This document shows, piece by piece, positions 1 through 64,000 of a stretch of 64,000 bases of DNA. Positions within the stretch are counted from its first letter, which is position 1, and the number at the start of each line of letters is the position of its first letter. The notes below the pieces were generated by a model, which saw only the letters and a program-made list of their open reading frames with translations, had not been told where the DNA came from and did no database searches. This DNA comes from Halobaculum sp. MBLA0147 (GTDB taxonomy: Archaea; Halobacteriota; Halobacteria; Halobacteriales; Haloferacaceae). Location of the stretch: contig NZ_JBGKAD010000001.1 in assembly GCF_041361345.1 (NCBI RefSeq), forward strand, positions 1,240,001-1,304,000, read 5' to 3'. Made by a program: the position numbers and the translations under genes.

Positions 1-699
1 CGACCCGCCGCCCGTCTCGTCGAGCGCACGACCGCTGATGAGCTGGGACTGACTGACGCCGGCGACGCCGGTGCCGTTGTCCGTCTCCGCGCCCGCGATC
101 CCGGCGACGTGCGTACCGTGGTACTCGTCGGTCGCGTCCGGCGCCGGGTCGGCGTCGTTGTCCGCGAAGTCCTCGCCGGGGTCGCTGCCGAAGTTACCGT
201 CGAGGTCCGGGTGGCTGTACTGTACCCCCGTGTCGATGACGGCCAGCGTCACGTCCGAGGAACCGAACGTCGTGTCCCACGCCGCACGAGCGTTGATCAG
301 GTCCAGCGAGGACTGGTTCGGCTCGTCCGGATCGTTCACCGTCGCCAACGTCTCGAAGGTGGCGTTCCGCTCGGCGTACTTGACGTGCTCGCGCTTCGTC
401 ACGTTGTCGATGAAGTTCTCTTTGGCCACGTCCGCCGCCTGGCTCGGGAACTTCACGGCCGCGTACCGCAGCGACTCGTTCGAGTGGACGACCTCGGCGT
501 TGCCCGGCACCGCCGCCTCGACCTCCTTCTCGAGTGCGTCCGCCGCCGCAGAGACGCCGACCACGATCTCGTCCTTCTTCGGCCCCGGTTTCCGGCCGGG
601 TGTCGCCGACACCACTCCGCTCGCGGCGGCTGCCCCCGCAGCCGCACCGGTCGTCTTCAGGAATCCACGCCGCAACATGCCCCTGTCGTTCTCTGACAT
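1..699 (-). CDS. Halolysin-like subtilisin-family (S8) protease, N-terminal part
   Basis: Partial gene that runs off the left edge; 233 codons are visible. It starts with a twin-arginine signal (RRGFLK at residues 10-15, then an Ala-rich stretch), so the protein should be exported folded by Tat. Residues about 40-115 look like an inhibitor-type propeptide. The peptidase domain begins near residue 130, with catalytic Asp156 in AVIDTGVQYSHPDL and catalytic His197 in HGTHVAGIAG; the Ser part lies outside the window. This order matches haloarchaeal halolysins, which are secreted serine proteases. The ATG at 699 is favoured because the Tat motif follows it directly. Confidence 0.93.
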   Translation of the reverse strand, partial: MSENDRGMLRRGFLKTTGAAAGAAAASGVVSATPGRKPGPKKDEIVVGVSAAADALEKEVEAAVPGNAEVVHSNESLRYAAVKFPSQAADVAKENFIDNVTKREHVKYAERNATFETLATVNDPDEPNQSSLDLINARAAWDTTFGSSDVTLAVIDTGVQYSHPDLDGNFGSDPGEDFADNDADPAPDATDEYHGTHVAGIAGAETDNGTGVAGVSQSQLISGRALDETGGGS

Positions 700-885
700 A
701 CTACACACTCCCAGTTCCGAAGCTGGCACTTGATACTTACGAATTACGTGTGAGGATAAGACAGTGCAGTGTAGAAGTACCCTCGCACTGGGTGTATTCC
801 GATCGTATTCACACCCCGTCGAACAAACGTGCGAGAGAGTCTCAGACGCGTGTTGCGGAAACACCCGAGTAAGTTCCAAGCAGTT

Positions 886-913
886 ACGATCATAAATCGT
901 TAGAATTATATAC
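886..913. promoter_or_regulatory. AT-rich inverted repeat plus TATA-like element
   Basis: The gap between the divergent halolysin and NYN genes (700-988) holds no convincing gene. In it, ACGAT-cataa-ATCGT (886-900) is a 5-bp inverted repeat, followed by an AT-rich TATA-like stretch (906-913). It is too far from either start (about 75 bases from 989, about 190 from 699) to be the usual leaderless promoter of either. It may serve a longer-leader transcript or an unannotated RNA. Confidence 0.35.
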
Positions 914-988
914 TACTTGATTGCGATTCGAGCGGGCCGGCCGTCGGCGACAGCGAGCCCTTTTCACCGCCGGTCGGTCACCAAGTGT

Positions 989-1666
989 ATGGAGTGGCTG
1001 CGGCGGTTGTTCGGGAGCGGTGACCGAGACTCCTCGACGGAGGACGGCGGGAGAGCCGCCGGTGACGACGACACCGAGCGGACTGTCGGCGACGACGGCG
1101 ACTCACTCTCGGCGGACGACCCCTACACGTCGGCGGACCCGGAAGCGAAAGTCGAGAGCGACGGCGGCGCGGGGACGACCGAGTCGGTAGTCTCACCGCT
1201 CGACCGTGGCGGGCCACACCCGCCGGGCAGCGTCCCACAGGGAGTCGCACTGTTCGTCGACGGACCGAACGTGTTGCGCGACGAGTTCGACGTGGACCTG
1301 GACGACGTACGCGCGGCGGCGGCGGACGCGGGGCCGCTCGTCGCGACACGGCTGTACCTCGACGAGCACGCGCCACCGGGGCTGATTCAAGCCGCGGAGG
1401 CGCGCGGCTACCGCGTGATCACCACCAGCGGGGACGTGGACGTACGTCTCGCGGTCGACGTGGCCCGGTTCGCCGCCGAGGGGCGCGCCGCGACGATCGC
1501 CGTCGCCTCCCGCGACACGGACTTCAAGCCCGCCGTCGAGGCCGCCAACGAGTACGGACTCGCGACGCTCGCCATCGCACCCGGGAGTCACGGCCGCTCG
1601 GACGCGCTCCGCAACGCCGTCGACCGTGGGATCACACTCGAGGAAGCGACCGACGAGAGCGAGTGA
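989..1666 (+). CDS. NYN (PIN-like) domain protein, putative nuclease
   Basis: 225 residues. The first 70 or so are acidic and probably disordered. The rest is an NYN domain, a PIN-fold family linked to RNA or DNA cleavage: it opens with VALFVDGPNVLR (first metal-binding Asp), has a central DVDVRLAVD stretch, and ends with ASRDTDFKPAVEAANEYG carrying further acidic metal ligands. ATG 989 was chosen over an upstream in-frame start at 917 because TTTTCACC lies about 28 bases before it, fitting a leaderless transcript. It converges on the GAF-domain gene with 4 bases between stop codons. The substrate is unknown. Confidence 0.85.
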   Translation: MEWLRRLFGSGDRDSSTEDGGRAAGDDDTERTVGDDGDSLSADDPYTSADPEAKVESDGGAGTTESVVSPLDRGGPHPPGSVPQGVALFVDGPNVLRDEFDVDLDDVRAAAADAGPLVATRLYLDEHAPPGLIQAAEARGYRVITTSGDVDVRLAVDVARFAAEGRAATIAVASRDTDFKPAVEAANEYGLATLAIAPGSHGRSDALRNAVDRGITLEEATDESE

Positions 1667-1670
1667 CGAC

Positions 1671-2702
1671 TCAGAGCCGACTGTCGCCGCCCGCGAGCGC
1701 GCGTCGGTCACCGCTCGCGGCGACGTGGTCGAGCGCCGTCGAGACGTGTGCCGCCAGCGTCTCCAAGAGGTCCACGTCGTCGTCGCCGTACGCCAGTTCG
1801 GCCTCGGTCGACAGCGAGACGATCAGCGCGCGCCCGCCGGGCGTCGGGACGGGGATCACCAGTGCCGCGTCCGGGTCCGCCGCGCCGAGGCTCACGTCCG
1901 TCTCCGCGTACCGCACCGCCTCCACGTCGTCGTCGGTGTCTACGTCGCGTGCGAGCGCCTCCAACACCCGGAGCTCGTCGTCACCACGGAGCGTGCTGTC
2001 GACGACCGTCACGTCCACCTCGTCGATCCCGTCGCCGGTCGCCGACGCCTCGCCGGCGGGGCCGCCGGTCCCCCCAGCCGAACTCTCGTCACGCTCGCCG
2101 TCGGTCTCCGCCGGTGCGCCGTCCGTCTCGGGGGACACCTCGTCCGCCACGGACGACACACCGGTCGCTCCGTCGTCGACGAGGACGAACGCCGCGCCGT
2201 CACCGGCCACGAGGTACTCGACGGCCTCGACACACAACGCACTCACCTCGTCGACGGTCGCGGAGTTGTTGAGCGCCTTCCCGTACTGGTTCAGCGCCGA
2301 CACGCGCCGCGCGAACGACTCCACCTCCTCGCGTCGCGCTCGCCCACGAGCGTCGTACAGGCCGACCAGCAGGCCCGCGAGCACCCCGCCGGTGGCACCG
2401 TCGACGGCCAGCGCGCCGACGGCCGGCACCGCTCGACCGATCGCCGCCAGGACGACGACCGCACCGACGGTGACGCCACCACCGAGTGTCCACGCGAGGA
2501 TTCGGTCGGCGTCGCCGGCCGGCGCGCCGTTGCGTAACAGCCACGCGCCGCCGTAGACGACCGCTCCGGCGACCGCGAGCATCGGTCCCGAACGGACCAG
2601 TGTCGCAGTCGTCACTCCCCCGTCGAACGCCGTCGCCTGGACGGCCGCCAACGCCACCCCGACACAGAGTAACGCCCCGGCCGCGAGAGACTCCCGTCGC
2701 AT
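1671..2702 (-). CDS. Membrane protein with GAF-like sensor domain
   Basis: 343 residues. The N-terminal about 140 residues hold several hydrophobic helices (first LAAGALLCVGVALAAVQATAF, then two or three more), so it sits in the membrane. After a charged linker (ARGRARREEVESFARRVSALNQYGKALNN) comes a GAF-like domain to the C-terminus, interrupted by a low-complexity acidic and Gly/Ser insert around residues 185-225. No kinase or DNA-binding output domain follows. It resembles haloarchaeal single-protein membrane GAF sensors of unknown ligand. Confidence 0.7.
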   Translation of the reverse strand: MRRESLAAGALLCVGVALAAVQATAFDGGVTTATLVRSGPMLAVAGAVVYGGAWLLRNGAPAGDADRILAWTLGGGVTVGAVVVLAAIGRAVPAVGALAVDGATGGVLAGLLVGLYDARGRARREEVESFARRVSALNQYGKALNNSATVDEVSALCVEAVEYLVAGDGAAFVLVDDGATGVSSVADEVSPETDGAPAETDGERDESSAGGTGGPAGEASATGDGIDEVDVTVVDSTLRGDDELRVLEALARDVDTDDDVEAVRYAETDVSLGAADPDAALVIPVPTPGGRALIVSLSTEAELAYGDDDVDLLETLAAHVSTALDHVAASGDRRALAGGDSRL

Positions 2703-2855
2703 CCGTTACCCCGTGTGGGTCGTGTCGGGTGGTAAATGTTCGTGCGCTCGCCGACGCCCGGACTGTGATACCACGTCGTCTGTTCGTCGAGCGAGCGTAA
2801 CGGCTTCGACAGTACGGGAATCCACCGCGAGGAACGAGTCGGTCTGGTCGGTCTG

Positions 2856-2930
2856 CCGTCAGGTAGGTCACTCGTCGTCCGTCGGTCGGCCGTCAGGTAG
2901 GTCACTCGTCGTCCGTCGGTCGGCCGTCAG
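2856..2930. repeat. 34-bp tandem repeat, about 2.2 copies
   Basis: A 34-bp unit starting CCGTCAGGTAGGTCACTCG begins at 2856 and 2890, with a partial third copy at 2924, immediately downstream of the dephospho-CoA kinase stop (2948-2950, minus strand). The unit contains GTCACTCGTC..GTCCGTC, close to the sequence around that gene's own stop, so it looks like a duplicated gene end. The GAF gene and its promoter lie on the other side. Confidence 0.9.
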
Positions 2931-2947
2931 TTACCGGTTGTCGCCAG

Positions 2948-3526
2948 TCACTCGTCCGTCAGGAGTGCCAGCGCCGTCTCCGTGTCGCCGTCCATCCGCC
3001 CGAGCAGATCGCGTGCCCGGTCGCGTGCCTCGTCGGTCGCGACGAGCACCATCCCCTCGCCGGGCTGGCCGTACACCACGCTCGCACCGTCGGGTGCGAC
3101 GACCAGTGCCGGGAGTGTCGCCAAGTCCTCCTCGCCCTCGACGTGCAACACCGTCGACGCCGTCCCCGCGACCGCGTCGCGCACGGCCACGAGGAGTTCG
3201 CGTGTCAGCGTCCCGGCCGGGTTTGTCACCGGCACACGAGCCGTCTCGTCGGAGAGGGCCGCCGCCGTCGCCTCGCTCACGGCCTCCCGTTCCGTCTTCC
3301 CGTCGACGAGCGCGAGGTGTGGCGTGTGACCCGCACGGCGGAGGTGGGCCGTCACCACGTCCCCGACCGCGAGGATCGGCTCGGCGGCGTCCGCCAGCAA
3401 CGCGTCCGCGTCCGTGTACACCGGGCCCAACGGCTCTTTGAACGCCGCGCGCAACGACTGCGGGAGTCGCAACAGTGGATCGTCCGGAGTGGTCCCGTCA
3501 CCGCCGCGGCCGCCGTCCGTCGTCAT
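2948..3526 (-). CDS. GTP-dependent dephospho-CoA kinase (DUF359 family)
   Basis: 192 residues, the usual length of the archaeal DUF359 family shown to be the GTP-dependent dephospho-CoA kinase of CoA biosynthesis. Family features visible: GDVVTAHL near residue 55, the LVDGKTER segment near 75, VTNPAGTL near 100, VEGEEDLATLPA near 130 and YGQPGEGMV near 153. It overlaps the upstream spt4 gene by 4 bases (ATGA), so the two are translationally linked in the rpo7-spt4-kinase cluster. Confidence 0.92.
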   Translation of the reverse strand: MTTDGGRGGDGTTPDDPLLRLPQSLRAAFKEPLGPVYTDADALLADAAEPILAVGDVVTAHLRRAGHTPHLALVDGKTEREAVSEATAAALSDETARVPVTNPAGTLTRELLVAVRDAVAGTASTVLHVEGEEDLATLPALVVAPDGASVVYGQPGEGMVLVATDEARDRARDLLGRMDGDTETALALLTDE

Positions 3527-3720
3527 CGGACCTTCAGCGCGTAGCTGCCCGGACTGTCGACGTTCATCTCCTCGCCGATCTCGGACTCCTCCGGGTGGGG
3601 GACGATCACGTACCCCGCCCAGTCTTCCGTCAGCGACGAGGAGCCGCAGTTGTCACACGTCTGGCTGTCGGGGTCGTTGACGTAGTGACACTCGCGACAG
3701 GCGAGACGATCCTCCGCCAT
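3523..3720 (-). CDS. spt4: Transcription elongation factor Spt4 (RNA polymerase subunit E'')
   Basis: 65 residues. Four cysteines in two CxxC pairs (CRECHYV and CDNCGSS) form the zinc ribbon of archaeal Spt4, which partners Spt5 (NusG-like) in processive transcription. The ending SPGSYALKVR is typical of the family. The start overlaps the last base of rpo7 (3720) and the stop overlaps the start of the dephospho-CoA kinase, so these three genes form one tightly packed operon. Confidence 0.96.
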   Translation of the reverse strand: MAEDRLACRECHYVNDPDSQTCDNCGSSSLTEDWAGYVIVPHPEESEIGEEMNVDSPGSYALKVR

Positions 3721-4301
3721 CAGGCGTCACCTGCCGCCGCTTCCTCGTTCTCGCGTCGCCGCCGGTCGGACTCCAGCCACTCGTGTTTGCCCAACCCCGG
3801 CTGCTTCGCGGTCAACCCGATCTTCGAGTCGCGTGGGTTGCGCTCGTCGATGCTCTTCGTGACGATCCGGACGCGCACGTCGTCGCCGACGCCCAGCGTC
3901 TGGTTCGACTCCGTCGAGGCCAGCTGCTGGTTCTCCCCGTCGTACGCGAGGTACTCGTCGGAGATCTGCGAGACGTGCAACAGCCCGTCGACGGGACCGA
4001 TCCCGACGAACGCGCCGAACTCGACGACCTCGACCACGCTGCCGTCGACGACCTCCTGCATCTCCGGGTCGAACGTCAGCGCGTCGAACTCCGCCTCGTA
4101 GTAGACGCCCGGCCGACTCGGGAGCACCGACCCCTCGCCGATGTCGTGGACCTCGACGACGCTGACGACGCTGCCGGCGTCCTCGTCGAGACGGCCCTCG
4201 AGTTTGTCCTGCAGTAGCTCCTTCACTCGCTGTGGAGTCACGTCCGCCAGGTGTGCCGGCGGCACCTCCACCGTGTCCTTGAGTCGTACCCGTTTGTACA
4301 T
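3720..4301 (-). CDS. rpo7: DNA-directed RNA polymerase subunit Rpo7 (RpoE')
   Basis: 193 residues. The N-terminal half (MYKRVRLKDTVEVPPAHL onwards) is the tip/RNP domain that docks on core polymerase. Residues about 80-165 form an S1 RNA-binding domain (VVDGSVVEVVEFGAFVGIGPVDGLLHVSQIS). The C-terminus adds a charged tail. Rpo7 pairs with Rpo4 as the polymerase stalk, aiding open-complex formation and RNA binding. It is the first gene of the compact rpo7-spt4-kinase run; the PIN and eif2g genes lie upstream on the same strand after a 144-base gap. Confidence 0.96.
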   Translation of the reverse strand: MYKRVRLKDTVEVPPAHLADVTPQRVKELLQDKLEGRLDEDAGSVVSVVEVHDIGEGSVLPSRPGVYYEAEFDALTFDPEMQEVVDGSVVEVVEFGAFVGIGPVDGLLHVSQISDEYLAYDGENQQLASTESNQTLGVGDDVRVRIVTKSIDERNPRDSKIGLTAKQPGLGKHEWLESDRRRRENEEAAAGDA

Positions 4302-4445
4302 TGTCGTGTTGTGTGGTGGGCCCGGAGGCCCGTCGTGTGGGCGTCGGCCGCCGCGACCGCCCGCCCGCGTCGTGGGCCCTCTGGCCCGCTCGTTTGCTCG
4401 CGATCCGTCTCGTCTCCGCCGGGCCGCCCGTCCCGGCGACCGCCA

Positions 4446-4940
4446 CTACGGCTCTGTTACGGCCAGTGTGTTCGCCCCCCTTATACCGATTACGCGAACG
4501 CCCCGCGAGAGGACGCGGTCGCGCAGGGGGCCGTCGTTCGTCACCACGTAGCCGTCGAACGCCGCCCGCTCCGTCTCCGTCGGTGTGTCGTCTGGCTCCG
4601 TCGACACGTTGTCCGCGTCCGTCGACACGTCGTTCGCAGACGGAGACGGACGAGGCGTCGGGGTCGGCGGGACACCGTTCGTCGCCAGTTCGACGACGGC
4701 GTCGTCGGCGTAGTCGGCGGCCGTCTCGACGACGCGACACCGCTCGACCAGGTCGCGGCCGACCGACGCCGCGCGTCCCTCCTCGCCGCCGCCCGTCGCC
4801 AGGTCGTCTAGTTCCGCGACGACCGACGCCGGCACCACCGGGTCGGTCGGGTCGACGAGGCGGTCGAGTTCCTCGAACACGCGGACGCCCATCTCGACCG
4901 GCATCATCAGGGCGTTGGTGTCGAGGACGACCGTCGTCAC
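4446..4940 (-). CDS. PIN-domain protein (FCF1-like)
   Basis: 164 residues. It starts with VVLDTNALMMPVE (first PIN Asp), has VVPASVVAELDDLA (conserved Glu) and a C-terminal VVTNDGPLRDRV segment (acidic pair), as in FCF1-type PIN nucleases. A low-complexity Pro/Thr/Asp insert (about residues 88-125) is unusual for the family. It starts 7 bases after the eif2g stop. This eif2g-PIN-rpo7 order is common in archaea and suggests a role in RNA processing or ribosome biogenesis; the substrate is inferred only. Confidence 0.85.
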   Translation of the reverse strand: MTTVVLDTNALMMPVEMGVRVFEELDRLVDPTDPVVPASVVAELDDLATGGGEEGRAASVGRDLVERCRVVETAADYADDAVVELATNGVPPTPTPRPSPSANDVSTDADNVSTEPDDTPTETERAAFDGYVVTNDGPLRDRVLSRGVRVIGIRGANTLAVTEP

Positions 4941-4947
4941 GACCCGG

Positions 4948-6174
4948 TCACTCCGAGAGCGTGCCGACGCCGATCAGCCGCCAGCGGGCGCCCATCCGGC
5001 GGTTGATCGCCACCTTCGCGCCCGTCTCCGCACAGACCGGGCGTTTGAGCTGGACCTCACACTCCCCGTCGCGGGCGCTCGTCACCGAGCCGACGGTGGT
5101 GCTCGTCCCGACGGTGAGCATCAGCGGCTCGCCGGTCGAGATCTCGTCGACGGCACCCTCGCCGACGACGCGGTCGAGCAGCTCCACCTCCATCTCGAAG
5201 CTGTCGATCGTCGGCGGGAGCGTCCCCGGCTCGCCGGCGACCTGCCCCGCCAAGGCGTCGCCCTTCGTCAACGACGGGTCCAGTCCCGTCCCGACGCCGA
5301 GCAGTCCACCGGGCCCGACCTCGTCGACCGGGTTCCCGCCGGCCTGCAGCGACCGGACGCTCGTCTCGATGGGTTCGTAGCGGGACTCGCCGCCCTCCTC
5401 GACCTCGCGGCCGGGGCGGATCTCCAACTCGTCGCCCTCCGTCAGCGTCCCCTGCGCGAGCGACCCGCCGATCACGCCGCCCAGCAGGTCCTCCCAGGTC
5501 GTCCCCGGGCGGTTGATGTCGAACGAGCGGGCGGTCAACAGCCGCGGCGGGAGCGTCTCGTCGCGGTCCGGCGTCGGGATCTCGTCTTCCAGCGTCTGGA
5601 TCAACAGGTCCGTGTTGATCTCCTGTTGGGCCGAGATCGGGACGATCGGCGCGTCCTCGGCGATGGTGCCCGCGACGAACTCCTTGATCTGGTCGTAGTT
5701 CTCGCGTGCGCGCTCGGCGTCGACCAGGTCCACCTTGTTCTGGGCGATCACCACGTTGTCGATGCCGATGATGTCCAGCGCCATCAGGTGCTCTTCCGTC
5801 TGTGCCTGCGGGACGTCCTCCGTGGCACTGACGACGAGCACCGCGCCGTCCATGATCGCCGCCCCCGACAGCATCGTCGCCATCAGGGTCTCGTGGCCGG
5901 GCGCGTCCACGAACGAGACGGTACGCAACACCTCCGTCGCCTCGCCGTGTTCGGGGCACTCCTCGGCCACCGTGTAACACTCCGGTTCCTCGCAGGACGG
6001 GCACCGACGCAGCGTCGCGTCGGCGTAGCCGAGCCTGATCGAGATCCCGCGTTTCATCTCCTCGCTGTGCTGGTCCGTCCAGGACCCGGACAGCGCCTGC
6101 ACCAGCGTCGTCTTGCCGTGGTCGACGTGGCCGACGAGTCCGACGTTCACCTCCGGTTGTGTGTTGTCCGTCAT
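4948..6174 (-). CDS. eif2g: Translation initiation factor aIF2 gamma subunit (GTPase)
   Basis: 408 residues. The G1 motif GHVDHGKTT is at residues 15-23, followed by a zinc knuckle region ([21 protein letters not shown], near 60-80), the G3 DAPGHE and the G4 NKVD. Two beta-barrel domains follow. aIF2 gamma carries initiator Met-tRNA to the small subunit with alpha and beta subunits. A TTTTATC element about 55 bases before the ATG suggests a short-leader transcript. It heads the cluster that runs into the PIN gene and onward to rpo7. Confidence 0.97.
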
Positions 6175-6437
6175 GAGCCTCTAGAGAGAGTCTTGTTCGA
6201 AGTTCGCGCCGTACGACTGATAAAACTGCTGTTCTCGACCCGACGCCGGCCGGGAGTCGGCCGCCGGCGGGCGATCTCGCGAGACCCGCACACGCGAGCG
6301 GGCACGGGATCGGCTCCGGCGGAGCGTGACGGGATCGTCGGGGAGTCGGCCCGTGTGGACCCTCGACACGCAGCCGGGCGAACGGACGGGCTTTTGACCC
6401 TCCCGCGCCGAGACGGTGGCAACGAGCGTTCACGCCC

Positions 6438-7412
6438 ATGATTTTCGAAGATCTCCCGACGACCCCGACTGCGGAGGAGTTGGTCGACAAGGCCTTCTCC
6501 AGAGCCGCCCGGACCGGCCGCGCGAAGAGCGGCCGCGAGGGGCAAGAGTCGATGCTGCGCACCGCCGGCAACATCCTCTCGGACAACCTGGAGAACGTCG
6601 TCACCGCGTGGCCGGACTTCGCCTACGAGGTGTCGCCGTTCTACTACGAACTCGCGGACGCGCTGGTCGACGTCGACGCCGTCCGCCAGTCGCTCAACGA
6701 GGTGCACTGGGCCGCCGACCAGATCGCGTCGATCCGCGACGAGTACACCTCGAAGCTCCGGAAGACCGACGAGGAGACCGCCCGGAAGCACCGCAAGCAG
6801 GCGTTCGCACGCTTCGCCGACATCGTCGAGGAGGTGGACGCGGACTTGGACCGCCTCGGGACGGCACGCGACGAGCTGAAACTGTTGCCCGACGTGGACC
6901 CCGAGGAGCCGGTGATCGCCGTCGCGGGGTACCCGAACGTCGGGAAGTCGGCGTTCGTCAACGCCGTCACCCGCGCGAGCAACGAGACAGCCTCGTACCC
7001 GTTCACCACGACCGGGATCCAGGTGGGGCACTTCGACCGCGACCACGTCCGCTACCAGTTGATCGACACGCCCGGGCTGCTCGACCGCCCCGCCGACGAA
7101 CGCAACGAGGTGGAACAACAGGCCGTCTCCGCGCTGGCCCACGCCGCCGACGCCGTCCTCTTCCTCGTGGACGCCTCCGGCAACTGTGGCTACCCGCTGG
7201 ACGTGCAACTGGACTTACGTGACGCCGTCGCGGCGACGTTCGACGTGCCCGTCTTGACGATCTGTAACAAGAGCGACCTCTCGACGGACGTGGAGGCGGA
7301 GGCGTACATGAGCGTCACCGCCGACGAGAACGTCGACGACGTGCTCGAACGCGCCGCCGTCGCGGTGGGGTACGAACCGGACCTGCCGTCTCGGGAGGGT
7401 GATCGGGCGTGA
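6438..7412 (+). CDS. nog1: Nog1-family GTPase
   Basis: 324 residues, the archaeal short form of NOG1, a circularly conserved OBG/DRG-class GTPase used in large-subunit ribosome assembly. An N-terminal helical domain (residues 1-155) is followed by the G domain: G1 AGYPNVGKSAF near 163-172, G2 TTTGIQVG, G3 DTPGLLD, G4 NKSD. It is divergent from eif2g, with 263 bases of GC-rich, hairpin-prone sequence between them that shows no further gene. Confidence 0.94.
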   Translation: MIFEDLPTTPTAEELVDKAFSRAARTGRAKSGREGQESMLRTAGNILSDNLENVVTAWPDFAYEVSPFYYELADALVDVDAVRQSLNEVHWAADQIASIRDEYTSKLRKTDEETARKHRKQAFARFADIVEEVDADLDRLGTARDELKLLPDVDPEEPVIAVAGYPNVGKSAFVNAVTRASNETASYPFTTTGIQVGHFDRDHVRYQLIDTPGLLDRPADERNEVEQQAVSALAHAADAVLFLVDASGNCGYPLDVQLDLRDAVAATFDVPVLTICNKSDLSTDVEAEAYMSVTADENVDDVLERAAVAVGYEPDLPSREGDRA

Positions 7413-7418
7413 GACACC

Positions 7419-7440
7419 CTCGCCGAGGCGAGTGCTTAAG
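7419..7440. promoter_or_regulatory. Inverted repeat beside TATA element of the ferritin-like/DtxR operon
   Basis: CTCGCC-GA-GGCGAG (7419-7432) is followed directly by CTTAAG (7435-7440), a good haloarchaeal TATA core. Position predicts transcription start near 7465. An inverted repeat abutting the TATA box of an operon that encodes its own DtxR-type regulator could be the operator for metal-dependent autoregulation. It could also be the 3' hairpin of nog1, whose stop is at 7412. Confidence 0.45.
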
Positions 7441-7521
7441 TCGCCGACACCCCCAGCGTGTACACGTGAGACCGACACGGACAGCCACCGACGGGGGAAC
7501 CGGACGACGGGAGGGGTCACC

Positions 7522-8004
7522 GTGAGTGTCGGTCGTGCGGTGGCGTCCGACCGCCAACTCGCGCGGCTCCTCCAGATCGGCGTCGTGTTGGAGGAGATGG
7601 TGGAGGCCAGCGCCCACCACCACACCCGCCAGCGGGAGGCGCGTCTCGACGCCGAGGTCGTCGACTTACTGGAGGAGGCCGCGGCGGAGTCGGCGACACA
7701 CCGCGAGCGACTGGAGGGGTTGATCGCGGAGTTGGACGCCGAGTCCGTCGCCTACGAGGAGATCGAGACGCTGGTCGAGGCACAGTACGCCGCCGAAGAC
7801 GAGTTCGACGACGTGTTGTACGACCAGCTGTGCAACGAGGAGACGGCGTACAAGTTCTACGACGACCTGCTCGCGGCACTCGCCGACTCCGAGTCGGAGC
7901 TGTCGGTCGACCGCGACCGCGTGGTCGAGACGCTCGAGGAGATCCGCGCCGAGGAGGCAGAGGGTGTCGAGGAGGTCGCAGACATGATGGAGCGACGAGC
8001 ATGA
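7522..8004 (+). CDS. Ferritin-like / rubrerythrin-type domain protein
   Basis: 160 residues from GTG 7522. Helical protein with metal-ligand style residues spread over four helices: EEMVEASAHHH near 20, ESATHRERLEG near 60, YEEIETLVEAQ near 80 and NEETAYKFYDDLL near 110, as in ferritin-like di-iron proteins. It overlaps the DtxR-family gene by 4 bases (ATGA at 8001-8004), a pairing typical in haloarchaea and suggesting iron or manganese homeostasis or oxidative protection. A longer in-frame ORF exists upstream (7399), but the promoter position excludes it. Confidence 0.75.
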   Translation: MSVGRAVASDRQLARLLQIGVVLEEMVEASAHHHTRQREARLDAEVVDLLEEAAAESATHRERLEGLIAELDAESVAYEEIETLVEAQYAAEDEFDDVLYDQLCNEETAYKFYDDLLAALADSESELSVDRDRVVETLEEIRAEEAEGVEEVADMMERRA

Positions 8005-8432
8005 ACACCGCCGACCAGTACCTCAAAGCCATCTACCTGATCCAGGAAGTAGAGGACGGCCCCGCCTCCACCGGCGACGTGGCCGACGCACTCGACGTGA
8101 GCCCCGCCAGCGCCAACGAGATGATCGGCAAGTTGGAGGCCCAGGGGCTCGCGGACCACGAGAAGTACAAGGGTGTCGACCTCACCGACGACGGGATCGT
8201 TCGTGCCCGCGACGCCCTCGCGAACTACTGTATCATCGAGCGCTTCCTCGCGAACGTCCTCGACGTCGAGGAGTTCCGCGTCGAGGCCCGCTCGCTGGAG
8301 GCGGTGATCGACGACACCGTCGCCGAACGACTCGACCGCCTCGTCGACCGCTCCGAGGAGTGTCCCGACTGCTTCGACGCCGACACCGACGCCTGCGCCC
8401 TGCTGGAGTTGGACGAGGTCGGTGCCGACTGA
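8001..8432 (+). CDS. sirR: DtxR/MntR-family metal-dependent transcription regulator (SirR-like)
   Basis: 143 residues. An N-terminal winged helix (NTADQYLKAIYLIQEVEDGPASTGDVADALDVSPASANEMIGKLEAQGL) is followed by the metal-binding dimerisation helix region (ARDALANYCIIERFLANVLDVEEF). The C-terminus holds Cys residues (CPDCFDADTDACALLE). There is no SH3-like third domain, as in MntR/SirR. It is translationally coupled to the ferritin-like gene and probably represses metal uptake or storage genes, perhaps its own operon. Confidence 0.88.
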   Translation: MNTADQYLKAIYLIQEVEDGPASTGDVADALDVSPASANEMIGKLEAQGLADHEKYKGVDLTDDGIVRARDALANYCIIERFLANVLDVEEFRVEARSLEAVIDDTVAERLDRLVDRSEECPDCFDADTDACALLELDEVGAD

Positions 8433-8497
8433 GGGCAGGGTCGGGGCGGTAGTGAACAATAGACTCTTGTGCGACGGCCAGATAGGTTGCCCTGCAC

Positions 8498-8570
8498 AGC
8501 TCTGTGGTGTAGCGGCCAATCATACGGGCCTTTGGAGCCCGTGACGGCGGTTCGAATCCGCCCAGAGCTA
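8498..8570 (+). tRNA. tRNA-Gln (anticodon TTG)
   Basis: 73-nt cloverleaf. Acceptor AGCTCTG (8498-8504) pairs with CAGAGCT (8563-8569) and A8570 is the discriminator. The anticodon stem CGGGC/GCCCG encloses the loop CTTTGGA with anticodon TTG, reading CAA. The T arm is GGCGG-TTCGAAT-CCGCC. CCA is not encoded. No intron is present. Confidence 0.95.
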
Positions 8571-8574
8571 CTAA

Positions 8575-8604
8575 TTCTATCCCAGACCGGATAGAAACGC
8601 CTTT
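8575..8604 (+). terminator. Hairpin plus T-run after tRNA-Gln
   Basis: TTCTATCC (8575-8582) pairs perfectly with GGATAGAA (8589-8596) around the 6-nt loop CAGACC, followed by CGCCTTTT. It starts 4 bases after the tRNA. It resembles a terminator for the tRNA transcript; the T-run also overlaps the TATA-like element of the small gene at 8630. Confidence 0.55.
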
Positions 8605-8629
8605 TACTACCGGTGTACGATGCATTCGT

Positions 8630-8761
8630 ATGAGTAGTCGAACCAGTGAGGAGTCGGCATCCGAGAGGGAGTCGGAGTTCAGCGATCCAGGAGAGACTGG
8701 ACTCCGTCGTGGGAGTGGGAAGGGACTGTTCAGCAGTATCGCGGCGCGTCTCTGGGACTGA
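8630..8761 (+). CDS. Small acidic/basic protein of unknown function (43 aa)
   Basis: Unrecognised 43-residue protein: a Ser/Glu-rich N-terminal half (MSSRTSEESASERESEF) and a basic amphipathic end (LRRGSGKGLFSSIAARLWD). TTTTAC lies about 27 bases before the ATG, the spacing of a leaderless haloarchaeal promoter, and codon use is haloarchaeal. The basic helix could bind a membrane or nucleic acid; this is inference. Confidence 0.6.
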   Translation: MSSRTSEESASERESEFSDPGETGLRRGSGKGLFSSIAARLWD

Positions 8762-8818
8762 GTTCCTTCGGTTCTACCGCTGTGCTACGGTGTGAGTGGA
8801 GGCTCCGTTGCACGACCA

Positions 8819-9592
8819 CTACAACGGACACACGGGGTCGAGCCCGTACCGTTCGGCGCGTTCGCGCAGCGCCGGGATTCGTTCCGCGAAGTCCTCGGGG
8901 CGGTGAGCGTCCGAGCCGAGCGTGAACTCGACGCCCCGATCCAACAGCATCTCGAAGACGCGGCCCTCCGGGTGGAAGGAGGCGGGCTTGTCGTCGTCCT
9001 CGAAGCGACCGGCGTTCAACTCCGGCACCGTGCGGGAGCGTTCGAAGGCGTCGGCGACCATCTCGGCGTGTTCGCAGGTCGTGAACCCCGAGAGGTGTGG
9101 GTGTGACTCGACGATGTCGACGTGGGCCGCGATGTCGAACAGTTCGGAGTCGATCAACGAGACGACCGTCTCGTAGTAGTCGTCGACGAACGCGCGCCGC
9201 TCGGCCTCGCTCGCGTCGGCGAACGACCCCCACGGGAAGACGTAGCGGTCGCCGACGTAGTGGACCGACCCGAGCGTGTAGTCGAAGCCGGCGTCGGCGA
9301 GGAAGTCGGCGATCGCCTCCTCGGCGCCGGGCTCGTAGTCCACCTCGACGGCGTCGAACACCGTCAGCTCGGTCTCCTCGCGGACCGCCGCCAGCGCCTC
9401 GCGCCGGCGCTCGTGAGTCAGGTCGAAGGTGCGTGCGTACCGCGCCCGCTCGCGGCGGCGGTCGGGGTCCGGCGAGAGGTTACAGTGGTCGGCGAACCCG
9501 AGCGCCGACACGCCGGCGTCGGCCGCCGCCTCCAGCATGGCCCCGAACCGCCCACCGTCGGAGTAGAGCGAGTGGACGTGGTAGTCGTACAC
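8819..9592 (-). CDS. PHP-domain metal-dependent phosphoesterase (histidinol-phosphatase type)
   Basis: 257 residues from GTG 9592. It opens with YDYHVHSLYSDG (the HxH metal motif of PHP), then GFADHCN, EVDYEPG, GSVHYVG, AAHVDIVESH and the late GSDAHRPED, the full set of PHP metal ligands. Reaction: probably phosphate monoester hydrolysis, with L-histidinol phosphate the best guess. The GTG was chosen over an upstream ATG (9658) because TTTACT lies about 27 bases before it. Confidence 0.85.
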   Translation of the reverse strand: MYDYHVHSLYSDGGRFGAMLEAAADAGVSALGFADHCNLSPDPDRRRERARYARTFDLTHERRREALAAVREETELTVFDAVEVDYEPGAEEAIADFLADAGFDYTLGSVHYVGDRYVFPWGSFADASEAERRAFVDDYYETVVSLIDSELFDIAAHVDIVESHPHLSGFTTCEHAEMVADAFERSRTVPELNAGRFEDDDKPASFHPEGRVFEMLLDRGVEFTLGSDAHRPEDFAERIPALRERAERYGLDPVCPL

Positions 9593-9685
9593 ACCAGCGA
9601 CTCGCGGCCCCACGAGTAAACAGTGTTCGTTCCCGGCACGACTGGCCAGGGAGAACACCCCCGGAGCCGCACGCGCGTAGAGAGC

Positions 9686-9785
9686 GCGCCGACGGTCGGC
9701 AGAGTGGTCGCCGTCGTCGGTTACCGAAGCGGTCGGCGCCGACAGTCGGCGACGTGGTCGCCGTCGTCAGTTGGCGAAGTGGTCG
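9686..9785. repeat. Imperfect 50-bp tandem duplication overlapping the rpl11 3' end
   Basis: A 50-bp unit beginning GCGCCGACGGTCGGC at 9686 is repeated at 9736 with several mismatches. The second copy includes the last codons and stop of rpl11 (9767-9785), so the first copy is a decayed duplicate of that gene end lying in the spacer before the PHP gene. Confidence 0.75.
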
Positions 9786-10243
9786 TCGTACTCGCCGTCG
9801 TCGATCCGCTGCTTGAACTCGCGGGCGTCGTTACCCTCGACGGTGACACCGAGCGAGGCGCAGGTACCGACGATCTCCTTGGCGGCGTTCTTCAGGTCGT
9901 ACGCCAGCAGGTCCGTCTGTTTCTGCTCGGCGACCGTCTTCACCTGCTCGACCGTCATGTCGGCGACGAAGTCCTCCTGGGGCTCGCCCGAGCCGGTCTC
10001 GAAGCCGGCCTCGTCTTTGATCAGTTCCGCCGTCGGCGGCACACCGACCTCGATCTCGAAGGAGCCGTCCTCCTCGTAGTCGACGGTGACCGGCACTTCC
10101 ATCCCGTCGAAGGCGGCGGTCTCGTCGTTGATCTCCTGCACGACAGCCTGCACGTCGACCGGCGTCGGACCGAGCTCCGGCCCGAGCGGCGGACCGGGGT
10201 CCACCTGGCCGCCGGGGACGAGTACTTCGATAGATCCAGCCAT
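9767..10243 (-). CDS. rpl11: Large-subunit ribosomal protein L11 (uL11)
   Basis: 158 residues. GSIEVLVPGGQVDPGPPLGPELGP is the classic L11 N-terminal signature (archaeal form), and KNAAKEIVGTCASLGVTVEG is the C-terminal RNA-binding domain contacting the GTPase-centre 23S rRNA. A GCTTAAACT element about 33 bases before the ATG is its promoter. It stands alone here, without rpl1/rpl10/rpl12 beside it, as is usual for haloarchaeal L11. Confidence 0.97.
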   Translation of the reverse strand: MAGSIEVLVPGGQVDPGPPLGPELGPTPVDVQAVVQEINDETAAFDGMEVPVTVDYEEDGSFEIEVGVPPTAELIKDEAGFETGSGEPQEDFVADMTVEQVKTVAEQKQTDLLAYDLKNAAKEIVGTCASLGVTVEGNDAREFKQRIDDGEYDDHFAN

Positions 10244-10410
10244 ACCCGAGGATTCCACCGGCGCGGAGTTTAAGCGTTGTCTTCTCGCCCCAGCCGAGTG
10301 TGAGAGTGTAGCGTGGCGCGGTCGTGACCGTGCGGTGGCTGGCTCGCCGGGTCGTCTCTGGGCGGCGGCGAGCCCGCGACGTTTATCCCGTCGTCGGGCC
10401 GACTCCGGGT

Positions 10411-11391
10411 GTGACGGAACTCGTGACGTTCGGCGAGACGATGTTGCGACTCTCGCCGCCGGAGGGGGACCGGCTCGCGACCACGCGCACGCTCGAGGCC
10501 CGCGCCGGCGGGGCGGAGAGCAACGTCGCCGTCGCCGGGGCACGACTCGGCGCCGACACGGCGTGGCTCTCGAAGCTCCCGGACTCTCCACTGGGGGAGC
10601 GGATCGTCCACGAACTGCGCGGGCACGGCGTCGACACCCGCGTCGCCTGGGGCGACCCCGAGACGACGCGACTGGGGACGTACTACCTCGAACCCGGCGG
10701 CGAGCCGCGCGGGACGGACGTGATCTACGACCGCGCAGACGCGGCGATCACCACCGTCGCGACCGAAGAGTTGGCGACCGAGACGGTCGCGGACGCGACG
10801 TACTGTTACACGAGCGGGATCACACCCGCGCTGTCGGAGGAAGCCGCCGAGACGACGCGGGAGCTGCTCGCACACGCGCAGGCGAACGACACCACGACGG
10901 TGTTCGACCCGAACTACCGGGCGAAGCTGTGGGACACCGAGACCGCGCGGGCGGCCTACGAGGAGTTGTTCCCGGACGTGGACGTGTTGGTCGTCGCGCA
11001 GCGCGACGCCGCCGCGGTGTTGGGACGCGACGGGGCCGGGTCGACGGCGGGGACGCCGGCCGAGCGGGTCGCGCGGGGGCTGATCGCGGACTTCGACTTC
11101 GAGACGGTGGTCGTGACGCGCGGCGACGAGGGGGCGCTGGCGGTCCACGAGGGGGACGTGTACGACCAACCCGTCTACGAGGCGGAGACGTTGGACCCAA
11201 TCGGCACCGGCGACGCCTTCGTCGGCGGGTTCCTCGCACGGCGACTCGACGGCGGGGGCGTCGACGAGGCGCTGTCGTGGGGGGCCGCGACGGCGGCACT
11301 GAAACGCACCGTCGCGGGTGACCTCGCGGTCGTCTCCCCCGACGAAGTCGCCGCCGTCGTCGACGAGGCGAGCGGTGGGATCGACCGCTGA
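10411..11391 (+). CDS. kdgK: PfkB-family sugar kinase, probably 2-keto-3-deoxygluconate kinase
   Basis: 326 residues. PfkB signature 1 region ([15 protein letters not shown] near 32-46) and signature 2 ([18 protein letters not shown], with the catalytic Asp) are present. The best-matching haloarchaeal family phosphorylates 2-keto-3-deoxygluconate/galactonate in the semi-phosphorylative Entner-Doudoroff pathway. GTG 10411 was chosen because GTTTATCC lies 25-30 bases upstream. Substrate assignment is by family resemblance; ribokinase or fructokinase activity cannot be excluded. Confidence 0.82.
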
Positions 11392-11540
11392 CTCGGCCCC
11401 ACCGAGACACGGGCGGCCGGTCACGGTCGGGTGGCACCCGTCTGCCGAGCCGCCCGCGTCGAGGGTGACCGACCGCCGAGTCGCTCCAGTCGCGCGACGG
11501 ACAACCCCACGTTTTTGACGGCGCCACTCCAAGTGTGGGT

Positions 11541-12488
11541 ATGAGCAGTCGGCGGCGGAAGCCGGACTGGCTGAAGATGCGACCCCCGTCGGGGCAGCGG
11601 TTCGCGGAGATCAAGTCGACGCTCCGCGAGCACGACCTCCACACGGTGTGTGAGGAGGCGAACTGCCCGAACCTCGGGGAGTGTTGGAGCGGGAGCGACG
11701 GCCCCGGCAGCGGTCCCGGGACGGCGACGTTCATGTTGATGGGCGACCGCTGTTCCCGCGGCTGTAACTTCTGTGACGTGGAGACCGGCGGGATGGACCC
11801 GCTGGACGAGGACGAACCCGCGAACGTCGCGGACGCGGTCGCGGAGATCGGCCTCGACTACGTCGTGTTGACCTCCGTCGACCGCGACGACCTGCCGGAC
11901 GGCGGGTCGCGACACTTCGCGGAGACGATCCGCGAGATCAAGCGTCGCGACCCGGAGATCATGGTCGAGGTGTTGATCCCGGACTTCGGCGGCGACGAGA
12001 CCGCCGTCCGACGGATAATCGACGCCGAGCCGGACGTGATCGCACACAACGTCGAGACCGTCGAGCGGCTCCAGTGGCCGGTGCGGGACCGCCGCGCGGG
12101 GTACGAGCAGACGCTGGACGTGCTCGAACAGGTCGACCGGGAGTCCGACATCCACACGAAGACGAGCATCATGCTCGGGCTCGGCGAGTACGACCACGAG
12201 GTGTACCGGACGCTGCGGGACCTCCGGAACGTCGGCGTCGACATCGTCACGCTGGGCCAGTACCTCCAGCCGTCGCGCTCGCACCTCGACGTGTTCGAGT
12301 ACGTCCACCCGGACGCCTTCGAGACGTGGCGCCGCGTCGCCGAGGAGGAACTCGACTTCCTCTACTGTGCCTCCGGCCCGATGGTCCGCTCGTCGTACAA
12401 GGCCGGCGAACTGTTCGTCGAGGCGCTGTCGCGGGAGGGGACCTCCGTCGAGGCCGCCCGCGCCGAGGCACGCGCCGCGAGCGACTGA
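11541..12488 (+). CDS. lipA: Lipoyl synthase (radical SAM)
   Basis: 315 residues. It has the auxiliary cluster motif C-x4-C-x5-C (CEEANCPNLGEC) and the radical-SAM motif CSRGCNFCD, ending in the conserved RSSYKAGE serine region that ligates the auxiliary iron-sulfur cluster. It inserts sulfur into octanoyl groups on E2/GcvH proteins, so its substrate here is plausibly the lipoyl domain of the pdhC product 5 kb downstream. A GTTTTTGAC promoter lies about 27 bases before the ATG. Confidence 0.96.
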   Translation: MSSRRRKPDWLKMRPPSGQRFAEIKSTLREHDLHTVCEEANCPNLGECWSGSDGPGSGPGTATFMLMGDRCSRGCNFCDVETGGMDPLDEDEPANVADAVAEIGLDYVVLTSVDRDDLPDGGSRHFAETIREIKRRDPEIMVEVLIPDFGGDETAVRRIIDAEPDVIAHNVETVERLQWPVRDRRAGYEQTLDVLEQVDRESDIHTKTSIMLGLGEYDHEVYRTLRDLRNVGVDIVTLGQYLQPSRSHLDVFEYVHPDAFETWRRVAEEELDFLYCASGPMVRSSYKAGELFVEALSREGTSVEAARAEARAASD

Positions 12489-12680
12489 TCGCGCGCGACC
12501 GACCCCTCGGGCGAGACTGCCCCCCCCACGAACGATCCACTCCCCGCGAGTGACCGAACCGCGCGCGCCGTCGCCGCCGGACACAGTGTTCACTCACTCT
12601 CTGTCCTATTTTATCATCTCAGCCAGACGATTACAACGGAAAAGTCGTTGTGTCCCGAGCCCGAACCACCGGCACGGACG

Positions 12681-14948
12681 ATGGAGACGACGTGGCTCGC
12701 GGACGGGCTGCGGGTGACGGACGCCGCGAAGAACACCGTCGTCGTCGGTCTCGACGGCTGGGACGAGAGCGTGCCGGCCCCGTCCGTCGCGGCGGCGTTG
12801 GGGGCAGTCGACACCGGTCCGGAGGAGCCGTCGAGCCCCGTCTCCGGCAGCGTCGAGCGAATCCGGTACCCGCCGGTCGCCTCGGCGGTGATCGACCTCG
12901 CGGACGGAGCGCGACGGGACGTACTCGGCGAGGAGTCGGTGTCGGTGCCACCGGGACCGCACCTGTTGCGTGCCGAGGCGAGCGTCCGGGTCTACGTGCG
13001 GTTCGACGGCCCGGCGACGCTGTCGCTGGAACGACTCCGCGATCCGGACACCGACAGGCGGTTCGAACTCCGGTTCGCGGAGCCGACCCCGGTGTCGCTC
13101 GCGTTCGGACGAGGGTTCGACTCGACCGCGTCGACGGTGACCGTCCCGCGGACGCCGGAGGGCGTGGCGACGGCGCTGTCGGTGTCGGCGGCCGCCGTCG
13201 AGACGGCGTCGCCGGACCGCTCGTGGCCGACACAGCGCACCCGACCGCCGCGAGTGACGTTCGGCGAGACGGTGTCCGTGCCGGAGTCACTCGCCGTTGA
13301 TCGCGTCCAGTCGGAGATTCGGCTCGTCGTCCCGCGGGACCTGCGGTACCTGGTCACCGGTGCGTCGCTGGCACACTACCTCGGCGCGACCGTGCTGGCG
13401 GTGCCGGACGCGGATCCACGGCTGGTCGTCGGCGACCACGTCGAGCCGCTGGGTGAGATCGACACGTTCGAGCGGCGGACAACGGCACTCCTGCGGCGGT
13501 GTTTCTACCTCGACTGTGTCGCCCGCGGTGCGGGGCCACACGGCGGCCCGCTGGCGGCCGCGGGGACCCTCGACGAGTTGGGCCTGGACGCCGAGCGGCT
13601 GTACGAGGCGCCGCTGGCGGAACGTGTCCGGCGGTACCTCGCGGCGCCGTTCGAGACGGTCACAGACGAGTTCCCGGAGTGGCACCTCTCCGTGTCGGTC
13701 GCGCCGCGATACGAGCACGTCCCCACGCTGCAGGCGCTGTTGCCCGACCTCCCGCACGTCTTCCGGCCGGCGGGACGGGAGTTGTCGGAGACGGAGTGGT
13801 TGGAACTGTCCGTCGAGGACCGACTCGGGCGCGACCGGCCGACGACGGGCGACACGACCGCCCTCGCTCGCGGACGGACGACCGACGGGGGGACGGGAAC
13901 TCTCGGTCGGGGCGTCGAGGTCGACGACACCGAGACGACGACCCGCGAAGTGTCGAACGACGACACCGAGACGACGACCCGCGAAGTGTCGAACGACGAC
14001 ACCGAGACGACGACCCGCGAAGTGTCGAACGTCGAGTTGGTGCGACCACGGCCGCGGCCGGGGCGGACGCGCGGGTGGTTGGCGGACGGCGTCCCGGTCG
14101 GCGGGTTCGAGATCGTCCCGGCCGCCTACGAGAACCGGGCGCAGTACCTCGACGACGGTGAGGGACCGCTGCGGGTCGTCGCGGTGTTGAACGACGCGTC
14201 GATGCGCGCCGAACACGACCGAGCGGTCGCCCACTACGAGTCGCGCGCCGATCGGCTGAACGCCGACGTGACGGTACGACGGAACCTCTCGACGGCGGAG
14301 TTGGCACGCACCTTCGAGGCGGAGTCGGACCTCCTCCACTTCGTCGGCCACCGCGACGAGGCGGGGCTGGCGTGTCCGGACGGTCACCTCGCGACGAGCA
14401 GTCTCTCGACCTCGCGAGCACGGACGTTCTTCCTGAACGCCTGTGGCTCGTACCCGGAGGGGCGCACGTTGATCGAGAAGGGCTCCGTCGCGGGTGGCGT
14501 CACCTTCGAGCGCGTCCTCGACGACCAGGCGGCGCGGGTCGGGACGACGTTCGCGCGGCTGATGGTGCTCGGGTTCTCCGTCCAACGCGGGCTCGACTAC
14601 GCCCGGCGGCAGATCCTGACGCCGCGCGACTACGCCGTCGTCGGCGACGGCTCGCACGTCGTCGCCCAGAACGACTCGCTGGTGCCGCCGCGTCGGTGGC
14701 TGTTCGACGACGGGGACGACCGGTACCGACTCTTGATCGACGCCGCCGAGATCTGGGCCCACGGCGGCGAGAGCAGGTCGACACTGGTCGACGACGACGA
14801 GCGGTACCTGTACGGTCGCGAACGGGTGTACACGCTGGAGCCGGCGACGCTCGACCGCTACCTCGCGACCGCCGAGGCTCCCATCGTGTACGACGAGCGC
14901 CTGTGGTGGCCCGCCGACCTCCGCGCCGAACTCCTCGACTCGGGGTAG
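12681..14948 (+). CDS. CHAT/caspase-fold domain protein
   Basis: 755 residues from ATG 12681 (an in-frame GTG at 12648 would add 11). Residues 1-400 match nothing I recognise. Residues 415-450 are three exact copies of the 12-residue repeat DDTETTTREVSN. The C-terminal region from about 470 looks like a CHAT-type caspase fold: DLLHFVGHRDE with likely catalytic His557, and TFFLNACGSYPEG with likely Cys588 ending a hydrophobic strand. Length and layout (large N-terminal region plus C-terminal protease) resemble haloarchaeal CHAT proteins. Proteolytic activity is inferred from the His/Cys pair only. It sits 200 bases before pdhA but has its own TATTTTATC promoter. Confidence 0.7.
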   Translation: METTWLADGLRVTDAAKNTVVVGLDGWDESVPAPSVAAALGAVDTGPEEPSSPVSGSVERIRYPPVASAVIDLADGARRDVLGEESVSVPPGPHLLRAEASVRVYVRFDGPATLSLERLRDPDTDRRFELRFAEPTPVSLAFGRGFDSTASTVTVPRTPEGVATALSVSAAAVETASPDRSWPTQRTRPPRVTFGETVSVPESLAVDRVQSEIRLVVPRDLRYLVTGASLAHYLGATVLAVPDADPRLVVGDHVEPLGEIDTFERRTTALLRRCFYLDCVARGAGPHGGPLAAAGTLDELGLDAERLYEAPLAERVRRYLAAPFETVTDEFPEWHLSVSVAPRYEHVPTLQALLPDLPHVFRPAGRELSETEWLELSVEDRLGRDRPTTGDTTALARGRTTDGGTGTLGRGVEVDDTETTTREVSNDDTETTTREVSNDDTETTTREVSNVELVRPRPRPGRTRGWLADGVPVGGFEIVPAAYENRAQYLDDGEGPLRVVAVLNDASMRAEHDRAVAHYESRADRLNADVTVRRNLSTAELARTFEAESDLLHFVGHRDEAGLACPDGHLATSSLSTSRARTFFLNACGSYPEGRTLIEKGSVAGGVTFERVLDDQAARVGTTFARLMVLGFSVQRGLDYARRQILTPRDYAVVGDGSHVVAQNDSLVPPRRWLFDDGDDRYRLLIDAAEIWAHGGESRSTLVDDDERYLYGRERVYTLEPATLDRYLATAEAPIVYDERLWWPADLRAELLDSG
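13923..14030 (+). repeat. Three exact 36-bp tandem copies inside the CHAT-protein gene
   Basis: Units start at 13923, 13959 and 13995 and are identical at the DNA level, encoding DDTETTTREVSN three times in frame. Exact identity implies recent expansion or active homogenisation. It forms an acidic Thr-rich linker before the protease-like domain. Confidence 0.97.
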
Positions 14949-15146
14949 GCCGCACGGCGGCCGATACTGTGGCGGGGGCGGTGGTCTCGTCGGGAACGCC
15001 GAACGTCGAACCGTCCACCCGGGACACCGAACGTACGTTCGATCCCGGCGCCGTCCGGGAGGTGTCCGGCCTGGCGTCGGCTGGCAAAACTTACGAAAAC
15101 ACTATGCCGCGAGAGGGGAAGGTTGTGGTATGCGAAGGTGGGTACC

Positions 15147-16268
15147 GTGAGTACGCTCGAGCGCGATCCGACGGAGGACATGGTACGGGTACTCGACGAG
15201 GACGGGGGCGTCGTCGGCGACGTGCCGGACCTCGACGAGGACGAACTCGTGGAGATGTACCGCCAGATGCGGCTGGCGCGTCACTTCGACGAGCGGGCCG
15301 TCTCCCTGAACCGGCAGGGACGGATGGGCACCTACCCGCCGCTGGCGGGGCAGGAGGGTGCCCAGATCGGCTCCGCGATGGCACTGGCCGAAGACGACTG
15401 GATGGTCCCGTCCTACCGGGAGCACGCCGCCGCCGTGGTGCGTGGGCTCCCGCTGCGGGACACGCTCCGCTACTGGATGGGTGACGAACGGGGCAACTCC
15501 GTCCCGGAGGACGCGAACATCTTCACCGTCGCCGTCCCCATCGCCTCCCAGATCCCCCACGCGACGGGGATGGCGTGGGCACACGAGCTCCAGTCGGAGT
15601 CCGTCGACCGGGCGTTCCTCTGTTACTTCGGCGACGGGGCGACCAGCGAGGGAGACTTCCACGAGGGACTGAACTTCGCGGGCGTGTTCGACACCCCGAA
15701 CGTCTTCTTCTGTAACAACAACCAGTGGGCGATCTCGGTGCCCCGCGAACGCCAGACTGCCTCCGAGACGCTGGCCCAGAAGGCCGAGGCGTACGGCTTC
15801 GAGGGCGTCCAGGTGGACGGGATGGACCCGCTGGCCGTCTACAGCGTCACCCGCGAGGCGCTCCAGAAGGCGAAAGAGCCCGACGAAGACCAACTCCGCC
15901 CGACGATGATCGAGGCGGTCCAGTACCGGTTCGGCGCACACACGACCGCCGACGACCCCTCCGTCTACCGCGAGGAGGAGGAGGAGGAACGCTGGCGGGC
16001 GAAGGACCCGATCCCACGCTTGGAGTCGTACCTGCGGAGTCAGGACATCTTGGACGACGACCGCGTGGAGGCGATCGGCGAGAGCGTCGAGGACGAGGTG
16101 GCGGACGCCATCGACGCGGCGGAGGCGATGTCCGACCCCGGACCGGACCCGCAGTCGATGTTCGAGCACGTGTACGCGGAACAGACGCCGGAGTTGCGCG
16201 AGCAGGCGGCCGAGTTCGCGCGACTCCGCGAGGAGTACGGCGACGGCGCCTTCCTCGAGGAGGAGTGA
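15147..16268 (+). CDS. pdhA: Pyruvate (2-oxoacid) dehydrogenase E1 component, alpha subunit
   Basis: 373 residues from GTG 15147. It has the E1-alpha thiamine diphosphate motif GDGATSEGDFHEGLNFAGVF...NNQWAIS near residues 160-200 and the preceding RQMRLARHFDERA region. With the beta subunit it decarboxylates a 2-oxoacid onto the lipoyl domain of E2. It is the first of three closely packed genes (2 bases to pdhB, 3 bases to pdhC). An AAAACTTACGAAA element about 60 bases upstream may be the promoter. The 2-oxoacid substrate could be pyruvate or a branched-chain keto acid. Confidence 0.93.
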   Translation: MSTLERDPTEDMVRVLDEDGGVVGDVPDLDEDELVEMYRQMRLARHFDERAVSLNRQGRMGTYPPLAGQEGAQIGSAMALAEDDWMVPSYREHAAAVVRGLPLRDTLRYWMGDERGNSVPEDANIFTVAVPIASQIPHATGMAWAHELQSESVDRAFLCYFGDGATSEGDFHEGLNFAGVFDTPNVFFCNNNQWAISVPRERQTASETLAQKAEAYGFEGVQVDGMDPLAVYSVTREALQKAKEPDEDQLRPTMIEAVQYRFGAHTTADDPSVYREEEEEERWRAKDPIPRLESYLRSQDILDDDRVEAIGESVEDEVADAIDAAEAMSDPGPDPQSMFEHVYAEQTPELREQAAEFARLREEYGDGAFLEEE

Positions 16269-16270
16269 CC

Positions 16271-17278
16271 ATGAGCACACAGGAACACGACACCGAGGCG
16301 ACACAGAGCCTCACGCTGGTACAGGCGGTACGCGACGGACTCGAGACGGAGATGGCCGCGGACGAGGACGTGGTCGTGATGGGCGAAGACGTCGGCGCCA
16401 ACGGCGGCGTCTTCCGCGCGACGGAGGGGCTGTACGAGGAGTTCGGCGGCGACCGCGTGATCGACACGCCGCTGGCGGAGTCCGGCATCGTCGGGACGGC
16501 CGTCGGGATGGCTGCGATGGGGATGCGGCCGGTCGCGGAGTGTCAGTTCTCCGGGTTCATGTACCCCGGCTTCGACCAGATCGTCTCGCACATGCCGCGG
16601 CTCCGCACCCGCTCGCGCGGGCGGTTCACCTGTCCGATGGTGTTGCGCGCGCCGTACGGCGGCGGGATCCGCGCGCCGGAACACCACTCGGAGTCGAAGG
16701 AGGCGTTCTACGCCCACGAGGCGGGGCTGAAGGTCGCCATCCCGTCGACGCCGTACGACACGAAGGGGATGTTGATCGCCGCGATCCGCGACCCGGACCC
16801 GGTCGTCTTCCTCGAACCGAAGCTGATCTACCGGGCGTTCCGCGGCGACGTGCCGGAGACGGACTACGAGGTGCCGCTGGGCGAGGCCGCGGTGCGCCGC
16901 GAGGGGACGGACGTGTCGGTGTTCACCTACGGCGCGATGACGCGGCCGACGATGGCCGCCGCCGAGGAGTTGGCCGAGGATGGGATCGACGCCGAGGTGA
17001 TCGACCTCCGGTCCGTCTCGCCGCTGGACCGCGAGACGATCGTGGAGTCGTTCCAGAAGACGGGTCGTGCGTGCGTCGCCCACGAGGCCCCGAAGACCGG
17101 TGGGCTAGCCGGGGAGATCACCGCCATCCTGCAGGAGGAGGCGCTGTTGTACCAGGAGGCGCCGGTCAAGCGCGTGACGGGGTACGACGTGCCGTACCCG
17201 CTGTACGCGCTGGAAGACTACTACATGCCCAACGAAGCCCGGATCGCAGACGGGATCAAGGAGGCGGTGGAGTTCTAG
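16271..17278 (+). CDS. pdhB: Pyruvate (2-oxoacid) dehydrogenase E1 component, beta subunit
   Basis: 335 residues. It starts in the transketolase pyrimidine-binding domain (LTLVQAVRDGLETEMAADEDVVVMGEDVG), followed by GVFRATEGL, RAPYGGGIRAPEHHSES and the C-terminal domain ending in GYDVPYPLYALEDYYMP. It forms the alpha2beta2 E1 with pdhA and donates to the E2 lipoyl arm. ATG 16271 follows the pdhA stop by 2 bases, indicating co-translation. Confidence 0.95.
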   Translation: MSTQEHDTEATQSLTLVQAVRDGLETEMAADEDVVVMGEDVGANGGVFRATEGLYEEFGGDRVIDTPLAESGIVGTAVGMAAMGMRPVAECQFSGFMYPGFDQIVSHMPRLRTRSRGRFTCPMVLRAPYGGGIRAPEHHSESKEAFYAHEAGLKVAIPSTPYDTKGMLIAAIRDPDPVVFLEPKLIYRAFRGDVPETDYEVPLGEAAVRREGTDVSVFTYGAMTRPTMAAAEELAEDGIDAEVIDLRSVSPLDRETIVESFQKTGRACVAHEAPKTGGLAGEITAILQEEALLYQEAPVKRVTGYDVPYPLYALEDYYMPNEARIADGIKEAVEF

Positions 17279-17281
17279 ACG

Positions 17282-19036
17282 ATGGCACGCGAAGAGTTCA
17301 AGCTCCCCGACGTCGGCGAGGGCATCGCCGAGGGGGAACTGGTCAACTGGCTCGTCGACGAGGGTGACAGGGTCACCGAAGACCAGCCGGTCGCCGAGGT
17401 GGAGACGGACAAGGCGCTGGTCGACGTCCCGTCCCCGTTCGACGGGATCGTGGCGGAGTTGCTCGCCGAGGAGGGGGAGATGGTCCCCGTCGGCGACGTG
17501 ATCGTCGTGTTCGAGTCCGACGAGCCCGAGGCGGACGACGCGACGGGCGGCGAACCGAGCGACGCCGGATCGGACGCGACCGACACCGGGGCGGACGCGG
17601 GCGGCGCGGACGCGGGCGGCGCGACGGGTGGTGCCGCGGGTGACGGCACCACGGCCGCGGCGGGCGGCGACGGCGCCGCCGAGACCGCCGACGCGGCGGA
17701 GAACGGCGGCGGCGAGTTGGACGTCTCCGACGGGCGCGTGTTCGCGCCGCCGTCGGCGCGACGCGCCGCACGCGAACACGGCGTCGACATCACCGAGGTC
17801 GAGGGGACCGGGCCGAGCGGGCGGATCACCGTCAACGACGTGCGCGAACACGCCGCGTCCGCCGGTGGCGACGACGTGGACGGGCCGAAGTCGGTCGACC
17901 TCGACAGCGGCCAGACGGTCGTCTCCGGCGACGGAGCGACGGGTGCCGACGGAGCGAGTGCGGCGAACGGGGCCGACGCTACAGGGACCACCGAGAGCGC
18001 GGGTGGTGCCGGTGCGGCAGGCGGTGCCGGTGGCGCAGCCAGCGTGGAGTCGGCGGACCGCGAGACGACACTCGCCGCCCCGGCGACACGACGGGTCGCG
18101 GAGGAGGAGGGTGTCGACCTCGACGCCGTCCCGACAGACGAGACCCGCGACGGCGAGGCGTTCGTCACCGCCGAGGAGGTCCACGCCTACGCCGAGGCCC
18201 AGCGGACGGCCCAGGCCGCCGACGCCGCGGCCGCCGGGAGCGCGACCGAGGCCGGCACGGCCGACGCAGCTGGTGGTGCCGGCGGCGCGACGGCAGGTGT
18301 AGCGGCCGGCAGCGGGGCGAGCGGGGACGCGAGCGGCGACGGCGTCGCGGACCGGGTGCCGTACCGCGGCGTCCGGAAGACGATCGGCGAGAAGATGGCG
18401 GAGTCGAAGTACACCGCGCCCCACGTCACCCACCACGACACGGCGACGGTGGACGACCTCGTCGAGACCCGCGAGCGGCTCGCGCCGCGGGCCGACGAGC
18501 GCGACGTGTCGCTCACCTACACCCCGTTCGTGGTGAAGGCGGTCGTGGCCGCGCTCGAAGAGTACCCGATCCTCAACTCCCAGTTGAACGAGGACGAGGA
18601 GGAGATCGTGATCCACGACGAGTACCACGTCGGGATCGCGGTCGCGACGGACGCCGGCCTGATGGTGCCGGTCGTAGAGAACGCCGACGAGAAGGGACTC
18701 GTCGAACTGTCGGCGGAGATCACCGACCTGGCGACGCGCGCCCGGAACCGGGAGCTGTCGCCCGACGAACTCCGCGGGAGTACGTTCACCATCTCGAACT
18801 TCGGCGTGTTCGGCGGCGAGTACGCGACGCCGATCATCAACTACCCGGAGACGGCGATCCTCGGGCTGGGCGAACTCGAGGAGCGTGCCGTCGCCGAGGA
18901 CGGCGAGGTGCGTGCCGCGCCGACACTGCCGCTGTCGGTGTCGATCGACCACCGCGTGATCGACGGCGCCGAGGCCGCGCAGTTCGCCAACACCGTGATG
19001 GAGTACCTGGAGTCGCCGGAACTCCTCCTGCTGTGA
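17282..19036 (+). CDS. pdhC: Dihydrolipoamide acyltransferase (E2) with two E3-binding-like domains
   Basis: 584 residues. A lipoyl domain (1-80) has Lys44 in VETDKALVDV as lipoylation site. An Ala/Gly/Asp-rich linker leads to a peripheral-subunit-binding domain (about 150-192, starting FAPPSARRAAREHGVD). A second Ala/Gly linker leads to a second, more divergent copy (about 262-303, APATRRVAEEEGVDLDAVP). The catalytic domain ends with DHRVIDG, His557 being catalytic. One binding domain is usual, so the duplication is notable. It completes pdhABC; no E3 (lipoamide dehydrogenase) gene follows. Confidence 0.93.
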   Translation: MAREEFKLPDVGEGIAEGELVNWLVDEGDRVTEDQPVAEVETDKALVDVPSPFDGIVAELLAEEGEMVPVGDVIVVFESDEPEADDATGGEPSDAGSDATDTGADAGGADAGGATGGAAGDGTTAAAGGDGAAETADAAENGGGELDVSDGRVFAPPSARRAAREHGVDITEVEGTGPSGRITVNDVREHAASAGGDDVDGPKSVDLDSGQTVVSGDGATGADGASAANGADATGTTESAGGAGAAGGAGGAASVESADRETTLAAPATRRVAEEEGVDLDAVPTDETRDGEAFVTAEEVHAYAEAQRTAQAADAAAAGSATEAGTADAAGGAGGATAGVAAGSGASGDASGDGVADRVPYRGVRKTIGEKMAESKYTAPHVTHHDTATVDDLVETRERLAPRADERDVSLTYTPFVVKAVVAALEEYPILNSQLNEDEEEIVIHDEYHVGIAVATDAGLMVPVVENADEKGLVELSAEITDLATRARNRELSPDELRGSTFTISNFGVFGGEYATPIINYPETAILGLGELEERAVAEDGEVRAAPTLPLSVSIDHRVIDGAEAAQFANTVMEYLESPELLLL

Positions 19037-19248
19037 GGTGACGCGGCAGGGACGCCGCGTCTCGACGCTCCTCACCGTCTGCCCCGTGAGACGGGTGAGC
19101 CCGTCGAGTCTCTGTCTGCCTCGTCGACGACGGATCGTGTGTCGCCAGGGCGTCGTCAGGCCCGTATTATTAGTTTTCTAACAGAAATTCTACCCTGGCT
19201 TACGCTAATCTTCTTCACAGTCGCGACACGAGTCACGGGTGCCGACAC

Positions 19249-19830
19249 ATGACCGACGACGAAGACGGAACCAGCAGACGGAGTGTCTTGAGACGTATCG
19301 GAGCGACGACTGTCGCGGCCAGTGGCTTCGCGGCGACCGCCAGCGCCACCTCGGGGTCGTCCGACGACGTCGCGCGAGTGAGTGACGAGGTGGTGCAGAG
19401 TGAGTTCGAACCGGCGGTGGCTCGTACCGTCGAGCGGCTGGTGGAGCGTGGAGTTCTGTCGGGCTCCGTCGACGTCGACGCGCTGCACGACGCGACCCGA
19501 CGTAGCGACCGGTTCGCGGACATCGACGTACGTCGACTGCAGGTCGGAGCGGGAGGAGACTATCTCCAGGCGTCTCCGAGCGGTTCCTCCGAGGTCGGCC
19601 TGTTCGTGGACCGAGGCCGAGACGTCGCGTACGCGGCAGTCCGGGGAGAGGCTGGTGTCGAGATCCTGAGTCCCCAGTTCGACGACAGACGAGTCACGAC
19701 CGCCGGGAAGTGTGGCACCGAGTGCTTCGACGACCCGACCTGTCCGCTCGACACTGGGTTCCAAGAGACGTACTACATCAAGGAACTCGACAGTTGTGTC
19801 CCGTACCTGACCGGCTGCGGTTGTCCGTGA
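19249..19830 (+). CDS. Tat-exported Cys-rich peptide precursor (bacteriocin/halocin-like architecture)
   Basis: 193 residues. The N-terminal twin-arginine signal SRRSVLRRIGATTVAASGFAATASA spans residues 9-33. The middle (35-150) is acidic and charged. The last 40 residues hold six Cys: C155, C159, C165, C183, C190 and C192, ending GCGCP. Exported proprotein with a compact Cys-rich C-terminus is the layout of microhalocin precursors such as halocin C8, but I see no clear sequence match, so the function is open. An AT-rich promoter (TATTATTAGTTTTC) sits about 75 bases upstream. It occupies the position after pdhC where an E3 gene is often found. Confidence 0.65.
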   Translation: MTDDEDGTSRRSVLRRIGATTVAASGFAATASATSGSSDDVARVSDEVVQSEFEPAVARTVERLVERGVLSGSVDVDALHDATRRSDRFADIDVRRLQVGAGGDYLQASPSGSSEVGLFVDRGRDVAYAAVRGEAGVEILSPQFDDRRVTTAGKCGTECFDDPTCPLDTGFQETYYIKELDSCVPYLTGCGCP

Positions 19831-19875
19831 CGAGCTGACGCCGTCGGTGTAGCCGAGGCCAGGTGGCACCGATCC

Positions 19876-19903
19876 GACGGGGTGGGTTCGTCCGCACCCC
19901 GTC
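19876..19903 (+). terminator. 9-bp perfect hairpin downstream of Cys-rich precursor gene
   Basis: GACGGGGTG (19876-19884) pairs with CACCCCGTC (19895-19903) around a 10-nt loop, 46 bases after the stop at 19830. No T-run follows, so it may protect the mRNA 3' end rather than terminate transcription. Confidence 0.5.
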
Positions 19904-20002
19904 TGTCGGCTCGTGTCGTCGACGACGGCTCACCTCTCGCGTCCCACCAGACTACGGTGTCGAACCGACTCGTTTACCAACAGTGACGCCGACCGACCGA
20001 GC

Positions 20003-20206
20003 GTGAGCGACGAGCCAACAGTGCCCGTGGTCTGCCCGACGTGTGACACGGAGACGACGGTCCCGCTCGCGGAGGTAGAAGACGCCGTCGAGAGTCACAA
20101 CGACCGCCTCCACGACGGCGAGGCGGTCGCCGAGGTCGACCCCGCGCTCGCCGAACAACTCGCCGACGTGATCGCGGAGGACATGGGACTGCTCGACGAG
20201 GAGTGA
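20003..20206 (+). CDS. Small CxxC protein of unknown function
   Basis: 67 residues from GTG 20003. It has one CPTCDTET motif near the N-terminus (residues 11-18) then an acidic helix-rich tail (LAEVEDAVESHNDRL...LADVIAEDMGLLDEE). With only one CxxC, metal binding would need a dimer or partner. TTTACC about 30 bases upstream supports the GTG start. Such small single-knuckle proteins are common in haloarchaea and of unknown role. Confidence 0.72.
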   Translation: MSDEPTVPVVCPTCDTETTVPLAEVEDAVESHNDRLHDGEAVAEVDPALAEQLADVIAEDMGLLDEE

Positions 20207-20312
20207 GGAGACGGCCGCTCGCCCGCAGACGGACGCGCCCCGAGGCGGCCGTCGACCCGTCGACGAGCGTGATCCGAGACGGCTGCCCACCAACCGCCGG
20301 ACACCCGCAGAC

Positions 20313-22277
20313 TCAGCCGGACTCGGCGCGGTGTTCGGAGATGATCTCGTCGACCATCTCGGCGGTCTGCTGGCGTTCGCGCTCTTCGGCACGACGCTCC
20401 CAGTCGTCGATCACCGCCTGCACGTCGCTCTCGCGGGCGACGGCGAGGTCGTCGACCTCCTGCATCTGTACGTCCTCGGCGGGGCCGACCGGCACGTCCG
20501 CCTCGAACAACACCTCGTCGGCGGCGTCCGAGAGCCCACCCGAGCGCAACACGACGCGCGGGTCCGTGGCGACGAGCCGTTCTGCGGTCGCTCGACCCGC
20601 GCCGGAGGCGTCGCGCAAGTACACCACGTCGCCCGAGGCGAGCCCGTACTGCTCGTCGGCCGCGCGGATGTCGTCTTTCGTGAACTGCTCGACGACCTTC
20701 ACCGGGACGAGGTCGCGGCCCTCGGCCACGTCCGCGAAGTCGTCGTGGTCGAGCTTCCACAGCGTCTTCAGCCGCGCGAGCTTCTCCTCCATCGCCTCGA
20801 GGTCCGCCCGTGCCTCGTCGCGTTGTCGCTCCAGGCGGTCGTTCTCGCGCCGGAGTCGCGTCACCTCCCGGTCGCGGCGCGCCTCGCGGCGCTCCTCGCG
20901 GCGGGCGTCGGACAGCTCCGTCTCCAACTCCGCGATCCGGTCGTCCTTCTCGTCGAGTTCCGCCTGGAGGTCGTCCGTGTGGCTCTGGAGCCGCTCGACC
21001 TGCGCCTCCAACTCGCGGATGCGCCGCTCCTCCTCGCTCAACTCCGGCTCCTCGTGGCCGTCGTCGTCCTCCTCGGGCTCCGGGTCGTCGCTCAACTCCC
21101 GGAGCACCGCCTCGACGGACGCCTCCCCGGAGACGACGCGGGCGATCACCTCGTCGCGGTCGACCCCGGCGGGCACCTTGCGGGCGATCCGCTCGAACTG
21201 GTCCTCGTGGTCGTCGAGCGCGTACAGCGCCGCCGCCATCGCGTCCCGCTCGTGGTCGTTCTCGTAGTCGTACTCGCGCGTCCGGTGGAGCTTCTCGTCG
21301 ACCGGCAGGTCCGTCTCCGGGGTCCACCCGGCGGCGTCGAACGAGCGCCGGAACTGCTCGACCGTCTCCGGCATCGGCGTCACGTCCGCCGCGACGACGA
21401 TCGGCCGACCCCGCTCGACGAGCCACTCGATCACGTCCGCGGTGTCGGCGGTTCGCGTCGAGTGGACGTCGTGGACCTGCCCGTCGAGCCCGACGACGGC
21501 GACGGCTGTCGTCGTCCCCGGGTCGATCCCGACGAGGACGTGGTCGCGCCGCTGGACCAGCGGCTCGAACTCGATCCCGTCCTTCCGCTCGCGGTCGATC
21601 TCGATCCGCGTGTCGCCAGCGCGTTCCCGCGAGACCGGCAGTTCCTCCGGCGTCGCCTCGACGGTGAAGACGGCGTTCTGGAACCCCCCGTACTTCTCCG
21701 TCACGTCGCGTTCGTACGCGAGGTTCGCGTCCTCGAGCATCGACTCCACCTCGCGGGCACGCTTCTTCACGTTGCCGTGGATGCGGCGGGTGTAGCGGTC
21801 CTGACTCCAGCCGCCGGAGCCGGTCGAGCGACCGCGCGAGACCTTCACCGTCGTCGTGTCCGCGAAGGCGGTCACCTCGTAGCCGACGTTGGCGGCCGCG
21901 AGCCGGGCGGCCGCCTCCGCCTCCTGCATCGGGTCGTCGCCGTACGGGACGCCGTGGCGGGCCGCGACCCGCGAGAGCGGCTCCGGGCGCTCGTCGCCGG
22001 TCACCTGGACCAGCGACGTACCGCCCGGCAGCGAGCGGAGGAAGCGGACGAGCGCGTCCTTGTCGGCCGCGAGCTCGTACATGTTGTCCGTCCCCACCAG
22101 CGCGGGTTCGACCTCGTCGATCCGCCGCCGGAGCTTCCGGTGGCTCACCACGTCGCGTGTCACCGCCTCCCCGTCGAACTCGACCAGCGCGTAAGAGGGA
22201 CTGTCCCCCCGAACGTCGCCGCTCTGTACGTCGACACCGAACACGACCGAGTCGAGCGCACTCGTCCGGGCGTTCAC
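20313..22277 (-). CDS. DUF460-family protein with RNase H-like domain and coiled coil
   Basis: 654 residues from GTG 22277. The N-terminal part (VFGVDVQSGD) and the middle LVGIDPGTTTAVAVVGLDG (about residues 245-263) are RNase H-fold metal-binding motifs, with VDEKLHRTREYDYENDHERDAMAAALYA as the helical end. Residues about 400-540 form a long charged coiled coil (SEEERRIRELEAQVERLQSH onwards), and the C-terminal domain ends with ASGDVVYLRDAS and a Glu/Arg helix. This is the archaeal DUF460 layout; nucleic-acid processing is suspected but the activity is not known. It diverges from the LOV histidine kinase gene. Confidence 0.85.
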   Translation of the reverse strand: MNARTSALDSVVFGVDVQSGDVRGDSPSYALVEFDGEAVTRDVVSHRKLRRRIDEVEPALVGTDNMYELAADKDALVRFLRSLPGGTSLVQVTGDERPEPLSRVAARHGVPYGDDPMQEAEAAARLAAANVGYEVTAFADTTTVKVSRGRSTGSGGWSQDRYTRRIHGNVKKRAREVESMLEDANLAYERDVTEKYGGFQNAVFTVEATPEELPVSRERAGDTRIEIDRERKDGIEFEPLVQRRDHVLVGIDPGTTTAVAVVGLDGQVHDVHSTRTADTADVIEWLVERGRPIVVAADVTPMPETVEQFRRSFDAAGWTPETDLPVDEKLHRTREYDYENDHERDAMAAALYALDDHEDQFERIARKVPAGVDRDEVIARVVSGEASVEAVLRELSDDPEPEEDDDGHEEPELSEEERRIRELEAQVERLQSHTDDLQAELDEKDDRIAELETELSDARREERREARRDREVTRLRRENDRLERQRDEARADLEAMEEKLARLKTLWKLDHDDFADVAEGRDLVPVKVVEQFTKDDIRAADEQYGLASGDVVYLRDASGAGRATAERLVATDPRVVLRSGGLSDAADEVLFEADVPVGPAEDVQMQEVDDLAVARESDVQAVIDDWERRAEERERQQTAEMVDEIISEHRAESG

Positions 22278-22401
22278 GCACCACCGTACGGGTGTGAGTG
22301 ACAAAAACTCCGCGGGGGTGGCGACCGCCGAGCCGACGGTCGACGCGAGGTGGGTCCAGGCGCGACACAGACTTTTGACGAACCAGTCCCTTGCGGCCGG
22401 T

Positions 22402-25116
22402 ATGCCGACCGACCCGTCCGTCCTCTGTCTCCCCCCGAGCGAGGAGGACGGCGACGAACTCGCCGCCGCTCTCGCGGACGCCGAGGCCGTCACTACCACG
22501 GTCGCGTCCCCCACAGATCCGCCAGAGGATCCCGCCTCGTCGTTCGACTGTGTGGTGGTCACACCCGCGTCGCTCGACGAACCGGCCGTCGAGACGGTCG
22601 TGGGGAAGCCGCTGCCGGTGGTGCTCACGGACGGCGGGACAGACGTGCTCCCGGAGACGGTCGCTCGCGTGGCGACCGGAGAGCGTCGCCCGACCGCGGA
22701 CAACCCGATCGAGAGCGGCGGGCTGCTCGACCCGGCAGAGAGCGACGACGACACGACGCCCGGCGCGGCGACGGCGGAGGCGAGCACGGCGGGGCCGGCG
22801 GCCGCGGGGACCGACGCCTCGGGGTTCGCGGCCGCCGCCGAGGAGACGTTCGACCCCGAGGTGCTCAAGCGGGCCGTCGACGCCGCACAGACGCCGCTGA
22901 CGCTCAGCGATCCGAGCCGTCCGGACAACCCGATGGTGTACGTCAACGAGGCGTTCGAGCGGGTGACCGGCTACGACGCCGAGGCGTGTCTCGGGCGCAA
23001 CTGCCGGTTCCTGCAGGGGCCGGAGACGGACGAGCGGGCCGTCGAGCAGATCAGGGCGGCCATCGACGCCCGCGAGCCGGTCACGGTGGAGTTGACGAAC
23101 TACACCGCCGACGGGGAGCCGTTCCGCAACCGGCTCACCGTCACGCCGGTGTACGACGACGGGGAGTTGGTCCACTTCCTCGGCTCACAGGAGGACGTGA
23201 CCGACGAGTGGCGGGCGCGCCGCGACGCCGAGTTGGTGCGGAGTCTCGTCAACGAGGCCAACGACCTCGTGTTGGTGACGGACCCGGAGACCGGCGAGAT
23301 CGTCGACGCGAACCGGACGGCCTGCGAGGAGTTGGGGTACGACTACGCGACGCTGACGGACATGACGCCGGCCGGCGTCGACCCGCGGTTCGACGACGCC
23401 GACGACTACCGCGCGTACCTCGACGACGGCGACGGCGCCATCGAGCAGTCGACCACCGAGGGCCGCTTCCAGCGCGCGGACGGCTCGACGTTCCCCGTCG
23501 AGGTGACCGGCCGCGTCACGGAGTTCGACGGCCGGCAGTACCGGCTCGCCATCGCACGCGACATCACGGAGCGGAAGCGGCGCGAGCGCCGCCGACGCGA
23601 GCTGTCGGCCGCCATCGAGGAGCTGTACGCGGTCGACAGCCAGACCGCGGTGGCGGACACGGCCGTCGAGATCACCGCGCGGGCGCTGGACCTGGAACTG
23701 TCGGCGGTCCGGCTCCGCGACGAGACCGGCCACCGGCTGGAGCCGGTGGCGATCAGCCCCGCGGCGGTGGACGCCGCCGCCGACGACGCCGAACTCGCGG
23801 CCGCGTTCCCCGCCTACGACATCGACGGCTCCGCACCCCACGCGGAGGCGTACGCGACGGGCGAGCCGGTTCGGGTCACGGACACGGCGGTGCTCACCGA
23901 CGGCCACGAGCGGCCGGCGGTGGACGCGTTGGTGTGTCTCCCGTTGGGCGCCCACGGCGTGTTCAGCGTCGGCGCGCACGCCGACGAGACGCTCACGGAC
24001 GGGGACGTGGAGCTGTTGGAACTGTTCGCGGGCAACGTCCGCGCCGCACTCGACAGGCTGGCCGTCGAGCGGCGTGTTCGCGAGCAGCGCGACGACCTGC
24101 AGGTGCTCAACCAGATGGTGCGCCACGACATCCGCAACGACCTGCAGGCGACGCTGGCGTTCGCCGAGACCATCGCCGACGTGGGCGAGGGTGACGTGGC
24201 CGAGTTCGCCGACCGGATCGTCGAGTCGACGCGCAACGCGATGGAGTTGACCAAGACCGCCCGCGACCTCGGCGAGACGATGCTCCAACCGGAGCGCGAA
24301 CGGAAGCCGATCCCGTTGCGCGGGACGGTTCAGTCGCAACTCGACGAGGTGCGCTCGACCGCACAGGGGGCGGTGATCACCACCGACGGGACGATCCCGC
24401 GGGTGGACGTGCTCGCCGACGACATGTTCGACTCGGCCGTGCGGAACCTCCTGACGAACGCGGTCGAACACAACGACGGCGCCGTCCCGGAGGTGACCGT
24501 GTCCGCGACGGTCGAGGAGGGGGACGACGACGGTCCCGACCGCTGGGCGACACTGCGGGTCGCCGACGACGGGCCGGGTGTGCCGCCAGACCGGCGCGAG
24601 GAGATCTTCGGGAAGGGGGAGAAGGGCCTCGACAGCGAGGGCACCGGGATCGGACTGTACCTCGTCCAGACGCTCGCCGAGAACGCCGGCGGCGAGGTGT
24701 GGGTCGAGGACGGCGACCCGGAGGGAGCGGTGTTCGTCCTCCGACTCCCGGTCGCGGAGCGAGACGACTGGGCCGGCGGCGGAGACGGCGGCGTAGGCGA
24801 CGAGTCGGTCGTCGGCGTCGGCGGCGTCGAGGGTGTCGAGAGTACACAGGGCGCCGAGAGTGTAGCGAGTGCCGAGAGTGCCGGGAGCGCAGAGAGTGGC
24901 GACGACACCGACGCGTTCGCTGCGGCGATCGGCCCGGAGACGACCGATCCCGTCGAGAACGGCTACGACGGCAGTGGTGGCGAGGACGGACACGGCGGCG
25001 AGGCTGCAGAGGACGACGCCGCCACGGAAGGTGAGAGCGACGGCGGAGACGACGGTGGTGACGCCGCGGAAGGTAATGGCGACGGCGAAGACGACGGCGG
25101 CGACGCCCGGGCCTGA
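22402..25116 (+). CDS. Blue-light (LOV) sensor histidine kinase with PAS and GAF domains
   Basis: 904 residues from ATG 22402 (TTTTGACG lies about 25 bases upstream). After a Glu/Ala-rich N-terminal region there is a LOV domain with the flavin-adduct motif GRNCRFLQGPETD, Cys201 being the photoactive cysteine. A second PAS domain (about 275-395), a GAF domain (about 400-560), a phosphoacceptor helix NQMVRHDIRND with His575 and an HATPase_c domain (N box NLLTNAVEHN; G boxes ADDGPGVP and GTGIGLYL) follow. About 120 C-terminal residues are acidic Gly/Asp/Glu low complexity. No transmembrane segment is visible, so it is a cytosolic light or redox sensor; its response regulator is not adjacent. Confidence 0.9.
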   Translation: MPTDPSVLCLPPSEEDGDELAAALADAEAVTTTVASPTDPPEDPASSFDCVVVTPASLDEPAVETVVGKPLPVVLTDGGTDVLPETVARVATGERRPTADNPIESGGLLDPAESDDDTTPGAATAEASTAGPAAAGTDASGFAAAAEETFDPEVLKRAVDAAQTPLTLSDPSRPDNPMVYVNEAFERVTGYDAEACLGRNCRFLQGPETDERAVEQIRAAIDAREPVTVELTNYTADGEPFRNRLTVTPVYDDGELVHFLGSQEDVTDEWRARRDAELVRSLVNEANDLVLVTDPETGEIVDANRTACEELGYDYATLTDMTPAGVDPRFDDADDYRAYLDDGDGAIEQSTTEGRFQRADGSTFPVEVTGRVTEFDGRQYRLAIARDITERKRRERRRRELSAAIEELYAVDSQTAVADTAVEITARALDLELSAVRLRDETGHRLEPVAISPAAVDAAADDAELAAAFPAYDIDGSAPHAEAYATGEPVRVTDTAVLTDGHERPAVDALVCLPLGAHGVFSVGAHADETLTDGDVELLELFAGNVRAALDRLAVERRVREQRDDLQVLNQMVRHDIRNDLQATLAFAETIADVGEGDVAEFADRIVESTRNAMELTKTARDLGETMLQPERERKPIPLRGTVQSQLDEVRSTAQGAVITTDGTIPRVDVLADDMFDSAVRNLLTNAVEHNDGAVPEVTVSATVEEGDDDGPDRWATLRVADDGPGVPPDRREEIFGKGEKGLDSEGTGIGLYLVQTLAENAGGEVWVEDGDPEGAVFVLRLPVAERDDWAGGGDGGVGDESVVGVGGVEGVESTQGAESVASAESAGSAESGDDTDAFAAAIGPETTDPVENGYDGSGGEDGHGGEAAEDDAATEGESDGGDDGGDAAEGNGDGEDDGGDARA

Positions 25117-25374
25117 GCGGTCGGTCGCGGTGGGGGACGGAGTCACGTCGTCGCCCGGTCGGGTGCGTCTCGACGCTACCCACTCCCGTCAGTCGTCGTC
25201 CGTCCCCGGCTCGCCGGTCGCGGCGTCGGTGCCGCGTTCGGCCATCGTCTCAGCGAGACGATCGATACGTAGAGTGTATCTTCGCGAAATCTGTCCGAGA
25301 CGGCGTGTCGTCGTACGAAGAACATAGATAGAAACTGCGTCAAATTCTTAACCTTATAATATGACTATAGACAC

Positions 25375-26394
25375 GTGACAGACGATAAAACGAGAGACGA
25401 TATAGCAATACGTGTCGATCGTCTTCACAAAACGTTCGGTGGGGAGGACGGCACGACTGCCGTCGACGGGGTCAGTTTCGAGGTCCCCTCGGGATCTGTC
25501 GTCGGAATCCTCGGTCCGAACGGTGCCGGGAAGACGACGACGATCAAGTCGATTCTCGGCTTAGTCCAGCCCGACGCAGGTGAGATAGAGGTCTCGAACA
25601 TCGACGTACGAGAACAGCCGCGGGCTGCCTACGCTCGGATGGGTGCGATACTCGAGGGCGCACGGAACATCTACTGGCGGCTCACCGTCCGCGAGAATCT
25701 CGAGTTCTTCGCAGGGTTAGGAGGAGATCACCCGGAGCGTCTACGAGAACGTCACGACAGGTTACTCGAGCGGTTCGAACTCGCCGACTGGGCGGACACG
25801 CCTGTCCGGGAACTCTCACGGGGAATGAAGCAGAAGGTGTCTCTCGCCACGACACTCGCGAGAGATGTCGACGTCGTGTTCATGGACGAACCGACTCTCG
25901 GTCTCGACGTGGAAGCGTCGGTCGAACTCCGGTCCGAACTCCGACGGCTGTCGGCTGACGAGGAGGTGACAGTCGTCCTGACCAGTCACGACATGGACGT
26001 GATCGAACAGGTCTGTGACAGTGTGATACTACTCACCGACGGGTCCGTACTCACACACGAAGAGGTCGATCGGTTGATCGACACGTTCCGGACCAAGGAG
26101 TACCGTGTGACGCTCGCGGCACCCGTCTCCGACGACGTTCGCCGGCGTGTCGAACGTGTTACAGACGCGGACTGGGAGCGCAGCGGTGATCGCGTGTCGG
26201 TAGCGTTCCGGGCACCCAGAGGCGAGACGGTCTACGACGTGGTCGAGCTGCTCTCCGACGCCGGCATCGAACTACGTGACATCGAGTCGATGGAGCCGAA
26301 CCTCGAAGATGTCTTCCTCCACCTAACCGAGGAGACGACGGAGTCGTCGGAGTTCGACGGCCTCGATCAGGTGGCAGAACGGGGGCGATCGTGA
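25375..26394 (+). CDS. ABC transporter ATP-binding protein (ABC-2 type exporter)
   Basis: 339 residues from GTG 25375; CCTTATAATATG 25-30 bases upstream is a strong leaderless promoter. Walker A GPNGAGKTTT near 47, Q-loop region, signature LSRGMKQKVSLA near 145, Walker B VVFMDEPTLGLD near 165 and H-loop SHDMDV. The about 100-residue C-terminal extension (EYRVTLAAPVSDDVRRRVERV to LTEETTESSEF) is typical of DrrA/CcmA-like exporter ATPases. It overlaps the permease by 4 bases and leads a cluster of two small precursors and a methyltransferase, so it most likely exports or gives immunity to their product. GC is visibly lower than in flanking genes. Confidence 0.9.
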   Translation: MTDDKTRDDIAIRVDRLHKTFGGEDGTTAVDGVSFEVPSGSVVGILGPNGAGKTTTIKSILGLVQPDAGEIEVSNIDVREQPRAAYARMGAILEGARNIYWRLTVRENLEFFAGLGGDHPERLRERHDRLLERFELADWADTPVRELSRGMKQKVSLATTLARDVDVVFMDEPTLGLDVEASVELRSELRRLSADEEVTVVLTSHDMDVIEQVCDSVILLTDGSVLTHEEVDRLIDTFRTKEYRVTLAAPVSDDVRRRVERVTDADWERSGDRVSVAFRAPRGETVYDVVELLSDAGIELRDIESMEPNLEDVFLHLTEETTESSEFDGLDQVAERGRS

Positions 26395-27194
26395 CTATGA
26401 CCCGATCAGAGTCTGGACACTCGGGTTCGCTGTGGCTGTTGTTCCGTACGATCTCGCAGAAGGCGATCGTCACGATGGTTCGGTACCCAGTCGACACGGC
26501 TTCGCAGTTCGTCGGGTTGTTCGTTCTGTTCCTGTTGGTCTTCTTCGGCGGTACCGCAGTCGGTGGTCAGCAGTTCTCGGACAGTCTCGAAGGGGTCGTG
26601 ATCGGATTCTTCCTCTTCACCGTCGCCTCGGGGGCGTACGCCGGTGTGGCGAACAGTGTCTCCACCGAGTCCGAGTGGGGGACACTGGAACGCCTCTACA
26701 TCTCTCCGTACCGGTTCGGTACGGTCGTCGCCGTGGATGCACTGGTAAACGTCGTGATCAGTGTCCTCTGGGCCGTCGTGCTGTTGGTCCTGATGATGGG
26801 AGTCACCGGTCGGTGGCTCAGCGTCGATCCACTCACTGTTGTGCCCTTGTTGGTCGCAACCGTCACACCGGTCTTGGGACTCGGGTTCGCGTTCGGCGGT
26901 GCGGCGTTGGTGTACAAACGAATCGAGAGCGTGTTCCAGTTGGTGCAGTTCGCGTTCGTCGCACTCATCGCTGCACCGGTCGGTGAAGTCTGGATACTCC
27001 GACTGTTACCCGCCTCACACGGAGCCTACCTCACCCGCCGAGCGATCGAGTCGAACCGCAGTCTACTCGAGTTTCCATCCGGGGAGATCGCGCTCGTCTT
27101 CACGACTGCGATCGTCTACTTCACCGTGGGTTACTACGTGTTCGTGCGTGCGACGACGGTCGCCCGTAGTCGCGGTGTGATGGGACACTACTGA
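26391..27194 (+). CDS. ABC-2 family transporter permease
   Basis: 267 residues (GTG 26391 overlaps the ATPase stop; ATG 26397 is the alternative start). About six hydrophobic segments: FVGLFVLFLLVFFGG near 40, a second near 65, then VVISVLWAVVLLVLMMGV, VVPLLVATVTPVLGLGFAFGG, FQLVQFAFVALIAAPVG and ALVFTTAIVYFTVGYYVFV at the C-terminus. Layout fits the DrrB/ABC-2 fold that pairs with the preceding ATPase. It is followed by a 195-base gap with a new promoter and then the first precursor gene. Confidence 0.85.
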   Translation: MTMTRSESGHSGSLWLLFRTISQKAIVTMVRYPVDTASQFVGLFVLFLLVFFGGTAVGGQQFSDSLEGVVIGFFLFTVASGAYAGVANSVSTESEWGTLERLYISPYRFGTVVAVDALVNVVISVLWAVVLLVLMMGVTGRWLSVDPLTVVPLLVATVTPVLGLGFAFGGAALVYKRIESVFQLVQFAFVALIAAPVGEVWILRLLPASHGAYLTRRAIESNRSLLEFPSGEIALVFTTAIVYFTVGYYVFVRATTVARSRGVMGHY

Positions 27195-27299
27195 CGGCAC
27201 ACGCCGCTCCCGTCGGCCGGAAACCCGTCTCTCATCCGTTGCTCGGCGGACTCCCCGTCGTCAGACACGCCCACCCGGTGAATTCGTCCTCCCGAGTAC

Positions 27300-27370
27300 T
27301 ATAATGTAAATTATGTAAAAGTCTAATACGTTCTACAGTAATTGTACCGTGTGCACGTCCAAAGCACACG
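27300..27370 (+). promoter_or_regulatory. Promoter and 5'-UTR hairpin of precursor gene 1
   Basis: Two AT-rich TATA candidates, TATAATGT (27300-27307) and TTATGTAAAA (27311-27320), are followed by a perfect 7-bp hairpin: CGTGTGC (27348-27354) pairs with GCACACG (27364-27370) around 9 nt. The coding start at 27390 then lies about 48 bases after the predicted transcription start, an unusually long leader for a haloarchaeon. The hairpin may be an operator or a translation control element. Confidence 0.55.
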
Positions 27371-27389
27371 TGATGTGATTCACAGGAGC

Positions 27390-27572
27390 ATGGAGAGCGA
27401 ACAGTTCGTGCAGGCGTTGCAGCACGGGGACCCCGACCTCGACAACCTCGATCTGTCCGAGGAGGAGAAAGACGCGATCCGCTCCGACGACGACAGCGAC
27501 ATTCAGGAGTTGATCGGGACGATCAAGTCCGACGTCCTCGTCGCGGTCGTAGTCACGATCGCCCGAGCATAG
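27390..27572 (+). CDS. Putative borosin-type RiPP precursor peptide 1
   Basis: 60 residues. Leader residues 1-45 are acidic and helical (FVQALQHGDPDLDNLDLSEEE, then DIQELIGTIK), resembling Nif11-like and split-borosin leader domains. The tail DVLVAVVVTIARA (48-60) is almost entirely beta-branched or small hydrophobic residues, as borosin core peptides are. ATG 27390 is preceded closely by AGGAG; a GTG at 27372 is an alternative. Its leader aligns with precursor 2: FVQALQHGDPDLDNLDLSEE against FLQQFNSDPEAALAEMDVSEE. Precursor role is inferred from the neighbouring methyltransferase. Confidence 0.72.
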   Translation: MESEQFVQALQHGDPDLDNLDLSEEEKDAIRSDDDSDIQELIGTIKSDVLVAVVVTIARA

Positions 27573-27670
27573 AGGGAGCAACCCCCTTGTCCATCTTGTA
27601 TATGTACATTTATGTCTCTCCGACAAATATGCGTTAACTACAAGTAGATATAACACACACTGAGGAATAC

Positions 27671-27690
27671 ATGTCAGAAGCTTCTGACAT
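27671..27690. promoter_or_regulatory. 20-bp perfect palindrome at the start codon of precursor gene 2
   Basis: ATGTCAGAAG (27671-27680) is followed directly by its exact reverse complement (27681-27690), so the palindrome begins on the A of the start codon. GAGG at 27662-27665 is a Shine-Dalgarno with normal spacing. The palindrome could be a repressor operator or an mRNA fold that hides the start codon. AT-rich promoter elements (GTTAACTAC, AGATATAAC) lie at about 27632-27655. Confidence 0.7.
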
Positions 27691-27907
27691 TCAGACGGTG
27701 TTGGACCGATCTATGAACGACGAGAAGTTCCTCCAACAGTTCAACTCGGATCCAGAAGCTGCTCTCGCCGAGATGGACGTGAGCGAAGAGGCCGAGGAGA
27801 GCCTGAAGGCGGAGGAAGACGGGAGTATCTACGACTACCTCGACTCGCTCAATATGGCAACCGTGTACACGATCACGATCACCTACGTCTCGAGAAAGCG
27901 GGACTGA
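27671..27907 (+). CDS. Putative borosin-type RiPP precursor peptide 2
   Basis: 78 residues. Leader residues 1-60 are acidic and helical (DIQTVLDRSMNDEKFLQQFNSDPEAALAEMDVSEEAEESLKAEEDGSIYDYLDSL). The tail MATVYTITITYVSRKRD (62-78) alternates Thr with Ile, Val and Tyr and ends in a basic stretch, so it could be trimmed. It has its own promoter and a GAGG ribosome site, suggesting expression apart from precursor 1. Twenty bases separate its stop from the methyltransferase gene. Confidence 0.74.
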   Translation: MSEASDIQTVLDRSMNDEKFLQQFNSDPEAALAEMDVSEEAEESLKAEEDGSIYDYLDSLNMATVYTITITYVSRKRD

Positions 27908-27927
27908 CTGAACAGATTCTCGTTATC

Positions 27928-28776
27928 ATGGACGGCTTCGACAACCCGGTAGACATCTACATCGTCGGGACTGGCATGGTGGGGTACCGGCAGATGACCG
28001 AAGAGGCGGAGGCTGCGCTCCGAAACTCGGAGACGGCGTACTTGATCCACTACCAGAAGGTGGTCGCCGACTACGTCGAGGACACCGTCGCGTCCGAACT
28101 GGGCGACGTGTCTGGAGAACTGATACAGTTGACCGACGAGTACCAGGAAGACGAGGACCGAGCGAACACGTACGAGCGCATGGCGGCACGGGTTATGGAT
28201 GGTGCCGAAGCGGCGGACAACCCAGTCTGTCTCGCACTGTACGGACATCCGAACGTCTTCGTCTCGCCGACCGAGTGGATCGCCGATGAGGCCGAGGAAA
28301 GAAACATGAACGTCGACATCCGTCCCGGCGTCTCGTCGATGGATGCGTTGTACAGTGATCTGATGTTGGACCCGTCACGGAACGGGATTCAGATGTTCGA
28401 GGCGACGGACCTCCTGATCCGCGAGTTCGATCTCAACCCGCACGTACCGGCGTTCATCTGGCAGATCGGCACTCTTGAGACGGTGCTGTACACGACCGCG
28501 GACAGTAGTCCGGAACGGTTCGAGCGGTTCAGAGAGTACCTCGAACGCTTCTACCCGTCCGACCACACCGTGTACATCTGTCAGACAGCAGTGTACCCGA
28601 CGACACAGTCGAAACAGATCCCCGTCGAGATCGGTGACTTCGAGGAGAAACACGACGAGATCAACGGGGTGCAGACGCTGTACGTCCCCCCGGTAGAGCG
28701 GAAGGAGGTCGTGAACGAGGAGTTGGAAGAACAAGTCGTCTCCTCGGACCACTTGGAGACGATCACCGAGAACTGA
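27928..28776 (+). CDS. Borosin-like peptide backbone alpha-N-methyltransferase (tetrapyrrole methylase fold)
   Basis: 282 residues. The N-terminal VDIYIVGTGMVGYRQMTEEAEAAL is the tetrapyrrole-methylase SAM fold. Unlike diphthine synthase or CobA types it has LALYGHPNVFVSPT (YGHP at 105-108) and DIRPGVSSMDALYSDLMLDPS, the motifs of OphMA/SonM borosin methyltransferases, followed by EATDLLIRE. Near residue 78, DEYQEDEDRANTY places Tyr72, Arg78 and Tyr82 where OphMA has Tyr66, Arg72 and Tyr76; the OphMA Tyr63 position is Thr69 here. Core peptides are in separate genes, so this is a split system acting in trans. It adds methyl groups to backbone amides by analogy. GC is lower than in flanking genes. 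Confidence 0.82.
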   Translation: MDGFDNPVDIYIVGTGMVGYRQMTEEAEAALRNSETAYLIHYQKVVADYVEDTVASELGDVSGELIQLTDEYQEDEDRANTYERMAARVMDGAEAADNPVCLALYGHPNVFVSPTEWIADEAEERNMNVDIRPGVSSMDALYSDLMLDPSRNGIQMFEATDLLIREFDLNPHVPAFIWQIGTLETVLYTTADSSPERFERFREYLERFYPSDHTVYICQTAVYPTTQSKQIPVEIGDFEEKHDEINGVQTLYVPPVERKEVVNEELEEQVVSSDHLETITEN

Positions 28777-28796
28777 ACGACTGGACGGTCACTCGA

Positions 28797-30155
28797 TCAG
28801 GTTCCTCGTTCCGCCATCATGTCGGCTGCGCGATCGGCCCAGCCGGTGTACCGGAAGCCGGCGACGACGACGAGCGTCATCCAGACGTAGTGGAGCCCGA
28901 CGGCGAGGTACGCCCCCGTCGGGCCGAGTCCGGCGACGACACCGAGCAGGTAGGTGCCGCCGAGTAGGACTCCGAACACGCCCGAGAGCCGCGCGACCAG
29001 CGGGACGCGCGTCTCGCTGGCGCCCTGGAGCGCCCCCGACAGGACGACGTAGGCGACGAGGAACACCCCGGTAGCGCCGTACACCCGGGCGAACGCGACG
29101 GCGTACGGGACCGTCGACGGGTCGTCGGTGAACACGCGGACGAACGCCGGGGCGAGCCCGACGAGCGCGAAGCCGACGACGCCGACGGTCGCCAGCCCGA
29201 GCCCGGTGGTGGCGTACCCCTCGTACAGCGCGCGGTCCGGGTCGCCGTCACCCAGCGCCTGGCCGACGACGACGGAGCTGGCGACGTTGTAGCCGCGCGA
29301 GAGCGGACTCGTCACCTGTTGGTACATCCGTCGCCCGATCTGGAACCCGGCGTTGACCGGCGTCCCGAAGCCGAGCAGCAGCGAGTTGAACGGGAACTCG
29401 GCCAGCGTGGCGGCGAACCCCTCGACGACGCGCGGGGCGGAGACGCGGACGAGTTGCCGAGCGATCACCGGGTCGCGTGGCCGGACGAGGGAGGCGTCCG
29501 ACCAGTCCGTCCACATCGCGGCGAGCAACAGCGTCGCCGTCAACCCGTTACCCACCGCCGTCGCCAGCCCGACGCCGAGGACGCCGAGTCGGGGGGCGCC
29601 GAACAGTCCTAGCCCGAACACGACGGAGCCGGCGATGTTGAGCGCGTTCGAGAGCACGTTGACGTACATCGGGGTGCGTGTGTCGCCGGTCCCCTGGAGC
29701 GAGCGCGCGCCGATCAGGGCGACGTGACGGGCCGGTGCGGTGGCGAAGACGATCGCGAGGTACGTCCCGCCGAGCGCGGCGGTCGCCGGCGACGCGCCGA
29801 GCACCGCCAGCAGTCGGTCCCCGAACAGCCAGCCGATCGCGACGAAGGGGAGTCCGGCGAGGATTCCCGTCAGGATCGCCTGTGTGACCGCCTCGTCGCG
29901 GTTGGCGACGGCGTCGGCGCCGGTGTCCTGACTCGACAGGGCGATGGCGCCGCCGCCGAGCCCGAGTCCGATCCGTAGCGGGAACCGGGCGTACAGGTCC
30001 GCCAGCCCGATGGCGACGACAGCCGCGGGGGAGAACTGCGCCGTGACGATCACGTCCGTCGTCCGCATCCCGGTCCGGAACACCTGCTCGGTCGAGACCG
30101 GCCACGACAGCGAGAGGACGCGCCGCCACACCCCGAACAGCCGACGCCAGTCCAT
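28797..30155 (-). CDS. MATE-family multidrug/toxin efflux transporter
   Basis: 452 residues with about 12 membrane segments. The MATE duplication is visible: TEQVFRTGMRTTDVIVTAQFSPAAVVAIGLADLYAR in the first half and RVVEGFAATLAEFPFNSLLLGFGTPVNAGFQIGRR in the second, plus GARSLQGTGDTRTPM and the equivalent ALQGASETRVP. It is a cation-coupled exporter of drugs or metabolites. It is convergent with the methyltransferase, with 20 bases between them, but its GC is like the rest of the chromosome, so membership of the cluster is unclear. Confidence 0.92.
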   Translation of the reverse strand: MDWRRLFGVWRRVLSLSWPVSTEQVFRTGMRTTDVIVTAQFSPAAVVAIGLADLYARFPLRIGLGLGGGAIALSSQDTGADAVANRDEAVTQAILTGILAGLPFVAIGWLFGDRLLAVLGASPATAALGGTYLAIVFATAPARHVALIGARSLQGTGDTRTPMYVNVLSNALNIAGSVVFGLGLFGAPRLGVLGVGLATAVGNGLTATLLLAAMWTDWSDASLVRPRDPVIARQLVRVSAPRVVEGFAATLAEFPFNSLLLGFGTPVNAGFQIGRRMYQQVTSPLSRGYNVASSVVVGQALGDGDPDRALYEGYATTGLGLATVGVVGFALVGLAPAFVRVFTDDPSTVPYAVAFARVYGATGVFLVAYVVLSGALQGASETRVPLVARLSGVFGVLLGGTYLLGVVAGLGPTGAYLAVGLHYVWMTLVVVAGFRYTGWADRAADMMAERGT

Positions 30156-30278
30156 ACCCACGGCTGGGTGGGGTGACGGTTCTAGGTGACGGAATCGGAA
30201 CCTCGTCGACGCACCGACGACCTCGGCGAGTGATTCCGAACGACCTTTGAGCGGCCTCTCCGTGACGCGACACGTCAC

Positions 30279-32645
30279 ATGGACAGACGCACGTTCCTGC
30301 GGCGCACCGGCGCGGCCGGTGTCGTCGGATCGGGACTCGCGGGGGGCGCGGCGGCGGAGTCGACACGGACGACAGAGGGACAGGCGGCGACACGGACGAC
30401 GACGGCGGGGAGCCGGGGGACTGCGACCGACACCCTCGGGCCGCTGTTGTTCGACTCGACGTGTAGCCTGTTGAACGCCGACGGGGAGCCGTTGACGAAC
30501 GACGAGTACGTCCCGGTGCGGGCCGCGGAGACCGCCCGGGTGACCGACGAGGACGGCGACGGCGACGCCACCAGCTACGAGGACAGCGGCGTCGCCCCGG
30601 CGCTGGCGGCCGTCGACGGCGGCGTGTTCGGCATCGGCGCCCCGTTCGTCGCCGACGCGGACGCGGAGTGGGGCAACGAGGAGTTCCTGCGGAACGTCTG
30701 GGACGAGCTCGCGGGCGAGGGGACGATCCTCTGGGACGAGGGCCACGAGCAGTTCTACACCCTCGACGAGTTCGCCGCGTTCCGCGGCTACGTCGAGTCC
30801 GGCCCGTACACGGTCACACCGACGACCGACCTGCAGGCGAACCTCGACGGCGCCGCCGGGATCGTGATCACCTCGCCGTCGGCCGCGTTCACCGACGCGG
30901 AACTCGACGCGCTGGCGTCGTTCGTCGCCGACGGCGGGGCGGTGTTCCTCCACAGCCAGTCGGACTACAACGACTTCGACGAGACGGACAACGTCAACGA
31001 GATCGCGGCGGCACTCGACGCCCCGTTCCGGTTCGACGACTGTCAGGTCGCCGACGACGAGTCGAACGGTGGGTCCTTCTTCCAACCGACGACGACGAAC
31101 GTCGACACGAGCTTCCCGTTCTTCGAGCCGCGCGAGGGGCGCGCGACGGGACCGGAGTTCTCCTTCGACGAGGAGTACACGGCGACGATCACGGACGTTG
31201 CCGACGGGGACACCTTCACCGTCCAGTTCGAGAGTGGGGCCACCGAGGACGTCCGCGTGCTCGGCGTGGACACGCCGGAGACGCCCGCGAACGCCGACGC
31301 CGAGAACCCCCACGAGTGGGAGGGCCTGGGCGATCAGGCGTCGAGTCCAGAACAGGACGGCGACTACCCGTACCTCTCGGCGGAGGGGGCCGAGGCTTCC
31401 GAGTTCGCGATCGGGGAGTTGGCCGACGCGACGGTGACGCTCACCTTCGACGAGAACGAGGGGATCGAAGACCCGTTCGGGCGTATCCTCGCGTACGCCC
31501 ACTACGACGCCGACGGCTCCGGGTCGCGCGACACGCTGTGGGCTCGTCGGCTGCTGGAGGAGGGGTACGCCCGCGTGTACGACTCCGGGCTGGCGCGCCA
31601 CGACGAGTTGCTCCAGACGGAGTTGACCGCCCGGGCGGAGGGACGCGGCCTGTGGGCCGAGAGCGACCCGGACGCCTCGCGGACGGTACGTGACGGGGCC
31701 GTCGAGAGTCTGTACCTCCCGAACGCGGTGCCGGTGGAGTCGTTCGGCGGCGAGTTACCCGACGAGCGCGTGGCGGTCCGCGCCGGCGAGAGCGCCTCGG
31801 AGCCGGGGGCACCGTTGGTCGCCGTCGACCCGGACAACCGGCTGGCGCTCGTCGGCGCGCCGCCGGTCGAGGACGACCACGTCGACGAGGTGTTCGACGG
31901 GGAGCGGGACGCCTACGACAACGAGACGTTCCTCACGAACCTGGCGACGGCGCTGGCGGACCGCGACGGCGACGTGTTGTGGGACGGGGGCCACGGCCAG
32001 TTCGGCAACGACCCCGGCGAGTCCGTCGAGGGTGTCGCCCACTACCAGCGGTTCCTCGAGGGCGTCGACGTGGGGCTCGAACAGGTCAACGACTACGAGC
32101 TGGACGGCGGGCTGGATGGCTCGCTGCTCGCTCGTGGCCGCGCGTTGGTCGTCACGCCGCCCTCGCGGGCGTTCACCCCGGCAGAACGCGAGGCGGTGAC
32201 GGCGTTCCGCGACGCGGGCGGCGCGGTGATCCTCGTCGGCACCGCCGAGCACACGGAGGCGACGAGCACCGTCAACGGGTTGGCGGCGGCGCTCGGCTCG
32301 GACCTCTCGTTCGGCCGGACGGGCGTGACGGACCCAGACGCGAACCGCGGGGAGCCGTCCCAGCTCGTCACCGACGCCTTCGGCGAGTCGTTCGGGCTGT
32401 TCGCGTCCGTCGCGGACGGTGACCCGACGCTCCAGGCGGAGACGCCGACGCCGACCGCCACCGAGGCGTCGGCTACCGAGACGGAGACGAGTGCGGGCGG
32501 TGAGGACGCAGGCGAGGCGACCGCGACGAGCACGTCCGCGCCCGGGCTGGGGACACTCTCCGGTGTGGCCGGGCTCCTCGGCGGCGGGCTGTACGCGCTC
32601 CGCAGTGCCGTCGGCGAGGACGGCGACGACTCGGAGAGCGAGTGA
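30279..32645 (+). CDS. Tat-exported, membrane-anchored thermonuclease-domain protein with duplicated flanking domain
   Basis: 788 residues. Tat signal DRRTFLRRTGAAG at 2-14. Residues about 105-270 and about 505-690 are two copies of an unrecognised domain (GVFGIGAPFVAD..EFLRNVWDEL..GTILWDEGH and LALVGAPPVEDD..TFLTNLATAL..GDVLWDGGH; both have DGGAV/AGGAV strands), resembling DUF4350/GldG-like folds. Between them (about 300-468) is a staphylococcal-nuclease domain (TATITDVADGDTFTVQF, VRVLGVDTPET, DPFGRILAYAHYD, RLLEEGYARVYD). The end has a Thr/Ala stalk and APGLGTLSGVAGLLGGGLYALRS, an archaeosortase-like C-terminal anchor variant (PGL for PGF). It should be cell-surface bound and may degrade DNA. 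Confidence 0.85.
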   Translation: MDRRTFLRRTGAAGVVGSGLAGGAAAESTRTTEGQAATRTTTAGSRGTATDTLGPLLFDSTCSLLNADGEPLTNDEYVPVRAAETARVTDEDGDGDATSYEDSGVAPALAAVDGGVFGIGAPFVADADAEWGNEEFLRNVWDELAGEGTILWDEGHEQFYTLDEFAAFRGYVESGPYTVTPTTDLQANLDGAAGIVITSPSAAFTDAELDALASFVADGGAVFLHSQSDYNDFDETDNVNEIAAALDAPFRFDDCQVADDESNGGSFFQPTTTNVDTSFPFFEPREGRATGPEFSFDEEYTATITDVADGDTFTVQFESGATEDVRVLGVDTPETPANADAENPHEWEGLGDQASSPEQDGDYPYLSAEGAEASEFAIGELADATVTLTFDENEGIEDPFGRILAYAHYDADGSGSRDTLWARRLLEEGYARVYDSGLARHDELLQTELTARAEGRGLWAESDPDASRTVRDGAVESLYLPNAVPVESFGGELPDERVAVRAGESASEPGAPLVAVDPDNRLALVGAPPVEDDHVDEVFDGERDAYDNETFLTNLATALADRDGDVLWDGGHGQFGNDPGESVEGVAHYQRFLEGVDVGLEQVNDYELDGGLDGSLLARGRALVVTPPSRAFTPAEREAVTAFRDAGGAVILVGTAEHTEATSTVNGLAAALGSDLSFGRTGVTDPDANRGEPSQLVTDAFGESFGLFASVADGDPTLQAETPTPTATEASATETETSAGGEDAGEATATSTSAPGLGTLSGVAGLLGGGLYALRSAVGEDGDDSESE

Positions 32646-32657
32646 CCGCGGAGCTCG

Positions 32658-33515
32658 TCACTCTCCGTCGTCGCCGCGCTTGTCGATCTCGCCGCGGAGA
32701 GCGGTGGCGTCGAAGGTGTGGTCCGGGCGCACGTCGACGAACCCGAGGTACTCGCGGGCACCCAGCAGGTCCGCGGCCGGGTACGCGGTCGCGGCGGCCG
32801 CGACGGCCTCGCGAGCCCCGACCAGCGGCTCCAGCGCGGCGAGGGCACACGCCAGGTCGTACTGGCGGCTGGAATCGCGGGCGTCGGCGTAACTCGCCGC
32901 CTGCTCCTCGCGGACGCTCGTCGCGTCGATGAAGTAGAGGTCGTCGTCGACCACCAACACGTTCTCGGCTCGGAGGTCGCCGTGTGCGAGGCCGTCCTCG
33001 TGTAACAGCGCCAACTCCTCGAACAGTCGTGGTGCCAGCGCCGTCGTACGCTCGGCGGGCACCTCGTCCAGCGGCGCGAACCCCTCCAGGTAGTCGAGCA
33101 CCAGGACCCCGAGGCCGTCGATCTCCAACGCCTCCACGGGTTCGGGTGCGTTCACACCCACCTCGCGCATCCGTTCGGTCGCCGCCAGTTCGTGTTCGGC
33201 CATCTCGTAGGGTGTGTCGAAGTGGTCGAAGAACCCCTCCGTGCCGGCGGTGACGGCCCCGAGGTTCCGGCCGGTCGTGAAGACGGCGTGGACCAGCGAG
33301 TTCTGGCGCGTGATCACCTTCACGAAGTAGCGGTCGTCGAGGACGAACGGCGTCGACAACCAGTTGTCCGCCTCGAGAAAGCGGACGTGTGCCGTCTCGC
33401 GTCCGTAGCGGGCGGCCAACTCCCGGACCACCGTCTCCAGACGGTCCCACGAGACGTTCCCACGCACGAGGCGTCTGACGACCATCTCGTCGGACAGTGG
33501 GTCGGCGACAGTCAT
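32658..33515 (-). CDS. RIO/Bud32-like protein kinase
   Basis: 285 residues. ATP-binding Lys in DDRYFVKVITR near 60, a hinge (LGVLVLDYLEGF), a catalytic loop HEDGLAHGDLRAENVLVVDDD with the HGD Asp and Asn, and the metal-binding D of LYFIDATSV. These are RIO/Bud32-type kinase motifs. A haloarchaeal family of stand-alone kinases with this layout exists; the substrate is unknown. ATG 33515 is followed upstream by a tandem repeat rather than an obvious TATA box. Confidence 0.78.
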   Translation of the reverse strand: MTVADPLSDEMVVRRLVRGNVSWDRLETVVRELAARYGRETAHVRFLEADNWLSTPFVLDDRYFVKVITRQNSLVHAVFTTGRNLGAVTAGTEGFFDHFDTPYEMAEHELAATERMREVGVNAPEPVEALEIDGLGVLVLDYLEGFAPLDEVPAERTTALAPRLFEELALLHEDGLAHGDLRAENVLVVDDDLYFIDATSVREEQAASYADARDSSRQYDLACALAALEPLVGAREAVAAAATAYPAADLLGAREYLGFVDVRPDHTFDATALRGEIDKRGDDGE

Positions 33516-33520
33516 AAAGG

Positions 33521-33600
33521 GTCGCTCGGCGACGGGCGCTGCGCGAGTGGGCCGCTCGGCGACGGGCACTGCGCGAGTGGGTCGCTCGGCGACGGGCGCT
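33521..33600. repeat. 30-bp tandem repeat, 2.7 copies, in a divergent promoter region
   Basis: Units start at 33521, 33551 and 33581 (third partial), differing by two substitutions. The array fills most of the gap between the kinase start (33515) and the ABC exporter start (33656), so it would sit in the kinase 5' region. Confidence 0.9.
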
Positions 33601-33655
33601 CCGGGAGCACCCGCTTTCCGGGAGTACAAGTCACTCGGCCCACTCGTCGGTACCG

Positions 33656-35716
33656 ATGGGAACGGCCGAAGACGAGACGAGCGTGTTCGAGGAGTACCGC
33701 GACCGCGTGGACCGCCCACTCGCGCGACTGTTCCGCGAGTACGGGTCGCCGGAGATCCACTGGCTGATCGTCGGGATGGTCGCGAACGTGTTGGCACGGG
33801 CCTCGAGCCTGCTCCCGCCGGTCGTGCTCGGGGTCGCGATCGACGCGGTGTTCCTCGACCGGACGGGGTACTCGCTGTTGTTCCTCCCCGACCGGTTCGT
33901 CCCGGCCGGTGAGACCGCGCAGTTCTGGTTCTCCGTCCAGTTGATCGTCGCCGCCTTCGTCGCGACGGCCGTGTTGACGTGGGTGTACGGCGTCGCCGCC
34001 AACAACTTCGCCCACGGCGTGATGCACGCGGTTCGGGTGGACTCCTTCGAGAAGATGCAGTCGCTCGACATGTGGTTCTTCGACGGGAAACAGACCGGCG
34101 AGGTGATGTCCGTCCTCAACAACGACACCACCAACCTGGAGCGGTTCCTCGACAACGCACTCCAGAACTCCGTCCGGCTGGGCGTGATGGTGATCGGGAT
34201 CGCGGTCGTGCTCTTCTCGGAGAACGCCCAACTCGCCGCGTTGACGCTCGTCGCGGTCCCGCTGATGGTCGGGTTCACGTGGTGGTTCATGCGGGCCGTC
34301 GAGCCGCGGTACACCTCCCAGCGCGAGTCCGTCGGGGACCTCAACACCCGCTTGGAGAACGCGCTCGGCGGGATGCAGTTGATCAAGACCAGCGGGACGG
34401 AGTCGTACGAGTCCGACCGCGTCCGAGACGCCTCCTACTCGTACTTCCAGGACACGATGGCGGTGTTGAAGCTCAACTACCTCTACCGGCCCGGGATGGA
34501 GTTGTTCGCGGGGCTCGCGTTCGCCACGACGTTCGTCGTCGGCGGGCTGTGGCTGACGACCGGCACCGCGCCGGGGCCGCTGACGGGGACACTCTCGGAG
34601 GGGCAGTTCGTGACGTTCCTCTTTCTCACCCAGCGGTTCACCGCCCCGCTGGCGGAGGTGTCGAACATCGTCGACTCCTACGAGAACGCCAAGGCCTCCA
34701 GCGAGCGCGTGTTCGGCCTCCAGGACGTCCCGCGTCGGATCACGGACCGCGAAGACGCCGTGGCGCTCGACGACCCGGACGGCCGCGTGGTCTACGACGA
34801 CGTGTCGTTCGGCTACGAGGACGGCGACCCCGGCGCGCCGGACACGGGCGAGGCGTCGAGCGATGGCGCGTGGGCGGACGGCGGCAGTCCGGGGACCGTG
34901 GACGCGGACGGCACGGGAGGCGTGGACGAGACGAGCGGCACAACGGAGACGGACGAGCCCGAGGAGTGGGTGTTGGAGAGCGTGGACTTCACCGCGGAGC
35001 CGGGAGACACGGTCGCGTTCGTCGGGCCGACGGGCGCGGGGAAGTCGACGCTGGTGAAGCTGCTGCTCCGGCTGTACGACACGGACACGGGTGCGATCCG
35101 GATCGACGGCCACGACGTTCGCGACGTCGAGACGGCGTCGCTCCGGTCGAGTATCGGCTACGTGAGTCAGGACACGTTCCTCTTCGACGGGAGCGTCGCG
35201 GACAACGTCCGCTACGGGGAGTTCGACGCCGACCGAGAGGCGGTGGTGGCGGCGTGTGAGGCCGCCGAGGCCGACGAGTTCGTCCGGAACCTCCCCGACG
35301 GCTACGACACCCGCATCGGCGAGCGCGGGGTGAAGCTGTCGGGCGGGCAACGCCAGCGGCTCTCCATCGCCCGCACGGTGTTACAGGACCCGGAGATCCT
35401 CGTGTTGGACGAGGCGACCTCGGCGGTGGACACGGAGACGGAGCTGTTGATCCAGCGTTCACTGGACCGGCTCGCCGCGGACCGCACCACCTTCGTCATC
35501 GCCCACCGCCTGTCGACGATCCGCGACGCCGACACCGTGCTCGTGTTGGAGGACGGGCAGATCGTCGAACGCGGGACGCACGACGACCTGCTGGCCGAGG
35601 ACGGGCTGTACGCGAAGTTGTGGGGTGTCCAGGCCGGCGAGATCGAGTCGTTGCCGTCGGAGTTCCTGGATCGCGCACGGGAGCGGCGGGCGGAGACGCT
35701 GTCCGACGACGACTGA
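33656..35716 (+). CDS. ABC transporter, fused membrane and ATP-binding domains (type IV exporter)
   Basis: 686 residues: six-helix membrane domain (about 30-370) followed by an ATPase with Walker A GPTGAGKSTL near 461, Q-loop YVSQDTF, signature LSGGQRQRLSIA, Walker B EILVLDEATSAVD and H-loop AHRLST. A 45-residue acidic low-complexity insert (about 388-435, DPGAPDTGEASSDG to ETDEPEEW) splits the start of the nucleotide domain and is not typical of the family. It likely works as a homodimer exporting lipids or drugs. The kinase gene is divergent upstream. Confidence 0.93.
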   Translation: MGTAEDETSVFEEYRDRVDRPLARLFREYGSPEIHWLIVGMVANVLARASSLLPPVVLGVAIDAVFLDRTGYSLLFLPDRFVPAGETAQFWFSVQLIVAAFVATAVLTWVYGVAANNFAHGVMHAVRVDSFEKMQSLDMWFFDGKQTGEVMSVLNNDTTNLERFLDNALQNSVRLGVMVIGIAVVLFSENAQLAALTLVAVPLMVGFTWWFMRAVEPRYTSQRESVGDLNTRLENALGGMQLIKTSGTESYESDRVRDASYSYFQDTMAVLKLNYLYRPGMELFAGLAFATTFVVGGLWLTTGTAPGPLTGTLSEGQFVTFLFLTQRFTAPLAEVSNIVDSYENAKASSERVFGLQDVPRRITDREDAVALDDPDGRVVYDDVSFGYEDGDPGAPDTGEASSDGAWADGGSPGTVDADGTGGVDETSGTTETDEPEEWVLESVDFTAEPGDTVAFVGPTGAGKSTLVKLLLRLYDTDTGAIRIDGHDVRDVETASLRSSIGYVSQDTFLFDGSVADNVRYGEFDADREAVVAACEAAEADEFVRNLPDGYDTRIGERGVKLSGGQRQRLSIARTVLQDPEILVLDEATSAVDTETELLIQRSLDRLAADRTTFVIAHRLSTIRDADTVLVLEDGQIVERGTHDDLLAEDGLYAKLWGVQAGEIESLPSEFLDRARERRAETLSDDD

Positions 35717-35825
35717 CACCGCACGGGCCGGCGTCTCGGCGTCACACGAACCGACGAGGGTCGAAGTAGTGGAGTCGTCGCTCGCAGGTCGTGTCACGTC
35801 GAGTCGAGAGTCGCGCGGTGGTCGT

Positions 35826-36083
35826 CTACGCGGCGCTCTCGCCGTACGTCTCCTCGAGGTACGCCACGATGTCGTCGGACTCGGGCATCCCCTCGACGTC
35901 GTGGGCCTCGTCGACGAGTACCGGCACACCGGTCTGGCCGCTGATCTCCTCGACTTCGGTGCGCTCGCCGTGCGAGCGCGGGACCATCACCGACTCGTAC
36001 TCCAACCCGAGGTCGGCGAGCTTGTTCTTGACCTTCGCACAGTACGGACAGCCTTCCAGTTCGTAGAGGACGAGTTCCGACAT
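35826..36083 (-). CDS. Glutaredoxin-like / glutathione S-transferase N-terminal-like thioredoxin-fold protein
   Basis: 85 residues. CPYC active site in ELEGCPYCAKVKNKLADLG (residues 11-14), cis-Pro loop TGVPVLVD and GMPESDDIVAYLEE. Monothiol/dithiol redox carrier of the glutaredoxin family acting in the cytosol. TTTATAGG (36106-36113) lies about 26 bases before ATG 36083, favouring it over GTG 36092. Haloarchaea use gamma-glutamylcysteine, not glutathione, so its partner thiol differs from bacterial glutaredoxin. Confidence 0.88.
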   Translation of the reverse strand: MSELVLYELEGCPYCAKVKNKLADLGLEYESVMVPRSHGERTEVEEISGQTGVPVLVDEAHDVEGMPESDDIVAYLEETYGESAA

Positions 36084-36442
36084 CGAACTCACCTACGTGA
36101 CCGAGCCTATAAAGGCGAACGGGGCTGTGCGGCGGGTGCGGGGTCGCGGTCTCGACGGGGAGCCGCCTCTCCGACTGCAGTGTGCGACCCGTGTGACACC
36201 ACCACACGCGACCGGTGGGTTCACGTGGTGCGCCGGTCACGGAGAGACAACTGCAGGCGACCGATGACCCGCTCTCTCTCCTGAACGGTCCGCCGTTCAC
36301 GGCACTCGCACCGCCCACGACCGACTGGACCGGGCGGTGGCGAGAGCGGTCGCCGCCGACGCGTCTCCGGGTTCCCCCCGACGGACCCGACGGCGTCACG
36401 AGAGTCGCTCTCACCGCCGCCCCCGCACCACCACAGCCACAC
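36084..36442. other. Intergenic region between glutaredoxin and M3 peptidase genes
   Basis: About 360 bases without a convincing gene. The left part holds the glutaredoxin promoter (CCTATAAA, 36106-36113). The rest is GC-rich and open in the frame of the M3 peptidase, but upstream translation (from 36215) is Pro/Arg-rich and unlike the family, so I treat it as non-coding. Confidence 0.55.
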
Positions 36443-38278
36443 GTGAGTCTCCCACCACGAGCCGAGATCGACCCCGAGTACCGCTTCGACCTGACGCGCA
36501 TCTACGACGACCCCGCGGCGTGGCACCGCGCCGCCGACGCGTTCCGCGAGCGGGTCGCCGACCTCGAGACGACCGCACGCCGAGACTTCGACACACCGGC
36601 CGCACTCGGGAGCCTGCTCGACGCGACCGCCGCGTGCTACCGGACGCGCGACAGTCTCCGGTTGTACGCTGCCCTGTACGGCTACGTCCACACGGGCGAC
36701 GACGCGGCCGCCGACCTCCGGCGCGCGAACCGCGACCTCGACACCGTGTTCGACCCGGCCGTCGCCACGGTCTGTCGCCGCCTCGCCGCCCTCAACGACG
36801 AGCGGTTCGAGGCACTCGTCGACGCACTCGACGAGGGCCGCGACGACACCACCGTCGTCCCCACCGACTACCGACCGTACGCCGAGAGTCTCCGGCGTCG
36901 AGGCCGTCACACCCGCGAGCCGGCCGTCGAGGAGACGGTGGCGACCGTCGAGGAACCGCTCGGTGCCGCGGAACGGACGATCCGTGCGGTGACGACGGAG
37001 GACCTCGATCCCGGCACCGTCGACCGACCGGACGGCACCGAGGCGGAACTCCGGATCGGGAACGTCCAAGACGAACTCCGCGAGCCCGACCGCGACTACC
37101 GACGACGAGTGTACGAGACGATCCGGTCCGAACTCGACCGCTTCGAGCACACGCTCACCCGTGCCGTCGGCGAGAAACTGAAGGCTGCCCGGGCGACCGC
37201 GACCGTCCGCGGGTACGACTCCCACCGCGCCGCCTCGCTGGCCGCCGACTCGTACCCGCCGACCGGCGTCCAGAGTGCACTCCCGGAGTCGGTCCACGAC
37301 ACGCTCGTCGAGGCGGTCGTCGCCGAACGCGACCCGTACGACCGCGCCCGACGGCTGCGACGGGACCGCCTGGGCGTCGACACGCTCCGTCCGTGGGACA
37401 CGCGGGTCCCGTTGGTCGACGCAGACCCGACCCCGTCGTACGAGACGGCGACGGATCACGTCCTGACCGCGTTGGAGCCACTCGGCGACGACTACGTCGC
37501 CCGCGTTCACGAGATGTTGGACGAGCGGCGCGTCGACGTGTTCCCGACGGCGAACAAGCGGACCGACATCCCGGCGGCGTGCCCCGCCTCGCCGGCCGAC
37601 GGACCGTACGTGTTGGCCAACTTCCGCGAGGATGTCCGGACGACGTTCTTCCTCGCACACGAACTCGGCCACGCCGCCAACGTCTCCTACCACACCGACG
37701 GGCCAACGCGGTACGCGTGCAATCGCGTCCCCGTCTCGGAGGTCCCCTCACTCGTCCACGAACTCCTGCTGGCGGACCACCTGACGACACTCGGCGGCCC
37801 GCTGGCCGACGCCGCCCGCGAGCGGCGCGTGGAACTGCTCGGCGGGAACCTCTACCGGAACGCCCGCAGCACCGCCTTCGGCCACCGGCTCGCGGAGATC
37901 GTCGCCGACGGAGAGGAACTCACCTCGGACCGCGCCCGCACGGCGAACCGACAGGTGGCCGAGCGCTTCGACCCGGTCGTGGAGCCGCCCGCGGACCGCG
38001 ACGGCCGCGACTGGTTGGGCGGTGGCCTCCGCGACGCCTACACCGGTCACCAGTACGTGCTCGGTGTTCTCGGTGCGGTGGCGGCCGTCGAGGGACTCGC
38101 CGACGGGTCGCTCGCGCCAGCCGACTACCGGACGTTTCTCCGTCACACCGGCCACGACGACGCACTCGCCGCCTTCGAGCGACTCGGAGTCGACCCGACC
38201 GAGCGGTCGGCGTACCGCCGTGCCGCCGCGGCGTTCGACGGCGCCGTCGACGAGTTGGCGCGCGTGACCGCCGAGTGA
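36443..38278 (+). CDS. pepF: M3-family oligoendopeptidase F (PepF-like)
   Basis: 611 residues from GTG 36443 (YRFDLTRIYDDPAAW is a typical PepF start). Helical N-terminal half, then the zinc site H406-E-L-G-H410 in FFLAHELGHAAN, and downstream EVPSLVHELLLADHL where the third zinc ligand is expected. Cytosolic cleavage of short peptides, length like bacterial PepF (about 600). Upstream in-frame codons (36215 onward) were rejected as start because the encoded sequence is Pro/Arg rich. Its stop is 7 bases from the convergent CPBP gene. Confidence 0.9.
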   Translation: MSLPPRAEIDPEYRFDLTRIYDDPAAWHRAADAFRERVADLETTARRDFDTPAALGSLLDATAACYRTRDSLRLYAALYGYVHTGDDAAADLRRANRDLDTVFDPAVATVCRRLAALNDERFEALVDALDEGRDDTTVVPTDYRPYAESLRRRGRHTREPAVEETVATVEEPLGAAERTIRAVTTEDLDPGTVDRPDGTEAELRIGNVQDELREPDRDYRRRVYETIRSELDRFEHTLTRAVGEKLKAARATATVRGYDSHRAASLAADSYPPTGVQSALPESVHDTLVEAVVAERDPYDRARRLRRDRLGVDTLRPWDTRVPLVDADPTPSYETATDHVLTALEPLGDDYVARVHEMLDERRVDVFPTANKRTDIPAACPASPADGPYVLANFREDVRTTFFLAHELGHAANVSYHTDGPTRYACNRVPVSEVPSLVHELLLADHLTTLGGPLADAARERRVELLGGNLYRNARSTAFGHRLAEIVADGEELTSDRARTANRQVAERFDPVVEPPADRDGRDWLGGGLRDAYTGHQYVLGVLGAVAAVEGLADGSLAPADYRTFLRHTGHDDALAAFERLGVDPTERSAYRRAAAAFDGAVDELARVTAE

Positions 38279-38285
38279 GCGGTCG

Positions 38286-39956
38286 TCACTCCGCCGGGAG
38301 TCGACTCGCCGGCCCCTCGTGGACCACGAACTCCAGCGCGTTCACGAGGTAGTGGGCGACGACGACGGCGAGGAAGCTCCCCGTGAGGACGAACACGCCC
38401 GCCAGCACCGCGCCGAGGAGTCCGGTGACGACCATCCCGGCGGTTCCCTGTGCGCTGTGTGCGAGGCCGAACGCGACCGAGGAGGCGACGACGAGCAGCC
38501 AGACGGGGACCGCGAACCCCGCCGCGAAGGCCCCCACCAACACCGCGCGGAACAACAACTCCTCGAACAGCGCGATCACCGGCAACACCCCGGCCAACAA
38601 CAGCCACCACTCGCCACGTGTCGTCGGTGCCAGTGCACCACGGAGCGCCTCCGCCGGATCGATCCCGAACCGCTGGCCCAGTCGTCCGCCGGACTCGCTG
38701 GCGACCCACAGGCCGATCCCGGCGACGACGCCGATCGCGAGGTCGAGTCCCGTCGCCACCGGCACCAGTCCCAGCGTCGCCGCCGGCACCCCCGCGAAGA
38801 CGATGGCCGAGACGAGCAGTCCGGCGAACAACAACTGCGAGCCGGCGACGTTCAACAGGAGGACTCGCGTCGAGAGCTGTCGGCTCCCGACGGTGACGCC
38901 GTCCCGCTCCGCCGGGATCGGTGGGTCGAACGCGTCCGTCTCGCCGTCGACCACGGGCCCAGCACCGCCGAACGGAGTGTCGCTCGGCAGCCCGTCACCC
39001 ACCGGTGTGTCACTCACCGGGGCGTCGCTCACCGGCGTACTGCCGACCGGCCCGTCGCTCACGTCGACACCGGAACGCGACTCGTTCGACGGGACTCGCG
39101 TGGAGGTCTCCGGCCGCCGCTCGTCGCTCCCCGTCCGCGGCCGCCTCGTCGACTCGCTCGCCGTCGCGTCCTCCTCGCGGTCCCCCGTCGACTCGCTCGC
39201 CGTCGCGTCCTCCTCGCGGTCCCCCGTCGACTCGCCGGTCGAGTTGGGTGGGAACTCCGGATCCCGGTCGTCGTCACCCCACCGGTCGACCGGCGTCCCG
39301 CCGTCGTCCGTCCAGCGGTCACGGCTGTCCTCGGGGTCGCGCCAGCGGTCGGCCGGACCAGTCCGGTCGGTCGGTGTCGACCGCGTCGGATCACTGTCGA
39401 GTGACGCCCGAGTCGGGTCGTCGTCGAGTGACGCCCGAGTCGGGTCGTCGGCCGCCGGCGCTCGCCGGTCCGCGTCGTCGGACTGCGACGCGTCGGTCGA
39501 CGCGCCACCGCGTCCGTCTCCACCCGTCGTGTCGACCGGGTCGCGCGTGTCCCCCGTCCGGTCGACTGCAGGGCTCTCTCCCGTGTCGCGCTCGTCGTAG
39601 CCGGCCCTCTCGGTCGGCGGACCGGCCGCGTAGTCCTGCGGGTCGGGGTAGTCGGACTCCGAGAGTGTCGTCCGCTCGGTCCCGCCGGGGCCGGACAACG
39701 GGTCCGTCGGCTCGTCGCCGGCGAGTCGGTCCCGCAGCACCGCCACGCGACCGCCGGAGTCGTCGTCCATCCGTGGACTGCCGTCGACCTCGGCGGCTGC
39801 CGACACGTTCGACCCACCGTCGACCGGTCTCTCCGACGGGTCGTCCAACCGCCCGCTCGGTCCGTCGCCGACCAAGGCGGCAGAGCTCCTGGTGAGTGCG
39901 AGTAACAGCCCGAGCAACACGACGACGATCCCGGAGAAAGCGGTCCAACGCGTCAC
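38286..39956 (-). CDS. CPBP-family intramembrane metalloprotease with long disordered N-terminal region
   Basis: 556 residues from GTG 39956. One membrane segment at residues 8-28 is followed by about 310 residues of acidic Ser/Thr/Asp-rich disordered sequence, containing two exact 13-residue repeats (GDREEDATASEST) and repeats of the DDPTRASLD type. The C-terminal 230 residues are a CPBP domain with about eight helices: EELLFR motif near 480, GLAHSAQG near 510 and AHYLVNALEF near 540, the Abi/CAAX-protease zinc ligands. It lies 31 bases after lonB on the same strand. The long extension is odd for the family. Confidence 0.85.
   Translation of the reverse strand: MTRWTAFSGIVVVLLGLLLALTRSSAALVGDGPSGRLDDPSERPVDGGSNVSAAAEVDGSPRMDDDSGGRVAVLRDRLAGDEPTDPLSGPGGTERTTLSESDYPDPQDYAAGPPTERAGYDERDTGESPAVDRTGDTRDPVDTTGGDGRGGASTDASQSDDADRRAPAADDPTRASLDDDPTRASLDSDPTRSTPTDRTGPADRWRDPEDSRDRWTDDGGTPVDRWGDDDRDPEFPPNSTGESTGDREEDATASESTGDREEDATASESTRRPRTGSDERRPETSTRVPSNESRSGVDVSDGPVGSTPVSDAPVSDTPVGDGLPSDTPFGGAGPVVDGETDAFDPPIPAERDGVTVGSRQLSTRVLLLNVAGSQLLFAGLLVSAIVFAGVPAATLGLVPVATGLDLAIGVVAGIGLWVASESGGRLGQRFGIDPAEALRGALAPTTRGEWWLLLAGVLPVIALFEELLFRAVLVGAFAAGFAVPVWLLVVASSVAFGLAHSAQGTAGMVVTGLLGAVLAGVFVLTGSFLAVVVAHYLVNALEFVVHEGPASRLPAE
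39147..39234. repeat. 39-bp tandem repeat inside the CPBP gene
   Basis: Two exact copies start at 39147 and 39186, with a partial third at 39225. They encode GDREEDATASEST on the minus strand, within the disordered region. A nearby 27-bp repeat near 39398-39451 encodes DDPTRASLD. Confidence 0.92.
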
Positions 39957-39987
39957 ACGACACCTCGCTCGGGAACGGGGAGCGGGG

Positions 39988-42084
39988 TTACTGCGGGCTC
40001 GGACTGGAGGGTCCGGACACGTCGCCCGTGTCTGCGGCCTCCAGCGCGGAGCCGGTGATGTTCTTGAGGCGGTCGACCAGCGAGTCCTTCTCCGCCTCCC
40101 CCTCCAGTGCCACGTCGAGCACCTCGGAGATGTGCGAGACGGGGACGATGTCGACCATCTCCTCGTACTCCTCCTCGATCATCACGTCCTGCTCGTTCGC
40201 CTGCGGGATGATGACCGTGTCACAGCCGGACTTGGCGGCGGCCTCGATCTTGTGGGTCACCCCACCGACCGGGAGCACGTCGCCGCGCACGGACAGCGAC
40301 CCCGTCATCGCCAGGTTCTGGTCGACGCCGACACCCTCCAGCGCCGAGATCACGGCCGTCGCGACCGTGATCGACGCCGAGTCACCGTCGACACCCTGCT
40401 GTCCCGTCTGGACGAACTGGATGTGGACGTCCTTCTCCGAGAGGTCCTCGTCGGAGAACTTCTTGATGATCGCCGAGACGTTCTGGACGGCCTCCTCGGC
40501 CATCTCCTGGAGCTTCCCGGTTGCGATTACCTCCCCCGGCCCGTGGGAGGGTGTGACCTCCGCCATGACCGGGAGCATGATCCCCGAGTCCTCGCCCATC
40601 ACGGCGAGCCCGTTGACGCGGCCGACCTCGTAGCCGTCCGAGACCTGCAGCTCGTAGTCCTTCCGGCGCTCGATGTAGTCGTCCGCGAGCTGCTGTTCGA
40701 TGGACCGCGAGCGGCCCTTCGCCTCCAGCACGTGCTCGCGAGTGACCTCCGGCGCGTCGCCGGACCGCGCGATGTCGCCCGCGACGCGGACGAGCCCGCC
40801 GAGGTTCCGCAGCTCCAGCGTGAGGTGGCCCTTCCGGCCCGCACGCCGACGCGCCTCGAGGATGATCTCCTCGATGGCGCCGCGGTCGAACTTCGGCAGG
40901 CGCCCGTCCTTGTCGGCCTCCTGGGCGACGAAGCGGGCGTACTTCCGGCGCATCTCCGGGGTGTCCTCGATGGTGTCGTCCATGTACACCTCGTAGCCGT
41001 ACCCCTTGATCCGCGAGCGGAGCGCCGGGTGCATGTTCTCCATCGCGTCGAGGTTCCCGGCCGCGACCATCACGAAGTCCGTCGGTACCGGCTCCGTCTG
41101 GACCATCGCCCCCGAGGAGCGCTCGGACTGGCCCGTGATCTGGAACTCACCCTCCTGGATCGCGGTCATCAGCTTCTGCTGGGACCGGATGTCGAGGGTG
41201 TTGATCTCGTCGACGAACAACACGCCCTTGTTGGCCTTGTGGATGGCGCCGGCCTCGACGCGGTCGTGGCTCGGCGTCTCCATCCCACCGGACTGGAACG
41301 GGTCGTGGCGCACGTCGCCCAGCAGCGCCCCGGCGTGGGCACCCGTGGCGTCCTCGAACGGCGCCGTGGTCTCGTCGGCGGTGTTGACCAGCAGGTTCGG
41401 GATCATCGAGTCGCTCCCGCGAGAGCCGTAGCGGAAGGCGAGGTAGATGACGCCGGCCGCGAGAATCCCCAAGAGGACGTTCCCGGCCACGATCAGCGCG
41501 TAGCCGAGCACGACGGCGATGATGATCCACATGAGGAAGCTCCGCATCTGGTTGCGCTTGCGGGCCTCCTCCTTGTGGGCCTCCACGATCTGTTCGCCCT
41601 TCCCCGACGGCACCGTCCGCACCTTCGGGTTGTTGCCGTCGTCGGGGTTGTGGTACACGAGCACGTCCTGCAGTTCCTCCGGCGGGAGGAGTTCGGACAT
41701 CGCCTTCGCCAGCATCGACTTCCCGGTCCCGGGCGAGCCGATCATCATCACGTGGCGCCGCTGTTTGGCCGCCTTCATCACCACGTCGCGGGCGTGTTCC
41801 TGCCCGATGACCTGGTCGACCAGGCGCTCGGGGACCTGGATGTCGTCCGTCGAGTCGATCTGGAGGCCGCCGAGGAGCCCGTCCTCGGCGTCCTCGTCGA
41901 TCTCGGCGTCGATCTCGACGTCGCTGCCGAGGTCCTCGATGTCCGCGTCCTCGTCGGAGGGCGTGTTCGAGGTGCCGACCGACGGGTCGCCGATCCCGTC
42001 GTCGGCCGGCCCACCGACACCGTTCCCGGCTGGGTCGTCGACGATGTGGGGGTCCTCCCGACCGTCGTCGTTGTCGTTGCTCAT
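39988..42084 (-). CDS. lonB: Archaeal LonB membrane-bound ATP-dependent protease
   Basis: 698 residues. Acidic N-terminal 75, then AAA+ domain with Walker A GSPGTGKSML near 117, two membrane helices inside the AAA module (SFLMWIIIAVVLGYALIVAGNVLLGILAAGVIYLAF near 185-220), sensor regions, and a C-terminal S16 protease with catalytic Ser569 (GDSASIT) and Lys612 (GVTHKIEAA), 43 residues apart as in Lon. The internal membrane segment identifies archaeal LonB. The upstream AAGTATATCAG is its promoter. In haloarchaea LonB is essential and controls phytoene synthase and membrane carotenoids. Confidence 0.96.
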   Translation of the reverse strand: MSNDNDDGREDPHIVDDPAGNGVGGPADDGIGDPSVGTSNTPSDEDADIEDLGSDVEIDAEIDEDAEDGLLGGLQIDSTDDIQVPERLVDQVIGQEHARDVVMKAAKQRRHVMMIGSPGTGKSMLAKAMSELLPPEELQDVLVYHNPDDGNNPKVRTVPSGKGEQIVEAHKEEARKRNQMRSFLMWIIIAVVLGYALIVAGNVLLGILAAGVIYLAFRYGSRGSDSMIPNLLVNTADETTAPFEDATGAHAGALLGDVRHDPFQSGGMETPSHDRVEAGAIHKANKGVLFVDEINTLDIRSQQKLMTAIQEGEFQITGQSERSSGAMVQTEPVPTDFVMVAAGNLDAMENMHPALRSRIKGYGYEVYMDDTIEDTPEMRRKYARFVAQEADKDGRLPKFDRGAIEEIILEARRRAGRKGHLTLELRNLGGLVRVAGDIARSGDAPEVTREHVLEAKGRSRSIEQQLADDYIERRKDYELQVSDGYEVGRVNGLAVMGEDSGIMLPVMAEVTPSHGPGEVIATGKLQEMAEEAVQNVSAIIKKFSDEDLSEKDVHIQFVQTGQQGVDGDSASITVATAVISALEGVGVDQNLAMTGSLSVRGDVLPVGGVTHKIEAAAKSGCDTVIIPQANEQDVMIEEEYEEMVDIVPVSHISEVLDVALEGEAEKDSLVDRLKNITGSALEAADTGDVSGPSSPSPQ

Positions 42085-42253
42085 AGAACGTTCCGTACTG
42101 TGTGAGTAGTGCCGTGAACTGATATACTTTCTCCCGACTCGCACTGGTCGCTCCCGACCGAAATCCGACGGTAGCGGCGCTCTCTGCCGAGTCGCTCGCG
42201 GCCGCTCGATGCCGCCGTACTTATAAATCGTCGGCGGGAACCGTCCGGGCACG

Positions 42254-42769
42254 ATGCGGGGGTTCTACATCGGCCGCTTCCAGCCGTACCACGACGGACA
42301 CCACCAGATGGTCGCGGAGATCGCGGACGAGGTCGACGAGTTGGTGTTGGGAATCGGCTCGGCGGGGGAGTCGCACACGCAGCGGAACCCCTTCACCGCG
42401 GGCGAGCGGATCATGATGGTGACGAAGGCAGTCGCGGAGTTCGACGTGACGAGTTACGCCGTCCCGATCGAAGACCTGGACCGCAACGCCGTCTGGGTGA
42501 GTCACGTCCGGTCGATGTGTCCCCAGTTCGAGGTGGCGTACTCCAACAACCCGTTGGTGGTGCGTCTGTTCCGCGAGGCGGGCGTGGAGGTCCGGACGAC
42601 CCCGATGTTCGACCGCGACGTGTTGGAGGGGACGGAACTCCGCTCGCGGATGGTGGCCGGCGACGACTGGCGGGAACACGTCCCCGATCCCGTGGTCGAC
42701 GTGATCGAGGAGGTGGACGGCCCCGCACGGATGCGGCAGGTCGCCGACACGGACGCGAACGGGCACTAG
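42254..42769 (+). CDS. nadM: Nicotinamide-nucleotide adenylyltransferase
   Basis: 171 residues, the short archaeal NadM. The nucleotidyltransferase HIGH-like motif GRFQPYHDGHH is at residues 7-17 and the second motif GTELRSRMV at 132-140. Catalyses NMN + ATP to NAD. ACTTATAAATC about 30 bases upstream is its promoter. Confidence 0.95.
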   Translation: MRGFYIGRFQPYHDGHHQMVAEIADEVDELVLGIGSAGESHTQRNPFTAGERIMMVTKAVAEFDVTSYAVPIEDLDRNAVWVSHVRSMCPQFEVAYSNNPLVVRLFREAGVEVRTTPMFDRDVLEGTELRSRMVAGDDWREHVPDPVVDVIEEVDGPARMRQVADTDANGH

Positions 42770-42870
42770 ACGGCTCGTGACGACTGCTCTGAGGGAGACG
42801 ACCCGGGCGACTCGGATCACCCCGCCACGACCCCGGACGGTTTATTCGCCTCGCCCGCCGAGCGGGTTGC

Positions 42871-43686
42871 GTGAGCGACCTCGCACTCGACGCGACGCAA
42901 CTCGACCGCTACAGCCGCCACGTCATCATGGACGAGGTCGGGCCGGCGGGGCAGGCGGCGTTGCTGGACGCCGCGGTGCTCGTCGTCGGCGCCGGCGGCC
43001 TGGGCTCGCCGGTGATCCAGTACCTCGCGGCCGCGGGCGTCGGCAGGCTCGGGATCGCGGACGACGACGTCGTCGAACGGTCGAACCTCCAGCGACAGGT
43101 GGTCCACGCCGACGCCGACGTGGGCCGCTCGAAGACGGCCTCGGCGGCCGCGTTCGTCCGCGATCTCAACCCCGACGTGACCGTCGTGGAACACGAGACG
43201 CGGGTCGACACCGACACCGTCGAGGACCTGCTGGCCGACTACGACCTGGTGGTCGACGCCAGCGACAACTTCCGGACGCGGTACGTCCTCAACGACGCCG
43301 CGCGGCTCCGGTCGCTCCCGGTCGTCCACGGCGCGATCTACCGCTTCGAGGGACAGGTGACGACGCTCCACCCGGCGGGGCCGTGTTACCGGTGTCTGTT
43401 CCCGTCCGCGCCGGAGCCGGGCGAGGTGCCGAACTGTGCGGAGACGGGTGTGTTGGGTGTCCTCCCCGGTGTCGTCGGCTCGCTCCAGGCGACGGAGGCG
43501 GTGAAGCTGCTCGTCGACCACGGCGACCCGCTCGTCGGCCGGCTCCTCTTCTACGACGCCGCCGACCTGACGACCGAGACGGTCGCCTACGAGCACAACC
43601 CGGACTGTCCCGTCTGTGGCGACGACCCAGTCGCGTCGCTGGACGAGTTCGCGTACGACGACCGCTGTCGACTCGTCGCGGAGTGA
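42871..43686 (+). CDS. ubaA: ThiF/MoeB-type E1-like adenylyltransferase (UbaA)
   Basis: 271 residues from GTG 42871 with TTTATTC 25-30 bases upstream. ATP-binding VVGAGGLGSPVIQYLAAAGVG, RSNLQRQV motif, DASDNFRTRYVLND, and two CxxC pairs: CYRC and CPVC. Haloarchaeal homologues activate SAMP ubiquitin-like proteins for sampylation, molybdopterin synthesis and tRNA thiolation. No SAMP gene is adjacent. Confidence 0.88.
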   Translation: MSDLALDATQLDRYSRHVIMDEVGPAGQAALLDAAVLVVGAGGLGSPVIQYLAAAGVGRLGIADDDVVERSNLQRQVVHADADVGRSKTASAAAFVRDLNPDVTVVEHETRVDTDTVEDLLADYDLVVDASDNFRTRYVLNDAARLRSLPVVHGAIYRFEGQVTTLHPAGPCYRCLFPSAPEPGEVPNCAETGVLGVLPGVVGSLQATEAVKLLVDHGDPLVGRLLFYDAADLTTETVAYEHNPDCPVCGDDPVASLDEFAYDDRCRLVAE

Positions 43687-43692
43687 GTGTCG

Positions 43693-43740
43693 GCGTCACC
43701 CGCGAGTCGTCCCTCCGCGTCACCCGCGAGTCGTCCGTCT
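43693..43740. repeat. 24-bp tandem repeat, 2 copies, after ubaA
   Basis: Units start at 43693 and 43717, six bases after the ubaA stop, beginning GCGTCACCCGCGAGTCGTCC. Confidence 0.85.
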
Positions 43741-43904
43741 CCGTCGTCGCCCCGGGGGGACCTCGACACCTCCGGCGCGACGGCGTCCCCACTCGCGCCG
43801 ACCGGAACCGCCCGACATTTCCGCCGGCCGCTCCGACGTGAGGCCGTGAGACCGAGTCACGTTCCAGAGGCCGTCGCCGGCGACGAGACGCGAGGTGAGC
43901 GGCG

Positions 43905-44339
43905 GTGAGTGTCGCGGCGCTGTTGAACGACCTCCCGTTCGTCCAGCACATGGGCATCGAGGTCGTCGAGGCAGCCGACGGCCACGCGGTCGCCGAACTC
44001 GAACTGGCGGAGGAACACACGACGGTCCCCTCCGGACCCGTCGCACACGGCGGGGTCGCGTACGCGCTGGCCGACACCGTCGGCGGCGCGGCGGTGATCT
44101 CCCTCCACCACCGACCGACGCCGACGGTCGACATGCGGATCGACTACCACGCCCCCGCGACCGACGACCTGCGCGCGGAGGCGGACGTGGTCCGGGACGG
44201 CGGGAGCGTCGCCAGCGCGGACGTGCGCGTCGAGAGCGTCGACGGGACCCACGTCGCCAGCGCTCGCGGCGTGTTCAAGACCGGCGGCAGCGACGACGGC
44301 GGCCCGTGGGGTGCCCGCGAGGACCGTGACCTGGAGTAG
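43905..44339 (+). CDS. Hotdog-fold thioesterase (PaaI family)
   Basis: 144 residues from GTG 43905. It has a conserved loop GPVAHGGVAYALADTVGGAAV, where the Asp starting the hotdog helix is catalytic, then TVDMRIDYHAPATDD. PaaI-type acyl-CoA thioesterases hydrolyse small aromatic or short-chain acyl-CoA; substrate unknown here. Stand-alone gene, 219 bases after ubaA. Confidence 0.83.
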   Translation: MSVAALLNDLPFVQHMGIEVVEAADGHAVAELELAEEHTTVPSGPVAHGGVAYALADTVGGAAVISLHHRPTPTVDMRIDYHAPATDDLRAEADVVRDGGSVASADVRVESVDGTHVASARGVFKTGGSDDGGPWGAREDRDLE

Positions 44340-44471
44340 TGCCCCCACCCCGCGGCGGTACGCACTCGACACTCCCCTCTAGATTCGGACACGACGGTGG
44401 TGAGAACCCTACTTCCGACTATCTTCCGTAGTTTCCAAAATACTATCAGTTGTGTGATCCGACTCGGCCCC

Positions 44472-45752
44472 ATGTCGACGGGAGACCAACGACCGCCGGT
44501 CGTGGGGACGCTCGCCGAGTACAGCGAGGCCCCCTTCGAGCGGCGCTGGGAGTGGAGCGACGGTGAAGACGTGGTCACGATGACGGGGCCCGAGGAGAAC
44601 CACCACCTCGTCGTCCACCCGGACTACGTCCGGCGCGTGCTGTTGGAGGACGACGACCAGTACGTGAAGTACGGCGCGTACGACTCCGTGTTCGGGAACG
44701 GACTGGTGAACGTCTACGGGGAGGAGTGGCGTGCCCAACGAGGCGCGATGCAGCCCGCGTTCACGCCCGACCGCGTGATCTCGTACTGCGAGACGATCCA
44801 GGACGTGGTCCGACCGGCAGTCGAAGCCCGGTCCGACGGGGAGGTCGTCGACGTGCGCGAGTTGATGACCGACCTGACGATGGAGGTGATGTTGGAGACG
44901 CTGTTCGGCGGGACGACCGACGAGGAGGGTGCGATCGGACGCGCGGCAGAACGGATCAACGAGTGGTTCATGGAGTCCGCCACCGCCGGCTCCGTCCCGG
45001 AGTCCGTCGAGTCGAACTTCGACCAGGGACTCGCGGAGATGACGGAGTTGATCGAGGGGATGATCGAAGACCGCGACGGTGACGCCGACAGCGAGGACCT
45101 CCTCTCGATGCTGGTCGCGATGGGACCCGACCACGAGGCGTCGTACACGGACGAGCGCATCCGCGACGAGATGATCACGCTGCTGTTCGCGGCCCACGAG
45201 ACGACCGCGCTCACGCTGGCGTACACGCTCTACCTGCTGGCGGACGCACCCGACGTGGTCGACCGCCTCCAGACGGAACTGGACGACGTGTTGGACGGCG
45301 CGTTCCCCGGCCCCGAGCACGTCCGGGAACTGTCGTACACCGAGCAGGTGATCGACGAGGCGATGCGAATCTACTCGCCGGCCCACTCGCTGTTCCGGGA
45401 GGCGACGGCGGACGTGGAGATCGGCCCCTACGAGATCCCCGAGGGTGACGTGGTGTACCTCCCACAGTGTGTGATCCACAGAGACGACCGCTGGTGGGAC
45501 GATCCCGAGACGTTCCGGCCCGAGCGGTTCGCGGGCGACGACGACAGACACCCGTTCGCGTACTTCCCGTTCGGAGCCGGCCCCCGCCGCTGTATCGGCG
45601 AGCGGTTCGCACGGGCAGAGGCGAAACTCGTCGTCGCGGCGTTCGCCGACGCCTTCACGTTCGACCGCGTCACCGAGGAGTTCGAGATGCTCGCCAGCCT
45701 GACGGCGGTCCCGGACCGACCGCTCGAACTCCGGTTCCGAGACCGAGCCTGA
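44472..45752 (+). CDS. Cytochrome P450
   Basis: 426 residues. I-helix oxygen-activation motif LLFAAHETTALTLAY, ExxR helix in DEAMRIYSP, PERF domain (FRPERF) and heme loop FPFGAGPRRCIGERFA with Cys374 as thiolate ligand. No membrane anchor is visible, so it is soluble and needs an unlinked ferredoxin reductase system. A CAAAATACTATC promoter lies 30-40 bases upstream. Convergent with the unknown gene at 45813, and 0.75 kb from the terpene-synthase-like gene; oxidation of its product is a possibility. Confidence 0.94.
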   Translation: MSTGDQRPPVVGTLAEYSEAPFERRWEWSDGEDVVTMTGPEENHHLVVHPDYVRRVLLEDDDQYVKYGAYDSVFGNGLVNVYGEEWRAQRGAMQPAFTPDRVISYCETIQDVVRPAVEARSDGEVVDVRELMTDLTMEVMLETLFGGTTDEEGAIGRAAERINEWFMESATAGSVPESVESNFDQGLAEMTELIEGMIEDRDGDADSEDLLSMLVAMGPDHEASYTDERIRDEMITLLFAAHETTALTLAYTLYLLADAPDVVDRLQTELDDVLDGAFPGPEHVRELSYTEQVIDEAMRIYSPAHSLFREATADVEIGPYEIPEGDVVYLPQCVIHRDDRWWDDPETFRPERFAGDDDRHPFAYFPFGAGPRRCIGERFARAEAKLVVAAFADAFTFDRVTEEFEMLASLTAVPDRPLELRFRDRA

Positions 45753-45812
45753 CCGCCGCGTCGCGAGTCGCTCCCACGGTGTGTCGGAGCGCGTCACCGA
45801 CGGGGCGGGGGA

Positions 45813-46376
45813 CTACCAGGAGATCTCGAAGGCGGCCTGCTCGTCGGGCTCGGGCTCGGCCGACTGGATCGACGGTTGGGCGTCACTCAGATCCTGGACG
45901 ACGCCGACGAACACGCCCTCGGCGTGCGGGACGGTGAACGGGTAGTCCTCGGTGACGCCGACGTGGGCGCGACTGGCGCCGAGTGACTCGAAGGTGTACT
46001 TCCCGGCGGGGAACTCGCGGCTACTGTTCCGGAACGCCTCCTTGTGCATCGCGGCGAGCGCACCGAGCCCCTCCATCGGGGTCGAGACCTCCGGCGGCCA
46101 CTCGACGGCCTTCGCCGACTCCTTGCCCCCTTCGCGCATCGTCGCCTCGCCAACCTCCTCGCCGAGACTCTGGTACGCGGCGACCACGTCGTCGGTCGTG
46201 TACCACGTCTCGGCGTCTAACTCGCCGAGGTGTTCGCTGAACAGTTCGCGTGCCTTCTTCTCGAACACCCGCGACACCTCGCCGGCACTCTGGACGGTCG
46301 CGAGCGGGTAGCGGCCGATGACTTCCGAGTCGGGATCGTAGCTCGTCACGACCGCAACTCTCCCTTCTAGAGACAT
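45813..46376 (-). CDS. Unknown protein, conserved-looking cytosolic domain
   Basis: 187 residues, not recognised. It starts VAVVTSYDPDSEVIGRYPL, has a helical stretch (VSRVFEKKARELFSEHLGEL) and a C-terminal beta-rich part, VGVTEDYPFTVPHAEGVFVGVVQ. No signal, membrane helix or metal motif. It lies between the P450 and terpene-synthase-like genes, and in the same direction as the latter with a gap of 123 bases; shared function is possible but unproven. Confidence 0.6.
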   Translation of the reverse strand: MSLEGRVAVVTSYDPDSEVIGRYPLATVQSAGEVSRVFEKKARELFSEHLGELDAETWYTTDDVVAAYQSLGEEVGEATMREGGKESAKAVEWPPEVSTPMEGLGALAAMHKEAFRNSSREFPAGKYTFESLGASRAHVGVTEDYPFTVPHAEGVFVGVVQDLSDAQPSIQSAEPEPDEQAAFEISW

Positions 46377-46499
46377 AAATTTAGCGCAGAAGCTTACAAC
46401 TCTCTTCGGTGTTGGTATCACGTGCCACTCTGTGACACACAACTGGTCACCGACCGTTCTCGCAGGTCGACGGTGGGCTGGTTCCGGCAGGTTCGGCGG

Positions 46500-47594
46500 T
46501 CAGCGGTGCCCCTCTGTCGCGAAGTGACTCTGCATGAGCCACTCCATCTTGGCGACCATCTCGGAGCTGTCGAGCGACGACATCCCGAAGTCACGCTCTC
46601 GGAGCCGGTCGCGCCGTTGTTTCCAGTTCCAGGTGAACCGCTCGGAGAGTCCGGCGGCTCTGATCCGGTCGATCACCGCCTCCGGCGACAGCTCGCCGGC
46701 GTCCAACGCGTCGAGGTCCGCCTCGTCGATCACACCCTGGTGGAGCGCCTCGACGATCACGCCGGCACTGTAGTCGTGCTCGTGGACCTCTCGCTCCCAG
46801 GTGATGATCCAGTTACCCAGCCGCCACATGTGCTGGAGTTCGTAGGTGACCCGCCGGAACGCCTGGTAGTCGTCGTGGTCGAACGCCGGGGAGAACATCA
46901 GGTCGATCCCCCAGAACGTGTACAGCCCGATGGCCTGCGTCTCGAAGTACCACGTCTCCTCGGGGTTCATGAACGAGGGGTAGTCCGCCGAGAGACGCGC
47001 GTAGTCCATCCCCTGGTTCGCCTGTCGGAGGTTGAACAGGAACGGCTCGACGAACTCCTCGAACCGCGGCGCCGACTCCAGTCGGTCCATCAGCGCCTCC
47101 CACACCTGGCGAGTACTCTTCGGGTAGTCCTCGTCGATGTCGTCGCGCTCCCAGTCGGGCCGTGCGGTCGGGTACGGCGCCTTCGCCAACTCCCAGAAGG
47201 TCGCCTCGTCGCCGAGCTTCTCCGCGGCGTCGTCGACGAGCGTGATGTAGATGGACACCAGGGTCTTCGCCTCGTGGGCAGCCTCGAAGTGTTCCTCCGG
47301 GACGGTGCTCAGCGTCAGTGGCTCGCCGAAGATGTGCGAGAGCCACTTCCAGAGGTACAGTTGTCGGTCGCCGAGTATCCCGTCGCCCTCGACGATCTCT
47401 CGGATCCGGGGAGACAGCTCCGTCTCGGAGACGGCGTCGAACAGTTCCTCACGCATCTCGTCGCTCAAGTCGAGTCCGAGATCCGTCACGCTCGCACGGC
47501 GGTCGACGGCGGACATCGACGGGACTCTGATGCTGGACCCGGTCTCGACGGGCCCGTCTACACTCGGTGGCTCGTGACGTGCGTCCTGAGACAT
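46500..47594 (-). CDS. Class I terpene-synthase-like protein
   Basis: 364 residues. All-alpha protein of the length of bacterial sesquiterpene synthases. Aspartate-rich motif DDAAE at 121-125 (in IYITLVDDAAEKLGDE) and an NSE-type motif N261-xxx-T265-xxx-E269 (NWIITWERE) are spaced 140 residues apart, as in class I cyclases that bind three Mg ions and diphosphate. Overall helical packing matches, but I cannot test homology, so other diphosphate-processing helical families remain possible. ATG 47594 is favoured because TATTAAACT (minus strand) gives a leaderless start; a palindrome lies between promoter and start. Confidence 0.68.
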   Translation of the reverse strand: MSQDARHEPPSVDGPVETGSSIRVPSMSAVDRRASVTDLGLDLSDEMREELFDAVSETELSPRIREIVEGDGILGDRQLYLWKWLSHIFGEPLTLSTVPEEHFEAAHEAKTLVSIYITLVDDAAEKLGDEATFWELAKAPYPTARPDWERDDIDEDYPKSTRQVWEALMDRLESAPRFEEFVEPFLFNLRQANQGMDYARLSADYPSFMNPEETWYFETQAIGLYTFWGIDLMFSPAFDHDDYQAFRRVTYELQHMWRLGNWIITWEREVHEHDYSAGVIVEALHQGVIDEADLDALDAGELSPEAVIDRIRAAGLSERFTWNWKQRRDRLRERDFGMSSLDSSEMVAKMEWLMQSHFATEGHR

Positions 47595-47598
47595 ACAC

Positions 47599-47613
47599 CC
47601 CACGCTGCGTGGG
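47599..47613. promoter_or_regulatory. Palindrome between promoter and start of the terpene-synthase-like gene
   Basis: CCCACGC-T-GCGTGGG (47599-47613) lies between the minus-strand TATA element (around 47617) and the ATG at 47594, overlapping the predicted transcription start. It is a good candidate operator for a repressor. Confidence 0.55.
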
Positions 47614-47980
47614 AGTAGTTTAATATTATCGTATTTAGACGCTTGTTAGTTGTCGAACATTCGAATTCTTCGGCAACTATCTCTCTAACGATGGTTTCGA
47701 AAGTGGGTGGACATTCAGAATGTCTACGACGTGAACGAACGAGAGACATCTCTACTCACGGTGACCGGTTCGAGCCGAAGTATCCGAGATTCGAGTTGGT
47801 TGCATCCCGTCCCGGCTCGTCGGATAGTTCACGCGACGGACACCGCGTCGTTGGCCCGAGATCGATCTCGGTGGAGGTCTGTCCGTCGGAGACCGACGGG
47901 TTCATACACACAGTCCAGTGTCGAGTCTCGTCCCCGTCGGTGGGACAGGTCGGTGACGTAGGACACACGACTGACAAAGG

Positions 47981-48044
47981 TTTATAAACTTGCGAGCACT
48001 AAGTAGAGGTGAAGGTAGTCGTGGTGACCGGTTCTCACCACGAC
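47981..48044 (+). promoter_or_regulatory. tfb promoter and 10-bp 5'-UTR hairpin
   Basis: TTTATAAA (47981-47988) is a textbook TATA box. The predicted transcription start is near 48011, giving an unusually long leader of about 47 nt. In it GTCGTGGTGA (48018-48027) pairs perfectly with TCACCACGAC (48035-48044) around 7 nt, 14 bases before the ATG. Confidence 0.7.
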
Positions 48045-48057
48045 GAGACTACACACC

Positions 48058-49278
48058 ATGACACGAGACACTCGAACGGACGGTCGGCAGACCGGCGCGG
48101 GCGGGACCGACGTGGAGACGCACGAACACGACGACGTAGCCCCCGAGGAGGGAGGTGGTGGCGCACCGGGTGGTCCACCACTGACGGACGGCGGCGAGCG
48201 GATCCGCGAGCGGCCGGAGCGGACCGACGACCGGACGACGACTGCCGACGAGACGGAGGCGAACGGCGACCGGACGACGACTGCAGAAGCGACCGAGGTG
48301 GAGACGGCCGACGAGCGAGACCGCTGTCCCGAGTGTGGTGGGACGGTCGTCAACGACGCGACCCACGGCGAGACCGTCTGTGCCGACTGTGGGCTCGTCG
48401 TCGAAGAGGACGAGATCGACCGCGGGCCGGAGTGGCGCGCGTTCGACTCGAGCGAGCGCGACCAGAAGAGTCGGGTCGGGGCGCCGACGACGAACATGCT
48501 CCACGACCACGGACTCTCGACGAACATCGGCTGGCAGGACCGGGACGCCTACGGCAACACGCTGTCGGCGAGCCAGCGCCAGAAGATGCAGCGGCTCCGC
48601 ACGTGGAACGAGCGCCTCCGCACCTCCGACCACAGCGAGCGGAACCTGAAGCAGGCGCTCGGGGAGATCGAGCGGATGGCCTCCGCGTTGGGCCTGCCGG
48701 AGAACGTCCGCGAGACGGCCAGCGTGATCTACCGGCGGGCGCTGGAGGAGGACCTCCTCCCCGGCCGCTCCATCGAGGGGATCGCGACGGCGTCGTTACA
48801 CGCCGCCGCGCGGATGGCGGGAGTCCCCCGGTCGATCGACGAGGTGGCACGCGTCTCCCGTGTGGACGAGGAGACGTTCCAGCGGGCGTACCGCTACATC
48901 GTCAAGGAGTTGGAGTTGGAGGTCCAGCCCGCGGACCCGGCGGAGTACCTGCCGCGGTTCGCCTCGAAGCTGGAGCTGTCCGACGAGACGGAGCGGCGGG
49001 CCCGCGAGTTGCTCGCGACCGGCAAGGAGGCGGCGGTCCACTCCGGGAAGTCGCCGGTCGGACTCGCCGCCGCCGCACTGTACGCGGCGGGCGTGTTGAC
49101 CAACGCGGACCTCACACAGAAGCAGGTCAGCGAGGTGACGGACATCTCCGAGGTGACGATCCGCAACCGGTACCAGGAGCTGTTGGAGACCGCCGCCGCG
49201 GCCGAGGAGGCCGACGGTGCCGGGACGCCACCCTCGAACGGAGACGGCGGCGAGGTCCCGGTCGGCGTCGACGGCTGA
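48058..49278 (+). CDS. tfb: Transcription initiation factor TFB with extended N-terminus
   Basis: 406 residues. Zinc ribbon from Cys90 (CPECGG...CADCG), B-finger region with EWRAFDSSERDQKSRVG, and two cyclin folds. It binds TBP-DNA and recruits RNA polymerase. The first 89 residues are acidic and Thr/Glu-rich; most TFBs have only 10-25 residues before the ribbon, so this is either a distinct paralogue or an upstream start. The ATG at 48058 fits the leader hairpin. Haloarchaea carry several TFBs with different target sets. Confidence 0.93.
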   Translation: MTRDTRTDGRQTGAGGTDVETHEHDDVAPEEGGGGAPGGPPLTDGGERIRERPERTDDRTTTADETEANGDRTTTAEATEVETADERDRCPECGGTVVNDATHGETVCADCGLVVEEDEIDRGPEWRAFDSSERDQKSRVGAPTTNMLHDHGLSTNIGWQDRDAYGNTLSASQRQKMQRLRTWNERLRTSDHSERNLKQALGEIERMASALGLPENVRETASVIYRRALEEDLLPGRSIEGIATASLHAAARMAGVPRSIDEVARVSRVDEETFQRAYRYIVKELELEVQPADPAEYLPRFASKLELSDETERRARELLATGKEAAVHSGKSPVGLAAAALYAAGVLTNADLTQKQVSEVTDISEVTIRNRYQELLETAAAAEEADGAGTPPSNGDGGEVPVGVDG

Positions 49279-49288
49279 TCGGTACTCC

Positions 49289-49331
49289 CCGTCGACGACC
49301 GGTCCCCCCGCTGCCGTCGACGACCGGTCCC
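49289..49331. repeat. 25-bp repeat, 2 copies, downstream of tfb
   Basis: CCGTCGACGACCGGTCCC occurs at 49289 and 49314. The tfb stop region GTCGACGGCTGATCGGT resembles the unit, suggesting duplication of the gene end. Confidence 0.7.
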
Positions 49332-49498
49332 AACTGCGTCCGCGAACCACCGGACGGCAGTGTTCTGATCGGACACTGACACGAGACCACCACACGACGA
49401 GCCGGACCAGTCCCCCGACTGGTCTCTCTCGGACCGTCCTCCTCTCACGGATCCGTCACGTGCCAAACTATATGTCACGGTCTCTCACACAGTGAGGT

Positions 49499-49699
49499 AT
49501 GGGTGTGCCACTGGGGCTGTTCGGACGTGGACCGGACCGGGCCGACGACGACCACGGTCGGGAGCGTGGTCCAGGCGATCGACGGGAGGCGGACACCGCG
49601 ACACACAGGGAGTGTCGCCACTGCGGTCGGAACCTCGCGACGACGGCGCGACGCTGTGGGAACTGTGGCGGTCGTGCGGTCACCTACGAGGTGGCGTGA
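49499..49699 (+). CDS. Small zinc-ribbon protein (66 aa)
   Basis: 66 residues. The C-terminal half has two CxxC knuckles (CRHCGRNLATTARRCGNCGG); the N-terminal half is Arg/Asp-rich and disordered. AACTATATG is 25-33 bases upstream, fitting a leaderless transcript. Small zinc-finger proteins are abundant in haloarchaea, some with regulatory roles; function unknown here. Confidence 0.8.
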   Translation: MGVPLGLFGRGPDRADDDHGRERGPGDRREADTATHRECRHCGRNLATTARRCGNCGGRAVTYEVA

Positions 49700-49929
49700 G
49701 CGGTCGGCGGTGTCGCCGCCACCACCGAATGTGCGTGTCGCCGCCACCGCGAGTGTCACGTAGCGTCGCGACGAGCTATCGACGACCGTCGAACCACGAG
49801 GGTGACGACGGTCGTGTTCGCGGCCCACTCGGTCCAGCTGGGTCGGCGCAGTCTGGTGATCTCGCCCCGGTTCGACGGGTGTCTCTGGAACGGTAACGCT
49901 TTTTGACGGCCCTCGGGAACGTGGCGGGT

Positions 49930-51066
49930 ATGTCCGACGAACTGAAGCGAGGGCTGGAGGGTGTGTTGGTGGCGGAGTCGAGTCTGAGCTACATCGACGG
50001 GAGCGAGGGGAATCTCGTCTACCGCGGCTACACCATCGAGGACCTCGCCGCGGAGGCCTCCTACGAAGAGACGCTGTACCTCCTGTGGCACGGTGAACTG
50101 CCGACGAGCGAGGAGTTAGCGACGTTCGCAGACGCGATGGCCGCCGAGCGGTCGCTGCCCGACGACGTGCTGGAGGCGGTGACGACGCTGGGTCGACGTG
50201 GCGGGGACCCGATGGCGGCGTTGCAGACGACGGTGTCGATGCTGTCGGCGTACGACGCGGACGCCGACGCGGACCCGACCGACGCCGACGCGAACGTCCG
50301 GAAGGGACGCCGGATCACGGCGAAACTGCCGACGGCGTTGGCGGCGTTCGCCCGCGCTCGCGACGGCGAGGACCCGGTCGCTCCGCGGGAGGATCTGAGT
50401 CACGCCGCCAACTTCCTCTACATGTTGAACGGCGAGGAGCCGGACGAGGTGACGGCGGACGTGTTCGACCAGGCGCTCGTGCTCCACGCCGACCACGGAC
50501 TCAACGCCTCCACCTTCGGCGGGATGGTGACCGCCTCCACGCTGGCGGACCTCCACGCCGCGGTCACCTCCGGGATCGGCGCACTCTCGGGGAGTCTCCA
50601 CGGCGGCGCGAACGCGAACGTGATGCGGATGCTCCAGGAGATCGACGCCGCCGAGCAGGACCCCGTCGAGTGGGTCGAGCAGGCGCTGGCAGACGGCCGA
50701 CGTGTCGCCGGCTTCGGCCACCGCGTGTACGACGTGAAGGACCCGCGAGCGAAGATCCTCGGCGCACAGTCGGAGGACCTCGGCGAGGCGGCCGGCGACA
50801 CGAAGTGGTACGAGATGAGCGTCGCCATCGAGGAGTACATGGCCGAGGAGAAGGGACTCGCTCCGAACGTGGACTTCTACTCCGCGTCGACGTACTACCA
50901 GATGGGCATCCCGGTCGACATCTACACGCCCATCTTCGCACTCTCGCGAGTCGGCGGCTGGATCGCCCACGTGCTGGAGCAGTACGACGACAACCGGCTG
51001 ATCCGTCCGCGTGCCCGCTACGTCGGCGAGACGGACCGCGAGTGGGTGCCGATCGACGAGCGGTAG
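49930..51066 (+). CDS. citZ: Citrate synthase
   Basis: 378 residues. GLEGVLVAESSLSYIDGSEGNLVYRGY start, catalytic His in HADHGLNASTF, LHGGANANVMRML, second catalytic His in GFGHRVYD and catalytic Asp in APNVDFYSA. Condenses oxaloacetate and acetyl-CoA for the TCA cycle. CGCTTTTTGACG upstream is its promoter. A short acidic insert (DADADADPTDADAN near residue 118) is a halophilic feature. Confidence 0.97.
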   Translation: MSDELKRGLEGVLVAESSLSYIDGSEGNLVYRGYTIEDLAAEASYEETLYLLWHGELPTSEELATFADAMAAERSLPDDVLEAVTTLGRRGGDPMAALQTTVSMLSAYDADADADPTDADANVRKGRRITAKLPTALAAFARARDGEDPVAPREDLSHAANFLYMLNGEEPDEVTADVFDQALVLHADHGLNASTFGGMVTASTLADLHAAVTSGIGALSGSLHGGANANVMRMLQEIDAAEQDPVEWVEQALADGRRVAGFGHRVYDVKDPRAKILGAQSEDLGEAAGDTKWYEMSVAIEEYMAEEKGLAPNVDFYSASTYYQMGIPVDIYTPIFALSRVGGWIAHVLEQYDDNRLIRPRARYVGETDREWVPIDER

Positions 51067-51161
51067 AGAACGCACTCGGGCGGGGGCGCGGTCGTCGATG
51101 TGTCCCGGGCGCGGTCGCCCGCGGCGGAACGATTTTGTGCCGAACTGCCGTCGACTCGAAC

Positions 51162-51593
51162 ATGGACGAGACCGGGAGTGAGGCGGACGTTCTCACCGCG
51201 CTGGGCGAGACGCTCCGCGACGTCGAGACGGTCGAGTTCGCGGTGGTGTTCGGCTCGCAGGTCTCTGGCGACGCGACAGACGCGTCGGACCTCGATCTCG
51301 CGGTCAAGTTCGCCGACAATCTCTCGGCGAACGAGCGGTTCCACGAGCGGTGTCGTCTCGCGGGTGCCCTCCAGCGCGACGACCGCCCGTTCGTCGACGT
51401 CTCCGACGTCGAGGCACTGCCACTGGAGGTGGCACACGACGCCGTCTCGGGACGACTCGTCTGTGGCGACAGACGGGCCTTCGAGGCGTTCGAACGCGAG
51501 ATCGAGGCCCGGTTCGCCGACGAACGTGAGGACCTCCGGACACGCCGGCAGCGTGTGATCGACCGGATCGCCGAGGAGGGACTCCGTGGCTGA
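51162..51593 (+). CDS. MNT-type nucleotidyltransferase (MntA-like antitoxin), no HepT partner nearby
   Basis: 143 residues. AVVFGSQVSGDATDASDLDLAV is the minimal nucleotidyltransferase motif (GSxxxG then DxD). MntA antitoxins AMPylate the HepT RNase toxin, usually encoded next door; here the next gene is a DUF2298 membrane protein and no HepT-like ORF is seen. A GATTTTGTG element lies about 27 bases before the ATG. Orphan status suggests a different role. Confidence 0.82.
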   Translation: MDETGSEADVLTALGETLRDVETVEFAVVFGSQVSGDATDASDLDLAVKFADNLSANERFHERCRLAGALQRDDRPFVDVSDVEALPLEVAHDAVSGRLVCGDRRAFEAFEREIEARFADEREDLRTRRQRVIDRIAEEGLRG

Positions 51594-51792
51594 CGAGCGT
51601 GTCGTCGCTGTTGGGCCGTCTCGGGCAGTCTCGAACCGGTTTCGAGTCGATACACCGTCACCGTTCACTCGCCAGGTCGACCGCGACCCACCGTACGGCC
51701 ACTGACGCCACGCGACCCACCAGTCTCCCCTCCCTCGCACGCGACGAACGCGGTCGAAAGGACCTTGTACGGTGCCACGCCGTGTACGACCG

Positions 51793-54411
51793 ATGGAGTA
51801 CGGGCTCGTTCTCGTGTGGCTGACCGCGCTGGCGGTGCTGGCGGCGCTGGCGACACCGCTGGCGGCGCGGTTGTTCTCCCGGTGGCCGACGGCCGGTCTC
51901 GGCTTCACACTGCCGGTCGCACTGCTCGCGCTCGGCGTGACGGCGTTCTGGGTCGGCCGTGTCGCCTACGGCTACCCGTCGCTGCTCGCCGGACTGGTCG
52001 TCCTCGCGGCGGTGTCGGGACTCGTCGGGCTCGACCGCGACCGGGTGCGTGATCGACTGGCGACCGCCGGTGGCGGCCAGGACGGCTCGGTCGGGCCGCG
52101 AGCACTCCTCGCGGCGGTCGCGGCCGGGCTCCCGGTCGACGGGTCGCGGCTCCGGCGGACGGCACTGTCCGAGGTCGTCGCCGTGTTCCTGTTGTCGTTC
52201 GGGTTCATGACGGCCGTCCGGGCGGCGGACCCGGCGGTGTACGCGCTGGCCGGCGAGAAGTTCCTCGACTTCGGGCTGTTGCAGGCGCTGGCCCGCGCGG
52301 ACACGCTCCCGCCGGAGGACTTCTGGTTCGCCGGCGAGGGAGTGCGGTACTACTACGGTGGCCACCTCGTGAGTCACCTGCTGGGACTGCTCACCGGCAC
52401 CGCGCCGCGGTACGTGTACAACCTCGCGATGGCGACGTTCTTCGCGACGTACGTCACCGCCGCCTTCGACCTCGCGGGTGCCGTCGCGGCCGCACGTGGC
52501 TACGGCCGCCGCGGTGCCGCGTGGGCCGCCGCGTTCGTCGTCGGCCTCGCGGGCAACGCCGTCACCGGGAGTCGACTCGCGGTCCGAGCACTCCCCGAGT
52601 CGGTGCAGTCGGCGGTGCTCGGCGTGTTCCAGCCGTACACCGACACGAACCTCGCGCAGTCCGTCGGGACGGAACTCGGCCCGTTCAATCGGTACTGGCA
52701 GTCCAGTCGCGTGATCGACGGGACGATCAACGAGTTCCCGCTGTTCGGGTTCCTCAACGGCGACCTCCACGCCCACATGATGGGGCCGACGTTCCTCCTG
52801 CTCGCGGCGGCGCTGGCGTTCGCGCTGTACCGGACGGGCGCCGAGGAGACGACCCGTCGGCGCGTGCTGTTGTTCTGTGGCGTGCCGGTCGTCGGCGCGT
52901 TCCAGGCGGTCGTCCACACGTGGGCGTTCCCGACCGTGTTCGGGCTCGCGTGGCTCGGGCTCGCGCTGTCGCCGACGCCACCGCGGACGCTGTTGCCCAC
53001 CGCGGTGCGGGCGCCGCTGGATCGACTGCTCGGGGCACGCGGCTCCGAGACGGAGACCGGCGTCGCCGCAGACGGCGGCGGTGGTGACGGACAGACGACT
53101 GCGTCGAGTGCGACCGCGGCGTCGGGCGCGACCGCGGCGTCGGGCGCGACCACGGCGTCGGGGGAGAACGCGACGCGTTCGACGACCGGCACGGCGGGGT
53201 TCGAGTCGCTGCGCTCGGAGCTGGCGCGGCCGGTCGTCGCGGCCGCACTGGTGGGTGGCGCGGGGGTGCTCGCGGCGCTACTCGCGGCGCCGTTCCTGCT
53301 GGCGGCGACCGGCTCCGGGAGCGAACGTGAGGTGGCGCTGTGGGCGGCCGGGAAGCGGAGCGGTCTCGGCGCCTTGCTGCTCGTCCACTGGGTGTTCGTC
53401 GTCCCGTTCGTCGGGTACCTGTTCGACCGGCTGGGCGACGAGCGGCCCGGAGAACTGGTGCTCGCGGGTGTCGTACTCGCGCTCGTCGGCGGGTGGCTCT
53501 CGCTCCCGGCGCTCGTCTTGATCGGCCCACTCCTCCTGGGCGGGTGGATCGCGGGGCGGGTCGGTCGCGGCGGGTTCGAGACGGCGCTGCTCGTCGGTGG
53601 TGCGGGACTCGTGCTCCTCGTCGAGGTGGTGTACCTGAAGGAACAGGCCGGTCCCGGTCGGATGAACACGGTGTTCAAGACGTACTCGCAGGTGTGGGCG
53701 ATCTGGGCGCCAGCCGCGGGCGTCGCGCTCGCGGCGCTCGTGCGGCGCGTGGAGACGCCACAGGTGTGGCCCAGCGCCGGCGTGCGACGGGCGGTGGCGG
53801 TCGTGGTCGTCGTCCTCGCACTCGGTGCCGTCGCGGGTTACCCGGCACAGACCGTGCCCGACCACTTCACCGTCGGCGACCCCGAGCGCGAGCCGTCGCG
53901 TGCGATCTCGTTCGACTACCCGACGGAACCGACGCTGGACGCGACCGCACACGTCGCTCGCTTCCGTCCCGGCGTGGCGGTCGGGCTGGAGTACTTCGCG
54001 GACGTGCCCGGGACGCCGGTCCTGTTGTCCGCGCCCGGCACGTCGTGGTACCCCGGCCGCGGCTTCGGGAACCCACCGGGGGCGTACAGTTGGCAGTCCA
54101 ACCCCGTCGCGAGTCTCTCGGGGGTGCCGACGGTCGCCGGCTGGAACCACGAGGTCGGCTACCGTGGGCTGACGACGTACCGCTCGCGGGTCCGCGACGT
54201 GGACGCCGCGTACACGGACCGCACTGCGGCAGTGGCGACGATCCGCGCGTACGACGTGTCGTACGTCTGGGTCGGGCCGCCCGAACGGCGGCGCTACGGG
54301 ACCGACCTGGTCGCGTTCGACTCGATCTCGGGAATCGAACGGGTCGTCGCCGAGGAGGGCGTCGTGCTCTACCGCGTCGACCGGAGCGAACTCCCCGACA
54401 CCGACGGGTGA
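51793..54411 (+). CDS. DUF2298 multi-spanning membrane protein (glycosyltransferase-like)
   Basis: 872 residues with about 15 hydrophobic segments. The family motif EGVRYYYGGHLVSHLL near residue 190 and GFLNGDLHAHMMGPTFLLL near 330 identify the DUF2298/YYY-membrane family, which resembles lipid-linked sugar transferases of the PMT superfamily. An Ala/Ser/Thr-rich loop with SGATAASGATAASGAT repeats lies near 435-455. Likely acts at the membrane in surface glycan or lipid assembly; substrate unknown. Confidence 0.88.
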   Translation: MEYGLVLVWLTALAVLAALATPLAARLFSRWPTAGLGFTLPVALLALGVTAFWVGRVAYGYPSLLAGLVVLAAVSGLVGLDRDRVRDRLATAGGGQDGSVGPRALLAAVAAGLPVDGSRLRRTALSEVVAVFLLSFGFMTAVRAADPAVYALAGEKFLDFGLLQALARADTLPPEDFWFAGEGVRYYYGGHLVSHLLGLLTGTAPRYVYNLAMATFFATYVTAAFDLAGAVAAARGYGRRGAAWAAAFVVGLAGNAVTGSRLAVRALPESVQSAVLGVFQPYTDTNLAQSVGTELGPFNRYWQSSRVIDGTINEFPLFGFLNGDLHAHMMGPTFLLLAAALAFALYRTGAEETTRRRVLLFCGVPVVGAFQAVVHTWAFPTVFGLAWLGLALSPTPPRTLLPTAVRAPLDRLLGARGSETETGVAADGGGGDGQTTASSATAASGATAASGATTASGENATRSTTGTAGFESLRSELARPVVAAALVGGAGVLAALLAAPFLLAATGSGSEREVALWAAGKRSGLGALLLVHWVFVVPFVGYLFDRLGDERPGELVLAGVVLALVGGWLSLPALVLIGPLLLGGWIAGRVGRGGFETALLVGGAGLVLLVEVVYLKEQAGPGRMNTVFKTYSQVWAIWAPAAGVALAALVRRVETPQVWPSAGVRRAVAVVVVVLALGAVAGYPAQTVPDHFTVGDPEREPSRAISFDYPTEPTLDATAHVARFRPGVAVGLEYFADVPGTPVLLSAPGTSWYPGRGFGNPPGAYSWQSNPVASLSGVPTVAGWNHEVGYRGLTTYRSRVRDVDAAYTDRTAAVATIRAYDVSYVWVGPPERRRYGTDLVAFDSISGIERVVAEEGVVLYRVDRSELPDTDG

Positions 54412-54431
54412 GTCGGCGGCGGGCGGTGGCG

Positions 54432-54495
54432 GACGCTACAGACGGTGAGTCGACGGCGATCGACGGCCGACGCTACCGGCGGTGAGTCGGCGGAG
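54432..54495. repeat. Imperfect 37-bp tandem repeat after the DUF2298 gene
   Basis: GACGCTAC units start at 54432 and 54469 and share GGTGAGTCGGCGG-type sequence, which also occurs at the DUF2298 stop itself (GGGTGAGTCGGCGG at 54408). The stop codon is inside the repeated motif, so gene-end duplication is likely. Confidence 0.7.
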
Positions 54496-54560
54496 ACGAG
54501 ACTGATCGGCGGGGGACGCGACCGGCACCGAGAAGTGGTCTGGCGTCGGAGTGCGCCGCG

Positions 54561-54827
54561 TCAGACGTTCAGTTCGCTGCCCGCCTTCAGGACGGTGAGC
54601 GCCTCGGCGTCGACGCTCTCGACGTCGAGCCAGTGGGGGACGAACTGTCGTTTCTCGAAGGCCTCGCGCTCGTCCTCGGAGCCGACGGTACACCACAACT
54701 GCGGCTCCTCGGGGCCGTGGAACTCGCCTTGGACCTGGATGGAGAAGACGTGGAGCTCCTCGCCGTCGTACTCCACGACGGCGTCGCGCCTGATCCCCGG
54801 GTTGCCGCGGACGATCAGCTTTCGCAT
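54561..54827 (-). CDS. HAH_0734-type small conserved haloarchaeal protein
   Basis: 88 residues: KLIVRGNPGIRRDAVVEYDGEELHVFSIQVQG and EAFEKRQFVPHWLDVESVDAEALTVL. I recognise this as a haloarchaea-specific family annotated HAH_0734; function unknown. Compact, soluble, beta-rich. Confidence 0.75.
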   Translation of the reverse strand: MRKLIVRGNPGIRRDAVVEYDGEELHVFSIQVQGEFHGPEEPQLWCTVGSEDEREAFEKRQFVPHWLDVESVDAEALTVLKAGSELNV

Positions 54828-54981
54828 ACCCTCGCGTTGCCAGACTCGACTGCTAAGCGTTTCGACTCGTCACGCCCCGGGTGGCTCGCCGTGCCGAGCG
54901 GCACGCGTCGGCGTCCACCGGTGACGCTACGCGACACTCCCGAACGTCTCGAGAGTTCGCCCGAGTGTCCCGACGTACGGG

Positions 54982-55113
54982 TCACTCGGCCGCGACGACC
55001 GGCGACGGGTCGTCTCTGTCGAGAATCCGGTCGACTACCTCGCCGATGTCCGGCGCACGACGCTCCCGGTCCGGGTCGGGTTCGTCCGACGGGTAGTGTG
55101 GAACGATCGGCAC
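54982..55113 (-). CDS. Small unannotated protein (43 aa)
   Basis: 43 residues, MPIVPHYPSDEPDPDRERRAP, then an amphipathic IGEVVDRILD and an acidic end. It starts GTG 55113 and stops at 54982. Codon use is haloarchaeal and the sequence is helix-like with a Pro-rich front. Not recognised; below the length usually annotated. Confidence 0.5.
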   Translation of the reverse strand: MPIVPHYPSDEPDPDRERRAPDIGEVVDRILDRDDPSPVVAAE

Positions 55114-55294
55114 CGTCTCTCACCCACCTCCCACTAGTCCACTCCCACCACAAGGGATTTACGGGTTCGGCCCAGACGGCCGTCTCACGGCGCCTCCCGA
55201 GTGTCTGTCACACACCGCGGGTCCGGCCGTCTGTCCGTTCGGATCGCCGACACGACGGCGTAGCCTTACGTACCGGGGGGCGACCACGGGGCGT

Positions 55295-56059
55295 ATGGTC
55301 GAGGTGTTCGCGGTCGCCAGCGGGAAGGGTGGGACGGGGAAGACGACGAGCACGCTGGCACTGGGGATGGCGCTGGCCCGCGAGTACGACGTGACGGTCG
55401 TCGACGCGGACACGGGGATGGCGAACCTCCTGTTCCACGCGGGGCTGACCGACGCCGAGACGACGCTCCACGACCTCCTCCTTGCGGACACCGACGGGGC
55501 CGTGTCGGCGGCGACCTACGAGCGTCACGGGATGACCGTGGTGCCGTGCGGGACGAGTCTGGCCGCGTTCGAGGCCGCCGACCCCGACCGCCTCCGGCAC
55601 GTCGTCGCCGCGTTGGCGGGCGACTGTGACGTGTTGTTACTCGACTCCCCGGCCACCCTGGCCGCTCGCTCTGCGGTGCTCCCGGTAGTGCTCGCGGATC
55701 GCGTGGTCGTGGTGTTGCAGCCGACCATCCCCTCGGTGTCGGACGGGCTCAAGGTCGGTGAGTACGCGCGGTCGTACGGGACCGAGACCGCCGGTGTCGT
55801 GTTCAACAAGGTCCACGGCGACCTCGGGCGCGTCGCGGACCGCGTCGAACGGCAGTTCGGTGCCGGAACGCTGGCGACGGTACCGGACAGCGACGTGGTC
55901 CGTGCGGCCCGCGACGCGGGCGAGCCGCTGTTGACACACGCTCCCGAGTCGCGGGCAGCGAGTGCGTTCCGCGAGGCGGCGGCGACGCTGGACCCCGAGC
56001 CGAGACGGCCGGGCCGCGTCGCGGACCGGTTCCGGGACGTGGTGCCGGCGGGGCCGTGA
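55295..56059 (+). CDS. MinD/ParA-family P-loop ATPase
   Basis: 254 residues. Deviant Walker A GKGGTGKTTST at residues 10-20, switch I VDADTGMANL, switch II LLLDSPATLAAR. Fits the MinD family of positioning ATPases, though without a clear C-terminal membrane amphipathic helix. The upstream gene ends far away; the next gene overlaps its stop by 4 bases (GTGA), so the two form an operon. Confidence 0.87.
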   Translation: MVEVFAVASGKGGTGKTTSTLALGMALAREYDVTVVDADTGMANLLFHAGLTDAETTLHDLLLADTDGAVSAATYERHGMTVVPCGTSLAAFEAADPDRLRHVVAALAGDCDVLLLDSPATLAARSAVLPVVLADRVVVVLQPTIPSVSDGLKVGEYARSYGTETAGVVFNKVHGDLGRVADRVERQFGAGTLATVPDSDVVRAARDAGEPLLTHAPESRAASAFREAAATLDPEPRRPGRVADRFRDVVPAGP

Positions 56060-56700
56060 CCGACCGCTTCCCCGTGCCACGTGGGTCGTTGCTGCGGGCA
56101 CACACGGTCGCGTCGCTCGCCACACCGCTCTCGCGGGCGCTTACGGCCGAGCGGACCGGCTACGTGGTCGTCGAGTCCGGTGACCGACTCCTGTCGACCG
56201 ACGCGACCCGCGGTGTCGTGACGCTCGCGGCTGGGATCCCCGTGTTGGCCTACGAGACGCGCACCCAGCGAGGCGGCGCGGACGCACTCGACGCACTCGC
56301 GGCACCGGCACCGCCACGCGTCGAAGTGTACCAGACGGAGCCGGACGCACTCGACACCGTCCACGACCACGAAGACTGTCGCGTCTCCCCCGGTGCACCG
56401 GCACGTCGCCTGGCCGCCGACGACCGACTGGCGGCCGAGACACGCGCCAGGGCACCGGCCGATCGGGTTTCGCGCGACGCACTCGCGGAGGAGGCGACGA
56501 CCGACGCGGTCGAGAACGCCGGGTTCACTCCCGGTTCGGACGCGACGAGACCGGCCTCGGCGGACGAGCCGGAGACACCGACCGCGCTCGGAGCGTTCCT
56601 CGCGGACGACGAGCGCGTGTCGGCGCTCCGGACGGCGGCACGCGCCGAGGCACGCGACCGTGCCGCAGAGTGGGGGTTGGCGGACGAGCTCGCCGAGTGA
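56056..56700 (+). CDS. Unknown protein, operon partner of MinD-like ATPase
   Basis: 214 residues from GTG 56056, overlapping the MinD-like stop. The N-terminal 80 residues look like a compact fold (LTAERTGYVVVESGDRLLSTDATRGVVTLAAGIPVLAYET). The rest is acidic, Ala/Arg/Asp-rich and probably helical or disordered. Not recognised. Coupling suggests it works with the ATPase. Confidence 0.7.
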   Translation: MTDRFPVPRGSLLRAHTVASLATPLSRALTAERTGYVVVESGDRLLSTDATRGVVTLAAGIPVLAYETRTQRGGADALDALAAPAPPRVEVYQTEPDALDTVHDHEDCRVSPGAPARRLAADDRLAAETRARAPADRVSRDALAEEATTDAVENAGFTPGSDATRPASADEPETPTALGAFLADDERVSALRTAARAEARDRAAEWGLADELAE

Positions 56701-56804
56701 GTCGACCTCGGGACACCACCGCGTGGTGGTGCGTCCGTCGACGCGTCGTCACCACGGCCGCGCCCGGCGGAAAGAACTTGTACTGGGGTGCCGGCACGAC
56801 ACAC

Positions 56805-58091
56805 ATGGTCGAGCCGACGGCGGAGGGGCTGGGGATCGACCGCCGACGTGCCGTGTGGTGGGTCGTCGGCGGCGCGCTGGCGCTGGTGGTCGGGCTGGTG
56901 GTCCGCGCGTTCGTCGGCACGTTCGTCTTCGGGCTGTTCGTCTACTACGCGATCAGACCGATCGACCGGCGGTTCCGTCCGTACGCCGACAGTCGCGTCG
57001 AGGCGACGACAGCGACGATGGTGGTGGCGGCGCTCCCGCTGCTGGTGGTGTTGGTGTACGGCGGGACGCTGCTGGTCGACGAACTGCTGGCGACGCTCGG
57101 CACGGAGACGGCACAGATGGTGTTGGCACGGTTCGTCGACAACCCGACCGCGGTGACGGCGGTGGCCGACGACCCGTCGCAGGTCGCCTCACAGATCGAC
57201 GGCGTGGTTCGACTGGGCCGGCGCGTCTCGTCGGTGCTCGGACCCATCGGCTTCGTCGGCGGCGCGCTCTTGCGACTGTCGTTGGCGCTGGCGCTGACGT
57301 TCTTCCTGTTGCAGGACGGCCACCGCGTCGAGGAGTGGTTCCGGTCGGAGGTCGCAGCCGGCGACTCGACGGCGTACGTCTTCCTGCGTGGGATCGACGC
57401 GGATCTCGAGACGGTGTACTTCGGGAACGTCCTCACCGTCGTCGGGGTCACCGTCGCCTCCGTCGTCGGCTACAACGCCTACAACCTCCTCGCTCCGGCG
57501 GCCGTGTCGCTGCCCGTTCCGACGCTGTTGGGCGTCGCCACCGGGTTGGCGACGTTCGTCCCACTGGTCGTCGGGAAGTTGGTGTACCTCCCGGCGACGG
57601 CGCTGTTGGTGTGGAACGCGGTGCAGGCGGACGCGTGGCTCGGCTACCCGATCGCCTTCCTCGTTGGTGCGTTCGTCTTCCTCGACATCGTCCCGCAGAC
57701 GCTGTTGCGGCCACTGATCTCCGGCCGGTCGCTCCACTCCGGGTTGGTGTTGTTCGGCTACGTGTTGGGAACCTCCTACTTCGGCTGGTACGGGCTGTTC
57801 CTCGGCCCGCTGCTCGTGGTGGCGGGCGTCCAGTTCCTGAAACACGTGCTGCCGGACCTCGCGACCGGCGACGCCTTCGTCCCCGAGACCGATGAGGGTG
57901 TCGAGATCGGCACCGACCCCCTCGAAGACGGCGGCCTCCCGGCGGAGTACACAGACGAGACCGAACACGGCACTGTCGGGACGACCGACGGCGACGACGA
58001 CACCGGTCGGGGTGACGGAGGCACGAGTTCGAGCGACGCGGCGAGTGGGACGGACGGGACGGACGCCGGCGACCCGAGTGGCGTCGACTGA
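56805..58091 (+). CDS. AI-2E/PerM-family membrane transporter
   Basis: 428 residues with about eight membrane helices, starting AVWWVVGGALALVVGLVVRAFVGTFVFGLFVYY; the later LLGVATGLATFVPLVVGKLVYLPAT and LLRPLISGRSLHSGLVLFGYVLGTSYFGWYGLFLGPLLVV fit the PerM/AI-2E family. Some homologues act as Na/H antiporters. The last 60 residues are an acidic Gly/Asp/Ser tail. AAAGAACTTGTA about 30 bases before the ATG is its promoter. Confidence 0.88.
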   Translation: MVEPTAEGLGIDRRRAVWWVVGGALALVVGLVVRAFVGTFVFGLFVYYAIRPIDRRFRPYADSRVEATTATMVVAALPLLVVLVYGGTLLVDELLATLGTETAQMVLARFVDNPTAVTAVADDPSQVASQIDGVVRLGRRVSSVLGPIGFVGGALLRLSLALALTFFLLQDGHRVEEWFRSEVAAGDSTAYVFLRGIDADLETVYFGNVLTVVGVTVASVVGYNAYNLLAPAAVSLPVPTLLGVATGLATFVPLVVGKLVYLPATALLVWNAVQADAWLGYPIAFLVGAFVFLDIVPQTLLRPLISGRSLHSGLVLFGYVLGTSYFGWYGLFLGPLLVVAGVQFLKHVLPDLATGDAFVPETDEGVEIGTDPLEDGGLPAEYTDETEHGTVGTTDGDDDTGRGDGGTSSSDAASGTDGTDAGDPSGVD

Positions 58092-58101
58092 CGTATCGAC
58101 C

Positions 58102-58154
58102 CCGCCACCGCGAACCGACAGACACCCGCCCGCCACCGCGAACCGACAGACACC
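58102..58154. repeat. 28-bp tandem repeat, 1.9 copies
   Basis: CCGCCACCGCGAACCGACAG starts at 58102 and 58130, 10 bases after the AI-2E-type gene stop, in the spacer before the gene at 58180. Confidence 0.88.
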
Positions 58155-58179
58155 TCTCCGTCCGCGGCGAGGTGTCACC

Positions 58180-58941
58180 GTGACACTCCGTCCGTTGCTC
58201 TCGGCGCGGGAGCCGTCGGACTTCGCCGACTGGTTCCGTGCCGGGACCGAGTACACGCTCCGCGTCGCGCGGACGCTCGACTGGCCCGTCGGTGACCTCC
58301 CCGCACACCGCGACCGCGGCGTGGCGGCGATGCGAGCCGACGACACGGACCCGGACCCGGCCGTCGCCGCCACGATCGCCGGCACACTGCTCGGCGACGC
58401 CGCGTTCGGTCGGCCGTTCCTCCGGTACACGCCGCGGTGGTACCGCCTCGCGCTCGCCGGGCCGATCCGACTCGCCGAGCGACGCCTCGCGGCCGTCGCG
58501 GCGCCGTACGCCGACCGGGCACGCGAGGCCGGCTACACCGTCGAGCGACCGACGTTCACGACCCCGGGAGAGATCGTCGTCGACGGGACGCCGCTCTCGG
58601 CGACGCTCGACGAGTTGGGCTTCGCGGAGCGGTTCCTGCTGGCGGACGCGATCCTCCACGTGGAGTGGCTCCGCGACGTGGCCGCGATCTGCGGGCTGTC
58701 GGTTCCGACGGACCTACTCGCTCGGACGATCCGGGAGTCCGCCGTCCACTACGGCCGGCGCGGGGACGATCCCGACGCGGCACTCTCGCCGGAGACGCGG
58801 CGCGTCCAGCGGGCGCTGTTCGGCGACGACGCGTGGGTCCGGGACGTGAACGTCACCTACCGGCTCCAGTCGACGTTGCTGTCGGTGTGGGAGGCGATCC
58901 TCCGTCGAGAACGCCGCCGCCTCGCGACGGCGTCGGAGTGA
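58180..58941 (+). CDS. Unknown haloarchaeal protein (253 aa)
   Basis: 253 residues from GTG 58180. Arg/Ala/Asp-rich, mostly helical, no membrane segment or motif I recognise; RVARTLDWPVGDLPAH and LDELGFAERFLLADAILHVEWLRDV are the more conserved-looking parts. The upstream repeat leaves no clear promoter, so co-transcription with the AI-2E-type gene (89 bases apart) is possible. Confidence 0.65.
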   Translation: MTLRPLLSAREPSDFADWFRAGTEYTLRVARTLDWPVGDLPAHRDRGVAAMRADDTDPDPAVAATIAGTLLGDAAFGRPFLRYTPRWYRLALAGPIRLAERRLAAVAAPYADRAREAGYTVERPTFTTPGEIVVDGTPLSATLDELGFAERFLLADAILHVEWLRDVAAICGLSVPTDLLARTIRESAVHYGRRGDDPDAALSPETRRVQRALFGDDAWVRDVNVTYRLQSTLLSVWEAILRRERRRLATASE

Positions 58942-58973
58942 GTCGACACTCGAACGGGTCGCGTCTCACCGCC

Positions 58974-59027
58974 TGTCGAGCACCTCGTCTCACTCCGTGT
59001 CGAACACCTCGTCTCACTCCGTGTCGG
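58974..59027. repeat. 24-bp tandem repeat overlapping the cupin gene 3' end
   Basis: TGTCGAGCACCTCGTCTCAC starts at 58974 and again at 58998 with one change; the third partial unit includes the cupin stop codon (59014-59016) and its last codons, another case of a gene-end duplication. Confidence 0.8.
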
Positions 59028-59415
59028 ATGCTCCGCCACCCTCCGCGCCGACGGCGAGCGTCGGCGTCCCCGTCTGGGTGCGCTCGCCCCCCGTGTCGCC
59101 GGTGTTGCGGGTGTCTTCGGCCTCGAACAGCAGGATCTTCGCCTCCTCGTCGGCGACCGGGCGGTGTTCGACGCCGGCCGGGACGACGAACAACTCCCCC
59201 GCGGACAGCGTCACGTCGTCGTGGCCGCGTAGCTCGACGGTCACCGTCCCCTCGTGGACGAGGAACAGTTCGTCGCTGTCCGGGTGGCTGTGCCAGACGA
59301 ACGCCCCCTCGATCCGGGCGAGTTTCACCTCGTGGTCGTTGGGCGTCGCCGCCAGCCGCGGGGCCCACTGTTCGTCGAACGAGTCGAACCCCGCGTCGAG
59401 TGTGATCTTCTCCAC
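59014..59415 (-). CDS. Cupin-domain protein
   Basis: 133 residues. Single conserved-barrel cupin: WHSHPDSDELFLVHEGTVTVEL holds the H-x-H and Glu metal ligands, PAGVEHRPVADEEAKILLFEAED the second motif. Possible sugar isomerase-type or small-molecule binding protein; no substrate evidence. The tail is acidic and disordered. GTG start at 59415. Confidence 0.85.
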   Translation of the reverse strand: MEKITLDAGFDSFDEQWAPRLAATPNDHEVKLARIEGAFVWHSHPDSDELFLVHEGTVTVELRGHDDVTLSAGELFVVPAGVEHRPVADEEAKILLFEAEDTRNTGDTGGERTQTGTPTLAVGAEGGGASDTE

Positions 59416-59531
59416 ACCCCAGCGTCGTCACTCGGCGACTCGTGTCTTTCGGCACCGGCGGGCGCGACGGCGACCGGTCCGCCGTCACACTCGCTGTCCA
59501 CACGTCGTCGACGGGAGAGAGACTCCCGGCC

Positions 59532-59819
59532 TCACTCCGCCGTCTCGACGGGGCCGTGGCCGACCTCCTCGCGGACCGCCTGGACGAACGTCTGTCGCGT
59601 GTCGAAGTACGTCTCGTCGGTCGCCTCGAGGACGGCCGCCAACTCGCGTGGGCCGTCGGGGGTCCGGATCGTCACGTCACCCTCCTTGTCGACGATCCGC
59701 GACTGCTCCTGTGGCCACGTGAGTCGCGACGCGACCCGTGCCAGCGGTGCACCCTCGACGACCGGCCCGTCGCCGAGTTCGACGGCCGGTTCCGTCTCCT
59801 CCTCCTCGTCGTCGCTCAT
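59532..59819 (-). CDS. DUF5789-type small haloarchaeal protein
   Basis: 95 residues. Acidic start (MSDDEEEETEPAVELGDGPVVEGAPLARVASRLTW), then DVTIRTPDGPRELAAVLEATDETYFDTRQTFVQAVREEVG, which I recognise as a haloarchaea-specific family (DUF5789). Function unknown; similar short proteins often lie near stress and chromatin genes. Confidence 0.72.
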   Translation of the reverse strand: MSDDEEEETEPAVELGDGPVVEGAPLARVASRLTWPQEQSRIVDKEGDVTIRTPDGPRELAAVLEATDETYFDTRQTFVQAVREEVGHGPVETAE

Positions 59820-60040
59820 ACCCCGCGGTTCGACACCGCTCCGTGTAACCTCTTCGGATCGTCTGCTCCGCACTCGCTGTCCGTGTCGTCCGATCGTCCG
59901 CTCTAGGCTCGCCGTCTCCCCCGCCGGCTCGTCTGTGCCAGGCTCGCGACGACCCGCGGCGCGGTGTGCTCGCTCACCCACGCGCTCGTCGTGCGAGCGT
60001 CTGACGCAGTGTTTTGTAACACCGTGTCCAACCGTGGCGT

Positions 60041-61327
60041 ATGACTAGTCTGGCGGACGCGTACGAGGAGACGGTCGGCGAGGGGGCCGACCTGCGGCGG
60101 CTCTACCTCGGGGTCGGGATGTTCCTCGGTGGGTCGCTCCTCGTGCTCGTCGGCATCTACTTCGGGACGCGCTCGCCCGGGGGGACGGCGGCGCTCCGGG
60201 ACGCCCGGTGGCTCGCGGGTGTCCTCGGCGGACTGGGCGTGCCGGCGGTGTTCCTCGGGGTGTTCGCCGTGTTGCCGGCGGCACGCGTCACTCGTGCGGC
60301 GGCGGTCGTCGGTGCCGGCGTCTCCGTGTTCGGCGTCTCGTTGTTCGCCCACGCCTACCCGTGTCAGTGGGCCGGCGCGCCGTGTGGCTCGCCGAACCTC
60401 ACCCTGCCGACGGCGGCAGTGTACTTCCTCGGCGTCATCACGACGTTCTGGTGTCTGTTCGCGGGCGTCGCCAACGTGACCACACGCGACGAGCCCGGCG
60501 GGACGGTCCGGTTGGAGGTCACCCGCGGCGGCGAGACGAAGGTGATCGAGGTACCACGCGAGGAACTCGACGAGGACGCGGGAGCGACCGGTGGCGGCAT
60601 CGGCTTCTTCGGGGACACACCGGACGGCAACGTCGAGACACAGACGAACCGTCCCGACGCACGAGCCGACGACGCCGCCGGCAGTGCCACCGACGGGCGC
60701 GGCGTCGGTGGCCGTCCGGCGACCGGGAGCGGCGACGTGGGTGTCGAACGGATCGACGGCTCCGGCGACGCGAGCGGTCGGAGTGCGTCGCGTCCGGCCG
60801 ACGACTCGGGTGGACGAGGTGGCGTCGACTCCGTCGGGACGCGCGGTCGGTCGAGGACCGGTGGCGACTCGCCGTCCGGGAGCGAGTCGACCGGTGACGC
60901 CGGCGTCGACACCGTTGGCAGTTCGAGTGGTCGCGGTGGCTCGCCGACGGGTGGTCCCGGGTCCGGTGGCTCGCCGACGGGCGGCTCGTCTGGCGGGTTC
61001 GGCTCCGGGCGGGCAGGCGGCGACGGAGCGGTCGGCGGCGCGGACCCGAGTGTGAGCGACGGCGGCGCGACGTCGGAGTCGATCACCGGGTTGACGGACG
61101 ACGATCCGGGGTCGTCGACCGGCGGCCCGAGCGGTCCGGGTGGGCCAGGTGGACCCCGTGGACGCGGCGCGGACGACCCCGCACCCGACAGTCCCGCGGA
61201 CTCCTACTGCGGGAGTTGTGCCCACTTCCAGTACGTTCGCACCGAGGACGGGATGGAGCCGTACTGCGGGCACCACGACGTGGTGATGGACGACATGGAC
61301 GCCTGCAGCGACTGGGAACCGCGGTAG
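60041..61327 (+). CDS. DUF7139-like membrane protein with C-terminal Cys domain
   Basis: 428 residues. Four helices in the first 150 residues ([21 protein letters not shown] onwards), then a short beta segment ([19 protein letters not shown]), an approximately 200-residue Gly/Ser/Asp-rich disordered linker, and a Cys/His cluster [39 protein letters not shown] likely binding zinc or an iron-sulfur centre. Recognised as a haloarchaea-specific family, not functionally known. TTTTGTAAC is its promoter. Confidence 0.8.
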
Positions 61328-61431
61328 GACGGACCGAGTACGTCGACCGCGACTGTGGAGCCCGAGCGAGTCACGAGCCGCGGCACGCCCGTGAGACAAC
61401 AGTTTTCCACGCCACCGACCCACCTCGGGGT

Positions 61432-62673
61432 GTGACCGAGATCACGGAAGGCGGCGTGACCGTCCGCGTCGAGGAGGCGCGCGACGGTGCCAGCGCCGGG
61501 ACGAGCGACGCGGTGTTCTACAACCCGGAGATGGAGCTCAACCGGGACGTGACCGTCGCGGTGTTGCGCGCCCACGCCGAGCGCCGCGACGACGGGACCG
61601 AGCCCGGTCGCGGCGGTGCGACAGGCAGTGGCGATCCGGACGCCGGTGACGGGACGTCCGGCGGCGACGGCGGTGACGACACGAACGAACCGGGAGACGC
61701 CACGCCGTCCGTCGACGCGACGTACTTCGACGCCACCACGGCCTCGGGGATCAGGGCGACGCGAGCCGCGGCGGCGGGGTACACGGCCGTCGGCGCCGAC
61801 GTGGACCCGGACGCCGTCGCGTTGGCGCGCGAGAACCTCGCGAGCTACCCCGACGCGCGGGTCGTCCACGAGGACGCCAACGTACGGATGCACCGGGAGT
61901 CGTTCGACGTGGTCGACGTGGACCCGTACGGCTCGCCCGTCCCGTTCGCAGACGCCGCGACGCGGTGTGCCCGCGAGTTGCTGTGTGTCACGGCCACCGA
62001 CACCGCGCCGCTGTGTGGCGCGCACTTCGACAGTGGGCGCCGTCGCTACGAGACGACACCGCGCAACACGGAGTACCACCCCGAGATGGGCCTGCGCGTA
62101 CTGCTGTCGTCGCTCGTCCGGACGGGGGCGAAACACGACGTGGCCCTCACGCCGGTGTGTTCGCACGTCTCCCGCCACTACGCCCGCACCTACCTCGCCG
62201 TCGACCACTCCGCGACCGCGGCCAACGAAGCTGTCGCCGAACTCGGTCACGTCGCTCACTGTCAAGACTGTCTGTACCGCGAGCACGAGCACGGCCTGCT
62301 CGCCGACAGTCCCGAGACGTGTCCCAACTGTGACGGGGACCGCGTCGTCACCGCCGGCCCGCTCTGGCTCGGCCAGGTCGCCGACACGGCGTTCACGACG
62401 GCCGTCCGCGAACACGTCACCGACGACATGGGCGAGGCGAAGCGCGCACGGCGACTGCTCGACACGGTCGCGAGCGAACTCGGGACACCGACCCACTACG
62501 ACCAACACCGGCTGTGTGAACTGTGGGGGCGACCCGCGTCGGCGATGGACGAGTTCGTCGCGGCGCTCCGAGAGGCGGGCCACGAGGCCACACGCGCTCA
62601 CTACGCCGGGACGGCCTTCGAGACGACCGCCGACGTGAGCGAGATCCGCGCCGCGACCGCCCACCTCGACTGA
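61432..62673 (+). CDS. trm1: tRNA (guanine26-N2/N2)-dimethyltransferase Trm1
   Basis: 413 residues from GTG 61432. [19 protein letters not shown] and [16 protein letters not shown] are Trm1 SAM-fold motifs, [11 protein letters not shown] is the catalytic DPYG, and CQDC...CPNC forms a zinc site in the C-terminal domain. A 40-residue acidic Gly/Asp insert (about 50-85) splits the N-terminal SAM region and is not usual. Dimethylates G26 of tRNA. Promoter AGTTTTCC about 30 bases upstream. Confidence 0.94.
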
Positions 62674-62698
62674 TCGAGAATCCGGACGCTACTCGTCG

Positions 62699-62740
62699 TC
62701 TCGGCTGTCGGCGACGGCGTCTCGGCTGTCGGCGACGGCG
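62699..62740. repeat. 21-bp tandem repeat, 2 exact copies
   Basis: TCTCGGCTGTCGGCGACGGCG occurs at 62699 and 62720, between trm1 and the DUF2070 gene. Confidence 0.9.
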
Positions 62741-62803
62741 TCCGACGCTCGACACACGGAAACAGCGTCGTTTTAGTACCCACCGTGTCGAACCGTGTGG
62801 ACG

Positions 62804-64000
62804 ATGACGGCCTCACAGAGCAACCTCGCGGGGTTGTCGCGGTTCGTCTTCCGGGCCCCCTCGTGGTACCGCAGCGTGGCCGTCGCCCTGCTGTTGGCGG
62901 CCGTCGCGGGCGTCGGGGCCTTCGAGCGCCCGGAGTCCGCGCAGGTGTGGCGCGGCGTCCTCTTCGTCGGCCGCGACGCGTGGGAGGGCGTGTTCTTCGT
63001 CGGGGTCCCGACCGTCGTCGCCGGGATCGGGACCGCGTGGGTGGACCGGTACGTCGGGGGGAAACTGTCCCCGGACCGCGCGATGCTGCTCGCGTTGGCG
63101 TGTGAGGTGTTGCTCGTCGCGGTCCTCGCGGTCGCGGCGACGGTGGCGTACCTCACGCCGCTCGACCAGACGTTCGTCTTCGACAGTCTCGTCGTCGCGC
63201 TCGCGTCCGTCTTCGCGCTGCGACTGCTGGTGATCGTCGCCATCTCGCGGTCGTCGATCCCGGTCGCCGCGATCCCGGCGAGCATCCAGACGGCCGTCTC
63301 CGCGCTGCTGTTGTTCGTCTACAGCGGGACACTCCGCCTCGTCGAGATCGGTGGCCCGATCCAGCGGGCGTTCCTGAACACCTACCTCTCGCGCCCGGAG
63401 GAGGCGCCCGCGGAGTTGTCGGCGATCTCGCCGGACCACTTCCTGCTGTTGGCTGCGACGTGCGTGCTGTACGCCGGCGCGGTCTGGGTGTTCCTCTACG
63501 TCGTCGACCGCCCGTGGCGGGAGTCGTTGGGCGTGTCCGTGTTGGACTTCCTGCAGGGGTTCGTCGGCCACATCACCGAAGGGAGCCGCGAGTTGGAGGA
63601 CTTCTTCGAGCAGTTGGGCGAGGAGGCGGTCGTCCCGGTGACCGTGTTGGGTGTCCGCCGCCCCGACGGGACGGAGAAGGCGCGGTGGGTGTTGCCGATG
63701 ATCCACCCGGGGCCGATGGGCGAGATCGGCGGCGGGAACCTCCCGCTGCGTGTCGCCGAGGAGGTAGAGGGGGTCGGCTTCCCGCCACACGCCACCGCGG
63801 GCCACGACTTCAACCTCGTCACCGAGCGGGAGGTCGACCGGCTGTTGGACGCCGCCGAGCGCGCGGACGCGAAGCTGTCGTACACGGACCGCGCGACCCA
63901 GAGCGTCCGTACCCACTCTGGCGAGGCGTCGGTGCTCGGGCAGGCGTTCGGCGACGACGCGGTGTTGGTCTCGACGTTCGCGCCGGGGTACGCCGACGAC
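62804..64000 (+). CDS. DUF2070 family membrane protein, N-terminal part
   Basis: Partial at the right edge; 399 codons visible with no stop. Four to six membrane helices in residues 20-240, then a conserved cytosolic domain (VTVLGVRRPDGTEKARWVLPMIHPGPMGEIGGGNLP and HATAGHDFNLV) characteristic of archaeal DUF2070, which is about 600 residues long, so about a third is missing. Function unknown. TTTTAGTAC about 30 bases upstream gives a leaderless start at ATG 62804. Confidence 0.9.
   Translation, partial: MTASQSNLAGLSRFVFRAPSWYRSVAVALLLAAVAGVGAFERPESAQVWRGVLFVGRDAWEGVFFVGVPTVVAGIGTAWVDRYVGGKLSPDRAMLLALACEVLLVAVLAVAATVAYLTPLDQTFVFDSLVVALASVFALRLLVIVAISRSSIPVAAIPASIQTAVSALLLFVYSGTLRLVEIGGPIQRAFLNTYLSRPEEAPAELSAISPDHFLLLAATCVLYAGAVWVFLYVVDRPWRESLGVSVLDFLQGFVGHITEGSRELEDFFEQLGEEAVVPVTVLGVRRPDGTEKARWVLPMIHPGPMGEIGGGNLPLRVAEEVEGVGFPPHATAGHDFNLVTEREVDRLLDAAERADAKLSYTDRATQSVRTHSGEASVLGQAFGDDAVLVSTFAPGYADD

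Follow-up and report, generated by a model that had tools for sequence, protein, structure and literature searches.

The 64,000-nt stretch of DNA analysed here (the window) encodes a member of an unnamed haloarchaeal protein family that, as modelled, consists of an N-terminal lobe (N-lobe), for which structure searches gave no clear match, followed by a linker and a CHAT-like protease lobe. Three identical 36-bp repeats within the gene are incidental; its substance is this protease family, which is partly paired with a transcription regulator. Its members are most likely regulatory endopeptidases, an activity that we infer. The fuller proposal, of a haloarchaeal clan-CD, CHAT-type cysteine endopeptidase that would be switched by its N-lobe and would cut a regulator, joins a predicted fold and a conserved dyad to a presumed activity, and we regard its chances as evenly balanced. 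A caspase-fold protease family present in most Haloarchaea has apparently gone unnamed so far, and we found no literature on it among open-licence PMC papers.

Predicted fold and presumed catalytic residues

The open reading frame encodes 755 amino acids, and its translation places His at residue 557 and Cys at residue 588, as in the initial annotation. An alternative start, TTG at 12648, would extend the protein to 766 aa; the alignment of the nearest relatives begins at the ATG instead. The AT-rich, TATA-like stretch at 12608-12617, about 65 nt 5' of the ATG, suggests, from a reading of the sequence only, a promoter of the gene's own, apart from lipA. The features of the locus are as follows.

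11535-12488, plus strand: upstream neighbour, presumably lipA-like, also next to the orthologs of G001 and G002 (context only)
12681-14948, plus strand: coding sequence of the CHAT-like protein, 755 aa plus stop (ORF translation; homologues similar in length)
12681-13823, plus strand: N-lobe, residues 1-381, beta-rich at about 1-155, then alpha/beta at about 159-380
13824-14033, plus strand: variable linker, residues 382-451, predicted disordered (pLDDT <50 over most of it)
13923-13958, plus strand: repeat copy 1, DDTETTTREVSN (36-mer search, Tandem Repeats Finder)
13959-13994, plus strand: repeat copy 2 (36-mer search, Tandem Repeats Finder)
13995-14030, plus strand: repeat copy 3, whose TREVSN is a linker motif, single in orthologs (36-mer search, ortholog comparison)
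14037-14669, plus strand: predicted caspase-fold (CHAT-like) protease domain, residues 453-663 (AlphaFold2, Foldseek, VIA-align, PF12770 matches in members)
14349-14351, plus strand: His557, presumed catalytic, after strand 549-555
14373-14375, plus strand: Cys565, a second, invariant cysteine, eight residues past His557
14442-14444, plus strand: Cys588, presumed nucleophile, after strand 580-586
14670-14945, plus strand: C-terminal extension past the protease core, residues 664-755, with conserved Gly695 and Trp743
15123-16268, plus strand: downstream neighbour, which we take to be pdhA-like, beside the ortholog in G001 and G003 (context only)

A caspase/CHAT-type fold had been suggested from the letters alone, a suggestion that would fall if structure prediction showed no such fold. 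A caspase-like fold was predicted, and structural comparisons of the model support it. AlphaFold2, run on the family alignment A2, gave a model with a mean pLDDT of 85.3 and a pTM of 0.85. Foldseek searches of the PDB returned 15 matches at E≤1e-3, and 15/15 were clan-CD proteases (5 SAVED-CHAT chains, 7 separase and 3 gingipain matches), with SAVED-CHAT at the top (E 2.3e-7). VIA-align superposed the model on separase 5fc2 (Z 15.8, 4.0 Å over 241 residues), RgpB 4ief (Z 15.5, 2.8 Å over 241 residues), SAVED-CHAT 8tl0 (Z 15.2, 2.7 Å over 171 residues, model range 492..663) and Craspase 8d9f (Z 13.1, 2.5 Å over 169 residues). One match at E≤1e-3 came from a viral structure library, an uncharacterised Myoviridae protein (4.7e-4) whose rmsd of 21.6 makes the match too poor to use.

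The N-lobe, in which the alignment columns of Asp278, Cys279 and Trp334 are near-invariant, folded alone with a pLDDT of 91.0 and a pTM of 0.79, and gave zero Foldseek matches at E≤1e-3. Its best VIA-align scores, Z 7.4 for beta-sandwich proteins and 6.4 for Cwp6 (147..367), are at a level that the tool calls common. The separase alignment, covering 220..663 of the full model, extends into the N-lobe and hints at a pseudo-protease lobe within it, but the N-lobe alone gave no such match.

In clan CD, the His and the Cys each lie just after a core strand. Both residues of the dyad first read from the sequence, His557 and Cys588, hold such positions in the model, and they are conserved in 72/72 and 71/72 of the distinct full-length members, respectively; Cys565 is invariant (72/72) and Cys279 is kept in 69/72. 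The dyad is also invariant in all 67 rows of A2. The exception at Cys588 is a paralog from the same genome (L041, G000:C1:723903-725939), which carries Ala instead, and a methanogen protein outside this set (L183, genome G206) has lost both residues. These two are possible pseudo-proteases, and they would fit a family that kept only the fold, as a catalytically dead scaffold. That reading is extremely unlikely in view of the conservation just given, which spans members with 26-59% identity to the window protein. For the invariant Cys565, eight residues past His557, redox or metal control would be a guess.

The window protein matched nothing in Pfam up to E 10, hence not PF12770 (CHAT) either. 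NCBIfam gave FosC only (E 0.14; 12 bits, where the cut-off is 350), and a phmmer search of PDB sequences gave nothing significant. At E≤1e-3, 0/67 A2 members matched any Pfam family. At E≤1, PF12770 was matched by 19 of 45 members, the best at 1.3e-5, and one of the 45 matched PF01364 (Peptidase_C25, E 0.0013). The CHAT model, run against 20 genomes, scored one place above its cut-off (37 bits versus 24); this place, L190, is a full-length family member with 642 bits against the family profile. Since the window protein lies below the Pfam cut-off, we term it CHAT-like and not a Pfam-defined CHAT member.

The family resembles CHAT proteins (PF12770; SAVED-CHAT 8tl0 and Csx29, the TPR-CHAT protein of Craspase) in its clan-CD caspase fold, in the LNAC context at the Cys, in the placing of His and Cys just past core strands, and in that L190 exceeds the Pfam cut-off. 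It differs from SAVED-CHAT and Csx29 in its N-lobe and C-terminal extension, and neither a SAVED nor a TPR part was identified. Separases (5fc2, 5fby) include the best VIA-align score, but sequence similarity to them was absent from the PDB profile search. Gingipains R and K (Peptidase_C25), which are secreted proteases, aligned at Z 15.5 and 14.5, and theirs is the model that the single member matched. Archaeal p20-type meta- and orthocaspases (93 sequences, PMC6426788) share clan CD and a His-Cys dyad with the family; however, the Pfam caspase (C14-type) model was matched neither by the window protein (E≤10) nor by the 45 members (E≤1). The terms 'CHAT' and 'halo' do not occur in the main text of PMC6426788.

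Family members and their linkers

The family is old and extends across Haloarchaea and some methanogens. While an initial pattern scan of genome contigs (118 stretches) held no relative, profile A1 recognised relatives in 365 of 421 pattern stretches. The best 80 of these 365 were kept, and the contigs of these 80 are all haloarchaeal by title. The 72 distinct full-length members come from the better-scoring loci of a longer list, and the 67 rows of A2 omit 14 of the 80 loci (5 with non-ATG starts and 9 near-duplicates). Whole-genome searches found relatives in 46 of 60 genomes, including the window's own genome (G000), which holds nine family genes (14 matches). With profile A1, a member was found in 135 of the 151 genomes of the taxonomic family. 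In a sample of the phylum, 57 of 295 genomes had a member; 53 of them are among the 60 order members shown, and the remaining 4 belong to a single other family. Since these four carry a methyl-CoM reductase gene, we take them to be methanogens; the dyad is intact in three of their four proteins. Thus, whereas the initial annotation placed the protein in a bacterial frame, its host is a haloarchaeon and its named relatives are haloarchaeal. Relatives also occur in 25 plasmid records, annotated mostly as 'hypothetical protein'; one is labelled 'caspase family protein', another 'CHAT domain-containing protein', and a third record bears no annotation.

Two other ideas about the family were discarded. 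A viral origin is unsupported, as 82 pattern stretches from viral contigs contained 0 relatives. The N-lobe does not occur as a free-standing protein in the same genome, where each of its 9 matches falls in one of the 9 full-length genes.

CHAT proteases act in defence elsewhere, and SAVED-CHAT and Craspase are among the top structural matches of the model. Together with the multiple copies in the genus and the copies on plasmids, this would suit an infection-triggered defence or cell-suicide effector. We consider such a role unlikely. No PADLOC family matched the window protein, even at E up to 10, most of the fetched loci occupy fixed chromosomal sites with housekeeping neighbours, members are present in 22 of the 25 genera of the taxonomic family, often in one to three copies, and no defence gene was seen beside the window copy. 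The defence role proposed at first thus found no support in PADLOC or among viral contigs.

Two conserved parts, corresponding to residues 1-390 and 440-751 of the window protein, recur in the 72 members and are separated by a variable linker that measures 11-76 residues between fixed columns in the 67 aligned members and 71 in the window protein. The repeat unit DDTETTTREVSN begins at residues 415, 427 and 439 (span 415-450). Its exact 36-mer occurs three times in the window (at 13923, 13959 and 13995) and is absent from the opposite strand. Tandem Repeats Finder reported the array at 13922-14035 (3.2 copies, 98% matches) with a score of 221, the top of 36 rows for the window, so the array is not due to chance. 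As the pLDDT of the full protein falls below 50 at 382-386 and 388-445 only, the repeat-bearing linker is predicted to be disordered.

The three exact copies noted earlier are therefore real, but they are no feature of the family, since orthologs lack them. Of the three orthologs, two carry a short linker in which TREVSN occurs once, and the linker of the third is repetitive but unrelated in sequence. The shared single TREVSN indicates that the window repeat is a local expansion ending in that motif, and the unrelated repeat (STERPSDQ-like) of the third ortholog, L002 from G003, that repeats have grown in the linker at least twice. The copies are probably a species-specific lengthening of the linker, which would be neutral or mildly tuned. 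A function of the three repeats, for example as a multiplied self-cleavage or docking site, would agree with the fact that TREVSN stands once before the protease lobe in three orthologs and that the repeat multiplies precisely this motif. It is nevertheless very unlikely, because the linker is shorter and of different sequence in most members, one ortholog carries an unrelated repetitive run, and the region is predicted to be disordered.

Other tandem repeats were observed in the window. An imperfect 25/50-bp repeat at 9686-9789 lies mostly between the end of what is presumably a ribosomal L11-like gene and a presumed PHP-like gene, and two neighbouring perfect arrays occupy 39147-39235 (39 bp x 2.3) and 39396-39450 (27 bp x 2.0).

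Pairing with TbsP-type regulators

A same-strand gene lies 135-850 nt downstream of the protease gene in 69 of the 80 loci, which contribute 70 ORFs to the cluster; some of the other 11 loci are on shortened contigs. Six of the downstream proteins were scanned, and 6/6 matched both TbsP_N and HTH_TbsP_C, the models named after the Haloferax volcanii transcription regulator TbsP, far above the cut-offs. Published TbsP work, in the portions considered here, centres on trmB and gapII and not on a protease. The initial annotation had seen no obvious partner gene, which is right for the window copy and wrong for the family, whose usual neighbour is a TbsP-type regulator.

TbsP is present in 58 of the 60 genomes. 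The four genomes of the genus have 23, 18, 12 and 16 copies, versus 0-4 in each of the other 56. Most of the 23 regulators in G000 (PF23336) have no adjacent protease gene. We compared the positions of both genes in G000 and G001, the other two genomes of the genus, G002 and G003, being split into many contigs. A TbsP gene lies within 2.5 kb of 5/9 protease genes in G000 and of 5/10 in G001, where contig C2 was taken as about 600 kb long and the entries 231265 and 83249 come from partial matches. An eleventh G001 gene (C2:182434), which stands outside this count, is more than 2.5 kb from any TbsP place. In 10,000 random placements the mean was 0.37 for G000 and 0.40 for G001, with maxima of 3 and 4. 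Chance placement of TbsP is thus rejected.

The histories of the two genes agree in part. Distance matrices of protease and TbsP for 12 pairs of the genus were correlated (Mantel r 0.70, a value that none of 5,000 permutations reached), and both trees contain the groups {L033,L047,L048}, {L036,L037}, {L031,L044,L003} and {L049,L050}. The protease tree additionally joins L032 and L004 to {L031,L044,L003}; the TbsP of L032 is convergent and does not track its protease. Taken together, pairing and tree agreement indicate that protease and regulator were duplicated together and retained together in several, not all, cases. In one major branch of the family, the protease gene and a TbsP-type regulator gene make up a two-gene module, which was copied several times in the genus.

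The window gene and 22 other members from the genus form one clade (23 rows, support 100), in which the window gene forms a group (support 99) with a single gene from each of the three remaining genomes, so that orthologs exist in all four. G001 has the same neighbours on both flanks of its ortholog. G002 shares the lipA flank, its contig stopping inside the ortholog gene, and G003 shares the pdhA flank; lipA was not found within 5.6 kb upstream of the G003 ortholog. No TbsP-type gene lies within 2.5 kb of the window copy, one of 4/9 copies in its genome without such a neighbour. As the other five are paired, we regard the window gene as an orphan paralog of the module members. Its dN/dS against the orthologs is about 0.5, compared with 0.2-0.3 among the orthologs themselves, which suggests weaker constraint; with third positions strongly diverged, this is a hint.

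How might the pair work? The N-lobe would be regulatory and joined by a flexible linker to the caspase-fold lobe with its His557/Cys588 dyad, and the protein would act as a switch that responds to stress or to a metabolite. On receiving its signal, the N-lobe would activate the protease, which would then cut a regulator, either TbsP or a protein controlling TbsP, at one or a few sites and so alter transcription. The window copy, an unlinked paralog, would need to act in trans. The regulator-cutting step is modelled on Craspase, where, according to passages of PMC10028731, the CHAT protease Csx29 cleaves Csx30 and thereby relieves inhibition of a sigma factor. By this analogy, TbsP may be the substrate of the protease. 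The family differs from Craspase in its usual neighbour, TbsP; a CRISPR gene was not seen beside it. It ties a clan-CD protease to an archaeal transcription regulator, somewhat like bacterial Craspase.

Against a step through TbsP, most Haloarchaea have one TbsP whether the protease is present or not, which argues that TbsP works without the protease. Also counting against it, 4/9 copies in G000, the window gene included, lack a TbsP neighbour, and Haloferax-like copies adjoin DUF7504 and HalX genes. The protease might be real and TbsP only its regulator or a long-standing neighbour, with targets elsewhere, for example in turnover or salt stress. The start of TbsP at 135-850 nt downstream makes no tight operon, and the Haloferax-like copy of genome G030 has no TbsP on its contig, TbsP being on another contig. 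The core locus also has further fixed neighbours, among them a gene we take to be folD-like (58/80 loci), so synteny alone holds some genes together here. Plain synteny does not, however, explain that divergent paralogs elsewhere in the genus retain their own adjacent TbsP with matching trees, and we judge the neighbour-only reading possible but somewhat unlikely. The preferred reading remains a regulatory endopeptidase that would act on TbsP or on a protein controlling it.

Haloferax-type members and caspase-like activity

Haloferax-type members form a separate clade in the tree. A DUF7504-like gene lies nearby in at least 14 of 27 loci, directly upstream on the same strand in at least 10 (gaps of 12-123 nt), and a HalX-type response regulator in at least 9 of 27; as the flanks measure just 0.5-1.9 kb, these counts are lower bounds. 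In L160, for instance, the member stands directly behind a DUF7504 gene and close to a HalX response regulator (3643-4383, minus strand; 432-1115, plus strand).

Passages of PMC3615174 describe a dominant, very high and specific caspase-like activity in H. volcanii, state that homologous genes are missing from Archaea and that the protein behind the activity is still to be identified, and cite comparable activity in Halorubrum, Haloarcula, Methanosarcina, Pyrococcus and Sulfolobus. The same passages raise a link between the proteasome and this activity. We consider it improbable that the caspase-like activity of Haloarchaea stems from the present family, although the family could account for the haloarchaeal cases. 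The family offers a single-gene test of which protein underlies the H. volcanii activity, as reported in these parts of PMC3615174.

The genus g28, in which 15/15 genomes carry exactly one member, is very probably Haloferax, judging from nucleotide matches. A plasmid piece of Haloferax larsenii matches genome G072 of g28 at 96% over 694 nt and at 81-86% over 2.3 kb. A plasmid piece of H. lucentense matches G072 and G080 at 94-96%, with the proviso that it is partly an insertion sequence, mobile between genera; another 2 kb piece was uninformative on the identity of g28. Two g28 proteins were examined, one of them 33% identical to the window protein, and both dyad residues are intact in each.

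Follow-up and report, generated by a model that had tools for sequence, protein, structure and literature searches.

A five-gene cluster in the genome of Halobaculum sp. MBLA0147 is very probably a haloarchaeal split borosin RiPP locus, the product of which would be a peptide N-methylated on its backbone. This reading, with two substrates, had been proposed in an earlier note on the same DNA, and comparative sequence analysis upholds it: precursors and enzyme are encoded by separate adjacent genes, the leaders are of the SonA type, and profile and tree both place the enzyme among the borosin methyltransferases. All coordinates refer to the window, that is, the whole 64,000-nucleotide stretch of DNA which was analysed.

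Borosins have been described in fungi and bacteria and predicted in metazoans, and they represent one of the two RiPP routes to backbone methylation reported in the literature covered. Backbone methylation renders peptides protease-resistant and membrane-permeant. No archaeal borosin was found in the searchable literature, a scope outside which the two main borosin surveys lie; to that extent the result agrees with the earlier note, which knew of no characterised archaeal example. Borosins go unmentioned in a recent survey of 11,644 archaeal genomes, which covers YcaO, radical-SAM, lanthipeptide and lasso clusters (PMC12144867). Archaeal borosins would carry backbone-methylation chemistry into the third domain and would supply enzymes expected to be active at high salt.

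The features of the locus are as follows:

25375..26394, + strand: ABC transporter ATP-binding protein (DrrA-like), likely ATPase of a peptide exporter (PF00005, E 3e-30; TIGR01188 drrA, 3.5e-65)
26391..27194, + strand: ABC-2-type permease, exporter partner (PF12698, E 7e-7; homologs at L022 and L023)
27351..27572, + strand: precursor 1, hydrophobic core behind a leader of the borosin-binding type (E 2.2e-9 with the leave-one-out leader profile)
27528..27569, + strand: predicted core of precursor 1, SDVLVAVVVTIARA (from the SonA core, residues 62-71, aligned via precursor 2)
27671..27907, + strand: precursor 2, 78 aa, borosin-binding-type leader plus beta-branched core (leave-one-out profile, E 1.1e-15)
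27854..27904, + strand: predicted core of precursor 2, MATVYTITITYVSRKRD (from the profile in register with SonA 3-62)
27928..28776, + strand: borosin peptide backbone alpha-N-methyltransferase, 282 aa, by sequence (PDB matches, profile, tree, conserved residues)
25117..28790, no strand: low-GC islet enclosing the whole cluster (composition; congener loci L074 and L075)

All five ORFs are intact, on the + strand and at the coordinates given previously. Those of the ATPase and permease overlap by 4 nt, and a gap of 156 bp separates the permease from precursor 1. The methyltransferase, a separate gene adjacent to precursor 2, starts 20 nt past the end of the latter. The ORF of precursor 1 opens at a TTG (27342), but its true start is probably the in-frame GTG at 27351, giving 73 aa, because the homologous leader starts at that point.

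The methyltransferase and the predicted precursor peptides

The protein encoded by 27928-28776 contains all three of the motifs ascribed to it in the earlier note, YGHP (residues 105-108), RPGVS (132-136) and DRANTY (77-82), and by its sequence it is a member of the borosin backbone (alpha-N-) methyltransferases. A single-sequence search of the PDB returned borosin enzymes only (1e-25 to 4e-20); the best solved-structure matches were dbOphM [1e-25], SonM [3e-23] and OphMA, with a range of 1e-25 to 2e-21. A search against borosin and other methylase families had been suggested, and the profile of the enzyme family clearly preferred the borosins: dbOphM scored 2e-48 and SonM 3e-41, against 9e-6 for the next, non-borosin methylase and 0.0055 for diphthine synthase, a margin of >30 orders of magnitude over every other tetrapyrrole methylase. 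Grouping with diphthine synthase or CobA had been named beforehand as the outcome that would count against a borosin; in a tree containing the copies from the same genome it was not seen, and a 100/100 branch splits the borosins from seven other methylases of this genome, DphB and CobA included. The window enzyme lies outside the branch holding SonM.

The catalytic residues of SonM are Y58, R67, Y71 and Y93 (PMC8429565). They correspond to Y72, R78, Y82 and Y105 of the window enzyme, which are invariant in ten sequences, that of Rhodobium included; the direct alignment with SonM covers R78, Y82 and Y105, and for Y72 the counterpart, in dbOphM/OphMA, is the second tyrosine of YYDNGKSR. Most of the SonM activity is lost in Y71F and R67 mutants. 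Also invariant in the family are S136 and Q179, corresponding to KchMA residues that have been called pivotal. With profile and branch, these residues bear out the assignment of the tetrapyrrole-methylase-fold protein as a borosin enzyme. An AlphaFold model, for which the window and Rhodobium sequences were the input, was too poor to be usable (pLDDT 43).

We give almost no credence to the alternative that this is an ordinary tetrapyrrole methylase, of the cobalamin pathway or a diphthine synthase, beside unrelated small genes. The borosin enzymes match it far better, the tree separates it fully from the DphB, CobA and Cbi-type proteins, these housekeeping versions are already present at other sites in the Halobaculum genome, and conserved leader peptides adjoin every homolog. 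What such a reading can claim is a weak match to the NCBIfam YabN methylase domain (61 bits, cut-off 525) and membership of the same Pfam family, PF00590.

The two small genes had been described as having related acidic leaders and beta-branched hydrophobic tails, and both descriptions stand, the quoted tail sequences being exact. The pattern exceeds chance: the window leaders match one another (phmmer 1e-6) and leaders at unrelated loci (as low as 3e-11). With a leave-one-out profile made from the other loci alone, the window precursors rank first (precursor 2, E 1.1e-15) and third among 1104 ORFs; in the genome search with the leader profile precursor 1 scored 2.5e-23. Each tail has 7-8 I/V/T in its best 12 residues, whereas the C-terminal 25 positions of 33 ORFs taken as background reach at most five; 12-mers with ≥7 such residues account for 0.1% of the background. 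The window cores are without proline.

By sequence profile the precursor leader is a borosin-binding domain. The top PDB family for the leader profile is the borosin-binding domain of SonA (1e-6), followed by LigA-type dioxygenase domains, the kind of domain to which the SonA leader is structurally homologous (PMC8429565). The family profile is needed for this, as precursor 2 used as a single query gave no SonA match in the PDB. The profile and SonA 3-62 are in register, and the SonA core begins at 62; methylation of precursor 2 would be expected around residues 63-71. A five-helix fold is weakly supported: the AlphaFold model of precursor 2 is helical but of low confidence (pLDDT 56), and although SonA chains predominate in a PDB fold search with this model (E 3-10), each is singly non-significant and these matches are not counted as evidence. 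Precursor 2 also matches NF038399 of the Os1348/NHLP clan (7e-9; 35.6 bits, cut-off 40) and TIGR04509 (26.9 bits, cut-off 34); on these scores it appears related to the NHLP/Nif11-type RiPP leaders, while not being a member by cut-off.

It is quite unlikely that the enzyme and leaders form a borosin-like complex which in reality acts on a substrate other than the cores of the small genes, with the leaders as regulatory caps in the manner of LigA-type domains on dioxygenases. In its favour are the nearest Pfam family of our leaders, LigA (a weak match, 9/10 members), the capping of dioxygenase active sites by proteins homologous to the SonA leader (PMC8429565), and the very short or acidic tails of some relatives (L024, L025 and L026). 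Against it, SonA carries its leader and its methylated core on a single chain (PMC8429565), and the closest relatives all possess a hydrophobic tail where the SonA core lies.

The ABC exporter and the low-GC islet

The ABC-2 exporter pair reported earlier is present at 25375-26394 and 26391-27194. The ATPase belongs to PF00005 (3e-30); the permease falls slightly under the cut-off of PF12698 (29.1 bits against 31.6; E 7e-7), but its class is clear from its homologs. Homologs of both subunits are found at the borosin loci L022 and L023, and at L036 an annotated ABC ATPase accompanies the borosin genes, with a hypothetical protein at the position that the permease has in the window. Of the ten best class-wide relatives of the permease, five have a LanC/LanM gene no more than 15 kb away, for which a rough uniform-placement model gives a chance probability of ~2e-8. 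The permease was rejected as a borosin marker, its family being too common (247 of 391 Halobacteria genomes).

The pair might instead be an unrelated drug- or lipid-type exporter which lies by chance upstream of a true borosin RiPP system. We regard this as possible but unlikely: the ABC genes share their strand and the low-GC islet with the borosin genes, and the three loci above and the lanthipeptide neighbourhoods of the nearest permease relatives also argue against coincidence. In its favour are the DrrA-like exporters as best-named relatives, the widespread permease family, the 156-bp gap, and the MFS exporters that other borosin loci have instead (MFS_3, immediately downstream, at L019 and L021). 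The "dedicated exporter" of the earlier note has partial support, from the homologs beside borosin genes at three further loci and from the lanthipeptide-associated relatives, set against the breadth of the family.

The islet (~3.5 kb) has a GC content of 54-61%, compared with ~72% in the flanking genes, and is missing at the corresponding place in both sampled congeners. A clean empty site was ruled out, since one congener has other genes between the flanks, with the kinase also absent. A search for integration scars (flanking direct repeats, a nearby tRNA) found no convincing ones.

Distribution and proposed pathway

The methyltransferase occurs in 9 of the 391 sampled Halobacteria genomes, Halobaculum included, and at all nine loci a leader-bearing precursor gene is located within about 0.3 kb of the enzyme gene; by sequence, the two are a pair. 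The leader profile gave no further matches below 0.02 in the nine borosin genomes. It also finds leaders beside the borosin enzymes of Bradyrhizobium and Sinorhizobium. A scan of named genome contigs revealed a sole relative, in Rhodobium orientis, and viral contigs yielded none.

In the pathway that we infer, the two small genes would encode precursors with an acidic helical leader followed by a short V/I/T-rich core. The leader would work like the borosin-binding domain of SonA, docking on the tetrapyrrole-methylase-fold enzyme, which would transfer methyl groups from SAM to amide nitrogens along the core backbone, probably sequentially from its N-terminal to its C-terminal end. No leader peptidase gene lies between 25375 and 28776, and the leader would be cut off by a protease encoded outside the cluster, after which the ABC-2 pair may export the product; any biological role is likewise conjectural. 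Few mature borosins are known because the specific peptidase is lacking (PMC11395268), and a peptidase within the cluster is thus not a required feature.

A Haloarcula plasmid locus carries the same kind of gene set beside a prolyl oligopeptidase. Among the haloarchaeal loci only those of the Haloarcula type have this enzyme, which belongs to the same family as OphP, the cyclising enzyme of fungi; genes related to the window exporter lie alongside. One could speculate, with considerable doubt, that haloarchaea have an undescribed, horizontally spreading branch of split borosins and that, in loci of the Haloarcula type, this oligopeptidase from the operon releases or cyclises an N-methylated core after proline (GIQIAGIVLP / SSEA). 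If true, there would be archaea with macrocyclic backbone-methylated peptides resembling fungal omphalotin, and the oligopeptidase makes such a fungal-like cyclisation route directly testable. That its presence tracks core proline was rejected as a rule, because a Bradyrhizobium precursor beside an oligopeptidase has a proline-free tail.

Comparison with known systems

Among the closest parallels is the type IV split borosin SonM/SonA of Shewanella oneidensis (PMC8429565), where enzyme and precursor genes are also separate, the precursor is of similar size (71 aa compared with 73-78 aa) and likewise has a binding-domain leader and short hydrophobic C-terminal core, and the catalytic Y, R, Y and Y are conserved. 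The Halobaculum cluster differs in its archaeal host, its two precursors per operon, the ABC exporter upstream, and an enzyme off the SonM branch. The fungal borosins OphMA/dbOphMA (PMC12235650) provide the best solved-structure match through their methyltransferase domain, but there enzyme and core are fused, whereas Halobaculum has separate genes and proline-free cores. Their peptidase OphP belongs to the family of the prolyl oligopeptidase carried by the Haloarcula-type relatives, and the Halobaculum cluster is without it. In the plasmid-borne split borosins of Bradyrhizobium sp. 155, Sinorhizobium meliloti and Streptomyces sp. BHT-5-2 a small leader gene lies directly 5' of the methyltransferase, as in Halobaculum, and the Bradyrhizobium locus also has a prolyl oligopeptidase; these enzymes are 27-30% identical to that of Halobaculum and occupy a different branch of the tree. 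Lastly, the class II lanthipeptide clusters of haloarchaea (PMC12144867) come from the same archaeal class and have related ABC-2 exporter genes near LanC/LanM, but differ in their LanM-formed thioether rings and Cys-containing cores.

Identity of the methyltransferase and its precursors

The five genes proposed in the earlier note as an archaeal split-borosin cluster are intact and lie where it placed them. The sole correction concerns the first small gene, which likely starts at GTG 27351 rather than at TTG 27342.

25375-26394, + strand, ABC transporter ATPase
26391-27194, + strand, ABC-2-type permease
27351-27572, + strand, precursor 1
27671-27907, + strand, precursor 2
27928-28776, + strand, methyltransferase (282 aa)

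The methyltransferase motifs YGHP (105-108), RPGVS (132-136) and DRANTY (77-82) are exact. The protein is assigned to Pfam PF00590, a family with seven further members in this genome. Searched against the PDB as a single sequence, it returned 25 distinct sequences, all 25 of them borosin enzymes or variants, including the fused fungal enzymes dbOphM [1e-25] and OphMA [2e-21], the split enzyme SonM of Shewanella oneidensis [3e-23], and MroMA1 [2e-21]. With a profile of ten relatives the best match reached 2e-48, the best non-borosin methylase 9e-6 and diphthine synthase 0.0055. In a maximum-likelihood tree which took in the genome's own DphB, CobA and Cbi-type enzymes along with borosins, the protein did not group with these housekeepers of the fold, the branch dividing them from all borosins having 100/100 support. 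Inside the borosin part support is low for several branches, and monophyly of the haloarchaeal group is not firm.

Residues Y72, R78, Y82 and Y105, invariant in all ten aligned sequences, are the equivalents of SonM Y58, R67, Y71 and Y93; that of Y72 was based on the dbOphM/OphMA alignment because SonM carries extra residues there. In SonM, Y58F, R67K and Y71F cause large drops in catalytic efficiency, and Y93 functions in SAM binding (Miller et al., PMC8429565). S136 and Q179, likewise invariant, correspond to residues called pivotal in KchMA (PMC11395268).

The two precursors have a common leader (phmmer 1e-6). They also have matches among the small proteins adjoining the methyltransferase at other loci (best 3e-11). 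A profile of ten leaders found SonA, the SonM precursor, as the best PDB family (1e-6; residues 3-62 in the same register), with gallate dioxygenase next; structural homologs of the SonA binding domain cap dioxygenases (PMC8429565). Precursor 2 by itself did not find SonA, and its predicted structure is helical at low confidence. Since this profile contained the window's own leaders, it was rebuilt without them, and among 1104 ORFs precursor 2 ranked first (1.1e-15), a Bradyrhizobium precursor second and precursor 1 third (2.2e-9), followed by two Sinorhizobium leaders. The leader profile had no further match below E 0.02 in the nine borosin genomes, and none in two congeners lacking the methyltransferase. 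I, V and T are unusually frequent in both tails, and the register with SonA (core 62-71) predicts the cores MATVYTITITYVSRKRD and SDVLVAVVVTIARA. The Rhodobium orientis ORF before the methyltransferase (L009 7470-7979; 169 aa) contains an internal run, VTVVTTTTTVNTVTVTTTTTTT, which is an extreme beta-branched core candidate.

Export and proposed pathway

Relatives of the permease occur in 247 of 391 haloarchaeal genomes, so that its presence says little. Five of the ten closest have a LanC/LanM gene no more than 15 kb away (ca. 2e-8 by a rough uniform-placement model), and small Cys-containing precursor-like ORFs adjoin two relatives (L046 3188-3373 and L048 906-1097) in genomes with LanC/LanM 1-13 kb away. 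This makes RiPP export the likeliest role of the ABC pair; its proposed dedication to these two peptides we infer. A LanC-like gene is found elsewhere in the genome (G000:C1:1999807-2000985).

In the proposed pathway the leader would dock on the methyltransferase and the core would enter the active site lined by Y72, R78 and Y82, where its backbone amides would be methylated stepwise from SAM; a protease would then cut off the leader and the ABC pair would export the product. Support for this split-borosin mechanism lies at its sequence-level steps. Prolyl-oligopeptidase-like genes exist elsewhere in the genome and are given no role here because both cores lack proline.

Variants at other loci

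Three Haloarcula-type loci (L022, L023, L036) have the order precursor, methyltransferase, prolyl oligopeptidase and a further gene (in L022 a regulator by Pfam), with the ABC genes placed divergently. Their precursor tail includes IVLPSSEA, with a single proline. Against the PDB the oligopeptidase matches prolyl endopeptidase best (3e-83), with OphP, the fungal omphalotin cyclase, also listed (ca. 1e-57).

Prolyl oligopeptidase directly downstream of the methyltransferase
L022 10847-12895
L023 6939-8987
L036 10846-12894

Conserved membrane protein near borosin genes
L024 8277-9065
L025 8183-8968
L026 7024-8220

The membrane protein, with a weak DUF4231 match in L024, is possibly an immunity protein. 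At L019 and L021 the gene immediately downstream encodes an MFS_3 exporter. The L024 and L025 precursors are short and end in DFDPRSWLINN, while at L026 a gene divergent from the methyltransferase (9765-10493, +) encodes a leader and six near-identical DDNIGYTGDS-type repeats, and looks like a multi-core precursor. The shared leader is thus joined to very different cores. Next to the repeat gene lies a second methyltransferase, of class I type (L026 8257-9045).

Distribution and relation to known borosins

The G+C content of the gene set is 54-61% vs ca. 72% in flanking genes. The cluster is absent from two congeners, though both possess the right-flank MATE gene; one also has the gene beyond the left-hand kinase, and other genes occupy the gap, so this place is variable. 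Just upstream of the cluster lies a large PAS/histidine-kinase-like ORF (22294-25116) with a LOV-type GRNCRFLQG motif; its GC is normal, and one congener lacks it at the equivalent position.

The methyltransferase occurs in nine of 391 sampled Halobacteria genomes (six genera, the window's included); an order-level search found it in 7 of 392, all among these nine. Haloarcula sp. CBA1115 carries borosin genes on plasmid unnamed4, where their annotations read hypothetical protein and SAM-dependent methyltransferase. The patchy distribution, the location on a plasmid and the low GC together point to horizontal spread.

No archaeal borosin was found in the searchable literature, outside which lie the tables of the two main borosin surveys, and an archaeal RiPP survey (PMC12144867) does not mention the class. 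We regard the cluster as a haloarchaeal case of the known borosin class, of which the survey tables may hold an earlier archaeal entry. A phylum-level search gave three matches among 393 genomes, one of them (G672) from another class than Halobacteria. Its ORF (L035 9407-10687) fuses a borosin-type N-terminal leader (leave-one-out E 0.009), a proline-rich stretch and a borosin methyltransferase domain, and in the tree was placed with SonM and a Streptomyces enzyme; this build resembles the fused type 0 borosin architecture (mentioned in PMC11395268).

Follow-up and report, generated by a model that had tools for sequence, protein, structure and literature searches.

A probable split borosin gene cluster with two precursor peptides in the haloarchaeon Halobaculum sp. 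MBLA0147

We analyzed a 64,000-nucleotide stretch of DNA (the window) from Halobaculum sp. MBLA0147, whose assembly is a 4.29-Mb haloarchaeal genome, and found a five-gene locus that is very probably (probability about 0.88) a split borosin RiPP gene cluster, in which one methyltransferase would act on both leader-bearing precursors and an ABC-2 transporter pair would provide export or protection. On the + strand, an ABC ATPase and an ABC-2 permease come first; precursor 1 follows after a gap of 156 bp, precursor 2 after a spacer of 98 bp, and the methyltransferase 20 bp further on (Table 1). The enzyme family, the leader family, their adjacency, the conservation of the leader, the divergence of the cores and the presence of a transporter can all be read directly from the DNA. 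The matches of the enzyme to borosin structures and of the precursor profile to SonA, the borosin precursor of Shewanella, are two independent routes to the same system. The initial annotation had recognized duplicated RiPP-type precursors, a reading that holds, but it had overlooked the neighbouring borosin methyltransferase, which identifies the system.

Table 1. Features of the putative borosin cluster, in positions of the window
Feature	Position	Strand	Basis or remark
ABC transporter ATP-binding protein, 339 aa, DrrA-like	25375..26394	+	Pfam ABC_tran 2.9e-30; putative exporter/immunity ATPase
ABC-2 type permease, 267 aa	26391..27194	+	ABC2_membrane_3 6.9e-7, slightly below gathering score
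AT-rich stretch 5' of precursor 1, candidate promoter	27300..27350	+	sequence reading
Precursor peptide 1, 73 aa from GTG 27351	27351..27572	+	leader profile 36.1 bits
Precursor 1 leader (borosin binding domain-like)	27351-27518	+	core TIKSDVLVAVVVTIARA at 27519-27569
AT-rich inter-precursor spacer, GC 0.40	27573..27670	+	GATATAA about 25 bp before ATG 27671
Precursor peptide 2, 78 aa	27671..27907	+	leader profile 47.8 bits
Precursor 2 leader	27671-27844	+	core SLNMATVYTITITYVSRKRD at 27845-27904
Putative borosin-type peptide backbone alpha-N-methyltransferase, 282 aa, TP_methylase family	27928..28776	+	Pfam TP_methylase 2.2e-19
Low-GC block over the five genes	25375..28776	.	composition profile

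Two precursors with a shared leader and different cores

Both small precursor ORFs of the initial annotation are present on the + strand, and their leaders are homologous, as had been claimed. A leader profile built solely from precursors at other loci, with the window sequences left out, matched both of them (Table 1); among about 1,900 shuffles per sequence, the highest score was about 9-12 bits. Aligned directly with each other, the two precursors scored 88 (shuffle mean 28, SD 5), a value equalled in none of 2,000 shuffles. The start of precursor 1, placed earlier at ATG 27390, had to be revised: the frame is open upstream to GTG 27351 and TTG 27342, and the profile score rises from 23.3 bits from the ATG to 36.1 bits from the GTG. 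The residues gained (STRDVIHRS ahead of MESEQF) align with the conserved first helix of the leader, which reads IQTVLDRSMNDEKF in precursor 2 and is completed by the upstream start (DVIHRSMESEQF vs TVLDRSMNDEKF). Judged from this alignment, GTG 27351 is most likely the start of precursor 1; TTG 27342 is nearly as good and may be an alternative. A search of the whole assembly with the precursor profile, at E values up to 10, returned only two sites, precursor 1 (E 4.6e-23) and precursor 2 (E 1.4e-28). Against the PDB, the seven best matches of this profile were all SonA (E 1.7e-6 to 3.9e-6). With regard to the five-helix bundle that forms the fold of a borosin leader, AlphaFold2 modelled precursor 2 from a two-sequence input as all helices, with a pLDDT of 56 that is too low for use.

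The cores of the two window precursors (TIKSDVLVAVVVTIARA vs SLNMATVYTITITYVSRKRD) differ as initially described, the core-to-core z being only 0.5 and the leader-to-leader z 7.9. Among six precursors from five genera, the mean pairwise z against shuffles was 10.4 for leaders and 0.8 for cores; leader segments trimmed to core length still gave z values of 3.3-7.1, so the gap between leader and core is not caused by length. The hydrophobic C-terminal cores (VLVAVVVTI in precursor 1, TVYTITITYV in precursor 2) have analogous V/I/T cores at loci L011, L012 and L013, and cores at other haloarchaeal loci read AAAVLVVVVNN, DVSVTIIVRIR, TSTVVIIVVV and ANGIQIAGIVLPSSEA. In the comparison of homologous loci proposed with the initial annotation, relatives were found to keep the leader, and conservation of the core was far below that of the leader. 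The earlier idea of duplicated precursors with a constrained leader and a diversifying core therefore stands across genera, whereas accelerated core evolution is absent from a closely compared Haloarcula pair, whose core codons show one synonymous and no nonsynonymous change and whose leader shows five nonsynonymous changes. Since this core is unchanged as protein, diversification is established between genera and not at short range. The basic RKRD tail of precursor 2, suggested as a cleavage site, gains nothing from the comparison, as RKRD occurs in no other precursor.

Methyltransferase, transporter and base composition

When the methyltransferase was compared with PDB sequences, all 25 matches were borosin enzymes (dbOphM 1e-25, SonM 3.4e-23, OphA and MroMA among them), and a ten-sequence family profile matched dbOphM at 2.9e-48 and SonM at 1.2e-41. 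Three SonM residues, R67, Y71 and Y93, contribute to catalysis or to the binding of SAM (PMC8429565), and the corresponding R78, Y82 and Y105 do not vary among ten sequences (nine haloarchaeal enzymes and that of Rhodobium orientis). Conservation of SonM Y58 was not upheld by spacing. The equivalent position, assigned by its distance of 9 residues before R67, would be T69 here, differs between family members (T, N, G, R, E) and, again by spacing, is I and A in bacterial plasmid relatives; an invariant Tyr lies 6 residues before the R67 counterpart, i.e. three residues after the Y58 position. As the Y58 equivalent, placed in this way, is apparently not Tyr, active-site details may differ from those of SonM. 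Codon differences in the Haloarcula pair (81 synonymous vs 11 nonsynonymous) indicate that the methyltransferase is under purifying selection. Its predicted structure reached a pLDDT of 43, too low for use.

The permease start overlaps the ATPase stop, and the two proteins are 44% (ATPase) and 46% (permease) identical to those adjoining a borosin cluster on a Haloarcula plasmid. The ABC transporter was rejected as a marker of the cluster: the permease family is found in 241 of 381 haloarchaeal genomes, so that it is position that points to a role for the transporter here. In genome G325, the best transporter homologue and the borosin locus are on separate contigs. There is no protease gene within the cluster. 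A prolyl oligopeptidase like that of Haloarcula (37% identity) is encoded on another contig of the window genome; it was dismissed as the cluster protease because nothing ties it to the cluster.

The composition profile gave a GC content of 0.56-0.61 for the block of five genes and about 0.71 on either flank, which suggests that the block was probably acquired horizontally. Neither clear insertion-type direct repeats at its edges nor tRNA genes near it were found. No relative was detected in the viral contigs or phage records searched, so a viral carrier is unlikely within those collections. The motif TCTAATAC, about 25-30 bp before GTG 27351, is a probable promoter element, its distance fitting a leaderless haloarchaeal transcript, and the AT-rich spacer between the precursors is a possible separate promoter for precursor 2 and the methyltransferase. 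In addition, a 20-nt inverted repeat (19/20 matching) pairs positions 26383-26402, at the ATPase-stop/permease-start junction, with 27545-27564, at the 3' end of the core-coding part of precursor 1. A comparable repeat arose in 0 of 200 dinucleotide shuffles of 24600-29400, and it may reflect antisense control or chance. Elsewhere in the window, 19249-19830 (+) encodes a protein of 193 aa that resembles secreted halocin-type precursors: it has a twin-arginine-like signal, and its C terminus is rich in cysteine (CGTECFDDPTCPLDTGF...CVPYLTGCGCP). Its match is to a weak TAT model only.

Distribution in haloarchaea and competing explanations

The methyltransferase was found in 9 of 391 Halobacteria genomes in an even sample that included the window genome, which corresponds to 6 of 86 genera, and the other eight haloarchaeal enzymes are 40-60% identical to that of the window. 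A family-wide search of 170 genomes returned no further full-length match. Methyltransferase-profile matches in 32 genomes (E 1e-4 to 1e-8, <35 bits) were discarded as partial matches of about 140 residues, probably to other tetrapyrrole methyltransferases. The enzyme is absent from the three other genomes of the same genus that were searched, so its distribution is patchy. A leader-bearing ORF adjoins the enzyme at all nine haloarchaeal loci, directly upstream on the same strand except at L018, where it is divergent. Among these loci, two precursors occur in the window genome only; the other eight have one each, and a genome-wide search of those eight genomes revealed no comparable second site (next best E 0.03). 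In the enzyme tree, haloarchaeal sequences fall on one side of a branch whose support (74/78) is not strong; Rhodobium is the nearest bacterial sequence, and plasmid-borne bacterial sequences are more distant. A broader proposal, which we put at slightly less than even odds, is that the locus represents an undescribed archaeal borosin branch that moved horizontally among haloarchaea on low-GC islands or plasmids, with a single methyltransferase modifying two unrelated cores per cell to give two backbone-N-methylated peptides.

Several relatives depart from the window arrangement. At L018 (10540-10890, +; genome G275), the divergent precursor carries the shared leader followed by six near-perfect DDNIGYTGDS repeats, a multi-core or repeat-core type very unlike the hydrophobic cores at other loci, and downstream of the borosin enzyme lies a second SAM methyltransferase. 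The leader ORFs at L016 (10556-10732, -) and L017 (10489-10665, -) stop at SWLINN and show no obvious hydrophobic core; the methyltransferase beside them has a conserved N terminus with no standard start codon close to it. In genome G754, from another family of the same phylum, L056 (994-2274, +) encodes a 426-aa protein with a proline-rich middle, a C-terminal borosin methyltransferase (1.4e-52 to dbOphM) and a weakly SonA-like N-terminal leader region (10.5 bits); the protein is a fused archaeal borosin whose enzyme part is C-terminal. Unannotated small ORFs with the same leader also adjoin borosin-type methyltransferases on bacterial plasmids of Sinorhizobium meliloti (L050, 2096-2395, +) and Streptomyces (L052, 2099-2428, +), and the core in Sinorhizobium, VSVNVTITLGISIP, resembles that of precursor 2 in style.

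The main competitor to two substrates is a single live one, with precursor 1 a degenerating or regulatory copy and one product made from precursor 2. We regard this as unlikely. In its favour, precursor 1 does not start with ATG, its leader has a gap of two residues within the conserved DPEA-L stretch, it scores lower against the profile (36 vs 48 bits) with no NCBIfam match, and every other haloarchaeal locus has a single precursor. Against it, the frame of precursor 1 is intact, its leader is complete from GTG 27351, and its Val/Ala/Ile core resembles those of single-precursor loci (AAAVLVVVVNN, TSTVVIIVVV). The initial suggestion that the two products form a two-component peptide draws on the two non-identical cores that share one enzyme and one transporter; the precursor pair, however, recurs at no other locus, all eight other haloarchaeal loci having one precursor, and tandem precursors often come from simple duplication, which makes joint action improbable.

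A different objection concerns the class of the system, namely that the small ORFs are LigA-like or NHLP/TOMM-type (nitrile-hydratase-type leader RiPP) proteins beside an unrelated tetrapyrrole methyltransferase. It draws on weak matches of the small ORFs to LigA (0.013), Os1348/NHLP and TIGR04509 models and on the place of the enzyme within the TP_methylase superfamily, where the nearest NCBIfam models (YabN and cobalamin enzymes) are far under cut-off. SonA itself has a LigA domain, so a resemblance to LigA is to be expected, and the curated cut-offs for NHLP/nitrile-hydratase-leader membership were not reached by NH_RiPP_Os17 with precursor 2 (7.2e-9, 35.6 vs 40 bits) or by TIGR04509, whose best score with the small ORFs was 26.9 vs 34 bits. 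With PDB matches of the enzyme exclusively to borosin enzymes, leader and methylase genes co-occurring at 9/9 loci, and the cluster free of YcaO, LanM and radical-SAM maturases, this explanation appears very improbable, and a split borosin cluster is preferred.

Proposed pathway and relation to known systems

From the genes present, we infer a pathway in which the methyltransferase would bind each precursor at its helical leader (the borosin binding domain) and methylate backbone amide nitrogens of the hydrophobic C-terminal cores with S-adenosylmethionine, after which the leader would be cut off by a protease encoded outside the cluster. The upstream ABC-2 transporter would then export the product or confer self-protection, and the product could have an antagonistic or signalling role. 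One enzyme and two precursors would thus yield two N-methylated hydrophobic peptides; two products from a single enzyme are plausible on the gene content. If so, the cluster would extend ribosomal-peptide backbone N-methylation to the third domain of life and be a source of salt-stable N-methyltransferases with a modular leader; the precursor pair would be a natural test of the tolerance of one borosin enzyme for different cores.

According to a 2024 review, borosins of types I-III come from fungi and those of types IV-X from bacteria (PMC11285071). A survey covering 11,644 archaeal genomes reported other RiPP classes, with borosins unmentioned in its main text (PMC12144867). Full-text literature searches, with the two main borosin surveys outside their coverage, found no report of archaeal borosins. 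The haloarchaeal lanthipeptides (PMC12144867) are likewise haloarchaeal RiPPs with a leader and a variable core, some of them antagonistic, but they depend on LanM thioether chemistry, whereas the window cluster has no LanM and no Cys in its cores. The fused fungal borosins OphMA and dbOphMA share a homologous methyltransferase domain, but in these the core and the enzyme form one self-methylating protein, unlike the separate genes found here.

A comparable cluster lies on a 104-kb plasmid of Haloarcula sp. CBA1115 (NZ_CP010533, WP_050038654), annotated merely as a SAM-dependent methyltransferase and a hypothetical protein, and it has a relative in genome G083. They have the same leader, a methyltransferase 46% identical to that of the window, and an adjoining ABC ATPase and permease. 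The Haloarcula cluster differs in its single precursor (core ANGIQIAGIVLPSSEA), its divergent ABC pair, a prolyl oligopeptidase immediately behind the methyltransferase and a transcription regulator downstream; the window cluster has no protease.

A described bacterial counterpart is the type IV split borosin SonM/SonA of Shewanella oneidensis (PMC8429565; PDB 7LTC, 7LTE), in which methyltransferase and precursor are likewise separate. The leader of SonA is a helical borosin binding domain that supplies most of the binding to SonM (PMC8429565). The precursors described here also join a probably helical LigA-like leader of about 55 residues to a short hydrophobic C-terminal core, and their leader is homologous to this domain (SonA 1-53) by profile (E 1.7e-6). 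In contrast to SonM/SonA, the window cluster is known from genes alone, its methyltransferase is only distantly similar to SonM, and the residue equivalent to Y58 by spacing is apparently not Tyr. In its architecture and in both components, the cluster conforms to the split borosin kind already known rather than forming a new kind of system; it differs in its archaeal host, its two non-identical precursors and the linked ABC-2 transporter pair.

Follow-up and report, generated by a model that had tools for sequence, protein, structure and literature searches.

A perfect start-codon palindrome in a precursor gene of a split-borosin-like cluster from a haloarchaeon

Within the window, the whole 64-kb stretch of Halobaculum sp. 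MBLA0147 DNA that was analysed, positions 25375-28776 hold what is, judged from its genes, a haloarchaeal split-borosin-like cluster comprising an ABC transporter, two precursors, and an OphM/SonM-like alpha-N-methyltransferase. The first seven codons of the second precursor gene contain a perfect palindrome. The features concerned are the following.

25375-26394, + strand: ABC transporter ATPase, recognised by domain scan
26391-27194, + strand: ABC-2 permease (E 7e-7, just under the gathering score)
27390-27572, + strand: precursor 1, 60 aa, whose leader aligns with that of precursor 2 and whose C-terminus is V/I/T-rich
27649-27653, + strand: TATAA, 22 nt from the precursor 2 ATG
27662-27665, + strand: GAGG, Shine-Dalgarno-like, 5 nt 5' of the ATG and not part of the predicted hairpin stem
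27671-27690, no strand: the palindrome, ATGTCAGAAGCTTCTGACAT (20 bp, perfect), over the first seven codons of precursor 2
27671-27907, + strand: precursor 2, 78 aa, with an Os1348/NHLP-like leader and a V/I/T-rich C-terminal core (NCBIfam NF038399, E 7e-9, below the curated cut-off)
27928-28776, + strand: borosin-type alpha-N-methyltransferase (TP_methylase; Pfam PF00590, E 2e-19)

In phmmer comparisons with PDB proteins, the methyltransferase matched dbOphM (1e-25) and SonM (3e-23), and in the alignment its Y72, R78, and Y82 fall opposite a Tyr, an Arg, and a Tyr of dbOphM. The catalytic residues of SonM are Y58, R67, and Y71 (PMC8429565); by their spacing, rather than by direct alignment, the three residues of the haloarchaeal enzyme look like the counterparts of these. 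As in split borosins, the precursors are encoded by ORFs separate from that of the OphM/SonM-type methyltransferase and carry a C-terminal core, their C-termini being ...SDVLVAVVVTIARA and ...NMATVYTITITYVSRKRD; backbone N-methylation of the core would be expected of such a cluster. The cluster resembles the type IV (split) borosin SonM-SonA from Shewanella (PMC8429565) and the fungal OphMA in its separate precursor with a TP_methylase-type alpha-N-methyltransferase and its V/I/T-rich C-terminal core, but differs from them in its archaeal host, its two adjacent precursors, and a leader that weakly matches an Os1348/NHLP-type profile. This likeness pertains to the cluster only, not to the palindrome.

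The palindrome consists of two 10-bp arms with zero spacer (ATGTCAGAAG followed by CTTCTGACAT). It starts on the ATG of the 78-aa ORF and encodes MSEASDI minus the final base, and its symmetry ends exactly at 27671 and 27690, the preceding base being C and the following base T. The first-pass annotation had described an exact palindrome on the start codon with GAGG just 5' of it, and all of these details are correct. In addition to the TATAA at 27649, further TATA-like strings are found at 27599 and 27609. The 22 nt between TATAA and ATG is shorter than the usual archaeal spacing, if the TATAA serves the precursor 2 start. A start 3' of the palindrome, for which the next ATG, at 27710, may serve, was considered because the TATAA would put transcription initiation within the palindrome; it was rejected, as the homologues too begin with MS... 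at the aligned position. In five homologous loci (L007, L008, L009, L010, and L011), TATA-like elements lie at roughly -34 to -28 relative to the ATG of the precursor, a position that suggests near-leaderless precursor transcripts. Unlike these loci, the window's precursor 2 has no good TATA-like match in that interval.

The annotation also held that chance is very unlikely to put a perfect 20-bp palindrome on a start codon; the location is indeed unusual, the palindrome as such is not. A count over 864 kb of this genome (800 kb in stretches plus the window) gave 8 perfect palindromes of 20 bp or longer, or about one per 108 kb, where simulation with a third-order Markov model gave 5.9 per set; as an object alone, the palindrome is therefore ordinary. 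Its placement over a start codon is unusual. A null was made by recombining real start regions block by block, using 364 ATG starts from our own rough gene calls; a simple script made the calls, and about half of them were non-ATG and were excluded. Under this null, overlap of the start codon with a palindrome of 20 bp or longer, in any register, is expected at 2.3e-5 per gene. This amounts to about 0.0012 for the 54 genes called in the window, 0.017 for the 721 sampled genes, and 0.1 for a genome of 4300 genes, a number assumed from genome size. For the exact register, beginning on the ATG, the expectation drops to 1.0e-6 per gene and 0.004 per genome, and apart from precursor 2 none of the 721 called starts exceeded 7 of 10 pairs in this register. 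The any-register figure is the fairer one because the exact register was singled out only once the palindrome had been seen, and it needs a further discount, since a reader of the whole window looks for many kinds of patterns.

Of the possible codings of MSEASDI, 1.8% are palindromic, and therefore most of the coincidence is carried by the peptide. MSEASDI was also the only one of 365 sampled ATG N-termini that can be coded as such a palindrome. The genetic code permits this: the Ser codons TCN read NGA on the opposite strand and are thereby complementary to the GA in codons for Asp and Glu, while the GC in Ala codons is self-complementary. The codons used here are AT-rich synonyms, like the adjoining AT-rich intergenic stretch. 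GC and GC3 of codons 2-7 both lie in the 2nd percentile. This AT-richness hints at a constraint acting on the DNA or RNA and not on the peptide, and it is the strongest nucleotide-level sign of one, although the intergenic stretch beside the palindrome is equally AT-rich (40% GC).

Comparison with homologous precursors adjacent to a methyltransferase was made for seven genomes in which the precursor start could be identified (G250, G247, G390, G280, G352, G089, and G088), and all seven lack the palindrome, with 1-3 of 10 pairs in register and a longest arm of 3 bp. A homologue on a Haloarcula plasmid, assessed from its annotated GTG start, was not counted; at the DNA level it has the ATG start seen in G352. 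The leader RSMxDExFLxxFxSDPEA is kept in the homologous precursors. In an alignment of the five closer homologues it becomes recognisable after about residue 10, residues 2-7 being variable, so the conserved leader starts 3' of the palindrome-coded residues. According to the first-pass annotation, orthologous genes that keep the peptide but not the palindrome would refute its reading, and this is in the main what was found. However, the homologues in the alignment share only 25-37% identity, and their first residues differ as well; no close orthologue (>60% methyltransferase identity) was among those compared, and the same-genus genomes have no methyltransferase; a recently evolved element may escape such a comparison, recent selection being beyond the reach of homologues this distant.

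The palindrome is also solitary. With up to 3 mismatches allowed, its own genome contains no second copy, and with up to 2 allowed, the sequence is absent from 292 other Halobacteriales genomes, so that the suggested search near other genes of the genome gave nothing in its favour. Its half-site motif, GTCAGA and TCTGAC separated by 4 bp, is found at 6 places with at most 1 mismatch and is not enriched, the reversed control also being found at 6. The other intergenic regions of the cluster contain nothing like the palindrome, the best matches having 8-11 mismatches and shuffled sequences doing as well. An inverted repeat, CGTGTGC-acgtccaaa-GCACACG (27349-27371), lies 5' of precursor 1; its sequence is unrelated to that of the palindrome, and a motif common to both precursors was rejected on account of this difference.

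On balance, we regard the palindrome as probably fortuitous, an arrangement of codons 1-7 private to this lineage, rather than a dedicated regulatory element. Transcription and translation of precursor 2 would then proceed as for haloarchaeal genes in general, and the 8-bp hairpin predicted at its start would at most trim its initiation rate. While the sequence, its uniqueness, its non-conservation among distant homologues, and the statistics are direct observations, the absence of function is what we infer from them, and the palindrome may yet slow translation mildly or be an operator without counterparts elsewhere. Of the regulatory reading put forward at first, the exact palindrome and the placement of the AUG in a predicted stem hold good, but a dedicated role fails the tests of recurrence and conservation.

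The predicted fold, AUGUCAGA-AGCU-UCUGACAU, is an 8-bp stem of -8.8 kcal/mol in which the entire AUG is paired, and the unpaired probability of the AUG is 0.12 compared with a median of 0.56, placing it in the 10th percentile of starts; the parameters are those for 37 C and standard salt, whereas the haloarchaeal cytoplasm contains molar KCl. A cis-acting mRNA hairpin of this kind, covering the AUG 3' of a free GAGG, could lower or conditionally gate the translation of precursor 2 relative to that of precursor 1 and the methyltransferase. There is a precedent in Haloferax volcanii, where a 5' UTR stem-loop with a predicted stability of -7.4 kcal/mol modulates translation, which was abolished when the stem-loop was stabilised and raised when it was destabilised (PMC2636863). 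The stem at precursor 2 has a similar predicted stability and also lies near a start codon; unlike the haloarchaeal 5' UTR stem-loops, this predicted stem falls within the coding sequence and includes the AUG. Given the Haloferax stem-loop of similar predicted strength (PMC2636863), a mild effect on translation would be unremarkable even for a palindrome of chance origin. If transcription starts at the ATG, the hairpin would form the extreme 5' end of the transcript and the GAGG would be untranscribed. Leaderless transcripts are the majority in haloarchaea, with 72% in Haloferax (PMC4983044).

Although the AUG is predicted to be paired, as the first-pass annotation proposed in suggesting that an mRNA fold hides the start codon, a dedicated hairpin seems unlikely to us, as other starts of this genome are covered by stems as long and the stem is not conserved. 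Perfect stems of at least 8 bp cover the ATG at 15 of 364 starts (about 4%), the local MFE at the precursor 2 start is in the 42nd percentile as against the 10th for AUG accessibility, and the 100-nt fold differs from shuffled sequences by a z of only -1.41. Among the distant homologues, neither conservation nor covariation of the stem was found: the AUG is predicted to be open in four, and in the other three it is less accessible than that of precursor 2 but closed by unrelated structures with no palindrome. In addition, a hairpin leaves the perfect palindromy unexplained.

We consider it just as doubtful that the palindrome is a DNA operator at which a dimeric repressor, bound over the start codon, blocks the transcription of precursor 2 and the methyltransferase. 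The operators of dimeric helix-turn-helix repressors are palindromic, and the site matches them in its even, perfect two-fold symmetry and its length of about 20 bp. It is also AT-rich and lies beside TATA-like strings, and the unusual AT-richness of codons 2-7 would fit such a use. It departs from these operators in having no second site, no candidate regulator in the cluster, and no conservation. A site that recurs at other targets or at orthologous promoters would be expected of an operator, but the palindrome is a single genomic copy with half-sites at control level, no related site lies near precursor 1 or the transporter, and it is not kept in homologues. No HTH domain turned up in a scan of proteins encoded from 19.2 to 28.8 kb; a PAS/GAF histidine kinase is, however, encoded upstream. 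The proposal that the palindrome could bind a repressor was therefore not borne out, while a local operator with a single target is possible.

Less probable still is a recently evolved, gene-specific switch, either operator or AUG-hiding hairpin, acting on one of two borosin precursors and letting the archaeon choose which peptide is methylated, an arrangement that, if functional, would mean that an archaeal RiPP cluster differentially controls two precursors which compete for a single iterative methyltransferase. With a fortuitous palindrome as the preferred reading, the result is chiefly cautionary, in that a striking start-codon palindrome failed the tests of recurrence and conservation.

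The surrounding split-borosin-like cluster is more interesting than the palindrome. The literature that we found describes split borosins mainly from bacteria and none from archaea. The cluster is sporadic: its methyltransferase is present in 4 of the 170 genomes of the family and, at the level of the order, in 7 of 392 sampled. A scan of genome contigs gave one distant bacterial relative only, and viral contigs gave none; 17 plasmid records, one of them the Haloarcula plasmid, carry distant methyltransferases, and plasmid records showed no DNA-level match to the locus. In the same-genus genome G160, the flanks corresponding to 20310-22326 and 28814-30201 (82-85% identical) enclose about 5.8 kb of different DNA, and the GC content of the cluster is about 60% compared with 69%. 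The segment 22327-28813, which holds the lower-GC cluster, thus looks like a replaceable island. In another genome, G086, a divergently encoded candidate precursor (L014:3040-3393) carries a similar leader and, after it, six DDNIGYTGDS-like units in tandem, and may represent a multi-core precursor beside a borosin-type methyltransferase.
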